A stretch of 35,491 nucleotides of DNA from Planctomycetaceae bacterium (GTDB lineage Bacteria; Planctomycetota; Planctomycetia; Pirellulales; UBA1268), in assembly GCA_021300535.1 (NCBI GenBank), contig JAJTED010000132.1:1-35491 (forward strand), read 5' to 3'. Below, one piece after another: positions 1 to 35,491 of this stretch. Below the pieces are notes generated by a model. It had not been told where the DNA came from. It made no database searches and worked only from the letters and a program-made list of their open reading frames with translations. Each line of letters opens with the position of its first letter. Within the stretch, counting starts at the first letter, position 1. The position numbers were made by a program, and so were the translations under genes.

Positions 1-2622
1 GGTGACGTGCGCTATCACGAACGGTCGCGACTGCCACTCCACGACGTGCTCACGGCCGTGCGCCGCGGGGCGGCGGTGGACGCGATCCGCGGAGAACTGC
101 TCGCCAATGGTGAACGGCACCTGCACGACCGTCGGCGGATCGCCGAGCGGTTTGCCGCCCTGCCGGGGGCGCTGGAACAGGCCGTCGAGATCGCAGGCCG
201 CTGCACGTTTTCGCTCGACGAGCTGAAGTACGAGTATCCGACGGCCACGGTGCCGCCGGGCCGCACGCCGGCCGAGCACCTCGCCCACCTGGCCTGGAAA
301 GGCGCGCGGAAGCGGTATCCCGACGGCATTCCGGAGAAGGTCCGCGGGCTCGTCACGCACGAACTCGCGCTCGTCGCCGAACTGGGCTACGAGGCTTACT
401 TTCTCACCGTCTTCGACATCGTGCGGTTCGCCCGCCGCCGCGGCATCCTTTGCCAGGGCCGTGGCTCGGCGGCCAATTCGGCGATCTGCTACTGCCTGGG
501 GATCACGTCGGTCGATCCGGCGCGGATGAGCGTGCTCTTCGAGCGGTTCGTGAGCCGCGAGCGGCGCGAGGCCCCCGACATCGACATCGACTTCGAGCAC
601 CAGCGCCGCGAGGAGGTGATCCAATACGTCTACGAGACCTATGGCCGTCACCGGGCGGCGATGACGGCCGAGGTGATCTCATATCGCCTGCGGTCGGCCG
701 TGCGCGACGTGGCCAAGGCCTTGGGCTTCTCGCTCGACCGCGTGGAGGCCCTCGCCGCCGTGCTCGACGTGGGCGATGGCGTGGCGGATCTGCCCGGCCG
801 GCTCGCCGAGGCGGGGCTCGAGCCCCGCGATCCGGCCTGCACGCGGCTGGTGACGCTCGTCGGGCAGGTCGTCGGCTTTCCGCGGCATCTCGGCCAGCAC
901 GTGGGCGGCATGGTGATGACGCGGGGCGATCTCCATGACCTCGTGCCCATCCAGCCGGCCACCATGGATGGCCGCACGATCGTGCAGTGGGACAAGAACG
1001 ACCTCGACGAACTCGGCATCCTGAAGGTCGATTGCCTCGCGCTCGGCATGCTCACGGCGATCCATCGGGCGTTCGACCTCGTGGCGGAGGCGGGCGGGCC
1101 GTCGCTCACGCTCGCCACGGTGCCGGCCGAAGATCCGCAGGTCTACGAGATGATCTCGCGAGCCGACACGGTGGGCGTGTTCCAGATCGAGAGCCGGGCG
1201 CAGATGAGCATGCTGCCGCGACTCAAGCCGCGGTGCTTCTATGACCTCGTGATCGAGGTGGCGATCGTCCGTCCGGGCCCGATCCAGGGCGACATGGTGC
1301 ATCCGTACCTGCGGCGCCGGGCCGGCGAGGAGCCCGTCACCTATCCCAATGACGCGATCCGCGAGGTGCTGGAGAAGACGCTCGGAGTGCCGCTGTTTCA
1401 GGAGCAGGCGATGCGGCTGGCGGTGGTGGCGGCCGGCTTCACGCCAGGCGAGGCCGATCAATTGCGGCGGGCGATGGGGGCCTGGCGGCGGCCGGGCGTG
1501 ATCGACGAGTTTCACAGACGGCTCGTCGACGGCATGCTCGCCCGTGGGCTGTCGCGGCAGTTCGCCGAGCAGGTATTCACCCAGATTCGCGGCTTCGGTG
1601 AGTACGGCTTCCCCGAGTCGCACGCGGCGAGCTTCGCGCTGCTGGTGTATGTGTCGGCATGGCTGAAGTGCCATCATCCGGCCGCGTTCACGGCGGCGCT
1701 GCTCGGCAGCCAGCCGATGGGGTTTTACGCGCCGGCGCAGTTGGTCCGCGATGCGCGGGCGCACGGCGTGACGGTGCTGCCTGCCGACGTGAACGCGAGC
1801 CGCTGGCATGCGGCGCTCGAGCAGTCAGTGACGGTCGGGGGGCCGCAGCCGCGGGGCGACCGCCCCGCGATCCGGCTGGGCCTCGAGCAGGTGTATGGTC
1901 TTGGCGCGGCGGCCGGCTTGCGGATCGAGGCGGCACGGCGGGACGGACCATTTCGCTTGCCGCGGGATCTCGTGCGGCGGGCCGGCCTCGGTCGCGACGA
2001 TCTCCTTCACCTCGCCCGGGCCGGCGCCCTCGCCTCGCTCGGCCTCACGCGGCGGCGGGCCGTCTGGGAGGCGATGCAGGGCCTGGAGAAGCCGGGCCGG
2101 CGGCCGCTCTTCGACGGCAGCGACGACGAAGACGAAGGGGAGGATGCCGTCCTCTTGCCGACGGCGACCGCACAGGAGGAGGTGATCGAGGACTACCGCA
2201 CCGGCGGCCTGTCGCTCGCCGCCCACCCACTCGCCTTCGAACGCGATCGGCTTGCGGCGGCGGGCGTGGTGACCACGGCGGCGGCGGCGGCGGCACCGGA
2301 AGGCCGGCGGGTTGCTGTGGCCGGGATCGTGCTCACGCGGCAGCGGCCGGCCACGGCGAAGGGGATGATCTTCCTCACGATCGAGGACGAGACGGGCGCG
2401 GCCAACGTCGTCGTGCGGCCGGACGTCTGGGAGGCGGCGAACGCGGCCGCTCGCCGCGCGGCGGTGCTCGTCGTGCACGGCCGGATCCAGCGACGCGGTG
2501 CGGTGGTTCACGTGGTGGCGACGCAGCTCACGGCGGCGGTGCCGCCCGCCGGCGTGCCCGTTCCTGCCCTGCCCTCCTCCGCCCTGGCCGCACTGCCGCG
2601 GATGTCGCGTGATTTCTGCTGA
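1..2622 (+). CDS. dnaE2: Error-prone DNA polymerase DnaE2 (ImuC), 5' end outside window
   Basis: C-family replicative-type polymerase used in SOS or translesion synthesis. The frame is open from base 1, so the start and most of the N-terminal PHP domain lie upstream; the first residues (VRYH, then PLHDVLTAVRRG) match the end of that domain. The palm motif PDIDIDFEHQRREEVIQYVY lies at about 574-633 and supplies two catalytic Asp. The third is probably in KVDCLALGMLT near 1024. CQGRGSAANSA, GVFQIESRAQM, RPGPIQG and GFPESHAASFALLVY follow in the family order. A C-terminal OB-fold (VAVAGIVLTRQRP, FLTIEDETGAANVVV) and a terminal SRDFC, close to the usual SRDFH, separate it from DnaE1. No imuA or imuB is visible; they could lie upstream. 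Apart from the window edge the protein looks complete. Confidence 0.93.
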   Translation, partial: GDVRYHERSRLPLHDVLTAVRRGAAVDAIRGELLANGERHLHDRRRIAERFAALPGALEQAVEIAGRCTFSLDELKYEYPTATVPPGRTPAEHLAHLAWKGARKRYPDGIPEKVRGLVTHELALVAELGYEAYFLTVFDIVRFARRRGILCQGRGSAANSAICYCLGITSVDPARMSVLFERFVSRERREAPDIDIDFEHQRREEVIQYVYETYGRHRAAMTAEVISYRLRSAVRDVAKALGFSLDRVEALAAVLDVGDGVADLPGRLAEAGLEPRDPACTRLVTLVGQVVGFPRHLGQHVGGMVMTRGDLHDLVPIQPATMDGRTIVQWDKNDLDELGILKVDCLALGMLTAIHRAFDLVAEAGGPSLTLATVPAEDPQVYEMISRADTVGVFQIESRAQMSMLPRLKPRCFYDLVIEVAIVRPGPIQGDMVHPYLRRRAGEEPVTYPNDAIREVLEKTLGVPLFQEQAMRLAVVAAGFTPGEADQLRRAMGAWRRPGVIDEFHRRLVDGMLARGLSRQFAEQVFTQIRGFGEYGFPESHAASFALLVYVSAWLKCHHPAAFTAALLGSQPMGFYAPAQLVRDARAHGVTVLPADVNASRWHAALEQSVTVGGPQPRGDRPAIRLGLEQVYGLGAAAGLRIEAARRDGPFRLPRDLVRRAGLGRDDLLHLARAGALASLGLTRRRAVWEAMQGLEKPGRRPLFDGSDDEDEGEDAVLLPTATAQEEVIEDYRTGGLSLAAHPLAFERDRLAAAGVVTTAAAAAAPEGRRVAVAGIVLTRQRPATAKGMIFLTIEDETGAANVVVRPDVWEAANAAARRAAVLVVHGRIQRRGAVVHVVATQLTAAVPPAGVPVPALPSSALAALPRMSRDFC

Positions 2623-2669
2623 ACCTCGAGCGGACTGACCGTGAAACAACACGCGGCCCGTTGGCCGAA

Positions 2670-3596
2670 ATGAGCACCGCTGCCGTGACGACCACGAATC
2701 TCCCCCTGGGCCCGCCTGTTCGCGGGAAGGTCCGTGACTGCTATCGGTTCGACTCGCCCACGTTCGGCGACGCCCTCCTGATCGTGAGCACCGACCGGAT
2801 CAGCGCCTTCGATTGGATCCTGCCCACGCCGATCCCCGACAAGGGCAAGGTGCTGACGGCGATATCCAGCTTCTGGTTCGACCTCTTGGCCCGCGGGCCG
2901 CGGCCGGTGGCGCACCACCTGCTCTCGACCGACGTCGATGCGATGGGGCTGCCCGCCGACGTCGACCGCGAACCGCTCCGCGGCCGCACGATGCTCGTCA
3001 AACGCGCCGCTGTGATTCCGTTCGAGTGCGTGGTCCGCGGCTGGCTGGCCGGCTCCGGGCTCGCCGAGTATCGTCGCGCCGGCACGGTGTGCGGCGTGCC
3101 GCTGCCCGCCGGCCTCGCTCCCGGCGGCAGGCTGCCTGCGCCGATCTTCACGCCCGCCACGAAGGCGGCCAGCGGCCACGACGAGAATGTCTCCTTCGAC
3201 GTCATGGCCGAGGCGATCGGACCGGCCCTTGCCGCCGAGCTTCGCGAGAAGAGCCTCGCCGTCTACGCCCGCGGCGCGGAGCACGCGGCCGCGCGGGGCA
3301 TCGTGCTGGCCGACACGAAGTTCGAGTGGGGCCGGCTGCCCGACGGCACGCTGATCCTCGTGGACGAGGTGCTGACTCCCGACAGTTCCCGGTTCTGGCC
3401 CGCCGCTGCCGCCGGCACCGGTCGCGTGCCCGACTCGTTCGACAAGCAGTTCGTGCGCGACTGGCTGGAGGCGAGCGGCTGGGGCAAGGCGAGCCCGCCG
3501 CCGGAGTTGCCCGCCGATATCGTGGCCAAGACCCGCGAGAAGTATCTCGAGGCCTGCCGCCTGCTCACCGGGGGGCCGCCGGCGGGCGTGTCCTGA
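2670..3596 (+). CDS. purC: Phosphoribosylaminoimidazole-succinocarboxamide synthase (SAICAR synthetase)
   Basis: Joins CAIR and aspartate with ATP in de novo purine synthesis, in the cytoplasm. The protein is 308 aa, of the longer yeast Ade1-like type. Visible motifs are GKVRDCY near the N-terminus, STDRISAFDWILPTPIPDKG, VVRGWLAGSG, FTPATKAASGHDENVSF, LADTKFEWG and VDEVLTPDSSRFWP followed by SFDKQFVRDWL. The ATG at 2670 is chosen because family homology begins just after it. A TTG at 2661 is in frame and would add three residues. Neither start has a clear Shine-Dalgarno site. The gene lies 47 bp after dnaE2 on the same strand, and no functional link between them is apparent. Confidence 0.93.
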   Translation: MSTAAVTTTNLPLGPPVRGKVRDCYRFDSPTFGDALLIVSTDRISAFDWILPTPIPDKGKVLTAISSFWFDLLARGPRPVAHHLLSTDVDAMGLPADVDREPLRGRTMLVKRAAVIPFECVVRGWLAGSGLAEYRRAGTVCGVPLPAGLAPGGRLPAPIFTPATKAASGHDENVSFDVMAEAIGPALAAELREKSLAVYARGAEHAAARGIVLADTKFEWGRLPDGTLILVDEVLTPDSSRFWPAAAAGTGRVPDSFDKQFVRDWLEASGWGKASPPPELPADIVAKTREKYLEACRLLTGGPPAGVS

Positions 3597-3661
3597 TGCC
3601 CGGGTGGCGCGGGCCTCCGGGCGTACGAAGCTCCACCATGCGTGCGGCCGGGTGGAATCGC

Positions 3662-3692
3662 TCTAGGGGGGCGGATTTCCGCCAACTAGAAT
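3662..3692 (+). promoter_or_regulatory. Palindromic element and possible -10 box upstream of aroC
   Basis: An imperfect palindrome spans 3662-3690. The outer arms are TCTAG and CTAGA and the inner arms GGCGGA and TCCGCC around TT. The right arm overlaps TAGAAT (3687-3692), a plausible -10 box about 45 bp before the aroC ATG. No convincing -35 is seen. It could be an operator or promoter, or chance in GC-rich sequence. Confidence 0.25.
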
Positions 3693-3737
3693 CCGGGCAG
3701 CGTCTGCAGAGTCGCCCACCTCGGTGAACAGATCCCC

Positions 3738-4877
3738 ATGCTCCGCTACTGGACCGCCGGTGAATCGCACGGCCCCGCTCTCGTGGCCCTCGTGGACGGA
3801 TTTCCCGCGGGGCTGACCGTCGATGCCGCCCTCATCGACGCCGAGTTGCGGCGCCGCCAGGGGGGCTACGGGCGTGGCGGCCGGCAGCGGATTGAAACCG
3901 ACACCGTGACCTTCCTTTCCGGCCTGTGGAAGGGCGTCACGCTCGGCAGCCCGCTGGCGGTCGAGGTGATCAACAAGGACGCCAAGCTCGAGCGGCTCGA
4001 GGAGGTCGAGCGGCCGCGGCCCGGACACGTCGACCTCGCCGGCGCCGTGAAGCATCTCGGCGGCGTGCGGGCCGTGCTCGAGCGTGCCAGCGCCCGCGAG
4101 ACCGCGGCCCGGGTGGCGGCCGGGGGGCTGGCCCGGCAGTTGCTCGGCGTCTTCGGCATCGAGGTCGCCGGCTGGGTGACCGAACTCGGCGGCGTGGTGC
4201 TGGGTGGCCGGGCGGGCACGCTGCCGGAACTGCGTGCCCTTCGTGACACGAGCGCGATCTACTCGCTGCATCCCGACAAGGATCCGGAGGTCACGGCCCT
4301 CATCGACCGCGTCGGCAAGGAGGGCGACACGCTCGGCGGCATCGTGGAAGTTCGGGTCGAAGGCCTTCCGATCGGGCTCGGCACCCATGCCCAGTGGGAC
4401 CGCAAGCTCGACGGCCGGCTCGCGCAGGCCGTGATGGCCGTGCAGGCGATCAAGGGCGTGGAGATTGGCATGGGCTTCGAGGCGGCTCGGCGTCGCGGCT
4501 CGGAGGTGCACGACCCGATTCATTACGACCCGGCGGCTCGGGGAGGCCCGCAGCTTGGCTTCACGCGGCCCACGAACAACGCCGGCGGCCTCGAAGCCGG
4601 CACGACCAACGGCCAGCCGCTCGTGGTCAGGGCGGCGATGAAGCCGATCGCCACGCTCCGCAAGCCGCTCGCGTCGGTGAATCTCGCGAGCAAGCAGCCG
4701 GAAGAGGCCGCCTACGAGCGGAGCGACGTCTGCGCCGTGAGCGCCTGCAGCGTGATCGTGGAGAATGTCGTCGCCTTCGAGGTGGCGGCGGCGCTGGTCG
4801 ATAAGTTTGGCGGTGACAGCATCGCGGAGATGAAGGCCCGCTGGGACCTGTATCACGAGATGGCCCGCGGCTGCTGA
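3738..4877 (+). CDS. aroC: Chorismate synthase
   Basis: Converts 5-enolpyruvylshikimate-3-phosphate to chorismate with reduced FMN, the last step of the common aromatic pathway. The protein has 379 aa, full length for the family. Motifs include the N-terminal TAGESHGPAL, GRGGRQRIETDTV, RPGHVDLAGAVKH, ERASARETAARVAAG, the FMN-region NNAGGLEAGTTNGQP and MKPIATL. The ATG at 3738 gives the typical MLRYWTAGESHG start; no strong Shine-Dalgarno site precedes it. It stands apart from the other shikimate genes of the window (aroDE and aroK near 14-16 kb). A GC-rich hairpin, CGGGGC-GGA-GCCCCG, lies six bases after the stop (4883-4897) and may mark the transcript end, though it has no T-tract. Confidence 0.95.
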   Translation: MLRYWTAGESHGPALVALVDGFPAGLTVDAALIDAELRRRQGGYGRGGRQRIETDTVTFLSGLWKGVTLGSPLAVEVINKDAKLERLEEVERPRPGHVDLAGAVKHLGGVRAVLERASARETAARVAAGGLARQLLGVFGIEVAGWVTELGGVVLGGRAGTLPELRALRDTSAIYSLHPDKDPEVTALIDRVGKEGDTLGGIVEVRVEGLPIGLGTHAQWDRKLDGRLAQAVMAVQAIKGVEIGMGFEAARRRGSEVHDPIHYDPAARGGPQLGFTRPTNNAGGLEAGTTNGQPLVVRAAMKPIATLRKPLASVNLASKQPEEAAYERSDVCAVSACSVIVENVVAFEVAAALVDKFGGDSIAEMKARWDLYHEMARGC

Positions 4878-4930
4878 CGCGCCGGGGCGGAGCCCCGTGG
4901 GATTCGAACCGAGCCAAGGACGGCGCAGGC

Positions 4931-6181
4931 ATGTTCATCGAACGGGCGGCGAGCAAGATCCGGTTCGCCCGCACGGTTTTCGTGCTGGTCGGGGTCGTAC
5001 CCTGTGTGGCACTCGTCGCCTGGGGCGTTCATCTCCGTTCGGAAGCGCACCGCGAGTCGCTGCGCAGGGAGTGGGAACGTGCCGTCGGCGTGCCGCTGGA
5101 GGTCGATGCGGTGGAGCATCCGCGTCCCGGTGTGGTGCGGGTCCGCGGCTGCCGCATGACCGCCGTCGACGGCGGCCGGCTGGCTGTGCCGGTCGTCGAA
5201 ATCGAGACCGGGCCGACCGAGGTGCGGCTGCGGATCGACCGGCTCGTGTGTAATGCGGCCGCCGCCCGACTGCTCGGCGGCGTCGTGGCGGAGTGGCTGG
5301 GCCGCGAGGTTCGCTATCCCAAGGACTGCGTGGTCGAGGTTGGCGGGTGTGCGTGGTCCGACCAGGCCGCGGCCACCGCGCCGGGCCTGCGGGCCGAGTG
5401 CGTGACCCGCGCCGGCACGCGGGCCGTGCGGATTGTTCGCGCGGCCAATCCGACAGGCCGTGGCGACGAGTTGCGGATCGTGCGGACGCCAGCCGCCGGG
5501 GACGCGGCGAGCGAACTCATGGAGGTCGATCTCACGGCGGTCGAGCCGCTGCCGCTGGCGATCGTGGCCGGCGCGCTCGGTCGGGCCGGTATTGCCCTCG
5601 GTGAGGCTGCGACCGTCGCCGGCACGCTGCGTGCGGTTCGCGAAGATGGTCGCTGGAGCGGCTCCGCCGCAGGACGCATCGACGGGGTCGACCTCGCAGC
5701 CTGCACGGCGGGCCTGCAGGCGCGGGCGACGGGGGCGGCAACGGCAGTCGTGCGCAAGCTTGCGTGGTCGCGGGGGCGGATTCGTGATGCCGAGATCGAA
5801 TGCACGGCGGGCCGCGGCCGCGTCGAGCAGCGACTACTCGACGGGCTGGTGAGCACGGTGGGCTGTCGGCCCGGTCCAGCCCATCGGACGCTCGCGGGCG
5901 CCCCGGAACGCACCTTCGACGCCGCCGGCTGCCTGGTGCGTCTCGACGCCCGCGGGGTCGAAATCGTCTCCGGCGCGAATCTAGGCGGAGCAATTGCCGT
6001 TGCCGATGGCCTCGCGCTCGTCGGTCCGCCGGGCGACGTGCTCCCCCCCGAGCGTCTGGCCTGGCTGCTGGCTCCGCAGGGGGCTGTGTTCGTGCCCTCC
6101 GGGGGCCCCGGGGCCTGGCTGCTCGACGTGATGCCCCGGGCGGAACAGGCCGGAAGGCCCGGCCAGTCCGGCGGATTTTGA
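4931..6181 (+). CDS. Membrane-anchored protein of unknown function
   Basis: Not recognised. The 416-aa product starts with a basic stretch and one hydrophobic segment at about residues 15-34 (VFVLVGVVPCVALVAWGV). This looks like an uncleaved anchor or signal sequence. The rest, rich in Ala, Val, Gly and Arg with alternating hydrophobic residues, suggests beta-rich structure exposed on the far side of the membrane. The phrase VRVRGCRMTAVDGGRLAVPVVE and the later repeats of similar character recall AsmA-like or translocation-protein folds, but that resemblance is weak. AAGGA at 4916-4920 sits ten bases before the ATG and supports this start. Coding use matches the neighbours. It lies between aroC and the desaturase without evident partners. 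Confidence 0.75.
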   Translation: MFIERAASKIRFARTVFVLVGVVPCVALVAWGVHLRSEAHRESLRREWERAVGVPLEVDAVEHPRPGVVRVRGCRMTAVDGGRLAVPVVEIETGPTEVRLRIDRLVCNAAAARLLGGVVAEWLGREVRYPKDCVVEVGGCAWSDQAAATAPGLRAECVTRAGTRAVRIVRAANPTGRGDELRIVRTPAAGDAASELMEVDLTAVEPLPLAIVAGALGRAGIALGEAATVAGTLRAVREDGRWSGSAAGRIDGVDLAACTAGLQARATGAATAVVRKLAWSRGRIRDAEIECTAGRGRVEQRLLDGLVSTVGCRPGPAHRTLAGAPERTFDAAGCLVRLDARGVEIVSGANLGGAIAVADGLALVGPPGDVLPPERLAWLLAPQGAVFVPSGGPGAWLLDVMPRAEQAGRPGQSGGF

Positions 6182-6328
6182 CCTGTTTTTGACAGGCGAT
6201 CGACCCGAACCTGACCCCGTCAGGATGGCAAACGGGCCGAAATGAGTCACAGTGTGCCGGCGGGTCGCGCTCGAGTTCAGGGTGCGACCGATGTTGTTTG
6301 CCAAATGCCGCACTCCAGGAGGCCGCGC

Positions 6329-7369
6329 ATGACGCCCCACCGAGATCTCGCACATACCGCCTGCCTGCAAGGTGAGAGCGATGCCGCGACCGCTGTCGCC
6401 GAGCCGCCGCCGGGCGGTGGAGAGATGGAGTTCGGGCGGACGGCGATTCACGACCCGACGCTCTCTGCGGACGTGGCCGATCAGTTTGAGCCGCGGCGGG
6501 AGGGCGCTCGCGACGGCTGGGGTGATCTCGACTGGCCGGTCGTCCTGTGGATCGGGGGCGTTCACGTAGCGGCGCTGGCGGCGCCGTTCTATTTCACCTG
6601 GTCCGGTCTCGCGATCTGCCTGGCACTGTATTGGGTGACCGGCGGCCTCGGCGTGTGCCTCGGCTACCATCGCCTGCTGACCCACGGCAGTTTCGTGACG
6701 ACGCCCGCCGTGCGGTTCGTGTTTGCGCTGTTGGGCGGCATCTCGGGCGAGGGCTCGGCTCTCGTCTGGGTGGCCAATCACCGCAAGCACCACGCCTTCA
6801 GCGACCAGGAGGGCGACCCGCACTCTCCCCGCGACGGCGGCTGGTGGGCCCACATGCTGTGGCTCTTTCCCCGTCACACCGCCGCCGAGGTTGCCGCCCA
6901 CACCCGTCGTTGGGCGCCCGACCTGGAGCGTGATGCGGGGGTCCGCTTTCTTCACAACACTTTTCTGGTGTGGCACTTCATCATCGGCGGGGCGCTCCTG
7001 GCCTCGGGCTGGCTGCTCTATGATCGGTTCACCGGAATCTCGTGGCTGGTGTGGGGCCTCGCCGTGCGGATGGTGATCGTGTTTCACGTCACGTGGCTCG
7101 TGAACTCGGCGACCCACATGTGGGGCTATCGCAACTACGAGACGACTGACGATTCCCGGAACCTGTGGTGGGTGGGCCTGCTCGCCTTTGGTGAGGGCTG
7201 GCACAACAACCATCACGCCTACCAACGCATGGCCAAACACGGCCACAAATGGTGGGAGGTGGACGTGACGTACTGGGCGATTCTGGCCCTGGAGAAACTC
7301 GGTCTGGCCTGGAACGTAGTTCACACGCCGCACGGGGGCGGCCGTGGCCGTACCGCGGCCGGTAGGTAG
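6329..7369 (+). CDS. Acyl-CoA/acyl-lipid delta-9 type fatty acid desaturase
   Basis: Membrane di-iron desaturase that probably introduces a double bond into acyl chains to adjust membrane fluidity. The three histidine boxes are present: HRLLTH, HRKHH and HNNHH. The usual GDPHSPRDGGWWAHM, WLVNSATHMWGYRNYET and FGEGWHNNHHAY contexts surround them. Hydrophobic membrane segments flank the boxes. The ATG at 6329 is chosen because AGGAGG (6317-6322) lies six bases upstream; a longer frame from the ATG at 6242 is open but lacks such a site. That gives 346 aa. The N-terminal 60 residues are acidic and unconserved in look. Exact substrate (acyl-CoA or acyl-lipid) cannot be told from sequence. Confidence 0.9.
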   Translation: MTPHRDLAHTACLQGESDAATAVAEPPPGGGEMEFGRTAIHDPTLSADVADQFEPRREGARDGWGDLDWPVVLWIGGVHVAALAAPFYFTWSGLAICLALYWVTGGLGVCLGYHRLLTHGSFVTTPAVRFVFALLGGISGEGSALVWVANHRKHHAFSDQEGDPHSPRDGGWWAHMLWLFPRHTAAEVAAHTRRWAPDLERDAGVRFLHNTFLVWHFIIGGALLASGWLLYDRFTGISWLVWGLAVRMVIVFHVTWLVNSATHMWGYRNYETTDDSRNLWWVGLLAFGEGWHNNHHAYQRMAKHGHKWWEVDVTYWAILALEKLGLAWNVVHTPHGGGRGRTAAGR

Positions 7370-7376
7370 TCATTTC

Positions 7377-7403
7377 GGCCGCGATCACCCGTGATTCGCG
7401 GCC
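7377..7403 (+). terminator. Strong hairpin just after the desaturase gene
   Basis: GGCCGCGA-TCAC, a CC loop, then GTGA and TCGCGGCC pair with a single bulged T. It starts seven bases after the desaturase stop. There is no T-run, so it may act as a 3'-end stabiliser or a Rho-type end rather than a classic terminator. Confidence 0.4.
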
Positions 7404-7408
7404 GCCGT

Positions 7409-7436
7409 TTGCAAAATCGAGGCGCGGCAGTAGACT
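7409..7436 (+). promoter_or_regulatory. Putative promoter of rpsO-pnp
   Basis: TTGCAA at 7409-7414 and TAGACT at 7431-7436 are separated by 16 bases. The -10 box is 63 bp before the rpsO start. This is the only good candidate between the desaturase and rpsO. Confidence 0.4.
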
Positions 7437-7499
7437 CCTCGTCCAGAAACCTCCAATCCAAACAATCAATGCCACCCGCGGATGGGTGGAGAACGGCTG

Positions 7500-7655
7500 A
7501 TGACGCTCACGAAAGAACGCAAGAAGGAACTGATCGGTGCCCATCGGCGAGGGACTGTGATGGTGAGCCGTCGTCGGCGACTTCTTGATTACCTGAAGAG
7601 GGTCGCCCCGCAGCGGTATCTCGACATCATCAAGCGGTTGGATATCCGCAAGTAG
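7500..7655 (+). CDS. rpsO: 30S ribosomal protein S15, internally truncated (51 aa)
   Basis: The product has an S15 start (MTLTKERKKELIGAHRRG) and an S15 C-terminal half (VSRRRRLLDYLKR, then RYLDIIKRLDIRK). It is 51 aa where the family has about 89. The missing middle, about 38 residues, would be helix 2 and the loops around it. These are the DTGSPEVQ segment, the LTERI helix, the H-x6-D region and the SRRGLL entry to helix 3, which make much of the contact with 16S rRNA. The frame is kept across the junction near codons 18-20. GGAG at 7488-7491 is eight bases from the ATG, and the gene sits in the classic rpsO-pnp order, so the locus is the expected one. It may be a real deletion variant, a decayed copy, or a sequence artefact. 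No missing fragment occurs in the 207 bp downstream. Confidence 0.8.
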   Translation: MTLTKERKKELIGAHRRGTVMVSRRRRLLDYLKRVAPQRYLDIIKRLDIRK

Positions 7656-7713
7656 CCCCTGGTAACCCCTGGGGCCGCTCGGATCATTTGCCGTTGATGG
7701 ATGGCGTTGATTG

Positions 7714-7769
7714 GTGCGGACGGAGCGTCCGCACGGAAGAGGCTGTCCGGGGCTTTGTGGCCCCAGGAC
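7714..7769 (+). promoter_or_regulatory. Two stem-loops in the rpsO-pnp spacer
   Basis: Stem 1 at 7714-7734 has eight perfect pairs (GTGCGGAC and GTCCGCAC) with a five-base loop. Stem 2 at 7745-7769 pairs GTCC-GGGGC with GCCCC-a-GGAC. A weaker CGGCG/CGCCG stem follows at 7808-7821. In enterobacteria the pnp leader forms an RNase III-processed hairpin used for autoregulation by PNPase. A similar role here is inference from position only. Confidence 0.45.
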
Positions 7770-7862
7770 GTTTCGACAGCACGCCCGCTGGATGGCGCAG
7801 GCATTTTCGGCGCGACCGCCGACACGCCGCAGCGGGCACGAAGGGAAGGAAGGGAAGCAACA

Positions 7863-9995
7863 TTGAAGCAGCGAGTTGAACGGCAGATCGGCGACCAGGT
7901 GCTGGCCATCGAGACGGGATTTCTGGCCAAGCAGGCGGCGGGCAGTGTGCTCGTGTCATACGGCGAGACGGTGGTCCTGGTGGCTACGGCGACCGGCGCG
8001 CCGCGGCCCGGGATCGATTTCTTTCCGCTCACCTGCGACTACCGCGAGCGGGTCGCCTCGGCGGGCAAGTTTCCAGGTGGCTTCCTCAAGCGGGAGGGCC
8101 GGCCCACGCTCAAGGAGACGCTCACCAGCCGGCTCATGGACCGCCCCATCCGTCCCCTCTTTCCCGAGGGCTTCTACGACGAGGTGCAGGTCCAGGCCAA
8201 CGTGCTGGCCGCTGATCGGCAAAACGACCCCGACGTGTTGGCGATGATCGGCGCCTCGGCGGCGCTGTGCATCTCCCCCCTGCCCTTCCGCGGCCCGCTG
8301 GGCAGTGTGCGTTTGGCGCAGATCGACGGTCGGTTCGTGCCCTTCCCCACCGTCGACCAGCTCGAGGAGAGTGATCTCGACCTCGTCGTCTCCGGCAGCC
8401 CGACGGCGATCCTGATGATCGAGGGTTTCGCTCGCGAGATGCCCGAGGAGCGCATGCTCCAGGCGCTCGAGGAAGCCCACCGCATCATTCGCGTGCTCTG
8501 CGAGATGCAGGAGGAGCTCGTCCGCAAGGCGGGCAAGCCGAAGAAGGAGTACGTGCTGGCCGACTACTCGGCCCTCCGCAGCCGGCTCACGAGCGGCTAC
8601 TTGTCCGAGCTCAAGGCTGCCAAGGCGATCGCCGGCAAGCAGGATCGCGGCCAGGCTGTGAAGGCGCTCCGCGAGCGGGCGAAGGCCGACGTGGTGCCGA
8701 GCGAGCCGGCCTTCGGCTTCAAGCCCGGCGCTGCTGGCGGTGTGAGCGAGGCCGATTTCGCGCACGTCTGGCATGCCCTGGAAGAGCAGGCCGTGCGGGA
8801 GTTGATCCTCGAAGGCAAGCGGCCCGATGGCCGCGACTACAAGTCGCTGCGGTCGCTGCACTGCGAGGTGGACCTGTTGCCGCGAGTGCATGGCTCGGCG
8901 CTCTTCCAGCGGGGCGAGACGCAGGCGCTCGTCACCATCACGCTCGGCACGGGCAAAGATGAGCAGCGTGTCGACGGCCTGATCGACGAGTACTCGAAGA
9001 AGTTCATGCTCGACTACTACTTCCCGTCCTACTCGGTGGGCGAGGTCCGTCCGATCCGCGGCCCCGGCCGTCGGGAACTCGGTCACGGCGCCCTGGCCGA
9101 GCGGAGCGTGAAGCCGGTGCTGCCCGATCCGGACGTGTTTCCGTACACGATCCGCGTGATCTCCGACATCCTCGAGTCGAACGGCTCGAGTTCGATGGCG
9201 AGCGTGTGCGGTGCGACCCTGGGCCTGATGGCCGCCGGCGTGCCGATCTCGCATCCCGTCGCGGGGATATCGGTCGGCCTGGTGAAGCAGTCCGAGCAGC
9301 ATTGGGTGCTGCTCACCGACATCATCGGCGACGAAGACCACTACGGCGACATGGACTTCAAGATCGCCGGGTCGCAGAACGGCATCACGGGCATCCAGCT
9401 CGACCTCAAGATCGACGGCATCTCGCCGGCGATCATCGAGGCCACGCTCCGGCAGTCGCGTGACGCCCGCCTCGAGATCCTGCGGACGATGCTCTCGGCG
9501 ATCCGCCGGCCGCGGCCGGAGATCTCCGTCTGGGCGCCGCGGCTGCTGCGGACGCGGATCAACCCCGAGAAGATCGGCCTGCTGATCGGTCCGGGTGGCA
9601 AGACCATCCGCGCCATCCAGGAGAACACCGGGGCGAGCATCGAGGTGGAGGACGACGGCACGGTGACCGTGGCCAGCCACGACGCCGAGGGGGCGATGGC
9701 CGCCATGGCCCAGGTCGAGGCGCTCACGGCCTCGATTCAGGTCGGGCGGATCTACGAGGGCCGGGTCACGAGCATCAAAGACTTCGGTGCCTTCGTGGAA
9801 CTGGTGCCCGGCAAGGACGGCTTGTGCCACGTCAGCGAGCTGTCGGACGACTTCGTGAAGAACGTCACCGACATCTGCCGCGTGGGCGACGTGATGCGGG
9901 TCAAGGTGATCGCCGTCGATGATCAGGATCGCGTCAAGCTGAGCCGGAAGGCGGTGCTGCGCGAGGCGGCCGAGGGCGGTGGCGGCCAGGCCTGA
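7863..9995 (+). CDS. pnp: Polyribonucleotide nucleotidyltransferase (PNPase)
   Basis: 3'-5' phosphorolytic exoribonuclease of the RNA degradosome. The product is 710 aa from the TTG at 7863, a normal length. Two RNase PH-like cores are visible (ETGFLAKQAAGSVLVSYG, and later HGSALFQRGETQALVTITLGT with ESNGSSSMASVCG and GDEDHYGDMDFKIAG). They flank an alpha-helical domain. A KH domain with the GPGG loop (IGLLIGPGGKTIRAIQ) and an S1 domain (GRIYEGRVTSIKDFGAFVEL) follow. TTG is chosen because homology begins there (KQRVERQIG) and purine-rich AGGGAAGGAAGGGAAG precedes it. The frame is open further upstream to an ATG at 7701, but that extension is unlike the family and contains the spacer hairpins. 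A rare start codon would suit translational control. Confidence 0.95.
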   Translation: MKQRVERQIGDQVLAIETGFLAKQAAGSVLVSYGETVVLVATATGAPRPGIDFFPLTCDYRERVASAGKFPGGFLKREGRPTLKETLTSRLMDRPIRPLFPEGFYDEVQVQANVLAADRQNDPDVLAMIGASAALCISPLPFRGPLGSVRLAQIDGRFVPFPTVDQLEESDLDLVVSGSPTAILMIEGFAREMPEERMLQALEEAHRIIRVLCEMQEELVRKAGKPKKEYVLADYSALRSRLTSGYLSELKAAKAIAGKQDRGQAVKALRERAKADVVPSEPAFGFKPGAAGGVSEADFAHVWHALEEQAVRELILEGKRPDGRDYKSLRSLHCEVDLLPRVHGSALFQRGETQALVTITLGTGKDEQRVDGLIDEYSKKFMLDYYFPSYSVGEVRPIRGPGRRELGHGALAERSVKPVLPDPDVFPYTIRVISDILESNGSSSMASVCGATLGLMAAGVPISHPVAGISVGLVKQSEQHWVLLTDIIGDEDHYGDMDFKIAGSQNGITGIQLDLKIDGISPAIIEATLRQSRDARLEILRTMLSAIRRPRPEISVWAPRLLRTRINPEKIGLLIGPGGKTIRAIQENTGASIEVEDDGTVTVASHDAEGAMAAMAQVEALTASIQVGRIYEGRVTSIKDFGAFVELVPGKDGLCHVSELSDDFVKNVTDICRVGDVMRVKVIAVDDQDRVKLSRKAVLREAAEGGGGQA

Positions 9996-10023
9996 CCGGC
10001 GGCCGTCCGCGGCGGAGGCATCC

Positions 10024-10773
10024 ATGTCGTCCGAAGACGATCCGGAGACTTCCCGGGCGGAAACCTATGCGGAGTTTGCGGCTCTCGTGGGCGGCCTCGC
10101 CCACGAGATCCGCAACCCGCTGTCCACGATTCGGCTCAACATGGAGCTGCTCGCGGAGGATTTCGAGACCACGGACTCGGCCTCGCCGACCAAGCAACGG
10201 GATCGGCGGGCGAAGGCCAAGATCGACCTCGTGCGGCAGGAGTGCGACCGGTTGCAGAAGCTGCTGGGAGACTTTCTCGACTTCGCCCGGCAGGAATCGC
10301 TGGCGCCGGAGCCGGGCAGCCTCAACGTCGAGATCGAGCAGCTGCTCGACTTCTTCGCGCCGCAGGCTCGCGACGGCGGCGTGGAGATCGTCCGCTATCT
10401 CGACCCCGAATTGCCCACCGTGCGGCTCGACCGCGAGACCTTCCGCTCGGCCGTGCTCAACCTCCTTCTCAACGCCGTGCAGGCGATGGAAGGAGGCGGC
10501 CAGCTCGTCGTCAGGACGCGGTCCTCGGGGCTGGGCGTGGTGCTGGAGCTGATCGACACCGGCCCCGGCATGGACGCCGAGACACTGGCCAAGGTGTTCC
10601 GCGCCTTCTACACGACCAAGCAGGGCGGCTCGGGGCTGGGCCTGCCCACTGCGCGGAAGATCGTCGAGGCTCACGGCGGCACGATCGATATCGAAAGTGC
10701 GCCGGGCCGCGGAACGAAGGTCACGATCTGGCTCCCCGCACCCCCGCGGCTGCCGACCGCGGGCCGCGGCTGA
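10024..10773 (+). CDS. NtrB-like soluble sensor histidine kinase
   Basis: Two-component kinase, 249 aa, with no membrane segment and almost no sensor region before the catalytic core, so it is probably cytoplasmic. The phosphoacceptor is H27 in [21 protein letters not shown]. The ATPase domain shows the N-box ([11 protein letters not shown]), G1 (DTGPGMD), F-region (FRAFYTTK) and G2 (GGSGLGL). The ATG at 10024 is preceded by GGAGG (10014-10018) five bases away; an in-frame GTG at 9979 overlaps the end of pnp and lacks support. The response regulator starts 29 bp after the stop, so the two are very probably cognate partners. The signal is unknown. Confidence 0.9.
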
Positions 10774-10802
10774 AGGCTCGGGAGTCGGCAACTGGACGGC
10801 CC

Positions 10803-12257
10803 ATGGCGCCGCCTCGTACCATCCCTTTCATGGCCACTCCACCCGTAGCGAATCCGAGCGACACGACCCCGGCGGCCCCCGGCCCGGTGCGGGTTCTCGT
10901 CGTGGATAACGACATCGTTCACGCCCGCACCATGGGGGAAGCCTTGTCCCGGCCGGGCCGCGACGTGACCGTCGTGGGCAGCGGCTCCGAGGGCGGGAAG
11001 CGGCTGGAGCAGGATGCCTACGATGTCGTCGTCACCGACCTGATGATGAACGACATCGGCGGCCTGGAAATCCTCGCCCGCGCCAAGAAGGCTTCCGAGG
11101 AGACGGAGGTGATCGTGGTCACCGGCCACGGCACGATCCCGTCGGCCGTGCTCGCCATGCAGCAGGGGGCATTCACCTACCTGCAGAAGCCGCTCGATCT
11201 CGGGCACCTGCGGGCCGCCGTGGACAAGGCGTCGGAGGGCGTGCAGCTGCGGCGGCAGAACCTGGAGTTGCACCGCCGGCTCGACGAGAAGTTTGGCTTC
11301 GAGGGCGTGGTCGGCTCGAGCCCCCAGATGTTGGCCCTCATCGAGCGGCTCAAGCGGATCGCGCCGACCGACGCGACCGTGCTCATCCAGGGCGCCACCG
11401 GGACGGGCAAGGAGCTGGTCGCCCAGGCGATCCACCAGAACAGCCCCCGCAAGAGCAAGCCCTTCGTGGCGCTCAACTGCGCCGCACTCAGCGAGAACAT
11501 CCTGGAGAGTGAGCTCTTCGGCCACGTCCGCGGCGCCTTTACCGACGCCTCCGCCGACCGAGTGGGGAAGTTCGAGTACGCCAACGGCGGCACACTGTTT
11601 CTCGACGAGGTCGGCGACATGCCGATGGCCACCCAGATCAAGCTCCTCCGGGTGCTCGAGTCGGGCGAGATCACCCGGGTCGGGTCGAACACGCCGCTCA
11701 AGGTCAACGTGCGGATCCTCTCGGCCACCAACCGCAATCTGGAGGAGGCGATCGCCGCGGGGGCGTTCCGCAGCGATCTCTATCACCGGCTCAAGGTCGT
11801 GACGATCGCCATTCCGACGCTCAAGGAACGGGCCGGCGACATCCCGCTGCTGATCGAGCACTTTGTCCGGCAGTTCGCCAAGCGGCACGGCAAGACGATC
11901 AAGGGCATGTCGGTGGCGGCCCGGGTCAAGCTGGGATCGTACGACTGGCCCGGCAACGTCCGCCAGTTGCGGAATGTGATCGAGAGCATGGTGGTCGTCG
12001 ACTGCGACGAGACGCTCGACGTTGACGACCTGCCGCTGGAACTGGAGCCGCCGGCCGGATCCGCCGCCGCCCCGGCCGCGGTCGACATGCAGTCGGGGAT
12101 TGCGGCCCTCGTCGGCCGGCCGCTCGAGGAGGTGGAGCGGATCTTCATCACCGAAACGCTGAAGCTCACCGGGGGCAACCGGGAGCAGGCCGCCGAAATG
12201 CTCCGCATCGGCGAGCGGACGCTGTACCGCAAGATCAAGGAATACCAGCTGACCTGA
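10803..12257 (+). CDS. NtrC-family sigma-54-dependent response regulator
   Basis: Transcription activator of 484 aa. An N-terminal receiver domain has acidic residues in VVDND and the likely phospho-acceptor D79 in VVTDLMMND. The central AAA+ domain has Walker A GATGTGKE (residues 197-204), Walker [12 protein letters not shown] and the arginine-finger region (FRSDLYHRL). A Fis-type helix-turn-helix ([25 protein letters not shown]) ends the protein. The sigma-54 contact loop reads GAFTDA (residues 244-249) where the family usually has GAFTGA; the key FT pair is kept. The ATG at 10803 is used; the ATG at 10830 is equally possible and neither has a Shine-Dalgarno site. It follows its probable kinase. 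Confidence 0.9.
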
Positions 12258-12315
12258 CCGCGAGGGGCGCGGGGCCTTGCCGGTCCCGGTGCTCATGTCC
12301 GGCAGCAGCGACCGC

Positions 12316-13989
12316 ATGGGACGCATCGAGAAACTCCCCCAGTCGGTGGTGAACCGGATCGCGGCCGGCGAGGTGGTGGAGCGGCCGGCCAGCGTGGTCA
12401 AGGAACTGCTCGAGAACGCGCTCGACGCGGGGCCGGGGCGGATCGATGTCGCCCTCGACCAGGGCGGCATCGCCCTCGTGCGGGTCGTGGACGACGGCGG
12501 CGGCATCGAGGCGGACGATCTCCCCTTGGCCGTGGCCGCGCATGCGACGAGCAAGTTGCGGGTGGCGGAGGATCTGGAGCGGATCGAGACGCTCGGCTTC
12601 CGGGGCGAGGCGCTCGCAAGCATCGGCGAGGTGGCCCGGCTCGTGATCCGCTCGCGGCCACCGGGCGCCGCGGGTGCGGCCCTGGAGGTCGACGGCGGCC
12701 GGGTCGGTGCCGTGCTGCCCCACGGCGGGGCCGTGGGCACGACGGTCGAGGTGCACCAGCTCTTCGGCAACGTGCCGGCGCGTCGCGCCTTCCTGCGGGC
12801 GCCGCAGACGGAGTGGTCGCATTCGGCCGACGCGTTCGTGCGGACCTCGCTGGCGCACCCCGCGGTGGCGTTTTCGCTCGCCCACAACGGCCGCACGGTG
12901 CATGACCTGCCCGCCGCCGGCTCCTGGCTCGATCGGATCGCGGGCCTGTTCGGGGCGGCGCTCGCGGGCCGGCTCCTCGAAGTGGAGGCCGACGACGGCG
13001 AGGTGGCGCTGCACGGCTACGTCGGCCGGCCCGAGGACGACATGGCGGGCACGCGGCTGCAGCACCTGTTCGTCGCCGGCCGCCCGTTCCGCGACCGGTC
13101 GATCCTCCATGCGGTGCAGGAAGCCTACCGCTCGCGGCTCTACCGGCTCGTGCTCTCGGCGCTGCGGTCGAAGTTTCTCTCCAGCGACATGGGCACGCGG
13201 CTGGTGCCCCCTGGGGCCGCCACGCCGGGCCCCGCCTTCGCCGTGGAGCCTGCTCCGTGGCCCGCAGCCTCCGCAGGCCGATCGCTGCCGTGGGGCCCGC
13301 CGCCCGCCGCGGCGGATCACGCGCTCGCGCCCGGGCCGAGCGTGTTTGGGCAGGCGATCGCTGAATCTGCGACTGCCGGGCCGCTTGCCCCGCCCCCGGC
13401 CCCTGCCCCGGCCCCGGCCGCCGACGCGGAGCGGGCGGTGCAGATGCACGACCGCTACATCGTGGTCGAGACCTCCGCGGGCATCGAGGTGATCGACCAG
13501 CACGCCCTGCACGAGCGGCTGCTCTACGAGCGGCTCAAGGCCGCGGTCGCCGCCGGAGGCCTGGAAGTGCAGCGGCTACTCGTGCCCGAGAGCATCGAAC
13601 TCTCGGCCGCCGAAATGGAACTGGTCGCCGAGCACGCCGCTACCCTCGGCAAGGCGGGCATGCAGGTCGAAGGCTTTGGCGGGTCGACCGTGATCGTGAC
13701 CTCCAAGCCGGCGCTGGCGGGTTCGACTCCCGCGGCCACGCTCGTCCGCGAGGTCCTCGGTCGGCTGGCCGCCGCCGCGGGGTCGGGGCAGATGCTCGTC
13801 GACGAGGTGCTGCACGGCATGGCCTGCAAGGCGGCGATCAAGGCGGGCGACCCGCTCTCGTCGGCCGAGGTGGCGGCTCTCGTCCGTGACCGCCGCCTCG
13901 TGCCCGAGTCGCACCACTGTCCGCATGGCCGGCCGACGTCGCTGACGCTCACGCGGCGGGATCTCGACCGCCAGTTCCGCCGCACATGA
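12316..13989 (+). CDS. mutL: DNA mismatch repair protein MutL, missing a conserved ATPase segment
   Basis: The N-terminal GHKL ATPase shows AAGEVVERPASVVKELLENALDAG, DDGGGI, HATSKL and TLGFRGEALASI. A Pro/Ala-rich linker follows. The C-terminal domain has the full metal-site set of endonuclease MutL proteins: DQHA-x2-E-x4-E (D394 to E405), ACKAAIKAG, CPHGRP and a terminal FRR. It should therefore be of the nicking, MutH-independent type. However, EAYR (to residue 272) runs directly into SRLYRLVLSALRSKFLSSD. The segment normally between them, about 38-40 residues with RYP, VDVNVHPTK and EVRF, is absent. The Lys of that motif contacts ATP in known structures, so ATPase function should be lost or changed. 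The frame is intact (junction 13131/13132). ATGs at 12316 and 12295 are both possible; homology favours 12316. The protein is 557 aa. Confidence 0.9.
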   Translation: MGRIEKLPQSVVNRIAAGEVVERPASVVKELLENALDAGPGRIDVALDQGGIALVRVVDDGGGIEADDLPLAVAAHATSKLRVAEDLERIETLGFRGEALASIGEVARLVIRSRPPGAAGAALEVDGGRVGAVLPHGGAVGTTVEVHQLFGNVPARRAFLRAPQTEWSHSADAFVRTSLAHPAVAFSLAHNGRTVHDLPAAGSWLDRIAGLFGAALAGRLLEVEADDGEVALHGYVGRPEDDMAGTRLQHLFVAGRPFRDRSILHAVQEAYRSRLYRLVLSALRSKFLSSDMGTRLVPPGAATPGPAFAVEPAPWPAASAGRSLPWGPPPAAADHALAPGPSVFGQAIAESATAGPLAPPPAPAPAPAADAERAVQMHDRYIVVETSAGIEVIDQHALHERLLYERLKAAVAAGGLEVQRLLVPESIELSAAEMELVAEHAATLGKAGMQVEGFGGSTVIVTSKPALAGSTPAATLVREVLGRLAAAAGSGQMLVDEVLHGMACKAAIKAGDPLSSAEVAALVRDRRLVPESHHCPHGRPTSLTLTRRDLDRQFRRT

Positions 13990-14020
13990 GCCGGCGCCGA
14001 CATCGAGGAGGATGCAACAC

Positions 14021-15517
14021 ATGATTTGCGTGAGCATCGGGCGGGGCCGCCACCGGCATGTCATCGCCGAGCACAAGCATCTCGCTGACAACGGCGTTTG
14101 CCTGGTCGAATTGCGGGTGGACTACATCCAGGGTGCCGTCCAGATCAAGCGACTGCTCAAGGACCGGCCCTGCCCCGTGATCGTCACCTGCCGCCGGTCC
14201 AGCGAGGGGGGGCGGTGGGAGCAGTCGGAGGAGGCCCGCCTCCTCCTGCTCCGCACGGCGATTGTCGAGGGGGCCGATTACGTGGACCTGGAGGATGACA
14301 TCGCCGCCAAGGTGCCCCGCTACGGCCAGACGAAGCGGATCGTCAGCCATCACGACTTCGGCAAGACACCGGCCGACCTCACGCTCCTCCACAAACGGCT
14401 GGCCTCGCTCGACGCCGATATCGTCAAGATCGCCACGATGGCCAACCATCCGACCGACAACCTGCGGATGTTGGAACTGGTGCATGCCAGCAAGGTGCCG
14501 ACGGTCGGGATTTGCATGGGGGACATCGGCACGCCGACGCGGATCCTGGCCGGCCGGGCCGGAGCGCCGTTCACATTCGCCACCTTCCAGGAAGATCGCG
14601 TCATGGCCCCCGGGCAGATCGGCTGGCGGCAGATGCGCGACGTCTATCGGTACGACGCCCTCACGGCCAAGACGCGGGTCTACGGCGTGGTCGCCGATCC
14701 TGTCGCCCATAGTCTGAGCCCCGCGGTCCACAACGCCGCCCTGGCGGCGGCCGGCATCGACGCCGTGTACGTCCCATTCCGTGTGCCGGCCGAGCAGTTC
14801 GACCAGTTCCTGTCGAATGCTCCGCGGTGGCCGCTGGCCGGCTTGAGCGTGACCATTCCGCACAAGGAGGCGGTGCTGCGGTATTGCCGCCACCAGGACG
14901 ACCTTGTGAAGGCGATCGGGGCGGCCAACACAGTCGCCTTCGGCCCGGACGGCATGGCCGCGTTCAACACCGACGCCACGGCGGCCGTGGAGAGCCTCGA
15001 GGCCGCGATCGCGGAGCAGGAGACCCTCTTGAGCGACGGCGGCATGCCCGTGAAGACCGCGCTGGTGCTCGGTGCCGGCGGCGCGGCACGGGCGGTCGCC
15101 TTCGGACTGAAACGCAAGGGCGTCGACGTGACCGTGACCTCGCGGACCACGGAGCGGGCCGACAAGATCGCCGCGGAGGTCGGCTGCAAGGCCGTCGCCT
15201 GGAACTCGCGGCACCGGCTCCCCTACGACTGCCTGGTGAACGCGACACCCGTGGGCATGCACCCGAACGTCGACGAAACGCCCTACGAGAAGGACCACCT
15301 GCGGCCTTACATGCTCGTGTTCGATACGGTTTACAATCCCGAGAGCACGCTGCTGATAAAAGAAGCCCGAGCCGCCGGGTGTCGGACCGTCACGGGCGTC
15401 GAGATGTTCGTCCGGCAGGCGGCGATCCAGTTTCGGATCTGGCACGGCGTCGATGCGGATCCGCAATTGATGCGCGAGGCCCTGAAGCGGGCTACGGCGT
15501 CCGCGAAACTCGCGTAG
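14021..15517 (+). CDS. aroDE: Bifunctional 3-dehydroquinate dehydratase / shikimate dehydrogenase
   Basis: Fusion enzyme catalysing two consecutive steps, dehydroquinate to dehydroshikimate to shikimate. Residues 1-215 are a type I dehydroquinase. The catalytic His is in RIVSHHDF (H110 or H111) and the Schiff-base Lys is K136 in DIVKIATMA; FATF and APGQIG close the barrel. Residues 220-498 are AroE: HSLSPAVHNAAL binds shikimate, K282 in TIPHKE and D318 in FNTDAT are the catalytic pair, and GAGGAARA is the NADP loop. NATPVGMHP and GVEMFVRQAAIQF follow. The ATG at 14021 is nine bases after GAGGAGG (14005-14011). The ATG at 14012 overlaps that site and is less likely. aroK follows eight bases after the stop. 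Confidence 0.94.
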   Translation: MICVSIGRGRHRHVIAEHKHLADNGVCLVELRVDYIQGAVQIKRLLKDRPCPVIVTCRRSSEGGRWEQSEEARLLLLRTAIVEGADYVDLEDDIAAKVPRYGQTKRIVSHHDFGKTPADLTLLHKRLASLDADIVKIATMANHPTDNLRMLELVHASKVPTVGICMGDIGTPTRILAGRAGAPFTFATFQEDRVMAPGQIGWRQMRDVYRYDALTAKTRVYGVVADPVAHSLSPAVHNAALAAAGIDAVYVPFRVPAEQFDQFLSNAPRWPLAGLSVTIPHKEAVLRYCRHQDDLVKAIGAANTVAFGPDGMAAFNTDATAAVESLEAAIAEQETLLSDGGMPVKTALVLGAGGAARAVAFGLKRKGVDVTVTSRTTERADKIAAEVGCKAVAWNSRHRLPYDCLVNATPVGMHPNVDETPYEKDHLRPYMLVFDTVYNPESTLLIKEARAAGCRTVTGVEMFVRQAAIQFRIWHGVDADPQLMREALKRATASAKLA

Positions 15518-15525
15518 GAGCCTCC

Positions 15526-16068
15526 ATGCCACGCGTCACGCTCGTCGGGTATCGGGGCACGGGGAAGTCGACGGTGGCGGCGGTCCTCGCCCATCGCCTG
15601 GGGGCGGCCTGGCGCGACGCCGACGCCGTGCTCGAGGAACGCATCGGCAGTTCGATCACGGCGGTCGTCGGTAGCCGGGGCGAGGCGGCGTTTCGGGACA
15701 TGGAGACCGAGGTGCTCCGCGACACGCTGTCGGGTTTCACCGGCGTGCTCGCGACCGGCGGTGGCGTGGTGCTGCGGCCGGAGAACCGGCGGCTGCTGCG
15801 GGAACGAGGTCGGCCCGTCGTCTGGCTGACGGCGTCGGCGGACGTGATCCGCCGGCGGCTGGCCGCCGACCCGACGACCGCGGCACGGCGGCCGGCTCTC
15901 AGCGGCGGAGATCCGCTCGACGAGGTCGCGGCCGCCCTCCATGCTCGCGAGCCCCTGTATCGCGAGGTGGCCGATGTCGCGTTCGACACCGCGACGGATC
16001 CACCGGCTGTCCTGGCCGAGCGGATCCTGGCCTGGCTCGATGCGGTATCGCCCGAGGCCACCGCATGA
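15526..16068 (+). CDS. aroK: Shikimate kinase
   Basis: Phosphorylates shikimate at O3 with ATP, so it uses the product of the gene just upstream. The protein is 180 aa. Walker A is GYRGTGKST near the N-terminus. DADAVLEE carries the shikimate-binding Asp, AAFRDMETEVL the conserved Arg and Glu, and GGGVVL the glycine loop. RRPAL is the lid Arg motif. GGAG overlapping the aroDE stop codon lies five bases before the ATG, so the two genes are very probably translated from one message. The stop overlaps the next gene's start as ATGA. Confidence 0.93.
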   Translation: MPRVTLVGYRGTGKSTVAAVLAHRLGAAWRDADAVLEERIGSSITAVVGSRGEAAFRDMETEVLRDTLSGFTGVLATGGGVVLRPENRRLLRERGRPVVWLTASADVIRRRLAADPTTAARRPALSGGDPLDEVAAALHAREPLYREVADVAFDTATDPPAVLAERILAWLDAVSPEATA

Positions 16069-17201
16069 TCGCGCCGCACGACCCTCTGGCCTGGGGAGTC
16101 ATCGCTGTGGCGGGAGCGGTCTTGGGAAGGCTCGTGATCGTGGCCGTCGCGCCGCTGGTCGCCTTCGATGGTTCGGGCCGGCCGGTGCCGCCGGCCGCCG
16201 GGTTCGGCCGCTGGTTTCAGGTCGCCGCCGTGCTGGGAGCGGTCGCATTGTGGTGGTGGGAGGTCGTCGCCCGGGCGCAGCTGCCACCCGGCGATGTGTC
16301 TGCGGTCGGCGCCGCGCCGCTCGTCGCGCGGTACGCGGCCCACCTGATCCTGTTCGCCCTGCTGGCCGCCGCCTCCTGGGTCGATCTGCGGCATCGTGTC
16401 ATTCCCGACGTGATCACCATGCCGGGCGTGCTCGCCGGGCTCATCTGCGTGACCCTGGCTCCCGGCACGTTGCTGCCGATCGTCGTGGAGGTGCCGCGGT
16501 CTTTCGCGCCGCCGCTCTTGGAGCCCGACGTGCTCGGGCTGTGCGGCGGTCTGCGGGCCGCGCTGCCCGCAGGGCTCGAGTCACAGCCTGCCTGGACGGG
16601 ACTCGCGGCCGCTCTGGCGGTGTTCATCGGCTGGTGGCGGGGCTGCACCGCGCCGTTTCTGGAGCCGTCCGCCGCGGCCGCGGGCCCGCCCGCCTGGCTT
16701 TGCGAACCGCGAAACCTCGCCCTCGTCGCCGGCATTCTCGGCATCGTGGCCGCCTGGTGGCACGGGGGCCCGGGCTGGCGGGGTCTGCTCACCGGGCTGG
16801 CCGGGCTCGTGGTCGCGTCAGGAATGATCTGGCTGACGCGGGCGGGCGCATCGCGGGCTCTGGGCCGCGAGGCGATGGGGCTCGGCGACGTGACGCTGAT
16901 GGCGATGGTGGGATCGTGGCTCGGCTGGCAGGCCTGTGTGCTCGCCTGCTTCGTCGGCGTCTTCGTCGGGCTGGCACACGGCGTCCTCCAGGTGATCCGG
17001 CACCGCGAGTCGGAACTCCCCTTCGGCCCCAGCCTGTGCCTCGGGGCGGCGGCGGTCGTCGTGGCCTGGCGGCCGCTCTGGGCGCGGGCCGCCGTGTCGT
17101 TCGAGCGGCCGCTGGAGATGGCGGCCGTGATCGTGGCGGTCATCGGTCTGACGGCGGTGAGCCTGATGGTGTGGCGGCGGCTGCGGCCGAGCCTCGGCTG
17201 A
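16065..17201 (+). CDS. Prepilin peptidase (A24 family), no methyltransferase domain visible
   Basis: Polytopic membrane aspartic protease that would cleave type IV pilin or pseudopilin leaders. It has 378 aa with about seven or eight hydrophobic segments. The two catalytic Asp are D107 in SWVDLRHRVIPD and D275 in GREAMGLGDVTLM, the GxGD motif. The zinc-binding Cys pairs of the N-terminal methyltransferase domain are absent. A long loop between the two sites (about residues 140-215) is unusual for the family. The start overlaps the aroK stop (ATGA), giving translational coupling with a biosynthetic gene that has no obvious link to secretion. No pilin genes are in the window. Confidence 0.85.
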   Translation: MIAPHDPLAWGVIAVAGAVLGRLVIVAVAPLVAFDGSGRPVPPAAGFGRWFQVAAVLGAVALWWWEVVARAQLPPGDVSAVGAAPLVARYAAHLILFALLAAASWVDLRHRVIPDVITMPGVLAGLICVTLAPGTLLPIVVEVPRSFAPPLLEPDVLGLCGGLRAALPAGLESQPAWTGLAAALAVFIGWWRGCTAPFLEPSAAAAGPPAWLCEPRNLALVAGILGIVAAWWHGGPGWRGLLTGLAGLVVASGMIWLTRAGASRALGREAMGLGDVTLMAMVGSWLGWQACVLACFVGVFVGLAHGVLQVIRHRESELPFGPSLCLGAAAVVVAWRPLWARAAVSFERPLEMAAVIVAVIGLTAVSLMVWRRLRPSLG

Positions 17202-17230
17202 TGTGGGGCACACGCGACGCCCTGGCGTTC

Positions 17231-17386
17231 CGCAGGGTCGGGGCTGCCCATGACCCGTCGCCGGACTTTCGCTGCGCCCATCCTGGGCTCCGCTCACTCG
17301 GAGGTGGCTGGCGCTCCGGCATCCTGCCTACGCTGGCCACCTACGCCGGCTCCCGGGGCATGGGCAGCCCCTCCCGGATCATTGCG
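17231..17386. repeat. Nested inverted-repeat element in a 324-bp intergenic region
   Basis: A perfect 13-bp inverted repeat, GGGGCTGCCCATG (17240-17252) and CATGGGCAGCCCC (17359-17371), is flanked outside by CCGCA and TGCGG. It encloses a second imperfect pair, GGTGGCTGGCG and CGCTGGCCACC, around 17313-17343. The interior carries CGGCATCCTGCC (17317-17328), which recurs in the tandem repeat at 21258. The region has no supported gene. It could be a small palindromic mobile element or a structured RNA. Confidence 0.5.
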
Positions 17387-17466
17387 GGCCGCTCGTGGAC
17401 GACCGAACCTCTTCGCGTCTCCTGACGGAGCCGAGCTTTTCGGCCTTGGCTGCGGCCTGGCTGGGG

Positions 17467-17495
17467 TTGCCGGGATTGTGGAGGTTTCCTAGCAT
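17467..17495 (+). promoter_or_regulatory. Putative promoter of the OmpA-like gene
   Basis: TTGCCG at 17467-17472 and TAGCAT at 17490-17495 with exactly 17 bases between them. The -10 box lies 30 bp before the ATG. The same -35 box and spacing occur upstream of the serine acetyltransferase gene. Confidence 0.5.
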
Positions 17496-17525
17496 CCCGC
17501 CCCCTTCGTTTCGGGGTCGTGCGAG

Positions 17526-18401
17526 ATGCGGCTGCGATTCAGCCTTCACCTGGCGTCGGTCTGGTGCGCGATCATGGTCGCAGCGGCAGCCGGCTGCGCG
17601 CACAACCCGTTCCGCACGGCGGCGCCCGCCCAGGTTACGCCTGCCAGCCTGGAGCCACCGCCCGGCGTGGCGGCGCCGGCCCACACGCTTCCCTCGGTGG
17701 GCACGACCGCCACGCCACCGTCCTATGCCGATGTCGATGGGCGGCAGCTTGCGGCCGCCTTGTCGCGCAGTAATCAAGAGACGCAGCTCATGCAGGACGA
17801 GATCACGGCGCTGCGCGAGCAGCTGGCCAGCACCTCGACCCAGCTGGCGCAGACGCGGGCCGCGAGCCTGGCCGCCTCCGGCGGCACCAGGACCGGTCGG
17901 CCGGTGACCGACGCCGCGGTCGCACCGCCGGCCGCGGGCGGGCCGGTGACTGCCGCCACCATGCAGTCGGCGATGGCTCAGCTCGCCCTGCCCGGGGTTG
18001 ATGCCCGGTTCGACGGTTCCGTCGTCCGCATCGACATCCCAGCGGACCGGCTCTTCGAGGACGGCACGGCCAACCTCTTGCCCGGCGGCGCGGCCGCGCT
18101 CACGCAGGTGGCCGGCGAGGTGGAGCGGGTGTTTCCCGGTCACTTCATCGGCATTGAGGGACACCTCGACACCGAGCCGCTGCAGAGCTCGTCGTGGACG
18201 TCGCCCCACCAGTTGACCGCTGCGCGGTCGGCCGCGGTGTTCGACTTCCTGACGACCCGCACGAAGGTGCATGAGGGGCAGCTGTTTCTCGTGGCCCACG
18301 GGGCCAATCACCCGGTGGTGTCGAATGCGACCGCCGCAGGGCGGTCGCGGAATCGGCGAGTGGAACTGGTCGTCTATCCCGAGCGTGCCGCCGCGAAGTA
18401 G
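17526..18401 (+). CDS. OmpA-family lipoprotein
   Basis: Likely cell-envelope protein of 291 aa that binds peptidoglycan. A signal peptide ends in a lipobox, MVAAAAGC, with C24 as the lipidated residue. A Pro/Ala-rich region and a predicted coiled coil (about residues 75-120, SNQETQLMQDEITALREQLAS) follow. The C-terminal third is OmpA-like. LFEDGTANLLPGGAAALTQVA resembles the first strand and helix, IEGHLDTEPL the TD-x-G region, and NATAAGRSRNRRVELVVYP the conserved Asn/Arg helix and last strand. The ATG at 17526 is the only start that places the signal peptide at the N-terminus. It stands alone behind its own putative promoter. Confidence 0.85.
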   Translation: MRLRFSLHLASVWCAIMVAAAAGCAHNPFRTAAPAQVTPASLEPPPGVAAPAHTLPSVGTTATPPSYADVDGRQLAAALSRSNQETQLMQDEITALREQLASTSTQLAQTRAASLAASGGTRTGRPVTDAAVAPPAAGGPVTAATMQSAMAQLALPGVDARFDGSVVRIDIPADRLFEDGTANLLPGGAAALTQVAGEVERVFPGHFIGIEGHLDTEPLQSSSWTSPHQLTAARSAAVFDFLTTRTKVHEGQLFLVAHGANHPVVSNATAAGRSRNRRVELVVYPERAAAK

Positions 18402-18411
18402 GCCGGCCGGC

Positions 18412-18440
18412 TTTCGGCTCTCCGCATCCGGCCGTACACT
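18412..18440 (+). promoter_or_regulatory. Putative promoter of hisH, possibly leaderless
   Basis: TTTCGG (18412-18417), 17 bases, then TACACT (18435-18440). A start point six or seven bases after the -10 box would fall on or next to the hisH ATG at 18447. No Shine-Dalgarno sequence precedes that ATG. The -35 match is weak. Confidence 0.35.
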
Positions 18441-18446
18441 GCCTCC

Positions 18447-19094
18447 ATGGTGACGATCGTCGATTACGGCAGCGGCAACCTGCGGAGCGTGCAGAAGGCC
18501 TTCGAGCACCTCGGGGCCGCGGCCACGATCACGGATGATCCGCAAATCGTGGCTGCCGCCGAGCGGCTCGTGCTGCCCGGCGTGGGCGCGTTCGGCGATG
18601 CGATGCGCGAGCTCCGCCGCCGCGACCTGGTGGAGCCGATCGTCGCCCATGTCCGTGCCGACCGGCCGTTTTTCGGTATCTGCATGGGCCTGCAATTGCT
18701 CTTCAACACCGGCTGGGAGGGGGGCAGGCACGAGGGCCTAGGGCTGCTCGCCGGCGACGTGGCGCGGTTCGATCTGCCCGCCGGCTACAAGGTGCCCCAC
18801 ATGGGCTGGAACACCGTCACCTGGCGGCCCGGGGTGTGCCCCGCCGGCTGTGCCAACACCGTCACCTGGCGGCCCGGGGTGTGCCCCGCCGGCTGTGCCG
18901 ACGGGGAGCATTTCTACTTCGTCCACTCCTACCACGCCCGCCCGGCCGACGAGTCGGTCGTCGCCGCCGTGGCCGACTACGGCGGCCCTTTGTGCGCGGC
19001 CGTGGCTCGCGGCCGGCTGTTCGCCACGCAGTTTCATCCCGAGAAGAGCCAGGCGGCCGGACTGCGTCTGCTGCGGGCATTTCTCGCGTCCTGA
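18447..19094 (+). CDS. hisH: Imidazole glycerol phosphate synthase, glutaminase subunit HisH
   Basis: Class I glutamine amidotransferase that feeds ammonia to HisF in histidine synthesis. The protein has 215 aa. It shows DYGSGNLRSV, LPGVGAFGDAM, the nucleophile C79 in FFGICMGLQLLF, KVPHMGWN and YFVHSYHA. TQFHPEKSQ contains H197 and E199 of the catalytic triad. Between MGWN and GEHFYFVHSY the 15-residue block NTVTWRPGVCPAGCA occurs twice in tandem. Removing one copy gives 200 aa, the usual size. The insert is in a surface region and leaves the triad intact, so activity may survive. hisA follows 28 bp downstream. hisF is not in the window. Confidence 0.93.
   Translation: MVTIVDYGSGNLRSVQKAFEHLGAAATITDDPQIVAAAERLVLPGVGAFGDAMRELRRRDLVEPIVAHVRADRPFFGICMGLQLLFNTGWEGGRHEGLGLLAGDVARFDLPAGYKVPHMGWNTVTWRPGVCPAGCANTVTWRPGVCPAGCADGEHFYFVHSYHARPADESVVAAVADYGGPLCAAVARGRLFATQFHPEKSQAAGLRLLRAFLAS
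18810..18899 (+). repeat. Perfect 45-bp tandem duplication inside hisH
   Basis: Units 18810-18854 and 18855-18899 are identical at every base and encode the same 15 residues. The length is a multiple of three, so the frame is kept. Complete identity points to a very recent event or to an assembly error. Confidence 0.9.
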
Positions 19095-19122
19095 CGGCCC
19101 CACTTTCTGAGGCGTGCAATCC

Positions 19123-19845
19123 ATGGAACTCTGGCCGGCGATCGATCTGCGGGGAGGAAAGTGCGTGCGGCTGCTCCAGGGTGACTATGATCGCGAGACC
19201 GTGTTCGGCGAGGATCCCGTCGCCATGGCCCGGTCCTTCGTGGCCGCCGGCGCCCGGCGGCTGCACATCGTCGACCTCGATGGGGCCAAGGCCGGTGAGC
19301 CGGTGCAGGCTGAACTCGTGCGCCGCATGGTCGCGGCGGCCGGCGTGCCCTGCCAGTTGGGCGGCGGCGTGCGGACGCGGGACACTGCGGCGGCCTACCT
19401 GGCAGCGGGCGTGGATCGCGTCGTGCTCGGCAGTGCGGCGGTCGAGCGGCCGGAGCTCCTCGAGTCGCTGGCCCGGGCGTTTCCCGGGCGGATCGTCCTC
19501 GGCCTCGACGCCCGCGACGGCCGTGTGGCCGTGCGGGGCTGGCTGGAGACGAGCCCGCTCACCGCGGTCGACGTCGCCAGGCGGCATGCCGGGCTGCCGC
19601 TGGCCGGCATCGTCTACACCGACATCGCCAAAGACGGCATGCTCTCCGGACCGAATCTCGACGCGCTCGCCGACATGATCGTCGCGGTCCCGCTCCCGGT
19701 GGTGGCCTCGGGGGGCATCGCGAACGCGGCCGACATCCGCCGGGTCGCAGCCGTCGGCGCGGCCGGTTGCATCGTGGGCAAGGCCCTCTACGCCGGCGCG
19801 GTCACCCTGTCCGAGGCGGTCGCGGCCGCCGGCGAAGGTGACTGA
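19123..19845 (+). CDS. hisA: ProFAR isomerase HisA
   Basis: Amadori isomerase of histidine synthesis, converting ProFAR to PRFAR, the substrate of HisH-HisF. The 240-aa product is a (beta-alpha)8 barrel. It has the catalytic D8 in PAIDLRGGKCVRL, a first phosphate-binding loop GGGVRTRD, the second catalytic Asp in LGLDARDG, YTDIAKDGMLSGPN and the second phosphate loop ASGGIANAADI. The ATG at 19123 fits homology; a GTG at 19114 in frame would add three residues. No strong Shine-Dalgarno site is visible. It is co-oriented with hisH and probably co-transcribed. Confidence 0.93.
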   Translation: MELWPAIDLRGGKCVRLLQGDYDRETVFGEDPVAMARSFVAAGARRLHIVDLDGAKAGEPVQAELVRRMVAAAGVPCQLGGGVRTRDTAAAYLAAGVDRVVLGSAAVERPELLESLARAFPGRIVLGLDARDGRVAVRGWLETSPLTAVDVARRHAGLPLAGIVYTDIAKDGMLSGPNLDALADMIVAVPLPVVASGGIANAADIRRVAAVGAAGCIVGKALYAGAVTLSEAVAAAGEGD

Positions 19846-20005
19846 ATCGAGCGGCAGAGCCATGAGCCGCCGGGTCCGCTCCGGCACAGACTGCCCGGTT
19901 TTCCGAGGGTGCCGCCGGGCTGTGAAATCGGCCCCGGCGGAGCGAAGAACCCTCAATTTCGCCGTGGTCGGCCGCCGACCGTACGGGCAGTCGCCTGCCG
20001 GCCGT

Positions 20006-20034
20006 TTGCCGGCCCTGCGCGACAGCCTTACGAT
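20006..20034 (+). promoter_or_regulatory. Putative promoter of the serine acetyltransferase gene
   Basis: TTGCCG at 20006-20011, 17 bases, TACGAT at 20029-20034. The predicted transcription start (about 20040-20042) is one to three bases before the ATG at 20043, so the message may be leaderless. The rest of the 197-bp hisA-cysE spacer shows nothing else clear. Confidence 0.5.
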
Positions 20035-20042
20035 CGACTTCC

Positions 20043-21044
20043 ATGGCCACCGACGTCCGGATCAAGGAGCAGTTGCCCGAGCTCACGCGGCGGATCATCG
20101 AGACGTATCAGGACGTGCCGACGATCCACTACCTCGGCCACTGCCCGCTGCCGAACTACGAGTCGATCGTCTCGGCCTGCGAGGATCTCAAGGAGATTCT
20201 CTATCCGGGCTATCGTCGTCGTGAGAACCTGCACCTCGGCAACGTCACCTATCACGTGGGCGACCTCGTCGACGGGCTGCACGACAAGCTGACGACGCAG
20301 ATCGGCCGGGCCCTGCGACATGCCCTCTCCGCCCAGCGGGCCGCGGCCGAGCAGGGCGTCGAGCTGCCGGGCGTGTCGGAGGCTGTGCAGCACTGCAGCG
20401 AGGAGGGCGACTTCGAGGCCCTCGGCCAGGCGAAGGCCGTGCAGTTTCTCGAGCAGATTCCCGGCCTGCGGAAGGTGCTGGCCACGGACGTGCAGGCAGC
20501 CTTCGACGGCGACCCGGCCGTCCGTACGCTCGACGAGATCATCTTCTGCTACCCCGGCCTCGAGGCGGTCACCATCCACCGTCTCGCCCACCTCCTGCAC
20601 CGGCTGGAAGTGCCGCTCATCCCGCGGATCATGGCCGAGTGGGCCCACTCGCGGACCGGCATCGACATCCATCCCGGGGCCACGATCGGCGATCACTTCT
20701 TCATCGACCACGGCACCGGCGTGGTGATCGGTGAGACCTGCGAAATCGGCAGCCACGTGAAGCTCTACCAGGGCGTCACGCTGGGCGCCCTGTCTTTCCA
20801 GACCGACGGGGATGGCAACCTCGTCCGCGGGACGAAGCGGCACCCGACGATCGAGGACCGGGTGGTGATCTACGCCAACGCCACGGTGCTCGGCGGCGCG
20901 ACCCGGATCGGCCACGATTCCGTGATCGGCAGCAACGTGTGGCTCACCCGGTCGGTCGATCCGCACACGACCGTCGTGCTGGAGAAGCCGAAGCTCCGCA
21001 TGCGCGGCGAGATGCCCGAGCAGGGCATCGATTGGCAGATCTGA
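20043..21044 (+). CDS. cysE: Serine O-acetyltransferase (EpsC-type)
   Basis: Makes O-acetylserine from serine and acetyl-CoA, the first step of cysteine synthesis. The 333-aa protein has the long helical N-terminal domain of the EpsC type. A C-terminal left-handed beta-helix of hexapeptide repeats follows. [25 protein letters not shown] carries the catalytic His and Asp residues, and GVTLGALS and [21 protein letters not shown] follow. The extreme C-terminus ends GIDWQI, without the Ile-rich tail that binds cysteine synthase in enteric CysE. So a cysteine synthase complex cannot be assumed. It stands alone behind its own promoter and is followed by a stem-loop. Confidence 0.92.
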
Positions 21045-21092
21045 CCGCGGGTCAGGGTGATCACGCGTTTGCCGGTGCTGGGAAGCCCGGAG

Positions 21093-21160
21093 CGTGAGCT
21101 GAGGGAATCCGTGTCGATGCACGAGTATTGGACCGCATTCCCTCGGCTCGCGCCTTTTGA
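21093..21160 (+). terminator. Long stem-loop with T-run after cysE
   Basis: Arms 21093-21108 and 21137-21152 pair over 16 positions with no mismatch when two G-U pairs are allowed, closing a 28-base loop. CCTTTTGA follows at once. The wobble pairs work only in a plus-strand transcript, so this is probably the 3' end of the cysE message. Confidence 0.55.
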
Positions 21161-21335
21161 TGGTGCACGTTCCCCCAGTCTTGTTCTCAGCTTGCCACGT
21201 GCGAACGGCACAAGAAGCCCCCGGCGGAAGCCGGGGAGGATGATTCACGCGAACCTGCGGCATCCTGCCACAGTTCGCTTGGCGGGCCTCCGCCCGCTGG
21301 CAGTCAACCCGGCCCTCCGGGCCTGGCGCTCACAC

Positions 21336-21360
21336 AAAAAGCCCCCGGCGGAAGCCGGGG
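21336..21360 (-). terminator. Intrinsic terminator in repeat unit 2 (minus strand)
   Basis: Read on the minus strand, CCCCGGC-TTCC-GCCGGGG is followed by CCGCTTTTT-like sequence (GGCTTTTTG). It faces transcripts leaving the ATP synthase operon and hydrolase gene. Confidence 0.5.
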
Positions 21361-21459
21361 AGGATGATTCACGCGAACCTGCGGCATCCTGCCACAGTTC
21401 GCTTGGCGGGCCTCCGCCCGCTGGCAGTCAACCCAGCCCTCCGGGCCTGGCGCTCACAC

Positions 21460-21485
21460 AAAAAGCCCCCGGCGGAAGCCGGGGG
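21460..21485 (-). terminator. Intrinsic terminator in repeat copy 3 (minus strand)
   Basis: An eight-pair stem, CCCCCGGC with GCCGGGGG around TTCC, followed by CTTTTT on the minus strand. It is about 270 bp after the hydrolase stop and is the first good intrinsic terminator met by that transcript. Confidence 0.55.
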
Positions 21486-21583
21486 ACTCCGGGTGGCATG
21501 CCTTCCCTGGTGCCATGCGATGTGGGTTTGAACCGGGAAATTGCGGGCCGTCATGCGGCATGGGGGGCGGTGTGGTTTTCGTT

Positions 21584-21614
21584 CCCGGAGTCCCCGGGCT
21601 TCCGCCCGGGGCTT
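21584..21614. repeat. Inverted REP-like copy facing 21463-21493
   Basis: The 31 bases are the reverse complement of 21463-21493 except at two positions. Those two positions pair with each other in the hairpin (C-G in one copy, G-C in the other), so the stem is preserved. The pair encloses 90 bp without a gene, in the layout of a BIME-type doublet. Confidence 0.75.
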
Positions 21615-21754
21615 CATGGAACAGGGGCGGGGCCTATTTTCTGGGCTTTCAGGGCAAGCGAATGCGATCTTTCCCCAGACTGCGCTGCTCGGGCATCGGC
21701 ATCTGACAGGACTCGTGAGGTTTGGGCCGCATGCATCCCGGCCAGCCGAACGCA

Positions 21755-22516
21755 TCAATCGAGGAACGTGCGGATCGCGTCGCGGTAGGCCGGGTCCAGC
21801 GAGACGTCGTTGTGGCCGGCTGCCGGGAAGGTCTGCTCCGTGACGATGCCTGGCCGGAACGCCTCGATCAGCCGCCGCGTATGGTCGCCGGGCACGACCT
21901 CGTCGCGGCCGGCCGTGATCACGAGCGTGGGCACGGGGACCTGCGGCGCGTCCTGCACCGTCTCGAAGCGGTCGGCGAGCAGGAGCCGCACCGGGAGGAA
22001 GGGAAACAGCCGGCCGGCGAGCGCGAGGATGCTGTCAAACGGCGTCACGAGCACCAATCTCCGCACGGGTTTCGTGGCCGCGAGCCGGGTCGCGACGGCC
22101 GAGCCCAGGCTGCGGCCGAGGACGTCGACGTCGGGGTGCCGCGACCGAACGTCGTCGAACACCGCCGCCGCATCGGCGTGCAGCGACCGCTCCGTCGGCC
22201 GGCCGCCGCTGCCGCCATAGCCGCGATAGTGCGGGGCGTAGATGGCATGGCCGGGGAACGCGGCGGCCAGTTCGGGAACCGTCCGCGACACGTCCTCCGC
22301 GTTGCCACCGAAATAGAGGATCGCCCGCGGTCCGTCGTGGGGCCGGGCGGGGATCCGCAGGGTCGCGCCCGGCACGTCGAGCGTCGTCGTGGGCACGCGG
22401 CCGAGGGCCGGCACGGGATGAAAGAGCAGCGCCCGCTGGGCGCAAAAGAGAACTCCGCACAGTCCGGCGTAGGTCGCCACGAGCACCCGCGTCGCCACGA
22501 TTGCGGCCCGCTTCAT
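21755..22516 (-). CDS. Alpha/beta hydrolase, membrane-anchored
   Basis: 253-aa serine hydrolase of the ABHD13/BEM46-like group. A hydrophobic N-terminal segment (about residues 8-26) suggests an anchor. FHPVP is followed by the oxyanion-strand phrase AILYFGGNAEDV and YRGYGGSGGRPTE. The nucleophile elbow GRSLGS gives S136, and D205 in AGRDEVVP and H235 in AGHNDVS complete the triad. The substrate is unknown; thioesterase, lipase or peptidase activity cannot be distinguished. It starts 15 bp after the atpC stop, so it is probably the last gene of the ATP synthase transcript, although no functional tie is known. Confidence 0.87.
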   Translation of the reverse strand: MKRAAIVATRVLVATYAGLCGVLFCAQRALLFHPVPALGRVPTTTLDVPGATLRIPARPHDGPRAILYFGGNAEDVSRTVPELAAAFPGHAIYAPHYRGYGGSGGRPTERSLHADAAAVFDDVRSRHPDVDVLGRSLGSAVATRLAATKPVRRLVLVTPFDSILALAGRLFPFLPVRLLLADRFETVQDAPQVPVPTLVITAGRDEVVPGDHTRRLIEAFRPGIVTEQTFPAAGHNDVSLDPAYRDAIRTFLD

Positions 22517-22531
22517 GGCCGGCGCCCAGCT

Positions 22532-22957
22532 TTACCGTCGGCCCGCGGTCCGGACGACGGCACGGGCGGCGTCCTGGGCCCGCAGTTTGGCGGCGATCGC
22601 CTCGTCGCCCGTGGCCTTCGTGGCGGCGACCTTCTCCAAGTCGGCACGGGCGGCGGCCGCGTCGAGTTTCTCGGCCGGGACCGCCCGCTGGGTGATCACG
22701 GTCACGATGTCGTGACCGACTTCGACGAAGCCCCCCTCCACGAACGTCCGCCGCACGGCGTCACCGGCTCCCTGCTCGCCCGTGATCCGCACCTCGCCCG
22801 CTCCGAGCCGGCCGATGAACGGGGCATGGCCGTGTCCTACGCCCCGCTGTCCGTCGAACAGCGGCAGGGCCACGAACCGGGCCTGGGTGTCGAGAACCGT
22901 GGACTCCGGCGTGACGATCACGCACCGCACCGCTCCGGACTGCTTCGTGTTTGCCAT
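22532..22957 (-). CDS. atpC: ATP synthase F1 subunit epsilon
   Basis: Central-stalk subunit of 141 aa that couples and regulates F1. The N-terminal beta-sandwich shows CVIVTPESTVLD, ALPLFDGQRGVGHGHAPFIGRLGAGEVRI and FVEGGFVEVGHDIVTVI. Two C-terminal helices follow (AEKLDAAAARADLEKV onward). The ATG at 22957 gives a normal N-terminus; a longer frame from 23080 overlaps atpD and has no homology. It starts 32 bp after the atpD stop, the usual D-C order. Confidence 0.93.
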   Translation of the reverse strand: MANTKQSGAVRCVIVTPESTVLDTQARFVALPLFDGQRGVGHGHAPFIGRLGAGEVRITGEQGAGDAVRRTFVEGGFVEVGHDIVTVITQRAVPAEKLDAAAARADLEKVAATKATGDEAIAAKLRAQDAARAVVRTAGRR

Positions 22958-22989
22958 GGGCTGCGTTGTTCCGTTGGTGTCGCGAGCGG

Positions 22990-24504
<1,515 letters not shown>

Positions 24505-25386
24505 TCATTTCTTCAGGGCTTCGACGCCGCCGAGGATCTCCATGATCTCTCCGGTGATCTGCGACTGCCGGGCCCGGTTGTACTGTCGCGAGAGGCTCTT
24601 GATCAGCCCGCCGGCGTTCTCCGTGGCCGCCTTCATGGCCACCATCCGCGCCACCTGCTCGCTCACGGCTGCATCGAGGAAGCACTTGAAGAGCCGCGAC
24701 AGAAAACTCGCCGGGAGGATCTCCTCGAGGATGCTGGCCGCCGACGGATAGAAGTCGTATTCATCGGAGGCGAGCCTCGCCGTGGCGGCGCCGCCCGTCG
24801 CCTGCGGCGGGGCCAGGGGGAGGAGGGTTTCCGTGACGGCCTCCTGCCTGGCGATCGAGTGGAACCGCGTGTAGACGACATCGAGCCGGTCGATCGCCCC
24901 CGCGGAATACGCGTCGAGATAGGCCCGGCCGATCGGGGCGACCGCCGCGAACTCCGGCTTGTCCTCGAACTGCGTGTACCGCTCGGTGATGTCGATGCCG
25001 CGGAACTTGAGCGCCGAGATGCCCCGCTTCCCCGACACGCTGACGTGCGCCGGCACCTGCTCGCTGCGCCACTGGCCGAGCAGGGCGACCGACTGCCGCA
25101 CGATGTTGGAGTTGTAGCCGCCGCACAGCCCACGGTTGCCCGTGAGCACGAGGACGGCGGTCTTCCGCGTCGGGCGGATCTCCAGCAGCGGGTGGGCCAC
25201 GTCGGCCCCCACGCTGGCGATGTTCTCCAGGATCTTCGCCAGGTGCTTGGTGTAGTCGCGGGCCGCGACCGAGCGGTCCATCGCCTTCTTGAACCGCGCG
25301 GTGGCGATGAGTTCCATCGTCCGCGTGATCTTGCGGATGTTCTTCACCGACTTGCGACGGCGATCAAGTGCGCGGGCTTTTGCCAT
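24505..25386 (-). CDS. atpG: ATP synthase F1 subunit gamma
   Basis: Rotor shaft of F1, 293 aa. The N-terminal helix reads KSVKNIRKITRTMELIATARFKKA. The Rossmann-like middle has LVLTGNRGLCGGYNSNI. The C-terminal helix is the conserved MKAATENAGGLIKSLSRQYNRARQSQITGEIMEI. Length and both helices are normal. The ATG at 25386 is preceded by GAAGG on the minus strand. It sits between atpA and atpD in the standard order. Confidence 0.94.
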   Translation of the reverse strand: MAKARALDRRRKSVKNIRKITRTMELIATARFKKAMDRSVAARDYTKHLAKILENIASVGADVAHPLLEIRPTRKTAVLVLTGNRGLCGGYNSNIVRQSVALLGQWRSEQVPAHVSVSGKRGISALKFRGIDITERYTQFEDKPEFAAVAPIGRAYLDAYSAGAIDRLDVVYTRFHSIARQEAVTETLLPLAPPQATGGAATARLASDEYDFYPSAASILEEILPASFLSRLFKCFLDAAVSEQVARMVAMKAATENAGGLIKSLSRQYNRARQSQITGEIMEILGGVEALKK

Positions 25387-25442
25387 GCGATACGACCTTC
25401 AGCGTGCGGCTGCCAAATCCTCGATGCCCAAATCCCCGATCT

Positions 25443-26977
<1,535 letters not shown>

Positions 26978-26990
<13 letters not shown>

Positions 26991-27604
26991 GAGTACTCCC
27001 CGGTTTGGATGGCGTGGATGTTTCTTTGGTTGAGACGGCCGCCGATGCGGGCCAGGCCCGTGGCGACCGACTGGTCGTAGATGGTGTCGCCGACGCGGAC
27101 GACGAGGCCGCCGATGATCGCCGGATCGACGACGAAGGACGGCACGAGCGCGGCCGTGAGGGCCTTCTCCGTCTCGGCGACGATTCGGGCCTGCTCCGCG
27201 GCATCGAGCGGCACGGCGGTGGTGAACGTGGCCTGCCGCTTGCCGTCGCGTTCGTCGGCCAGCCGCTCGGCGGCCGCGACGACGGCCTCCAGCATGCCGA
27301 GCCGGCCATGGCGGGCCAGCACGTGCAGCGCGTTGGTCGTCGTGGCCTGCATCCGGCCGCCGGCGATCCGCTCGATGATCCGGCCCTTATCCTCTGCCGA
27401 GACCTTCGGAGACGAGAACACAACGGCGGCCTCGGGCACCTTTGGCAGCACGTCGCGGGCGAGCACGGCGAGTTCGGCGAGCACCTCCCGCCGGCAGCCC
27501 GCGGCATCGGCGGCCTCGACGATCGCCTGCGCATAGACCTTGGCCACCCGGTCTGCGGCGATGTCCACGTGGAAGGAATCGGCGGCGTTGCTGGTTGTTG
27601 GCAT
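26978..27604 (-). CDS. atpH: ATP synthase F1 subunit delta
   Basis: Peripheral-stalk subunit (OSCP) of 208 aa joining F1 to the b subunits. AAD[15 protein letters not shown] is the usual start of the N-terminal helical bundle. The C-terminal part has [40 protein letters not shown], the best-conserved signature. The N-terminal 15 residues are longer than usual. It overlaps atpA by 13 bases and follows atpF by 27. Confidence 0.93.
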
Positions 27605-27631
27605 GAGGATAGAGGGCGTTCGTGGCGCGGG

Positions 27632-28318
27632 TCAGTTCACGCTGGGCCGGCTGGACAGGCTCGCGACCGACTCGCGAACGAGCCGGGCCTGGTCGTCGGC
27701 CCCCAGCTTGTCACGAAGGAACTTGCCGGCGACCTCGACGGCGAGGTGCCCGGCCTTTTCCGCGATCTGCGCCAGGGCGTCGTTCTTGGCGAGTTGAATC
27801 TCGTGCTTGGCGCGGGTGCGCTCATCCTCCGAGGCCTTGCGGGCCTCGGCGACGATCGCCTGCTTGGTGGCCTCCGCGTCACGGCGGGCCTCCTCGAGCA
27901 TGCCGCGGACCTCTTCGGAGGCCTCGGCAAGCCGCCGCTCGTAGGAGGCGAGCATCCGCTTGGCTTCCGCGTTGGCCGCCTGCGTCTCGGCGATCTGCCG
28001 GGCGATCCCTTCCTCACGATTCTCCAGCCCCTGCATGATCGGCTTCCAGGCGAACTTCGTCAGCAGGGCCAGCAGCGTCAGGAACACGACGAACGACCAA
28101 ATCGCCAGGTCCTTCTGGAACCACGCCGGGCTCTCGAAGTCCTTCTGGGAGACGCCCGCCGGGGCGCGGTTGCCGATTTCAGGCGCGTGGCCGTGGCCAT
28201 GGTCCTCGCTGGCCCGGGCGACCGCGGCGGGCAGGAGGATCTCCGGCAGCGGCGCGCCGCCGCAGGCGAGCGCTGCAAGCATGAGGCAGGTGGTGCGGAG
28301 CGTGGTTTGACGGGTCAC
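27632..28318 (-). CDS. atpF: ATP synthase F0 subunit b with N-terminal presequence
   Basis: Peripheral-stalk membrane subunit, 228 aa from the GTG at 28318. GGAG lies eight bases upstream; a longer frame to 28432 has no site and looks non-coding. Residues 1-36 form a basic and hydrophobic presequence ending near VARASED. A short His-rich stretch follows (EDHGHGHAPE, about 37-46). The single membrane span is at about 70-88 (LAIWSFVVFLTLLALLTKF). A long charged coiled coil with the usual EAR-rich pattern makes up the rest. E. coli AtpF, at about 156 aa, has neither the presequence nor the His stretch. Confidence 0.9.
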   Translation of the reverse strand: MTRQTTLRTTCLMLAALACGGAPLPEILLPAAVARASEDHGHGHAPEIGNRAPAGVSQKDFESPAWFQKDLAIWSFVVFLTLLALLTKFAWKPIMQGLENREEGIARQIAETQAANAEAKRMLASYERRLAEASEEVRGMLEEARRDAEATKQAIVAEARKASEDERTRAKHEIQLAKNDALAQIAEKAGHLAVEVAGKFLRDKLGADDQARLVRESVASLSSRPSVN

Positions 28319-28472
28319 GGCGAAACTCCGAAACGTTCGGCTGGTAAGGAAGACTGATTGCGGGCGGAAGACAGGACCGCGTCCCGGGCCCGGAGGCCTG
28401 GGAGCGACTGGCCGACGGGACGGGATGGGCATGCAAACCGCCCACCCCGTCCGTCGGACGAACGGGCAGCGT

Positions 28473-28496
28473 GGCGGGGGTGGTTCACTCCCCGCC
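28473..28496 (-). promoter_or_regulatory. Stem-loop just after atpE
   Basis: GGCGGGG-GTG and CAC-t-CCCCGCC form ten pairs around GTT. It lies 15 bases after the atpE stop in the 193-bp atpE-atpF gap. A 3' hairpin here could stabilise the upstream atpE message, whose product is needed in many copies per complex; that role is inference. The rest of the gap shows no gene. Confidence 0.4.
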
Positions 28497-28511
28497 GCAC
28501 CGCCGCGGAGA

Positions 28512-28829
28512 TCAGGCCTTCTGCGAGCAGATGAACAACGCGTAGAAGGTGAAGCCTTCGATGAGCGCCGCCGCGATGATCATCGCCGTCTGGATGCTGC
28601 CGGCGACCTCGGGCTGCCGCGACATGCCTTCATAGGCGGCCGAGGCGAGTTTGCTGATGCCGTAGGCGGCGCCGATGACCACCAGGCCGACGCTGAACGC
28701 CGAGGTGAGGTCGATGAGCGAGCGACCCGCGGCGGCTTCCTGGGCGCTGGCCATGTCGGCACAGAGGAAAGCCACGGCCAGGGCGGCGACGGTGGTGAGC
28801 ATGCGGGTCGAGAACAGCGAACGGATCAT
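28512..28829 (-). CDS. atpE: ATP synthase F0 subunit c with signal-like leader
   Basis: Rotor-ring proteolipid, 105 aa against the usual 75-85. The mature part has two membrane helices joined by the conserved R71-Q72-P73 loop, and the ion-binding carboxylate is E91 in AALIEGFTFYALFI. Extra residues 1-29 have a basic start, a hydrophobic core (TTVAALAVAFLCA) and an AxA-type cleavage site (MASA-QE), as in a signal peptide. The Gly pattern of helix 1 (VGLVVIGAAYG) is sparser than the usual GxGxGxG. There is no clear sodium signature, so proton coupling is assumed. AAGGAG precedes the ATG at 28829; the upstream TTG is not needed. Confidence 0.92.
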   Translation of the reverse strand: MIRSLFSTRMLTTVAALAVAFLCADMASAQEAAAGRSLIDLTSAFSVGLVVIGAAYGISKLASAAYEGMSRQPEVAGSIQTAMIIAAALIEGFTFYALFICSQKA

Positions 28830-28991
28830 CAATCAAGCTCCTTGAAAAGAGGGACCGGACGGAGAACGAACAGGTTGAGCGTGCGGGTATGGAAAGGGTG
28901 CCGGCTGGCGGCCACGAAGACCATGTTCTAGGGATTTTGCGGCGTCTGTGTAGGGCGGAATCTCCGCGGCGTTGTTTTCGGTGTCGCGGGG

Positions 28992-30035
28992 TCAGTGCTG
29001 GTGAACGGCGGCGCCGATGAACAGGGCCGAGAGGAACGTGAAGATGTAAGCCTGTAAAAACGCCACGAACAACTCGAGCACGCTGAACAGCGTGCAGCTG
29101 ACGACGCTGATCCCCGTGACCGTGGCCCACAGCCCCATCGAGTAGGTCGCGGCCGCCGAGATCAGCCCCATGATGCCCAGCAGCACGAGGTGGCCGGCCA
29201 CCATGTTGGCCAGCAGTCGCACGGCGAGAATGCCGTGCTTGATCAGCAGTCCGGCCATCTCGATGAGGAAGATCAGCGGCTTGAGGATGATCGCCAGCGG
29301 CAGCGGCAGGTCCATCGACGGCACCTGGTTGCCAAAGAAGCCCAGGAAGCCGAACTTCCGCATGCCGGCCACCACGACCGTCAGCAGCGTCACGCCCGCC
29401 AGCGACAATGTGACGGCGAAGGCCGCCGTCGGCGACCCGGCCCAGGGCACCATGCCCAGCAGGTTGCAGCCGAGGACGAAGAAGAAGAGCGTCAGCAGCA
29501 GCGGCACGAAGCGGTCGCCATCGTGCTTCTCCAGCACGGCGTGGGCCGGAGTCCCGTGCCCGTGGCCTGCGTCGTGGCCATGGGCGTCGTCATGGTCATG
29601 GTGGTCATGGTGGTCATGGTGGTCATGGCTGTCGATCGCCGGCCGGGCGATCTGGTCGCGGACGAAGAGGATCATGGCTTCGAGGAGATTCGCCAGCCGC
29701 CCCTTGGCGGGCTCTCCGGTCCGCAGTTTCGCGGCCAGCCGGGAGAACAGCAGCAGGAGGAACGCCGCCAGGACCACCTCCAAGATCATGTACTTCGAGA
29801 TCCCGAAGCCCGACTTCACCGCATACAGGCTTTCGAGTTCGGCGAACGGCTGGGGAATGAGGATTTTGCCGTCCAACGCCTCCCTGAAGACGGCGACGTC
29901 CGTCACCTCCGGATGGCCGTCGCGAAGAAACTTCGGCACGTCGTCGAGCGTTTGCCAGCCATGCCGCCACATCGCCTTCGGGACTTCGAAGAAGTAGCAG
30001 TCCTTGAGGTGGTAGATCGGATTGTGGTCGGACAT
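28992..30035 (-). CDS. atpB: ATP synthase F0 subunit a with His-rich loop
   Basis: Proton-channel subunit, 347 aa. The essential Arg lies in KHGILAVRLLANMVAGHLVLL. Membrane helices include YMILEVVLAAFLLLLFSRL, FVPLLLTLFFFVLGCNLLGMVPW and the C-terminal FLQAYIFTFLSALFIGAAV. Between the first two helices, at about residues 135-165, is a low-complexity DHH-repeat segment (DSHDHHDHHDHHDHDD, then GHGHGT). It is encoded by a short in-frame repeat near 29540-29635. The ATG at 30035 (MSDHNPIYHLKDCYFFE) is the supported start; upstream codons to 30197 are not family-like. The 162-bp gap to atpE is without a gene. Confidence 0.93.
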   Translation of the reverse strand: MSDHNPIYHLKDCYFFEVPKAMWRHGWQTLDDVPKFLRDGHPEVTDVAVFREALDGKILIPQPFAELESLYAVKSGFGISKYMILEVVLAAFLLLLFSRLAAKLRTGEPAKGRLANLLEAMILFVRDQIARPAIDSHDHHDHHDHHDHDDAHGHDAGHGHGTPAHAVLEKHDGDRFVPLLLTLFFFVLGCNLLGMVPWAGSPTAAFAVTLSLAGVTLLTVVVAGMRKFGFLGFFGNQVPSMDLPLPLAIILKPLIFLIEMAGLLIKHGILAVRLLANMVAGHLVLLGIMGLISAAATYSMGLWATVTGISVVSCTLFSVLELFVAFLQAYIFTFLSALFIGAAVHQH

Positions 30036-30123
30036 CGAGTCGCGAATCCTGCAACGAAGGACGGGGCCGCGGACAGTGCGACCCCGCGGGGACGCAGAGT
30101 GTGCGTGACGAGACCGCCAGCCG

Positions 30124-30546
30124 TCAATTCGTGGAACTGGCGCCGCCGTTCCGGCGGCCTGGAGTGTCCATGATGTGCAGGAAAATATCCGTGGCAAGCA
30201 GGACCAGATAAAAAACGAGCATCCACTCCCCCGCCCCGTCCGCCCGCAGGCTGCCGCCTGCCGTTTGGAGCCACCCGAGGGCCACGAGAAGCGGGAAAAT
30301 CCGCAGGCCGACAGCCCCGATGCCCAGGCCGACCGCGCGGGCCGGATTCGCCGGGGCGACCCGGCCGGCCAGCCATCCCCCCAGGCTCGTCACCAGGCAG
30401 ATTCCGGCCGCGAATCCGATCGCCCGGCGGCGCCCGGGGCCGTCGTCACCGATCGCCATCGCGACGGCCACGGCCGTGGCAAGCACGGCGACGAGAATCG
30501 CCACCCCCGCCCAGGTCCAGGATCGACGGTGTCGCGGTGGTCTCAC
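30124..30546 (-). CDS. Small membrane protein of the ATP synthase operon, AtpI position
   Basis: 140 aa with about four hydrophobic segments (WAGVAILVAVLATAVAVAMAI, AIGFAAGICLVTSLGGWLAG, AVGLGIGAVGLRIFPLLVALGWL, MLVFYLVLLATDIFLHIM). Sequence identity to AtpI cannot be claimed, but position between an AtpZ-like gene and atpB, size and topology fit an AtpI-type accessory protein. In other bacteria these help c-ring assembly or cation supply. The GTG start overlaps the atpZ-like stop by four bases (GTGA), so translation is coupled. Confidence 0.75.
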   Translation of the reverse strand: MRPPRHRRSWTWAGVAILVAVLATAVAVAMAIGDDGPGRRRAIGFAAGICLVTSLGGWLAGRVAPANPARAVGLGIGAVGLRIFPLLVALGWLQTAGGSLRADGAGEWMLVFYLVLLATDIFLHIMDTPGRRNGGASSTN

Positions 30547-30758
30547 GATGGCCGCCGCCTTCCAAATTGGACCAGCCAGCCGAGGCCCGCCGCGAATCCG
30601 ACCGCCAGACCGGAGATGCCGAGGAAGGTCGTGCCGAACCGACCGTCGAGCCAGGTGCCGGCCACCGCCGGCAGGAACATCACCAGCCCTACGGCCATGA
30701 TCCGGGCCGCCCAGACCATGGCGTCGCCGATCGGGGATCGCTGCGATGTGCGGACCAT
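30543..30758 (-). CDS. AtpZ/AtpI-family F0F1 ATPase accessory protein
   Basis: 71-aa protein with two membrane helices (AARIMAVGLVMFLPAVAGTWL and FLGISGLAVGFAAGLGWLVQF) joined by DGRFGTT. This WLDxxxGT turn is typical of AtpZ-like proteins at the head of atp operons. It is the first gene of the operon and starts at 30758, 36 bp from the divergent corA start. A promoter inside that gap is expected but no clear -35/-10 pair for the minus strand can be named. Confidence 0.8.
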   Translation of the reverse strand: MVRTSQRSPIGDAMVWAARIMAVGLVMFLPAVAGTWLDGRFGTTFLGISGLAVGFAAGLGWLVQFGRRRPS

Positions 30759-30794
30759 GCCGATAGGATACACCGCCATCCAGCGAGACCGATC

Positions 30795-31886
30795 ATGTCC
30801 AGACGCAAGCACCGCCGCCGCCGTCCCCGCCCGCGCGACCTGGCGGCGTCGATCGCCTCGGCGGCGCGGCACGAGGGACGTCCGACCGTGCTGCGGCTGG
30901 TCGGCTGTGACGGCCAGACGACCCAGGAGGCCATCATCGGCCGGGCCGAGGAGCTCGTCGAAGCCCGCCGTCGTTGGCCCGTGATCTGGGTGGACGTGGA
31001 GGGCTTCGAGGATCTGGCGACGATCCGCGCGATCGGCGAGGTGTTCGAAATCGGCGAGTTCGCGCTCGAGGATGCCGTGACGCCCGACGAGCGGCCGAAG
31101 GTCGAGGTCTTCGGTCACCAGGTGCTGATCGCCGCCCGGACGGCCCGCGACGACGGCGAGGCCATCGTCACCGACCCGGTCGCCATCTTCCTCGGTGACC
31201 GGTATCTGCTCACGTTCCGCGAGCACGGCGTGGGCGATGCCTTCGACGGGGTGCGGCATCGGATCAGGCACGGCCGCACACGGCTCGGCCAGCTCGGCGC
31301 CGACCATCTCTGCGGCCTCCTGCTCGACGCCGTCGTGGACGGCTATTTTCCGGTCCTGGAGCGATTCGGCGACCGGCTCGAGGCCCTCGAGGAGGAGGCG
31401 ATCGAGCGGCCTTCGCGGGAGGCGCTGACGCGGATCCACGACGTTCGCAACGACCTCATGACGCTCCGCCGGGCCCTCTGGCCGACCCGCGACGTGCTGC
31501 ACGCCCTGGGACGCGAGGCCACGGCCTTCGTGGGCGACCACGCCCGGCAGCACTTCCGCGACTCTTACGACCACACGATGGAGCTGCTCGACCTCCTCGA
31601 AAGCTACCGCGAGATCGGCAGCGACCTGCGGGATATCTACCTGGCGAGCCTCAACAACCGCATGAACGACGTGATGAAGGTGCTGACTGTGATCGCCACC
31701 GTATTCATGCCGCTGACGTTCATCACCGGCTACTACGGCATGAACTTCGACACGTCGTCTCCCTGGAACATGCCGCTGCTCAACTTCCGCTACGGCAGCC
31801 TTGTCGCCGGGGCGATGATGGCGGCGACCACGATCGGCATGGTGGTGTTTTTCTGGCGCCGCGGCTGGCTGAAGCGCTGGCACTGA
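30795..31886 (+). CDS. corA: CorA-family magnesium/divalent cation transporter
   Basis: 363-aa pentameric channel-type transporter. A basic N-terminal tail is followed by a large acidic cytoplasmic domain (VDVEGFEDLATIRAIGEVF, FALEDAVTPDERPKVEVF). The long stalk helix comes next, then two membrane helices at the C-terminus. The signature Y-GMN-F is at residues 314-318 in ITGYYGMNF, at the mouth of the pore, and MPLTFITG precedes it. The loop after it (DTSSPWNMPLLNFRYG) is typical in length. The ATG at 30795 avoids overlap with the divergent atp operon. TAGGAT at 30764-30769 is a possible -10 box. Confidence 0.92.
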   Translation: MSRRKHRRRRPRPRDLAASIASAARHEGRPTVLRLVGCDGQTTQEAIIGRAEELVEARRRWPVIWVDVEGFEDLATIRAIGEVFEIGEFALEDAVTPDERPKVEVFGHQVLIAARTARDDGEAIVTDPVAIFLGDRYLLTFREHGVGDAFDGVRHRIRHGRTRLGQLGADHLCGLLLDAVVDGYFPVLERFGDRLEALEEEAIERPSREALTRIHDVRNDLMTLRRALWPTRDVLHALGREATAFVGDHARQHFRDSYDHTMELLDLLESYREIGSDLRDIYLASLNNRMNDVMKVLTVIATVFMPLTFITGYYGMNFDTSSPWNMPLLNFRYGSLVAGAMMAATTIGMVVFFWRRGWLKRWH

Positions 31887-31892
31887 ATGCAC

Positions 31893-31922
31893 GCGAAACA
31901 TCGGCCTCCGGCCGATTTTCGC
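31893..31922 (+). terminator. Bidirectional-type terminator after corA
   Basis: GCGAAA, one bulged C, ATCGGCC, loop TCC, GGCCGAT, TTTCGC form a stem of 13 pairs starting seven bases after the corA stop. The TTTT lies in the 3' arm, as in many intrinsic terminators. Confidence 0.6.
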
Positions 31923-31969
31923 TTGGCCGGCCTCCGCCGGCTCTCGAGGGCGTCGCATCCATGCGACGC
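31918..31969. repeat. REP-like hairpins after corA
   Basis: 31918-31942 matches 21274-21298 at 23 of 25 positions. The two differences are paired stem positions (GCCGGC-CTCC-GCCGGC here, GCGGGC-CTCC-GCCCGC there). A further perfect nine-pair palindrome, GCGTCGCAT-CC-ATGCGACGC, is at 31950-31969. Confidence 0.7.
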
Positions 31970-32001
31970 AGTCCGCGGCGGTGCGGGCGCCTTGGGCGGG
32001 T

Positions 32002-32091
32002 TCCACCCGCTTGCGCAAGCCCCGGCAGATGATCCTCCACCCGCTTGCGCAAGCCCCGGCAGATGATCCTCCACCCGCTTGCGCAAGCCCC
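32002..32091. repeat. 34-bp tandem repeat, two copies plus 22 bp
   Basis: Units start at 32002, 32036 and 32070. Each has TCCACCC, the 12-bp perfect palindrome GCTTGCGCAAGC and then CCCGGCAGATGATCC. The array lies between the corA terminator and the 3' side of tRNA-Gln. No gene is supported in 31887-32124. Confidence 0.9.
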
Positions 32092-32124
32092 TCGGCGCGT
32101 GAGAGATAAAGACGGAGATAAAGA

Positions 32125-32195
32125 CTGGGGAACTAGGATTCGAACCTAGACTAACTGGTTCAGAGCCAGTCGTGCTACCGTTACACCATTCCCCA
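32125..32195 (-). tRNA. tRNA-Gln (anticodon CTG)
   Basis: 71 nt without an encoded CCA. The acceptor stem is TGGGGAA with TTCCCCA and discriminator G. The D-arm contains GTGTAACGGTAGCAC. The anticodon stem-loop ACTGG-CTCTGAA-CCAGT reads CTG for CAG codons. The T-arm is CTAGG-TTCGAAT-CCTAG. A U1-A72 pair at the acceptor end is typical of bacterial tRNA-Gln. Two copies of GAGATAAAGAC (32103-32113 and 32115-32125) lie at its 3' side; on the tRNA strand they give T-rich sequence that may help end the transcript. Confidence 0.96.
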
Positions 32196-32396
32196 AAATC
32201 GGTGTCCCATCGGCCGCAGCGAGGGGGCTTCGGCAGCGGGACCGATTCGGCACGCCGAAACGTCCAGCGGTATGCTGACGCTCCGGGTTTCTCGGAGACT
32301 ACCCACTCCGTCCCGCGTCGGCAATTCCGATTGCCGGGGCAGCCCGCCGGGCCCGCGAAACCTCGCGCCGGCCGAGGTTCGCGATCGAGGCCTTCT

Positions 32397-34142
32397 GTGG
32401 CATTCCTGGAACTGCACGGCGACCGGGGCCGCAAGCGATTCAAGATCGCCGGGGACCGGATCGTCATCGGCCGACACCCCGGCTGCGACATCGTGATCGA
32501 GGAGCCGGCCGTCAGCCGCCAGCACGCCGCCGTCACGCGTGTCGCCGGTCGCCCCTATGTCGAGGATCTTCAGAGCCGCAACGGCACGATGCTCAACGGC
32601 CGCCCGCTCACGGCCCGTCAGCCCCTCGAACACGGAGACGCACTCGACATCTGCGGGCGGCGGATCGTGTTCTCCAGCTCGTCGCGGCCCGCCGTGCGAT
32701 CACCGGCCGACCCGCGGCCCGACTCCGAGGACGTCGTGGATCTCGACATCGCCGCCGGGCAGGCCTCGATGATCCTTTCCCAGATGGACGTGCCGCGGGC
32801 GGCGGCCGACGAACCGCTCGGGCATCACGCCGAGGCCAAGCTCCGGGCCCTGATCGGGCTCAACCGGGCGATCGGCGCCTCGCTGTCGCTGGAGGAAGTG
32901 CTGCCGCGGATGCTCGACGGTCTGCTGGAGGTCTTTCCGCGGGCCGAACGGGGCTTCGTGCTCTTGGTCGATCCGCAGTCGGAGCGGCTCGTCCTCCGGG
33001 CCCGCAAGATCAAGGGCCAGGGCGAGCCGGGGCCGTTGCGGCTGAGCCTCTCGCTCATCGGGCAGGTCGCGGAATCCCGCCGCGCGGTGCTCTCGGCCGA
33101 CGCCGTGTCCGACAGCCGCTTCAGTTCGCACGACAGCGTCGTCGACTGCCGCATCCGCTCGGTGATGTGCGTGCCTGTGGTTGGCGATGACGGAGCGCTG
33201 CTGGGGGTCGTGCAGGTCGACTCGCGGGACGTGCGCAACGGCTTTTCCGCCGCCGACCTCGAGGTCCTCGCCGGCGTGGCCGGTCAGGCGGCCCAGGCGA
33301 TCGAGCAGGCCCGCGCCCACGACGAGCGAATCGCCCGCGAGCAGATCGACCGCGACCTGGCGCTCGCCCACCGCGTGCAGCAGGGGCTGCTCCCCTCCTG
33401 TCCGCCCGCGATCGACGGCTACGCGGTGTTCGACTTCTACGAGGCCGCCCGTCAGGTCGGCGGCGACTTCTTCGCCTACGTGCCCCTGCCGGATGGGCGG
33501 CTGGCGACCGTGCTGGCCGACGTTTCCGGCAAGGGCGTGGCGGCGGCGCTGCTCATGGCGGCCCTCTCGGCCGATATCCGCTATTGCCTGGCCAGCGAGC
33601 CCGACGTCGCCCGGGCCGTGGGGCGGATCAACGACAGTTTCCTCCGCGGCGGCTGGGACGACCGCTTCGCCACGCTCGTGGTCGTGGTGCTCGACCCGCT
33701 GGCCCATCGGGCGACGATCTGCAACGCCGGGCATCTGCCGCCGTATCTCCGCACCCCGACGGGGGGCGTGGCGGCCGTCGGCGCCGATCTCGGCGGGCTG
33801 CCCCTGGGCATGGTCGCCGACCGGGAGTACCGGTCGTGCGAGGTCACGCTCGAGCCGGGCGCCGTGCTCGTGCTCCTCACCGACGGCATCAGCGAGGCGC
33901 TCGATCACGAGCGGCGGTGCTACGGACTGGAGCGGCTCGAGCAGGTCGTGTCCGCCTCCGAGCCGACCGCGGCGGACGTCGGCCGCGATATCCTCGCCGA
34001 CGTGGCGCGGCACGCCGCCGGGCAAGTCCAAAGCGACGATATCTGCATGGTCTGCCTGGGCCGCACGGACGCAGCGGCCGCACAGCCTGCCCAGAAACCC
34101 GCGCCCGCACGCCGAGCCGGCCGCGTGCAGCCCCGCGGGTGA
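32397..34142 (+). CDS. FHA-GAF-SpoIIE-type PP2C phosphatase
   Basis: 581-aa cytoplasmic signalling protein. The FHA domain (about 5-95) shows GRHPGCDIVI, SRQHA and LQSRNGTMLNG, with the phosphothreonine-binding Arg, Ser, His and Asn. The GAF domain (about 145-305) starts LRALIGLNRAIGASLSLEEVL and ends LAGVAGQAAQAIEQA. The SpoIIE/RsbU-like phosphatase (about 320-555) has the metal Asp residues in VGGDFFAY, LADVSGKG and QSDDICMV, plus the TDGISEA motif. A basic Ala/Pro tail ends it. It probably dephosphorylates an anti-sigma-factor antagonist in a partner-switching system, but no such partner is in view. The GTG at 32397 has GAGG six bases upstream; the open frame back to 32172 overlaps the tRNA and is rejected. 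The 201 bp before it contain a weak TATGCT box at 32271. Confidence 0.92.
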   Translation: MAFLELHGDRGRKRFKIAGDRIVIGRHPGCDIVIEEPAVSRQHAAVTRVAGRPYVEDLQSRNGTMLNGRPLTARQPLEHGDALDICGRRIVFSSSSRPAVRSPADPRPDSEDVVDLDIAAGQASMILSQMDVPRAAADEPLGHHAEAKLRALIGLNRAIGASLSLEEVLPRMLDGLLEVFPRAERGFVLLVDPQSERLVLRARKIKGQGEPGPLRLSLSLIGQVAESRRAVLSADAVSDSRFSSHDSVVDCRIRSVMCVPVVGDDGALLGVVQVDSRDVRNGFSAADLEVLAGVAGQAAQAIEQARAHDERIAREQIDRDLALAHRVQQGLLPSCPPAIDGYAVFDFYEAARQVGGDFFAYVPLPDGRLATVLADVSGKGVAAALLMAALSADIRYCLASEPDVARAVGRINDSFLRGGWDDRFATLVVVVLDPLAHRATICNAGHLPPYLRTPTGGVAAVGADLGGLPLGMVADREYRSCEVTLEPGAVLVLLTDGISEALDHERRCYGLERLEQVVSASEPTAADVGRDILADVARHAAGQVQSDDICMVCLGRTDAAAAQPAQKPAPARRAGRVQPRG

Positions 34143-34212
34143 CGGGCCGATACCGGAGTCAGGCGCGTCGGCCGCAGGACAGCGGCCCGGCCGCCGCCCG
34201 GGAGAAACGACG

Positions 34213-34476
34213 ATGAGCTTTTTCCAATGGTTGCGGGAAGGCGTGCGGCAGGCGGTGGTGCTGGGCCTCGCCGATGCCGTGGAGGACGTGGGCACGCGGA
34301 CGAGCACTGACGACTTCGGGCCCGCCCTCGCCCAGTCGCTGCGTGAGCGGCTTTCTGTCCACAAGCCATCGCTCCAGGACGCGACGGTCGTCGAGCAGGC
34401 GTCCCCTGCTCCGGCCAGGCGGCGGCTGGGGCGGTCGCTGGAGTCGCTCAAGGCGCCCGCGGCCAAGGCGGCCTGA
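34213..34476 (+). CDS. Small protein of unknown function
   Basis: 87 aa, not recognised. The start MSFFQWLREGVRQAVVLGLADAVEDVG could form an amphipathic helix. The C-terminal half is basic and Pro/Ala-rich (APARRRLGRSLESLKAPAAKAA). No membrane span or Cys is seen. GGAG at 34201-34204 lies eight bases before the ATG, and the gene is 70 bp after the phosphatase on the same strand. So co-transcription is likely. Its stop is four bases from the end of the convergent kinase gene. Confidence 0.7.
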   Translation: MSFFQWLREGVRQAVVLGLADAVEDVGTRTSTDDFGPALAQSLRERLSVHKPSLQDATVVEQASPAPARRRLGRSLESLKAPAAKAA

Positions 34477-34480
34477 CGCG

Positions 34481-35491
34481 TCACGCCGGCGGCGCGGGCA
34501 GCACGACCTCGATGGTCGTGCCCGCGCCCGGGGCGCTGGTGATTCGCGGCTCGCCGCCGAGCAGCCGCGACCGCTGCCGGATCCCCTCCAGGCCGAAGCG
34601 TTCCTCGGGCACGCGGGTCGGGTCGAAGCCGCGGCCGTCGTCCGCGACGAGGATTCGCAGGCTGTCGGCCGATCGGGAGAGGTCGATCCGCAAGTGCCGT
34701 GCGTGGGCGTGCTTGCGGGCGTTGCCGATCCCCTCCTGCACGATGCGAAACACGCTGGTCTCCAGCTGGGGAGGCAGGCGGGCGCCCGGCAGCGCGTGCG
34801 TGAACGACACGTCGCGGATCTCCTTGCGGGCGTCGTCCACGAGCGATTCGACCGCCTCGACGAGGCCCAGCTCGTCGAGCGCCGGGGGCCGCAGCCCACC
34901 GATCAGCCGCCGCGACTCCTCGGCCGCGGCCTGCAGCAGCCGCAGCGACTCGTCGAACTCGTGCGCGGCGGCCGGTGGGCAGGCATACTGGCACGCGTGG
35001 AGATGCATCAGCGCCCCGGCGAGGTACTGGGCCAGCCCGTCATGGATCTCGTAGGACACGAGCTGCCGCTCCCGCTCCTGGATCTCGAGCAGCCGGCGGA
35101 GCAGGTTGCGCTCGTGCTCGAGTTTTCGCTCGGAGTTCTTGAGGGCGAGAATATCCTCGCAGCACATGATCACCGCCTCGACCTGGCCGGCGACGTGCAC
35201 CGGCCCGAGGCGGATCGAGAAGAAGAGGAGCTCGCCGCCGATGCCGCGGACCGTCGTCTCCAGGCTCCGCGGCTCCGCGGTCTCGAACACCTCCTGCACC
35301 ATTCGTGACAGCTGCACCGCCGATTCCGGGACCGTGAATTGCAGCATGCTGCGATCGATGACCTGATCGGTCGTGTACCCGTCGCCGACGCGATTGGCGA
35401 ACACGATCGTGCCCTCCCGATCGACCACGACGATGTAGTCGCCGGAGGTGCGGCACACGGCCTCCCAGAGCGGCCCCGGATCGCGGAGCAC
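34481..35491 (-). CDS. PAS-domain sensor histidine kinase, NarL/DegS type, start at or beyond window edge
   Basis: The visible 336 residues start with a PAS domain (about 8-115; SGDYIVVVDREGTIVFANRVG). A coiled linker (NSERKLEHERNLLRRLLEIQERER) leads to a HisKA_3 dimerisation domain with H150 in YEIHDGLAQYLAGAL. The HATPase follows with FRIVQEGIGNARKHA (N-box), VADDGRGFD (G1) and RFGLEGIRQRSRLLGG (G2). No membrane helix is seen. Such kinases signal to response regulators with LuxR-type DNA-binding domains; none is in the window. A GTG occurs at the very last codon, so the true start may be there or upstream. Confidence 0.9.
   Translation of the reverse strand: MLRDPGPLWEAVCRTSGDYIVVVDREGTIVFANRVGDGYTTDQVIDRSMLQFTVPESAVQLSRMVQEVFETAEPRSLETTVRGIGGELLFFSIRLGPVHVAGQVEAVIMCCEDILALKNSERKLEHERNLLRRLLEIQERERQLVSYEIHDGLAQYLAGALMHLHACQYACPPAAAHEFDESLRLLQAAAEESRRLIGGLRPPALDELGLVEAVESLVDDARKEIRDVSFTHALPGARLPPQLETSVFRIVQEGIGNARKHAHARHLRIDLSRSADSLRILVADDGRGFDPTRVPEERFGLEGIRQRSRLLGGEPRITSAPGAGTTIEVVLPAPPA

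Follow-up and report, generated by a model that had tools for sequence, protein, structure and literature searches.

RAYTs are usually held responsible for the rise of REPs and REPINs to hundreds of copies, and RAYT movement is rarely seen. The repeats described here, from a planctomycete genome, resemble the REPINs or BIMEs that accompany RAYTs (Bertels and Rainey 2011, PMC3116915) in their two inverted hairpins and spacer, their hundreds of extragenic copies, their tandem clusters and compensatory changes, and the presence of a low-copy Y1 gene flanked by hairpins. They differ from those systems in the hairpin foot, which is AAG here and GTAG or GGAG there, in left (L) and right (R) arms that differ from one another in a fixed way, and in the placing of the doublet within an element that has terminal inverted repeats and 8-bp duplications. 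Class 3 TnpA_Y1 enzymes occur mainly in Planctomycetes, Acidobacteria and Proteobacteria, and their genes are flanked by atypical, potentially high-copy hairpins (PMC6006769). The present system shares with these “REPtron-like” systems (PMC6006769) the HVH, W[TSA] and YVxxxQ motifs, an extended conserved N-terminus, a planctomycete host and high-copy atypical flanking hairpins. The foot in that description is CnGA, whereas here an AAG foot is combined with a GNRA loop and, unlike in that description, the type of hairpin varies with the class 3 gene across the family (REP-A, REP-B and others).

Two further kinds of element are close relatives in behavior or layout. ISRm22 and other REP-targeting insertion sequences (PMC1525189) resemble the present element in that an IS4-group element inserts at one fixed position of a REP palindrome and leaves direct repeats; those of ISRm22 are 6 bp long, whereas the duplications here are 8 bp, the host is a planctomycete, and most copies of the element are MITEs with REPs of their own. 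The BrickBuilt MITE (PMC4596501) is likewise intergenic, ends in inverted repeats and contains a tandem array that varies in length, but its bricks are 23 bp long, while the array here is built of REP-hairpin units of 124 or 175-179 bp. REPINs, class 3 enzymes, REP-targeting IS elements and MITEs with internal repeats are each already known; searches of the open-licence literature found no description of a MITE with a REP doublet as cargo and REPs as its insertion sites.

The window, the whole stretch of 35,491 nucleotides that was analysed, is one contig (C196) of a 4.0-Mb MAG of 197 contigs that is 86% complete. REP arrays sit in it between the 3' ends of two convergent genes, one cysE-like and one hydrolase-like. 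The features of this interval are as follows.

20043..21044, + strand: upstream serine acetyltransferase (cysE-like) gene, product named from its translation
21082..21111, + strand: REP-B hairpin GAAG-CCCGGAGC-GTGA-GCTGAGGG, left arm of the target doublet, from the REP-B comparison
21135..21154, − strand: interrupted REP-B right arm, GCATTCCCTCGGCTCGCGCC, identical to the target consensus at 20/20 positions
21147..21154, + strand: left copy of a presumed 8-bp target duplication, CTCGCGCC, its right partner lost with the right end
21155..21169, + strand: left terminal inverted repeat of the MITE, TTTTGATGGTGCACG, from terminal-repeat comparison
21155..21208, + strand: left outer segment of the MITE, from alignment, present also at about 16 other loci
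21209..21332, + strand: first 124-bp tandem unit, opening with an L-type hairpin at 21219-21236
21333..21456, + strand: second 124-bp tandem unit, opening with an L-type hairpin at 21343-21360
21457..21620, + strand: two-arm core, a REPIN-like doublet of about 160 bp, from core length and similarity to other copies
21463..21493, + strand: L arm, with foot AAG, stem CCCCCGGC/GCCGGGGG, loop GGAA and inner motif ACTCCGGG
21584..21614, − strand: R arm, inverted, with stem CCCCGGGC/GCCCGGGG and loop GGAA, one compensatory pair apart from L
21619..21643, + strand: right outer segment, a probable remnant, about 19/25 identical and placed exactly beside the R arm
21755..22516, − strand: downstream alpha/beta-hydrolase-like gene, product named from its translation

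The two arms had been described in a first-pass annotation as 31-base inverted copies with two mismatches that face each other in the hairpin, C-G in one copy and G-C in the other. Alignment of 21463-21493 with the reverse complement of 21584-21614 bears out both points: the sequences differ solely at positions 8 (C/G) and 19 (G/C), which are paired partners in the 8-bp stem of a GGAA-loop hairpin. Independent inverted-repeat detection recovered the same pair as arms of 31 nt, 94% complementary and 90 nt apart. Each arm runs in the order foot AAG, 8-bp stem closing the GGAA loop, then ACTCCGGG.

The conservation of pairing was followed in 137 arms from the fetched loci, picked by their spacer only with the stem ignored. 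Stems were fully Watson-Crick paired in 121/137 arms and kept 7/8 pairs in 12 more, so variants do not break the stem as often as they keep it. The L-arm stem of the window is the commonest (58/63 L arms in the fetched loci), and R arms carry CCCCGGGT/ACCCGGGG in 49/71 cases and the window type, CCCCGGGC/GCCCGGGG, in 13/71. Between L and R arms pair 5 differs (C-G/G-C), and usually pair 8 as well (C-G/T-A), both differences being compensatory; an additional paired stem type, CCCCGGAC/GTCCGGGG, occurs in other genera. Nearly all loops are GNRA or GNNA on one strand across genera (GGAA, GGGA, GCAA, GCGA, GTGA), and the foot reads AAAAAG, AAGAAG or GAGAAG, not the GTAG or GGAG tetranucleotide of canonical TnpA_REP. 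These comparisons show that pairing matters, yet that each stem sequence is also strongly conserved. The C-G/G-C swap in the window is a fixed left-/right-arm difference common to other genera, not the outcome of many independent events, and it reflects a few old ones. The earlier claim of “selection on structure rather than sequence” therefore holds insofar as the stems are kept paired, but is too strong, because the swap is fixed by arm, recurs in other genera, and accompanies a stem sequence that is nearly invariant within each arm type.

The hairpin pattern AAGCCCCSGGYGGRARCCSGGGG has 281+300 = 581 copies in the 4.0-Mb MAG and the reversed-pattern control has none, while the 164-bp two-arm element recurs at dozens of other genomic places with 85-92% identity; the hairpin pair is thus not a product of chance, and with hundreds of hairpins the window's copies are not the only ones in the genome. 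The core is exactly 160 bp long in 55/70 copies, and the 164-bp core folds as single-stranded DNA with z = −4.85. In a sample that is non-random, since most loci were chosen for their resemblance to the window copy, all of 80 hairpin clusters lay outside the genes called by a simple, rough codon-usage gene caller, and among the 58 clusters with both neighbors called, 30 had convergent neighbors and 5 had divergent neighbors. Most of the named relatives in which this hairpin motif occurs are planctomycete MAGs, with one set from Lac Pavin according to its sample name, though another set is labelled Kuenenia.

Flank comparison with positional scoring revealed that many copies extend past the core, by about 55 bp on its left side and about 110 bp on its right, and that these extended copies end in inverted repeats, TTTTGRTGTTGCGCG ... 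CGCGCAACATCAAAA. In most sampled copies the core lies in, or keeps remnants of, a ~323-bp unit with TTTTGRTGTTGCGCG ends; cores without any trace of outer segments, tandem units or neighbors were very few in the fetched loci. Twenty end pairs in these loci are mostly separated by 322-325 bp; the longer spans comprise 446 and 572 bp, equal to one and two extra 124-bp units, and 927 and 1614 bp, which are arrays. The 8-mers just outside the 20 end pairs match at a mean of 5.8/8 positions, against 3.6 for shuffled pairs (sd 0.32; maximum 4.8 in 2000 shuffles), and are exact duplicates in 5/20; when widths of 3 to 12 were tested, exact matches appeared at width 8 only. An 8-bp target-site duplication points to a DDE-type element and not to an IS200-type or single-strand Y1 mechanism. 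With terminal inverted repeats, target-site duplication and no coding capacity over the 20 end pairs (the window copy showing the left end only), the unit has the properties of a MITE, its ~323 bp being too short for a transposase gene. Tandem arrays of 124-bp or 175-179-bp units were found between the same terminal repeats, and these arrays therefore grew after insertion. One pair of terminal repeats 1.6 kb apart (L207 on C145, 1118-2731), which resembled an autonomous element, holds only REP-unit arrays and no transposase gene.

Taken together, the alignments indicate that the unit spread in this genome is probably the ~323-bp MITE of a DDE transposase and not the bare doublet. The first-pass assignment to a BIME/REPIN is accordingly right about the two inverted hairpins, the constant length, the extragenic placement and the hundreds of copies, but not about the replicating unit here, since most sampled copies extend past the doublet. 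In other genera the doublet is repeated alone, without outer segments or terminal repeats.

The larger element that holds the window pair begins at 21155, and two more L-type hairpins in 124-bp tandem (21209-21484) precede the pair. On the right, the outer segment fades at about 21643, the remnant at 21619-21643 has a weak alignment score of 26, where shuffling gives a 95% level of 25, and no right terminal repeat of the window copy was found. These features are best read as those of a copy that entered the REP-B arm at 21155 between the convergent genes, gained two extra 124-bp units and lost its right end. Elsewhere in the window, positions 18810-18899 hold a perfect 45-bp tandem duplication in a hisH-like gene, which yields an in-frame 15-residue repeat, NTVTWRPGVCPAGCA, and is either a recent duplication or an assembly artefact.

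The point of entry of the window copy is shared by many others. The consensus of REP-B, a second palindromic repeat, is AAG-CCCGAGGC-GYGA-GCCGAGGG-AATGCG. At a match threshold of at least 14/20 to the REP-B half arm, 32/68 element ends (47%) abut such an arm at one fixed position near the tip of the hairpin, as compared with 18/12,200 random sites. A few other ends abut the equivalent position in REP-A hairpins, and the window element itself starts right after a perfect half arm (20/20). The preferred landing sites of this small cut-and-paste element would seem to be other REP hairpins.

A search for the end sequence in 72 genomes of the family revealed a related autonomous element in a same-genus genome, G017. 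This 1.5-kb element has the same ends and encodes a transposase with a Pfam DDE_Tnp_1 domain (3e-14, 53.7 against a cut-off of 23), whose best NCBIfam matches, IS701 and IS4, fall below their cut-offs (best IS701 model 73.6 bits against 150). Because Pfam DDE_Tnp_1 is the sole model passed, “IS4/IS701-like” is to be taken as a description of this protein and not as family membership. Partial copies of the DDE element are present in G008, and no copy of it was found in the window's own assembly, an 86% complete MAG. In G080, REP-B doublets are enclosed in short units, about 172 bp long, that have the same ends (L237 3-174; L231 1501-1766), and the unit at L231 1501-1766 is flanked by GTCACAAG/GCCACAAG, matching at 7/8 positions. 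Another genus therefore seems to show the same packaging, around a different REP.

We consider it highly probable, judging from these comparisons of sequence, that the window pair is a REP doublet, or REPIN-like core, and that a MITE, a non-autonomous DDE element, carries it as cargo. Such an element would move by cut-and-paste through a DDE transposase like that of the 1.5-kb G017 element. In this family the doublet would have originated and multiplied as single-stranded DNA hairpins handled by a class 3 Y1 (RAYT-like) transposase with hairpin-flanked genes, either before the MITE captured it or alongside that capture; for this phase, we infer that a RAYT was the agent of spread. The history would then likely be one in which a REPIN of a class 3 system was captured in this lineage by a REP-targeting DDE element, and this order of events is itself tentative. 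The arms may, in addition, serve as transcription terminators at gene ends.

A pure REPIN or BIME, in which the doublet itself would be mobile in this genome, spread as single-stranded DNA by a RAYT-like enzyme with the outer segments as hitch-hiking flank, would account for the constant doublet, its hairpins, the single Y1 gene with arms of the family on either side, and the repetition of the bare doublet in other genera. We regard it as improbable all the same, since most sampled copies come with outer segments, tandem units or neighbors, many of them with inverted-repeat ends and 8-bp duplications, and very few cores are devoid of any outer homology. No target duplications are known from Y1 enzymes of the IS200/IS605 type. 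The 158-159-bp cores beside the Y1 gene, moreover, are just 77-80% identical to the dispersed cores.

That Y1 gene, an intact 165-aa frame at L041 14109-14606, is the only Y1_Tnp match in the genome and sits between arms of the same hairpin family, as a RAYT gene does in REPIN systems. Its protein passes Pfam Y1_Tnp weakly (26.6 against a cut-off of 23) and fails the REP-associated transposase model NF047646 (18.9 bits against 80). Together with 13 relatives it has HVH, a W[ST] motif and Y-x4-Q (YVxxxQ), all invariant or nearly so, and a conserved N-terminal WTTYGSWLPGD block. This is the class 3 TnpA_Y1 signature of HVH, W[TA]-like motif, Y-x4-Q and conserved N-terminal extension (Table 1 of PMC6006769), and the motifs fit assignment to that group; the flanking hairpins do not have its CnGA foot. 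The predicted model (pLDDT 77) matches ISDra2 (2xma, E 1.8e-5) and a RAYT (4er8, E 3.6e-4) at a probability of 1.00, consistent with an HUH-Y1 fold, and a PDB sequence search with the protein gave irrelevant weak matches only. The RAYT (TnpA_REP) proposed by the first-pass annotation is therefore present in the form of one Y1 gene between same-family arms, but it departs from the canonical TnpA_REP, and the hairpin foot differs from GTAG; as the spreader of the bare doublet in this genome it would give way to the DDE transposase that the ~323-bp unit with 8-bp duplications marks instead.

Across the family, a hairpin with AAG, an 8-bp stem and a GNRA loop lies ≤600 nt from 6/14 class 3 genes and from 0/21 control loci, and three further class 3 genes have related hairpins (REP-A or REP-B relatives). 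The link between RAYT and doublet is incomplete, because class 3 genes were not found in the doublet-rich genomes G046, G048, G049, G074 and G079, which either weaken that link or point to gene loss or incomplete assemblies. At L086, L090 and L091, class 3 genes of other genomes are flanked by REP-B, not REP-A, hairpins, which gives the impression that a change of gene goes with a change of hairpin type. A shared palindrome close to TGTACNNNNGTACA lies just before the start codon of class 3 tnpA at L081, L082, L083, L085, L087, L088, L089, L093 and others, in several cases with a TTGAC box upstream, and may be an operator over the promoter.

It is very unlikely that the repeats are ordinary intrinsic terminators, in which a GC-rich hairpin and its T tract would be conserved for ending the transcription of neighboring genes. 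The L arms, read outward, do consist of a GC hairpin with TTTTT or TTCTT behind it (5 sites resemble terminators, where 0.8 would be expected), and the position of 30/58 clusters between convergent genes agrees with such a role, so that termination at gene ends by these arms is plausible. The R arm of the window has no T tract, however, and terminators would not share 160-bp cores, outer segments, terminal repeats, tandem arrays and target duplications; as a full explanation they are contradicted by terminal repeats with 8-bp target duplications, and a terminating role may be a side effect and not the reason for the copies. Scarcely credible is a structured non-coding RNA family whose GNRA tetraloop hairpins are selected as RNA, for although nearly every loop across genera is of the GNRA or GNNA type on one strand, d(GNNA) loops are stable in DNA as well, the Rfam search gave no family at the gathering score, copies lie between genes in both orientations, the window copy showed no promoter-like site, and mobile-element features account for the copies.

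Beyond this locus, we lean, with some reserve, toward a wider proposal: that REP doublets packaged between the ends of a REP-targeting DDE insertion sequence undergo double-strand cut-and-paste into other REPs, independently of their single-strand RAYT-type enzyme, and so give rise to self-nesting REP mosaics. The copies of one lineage show clear signs of a non-RAYT route in their DDE-type ends, their 8-bp duplications and their use of REPs as landing sites. If the proposal is true, the number of REPs in a genome is not necessarily a gauge of RAYT activity, and nested insertion together with tandem growth can produce mosaic BIME-like clusters. The data also extend what is known of the little-studied class 3 Y1 transposases of Planctomycetes, and suggest a rule for their hairpins: an AAG foot, an 8-bp stem and a GNRA loop.
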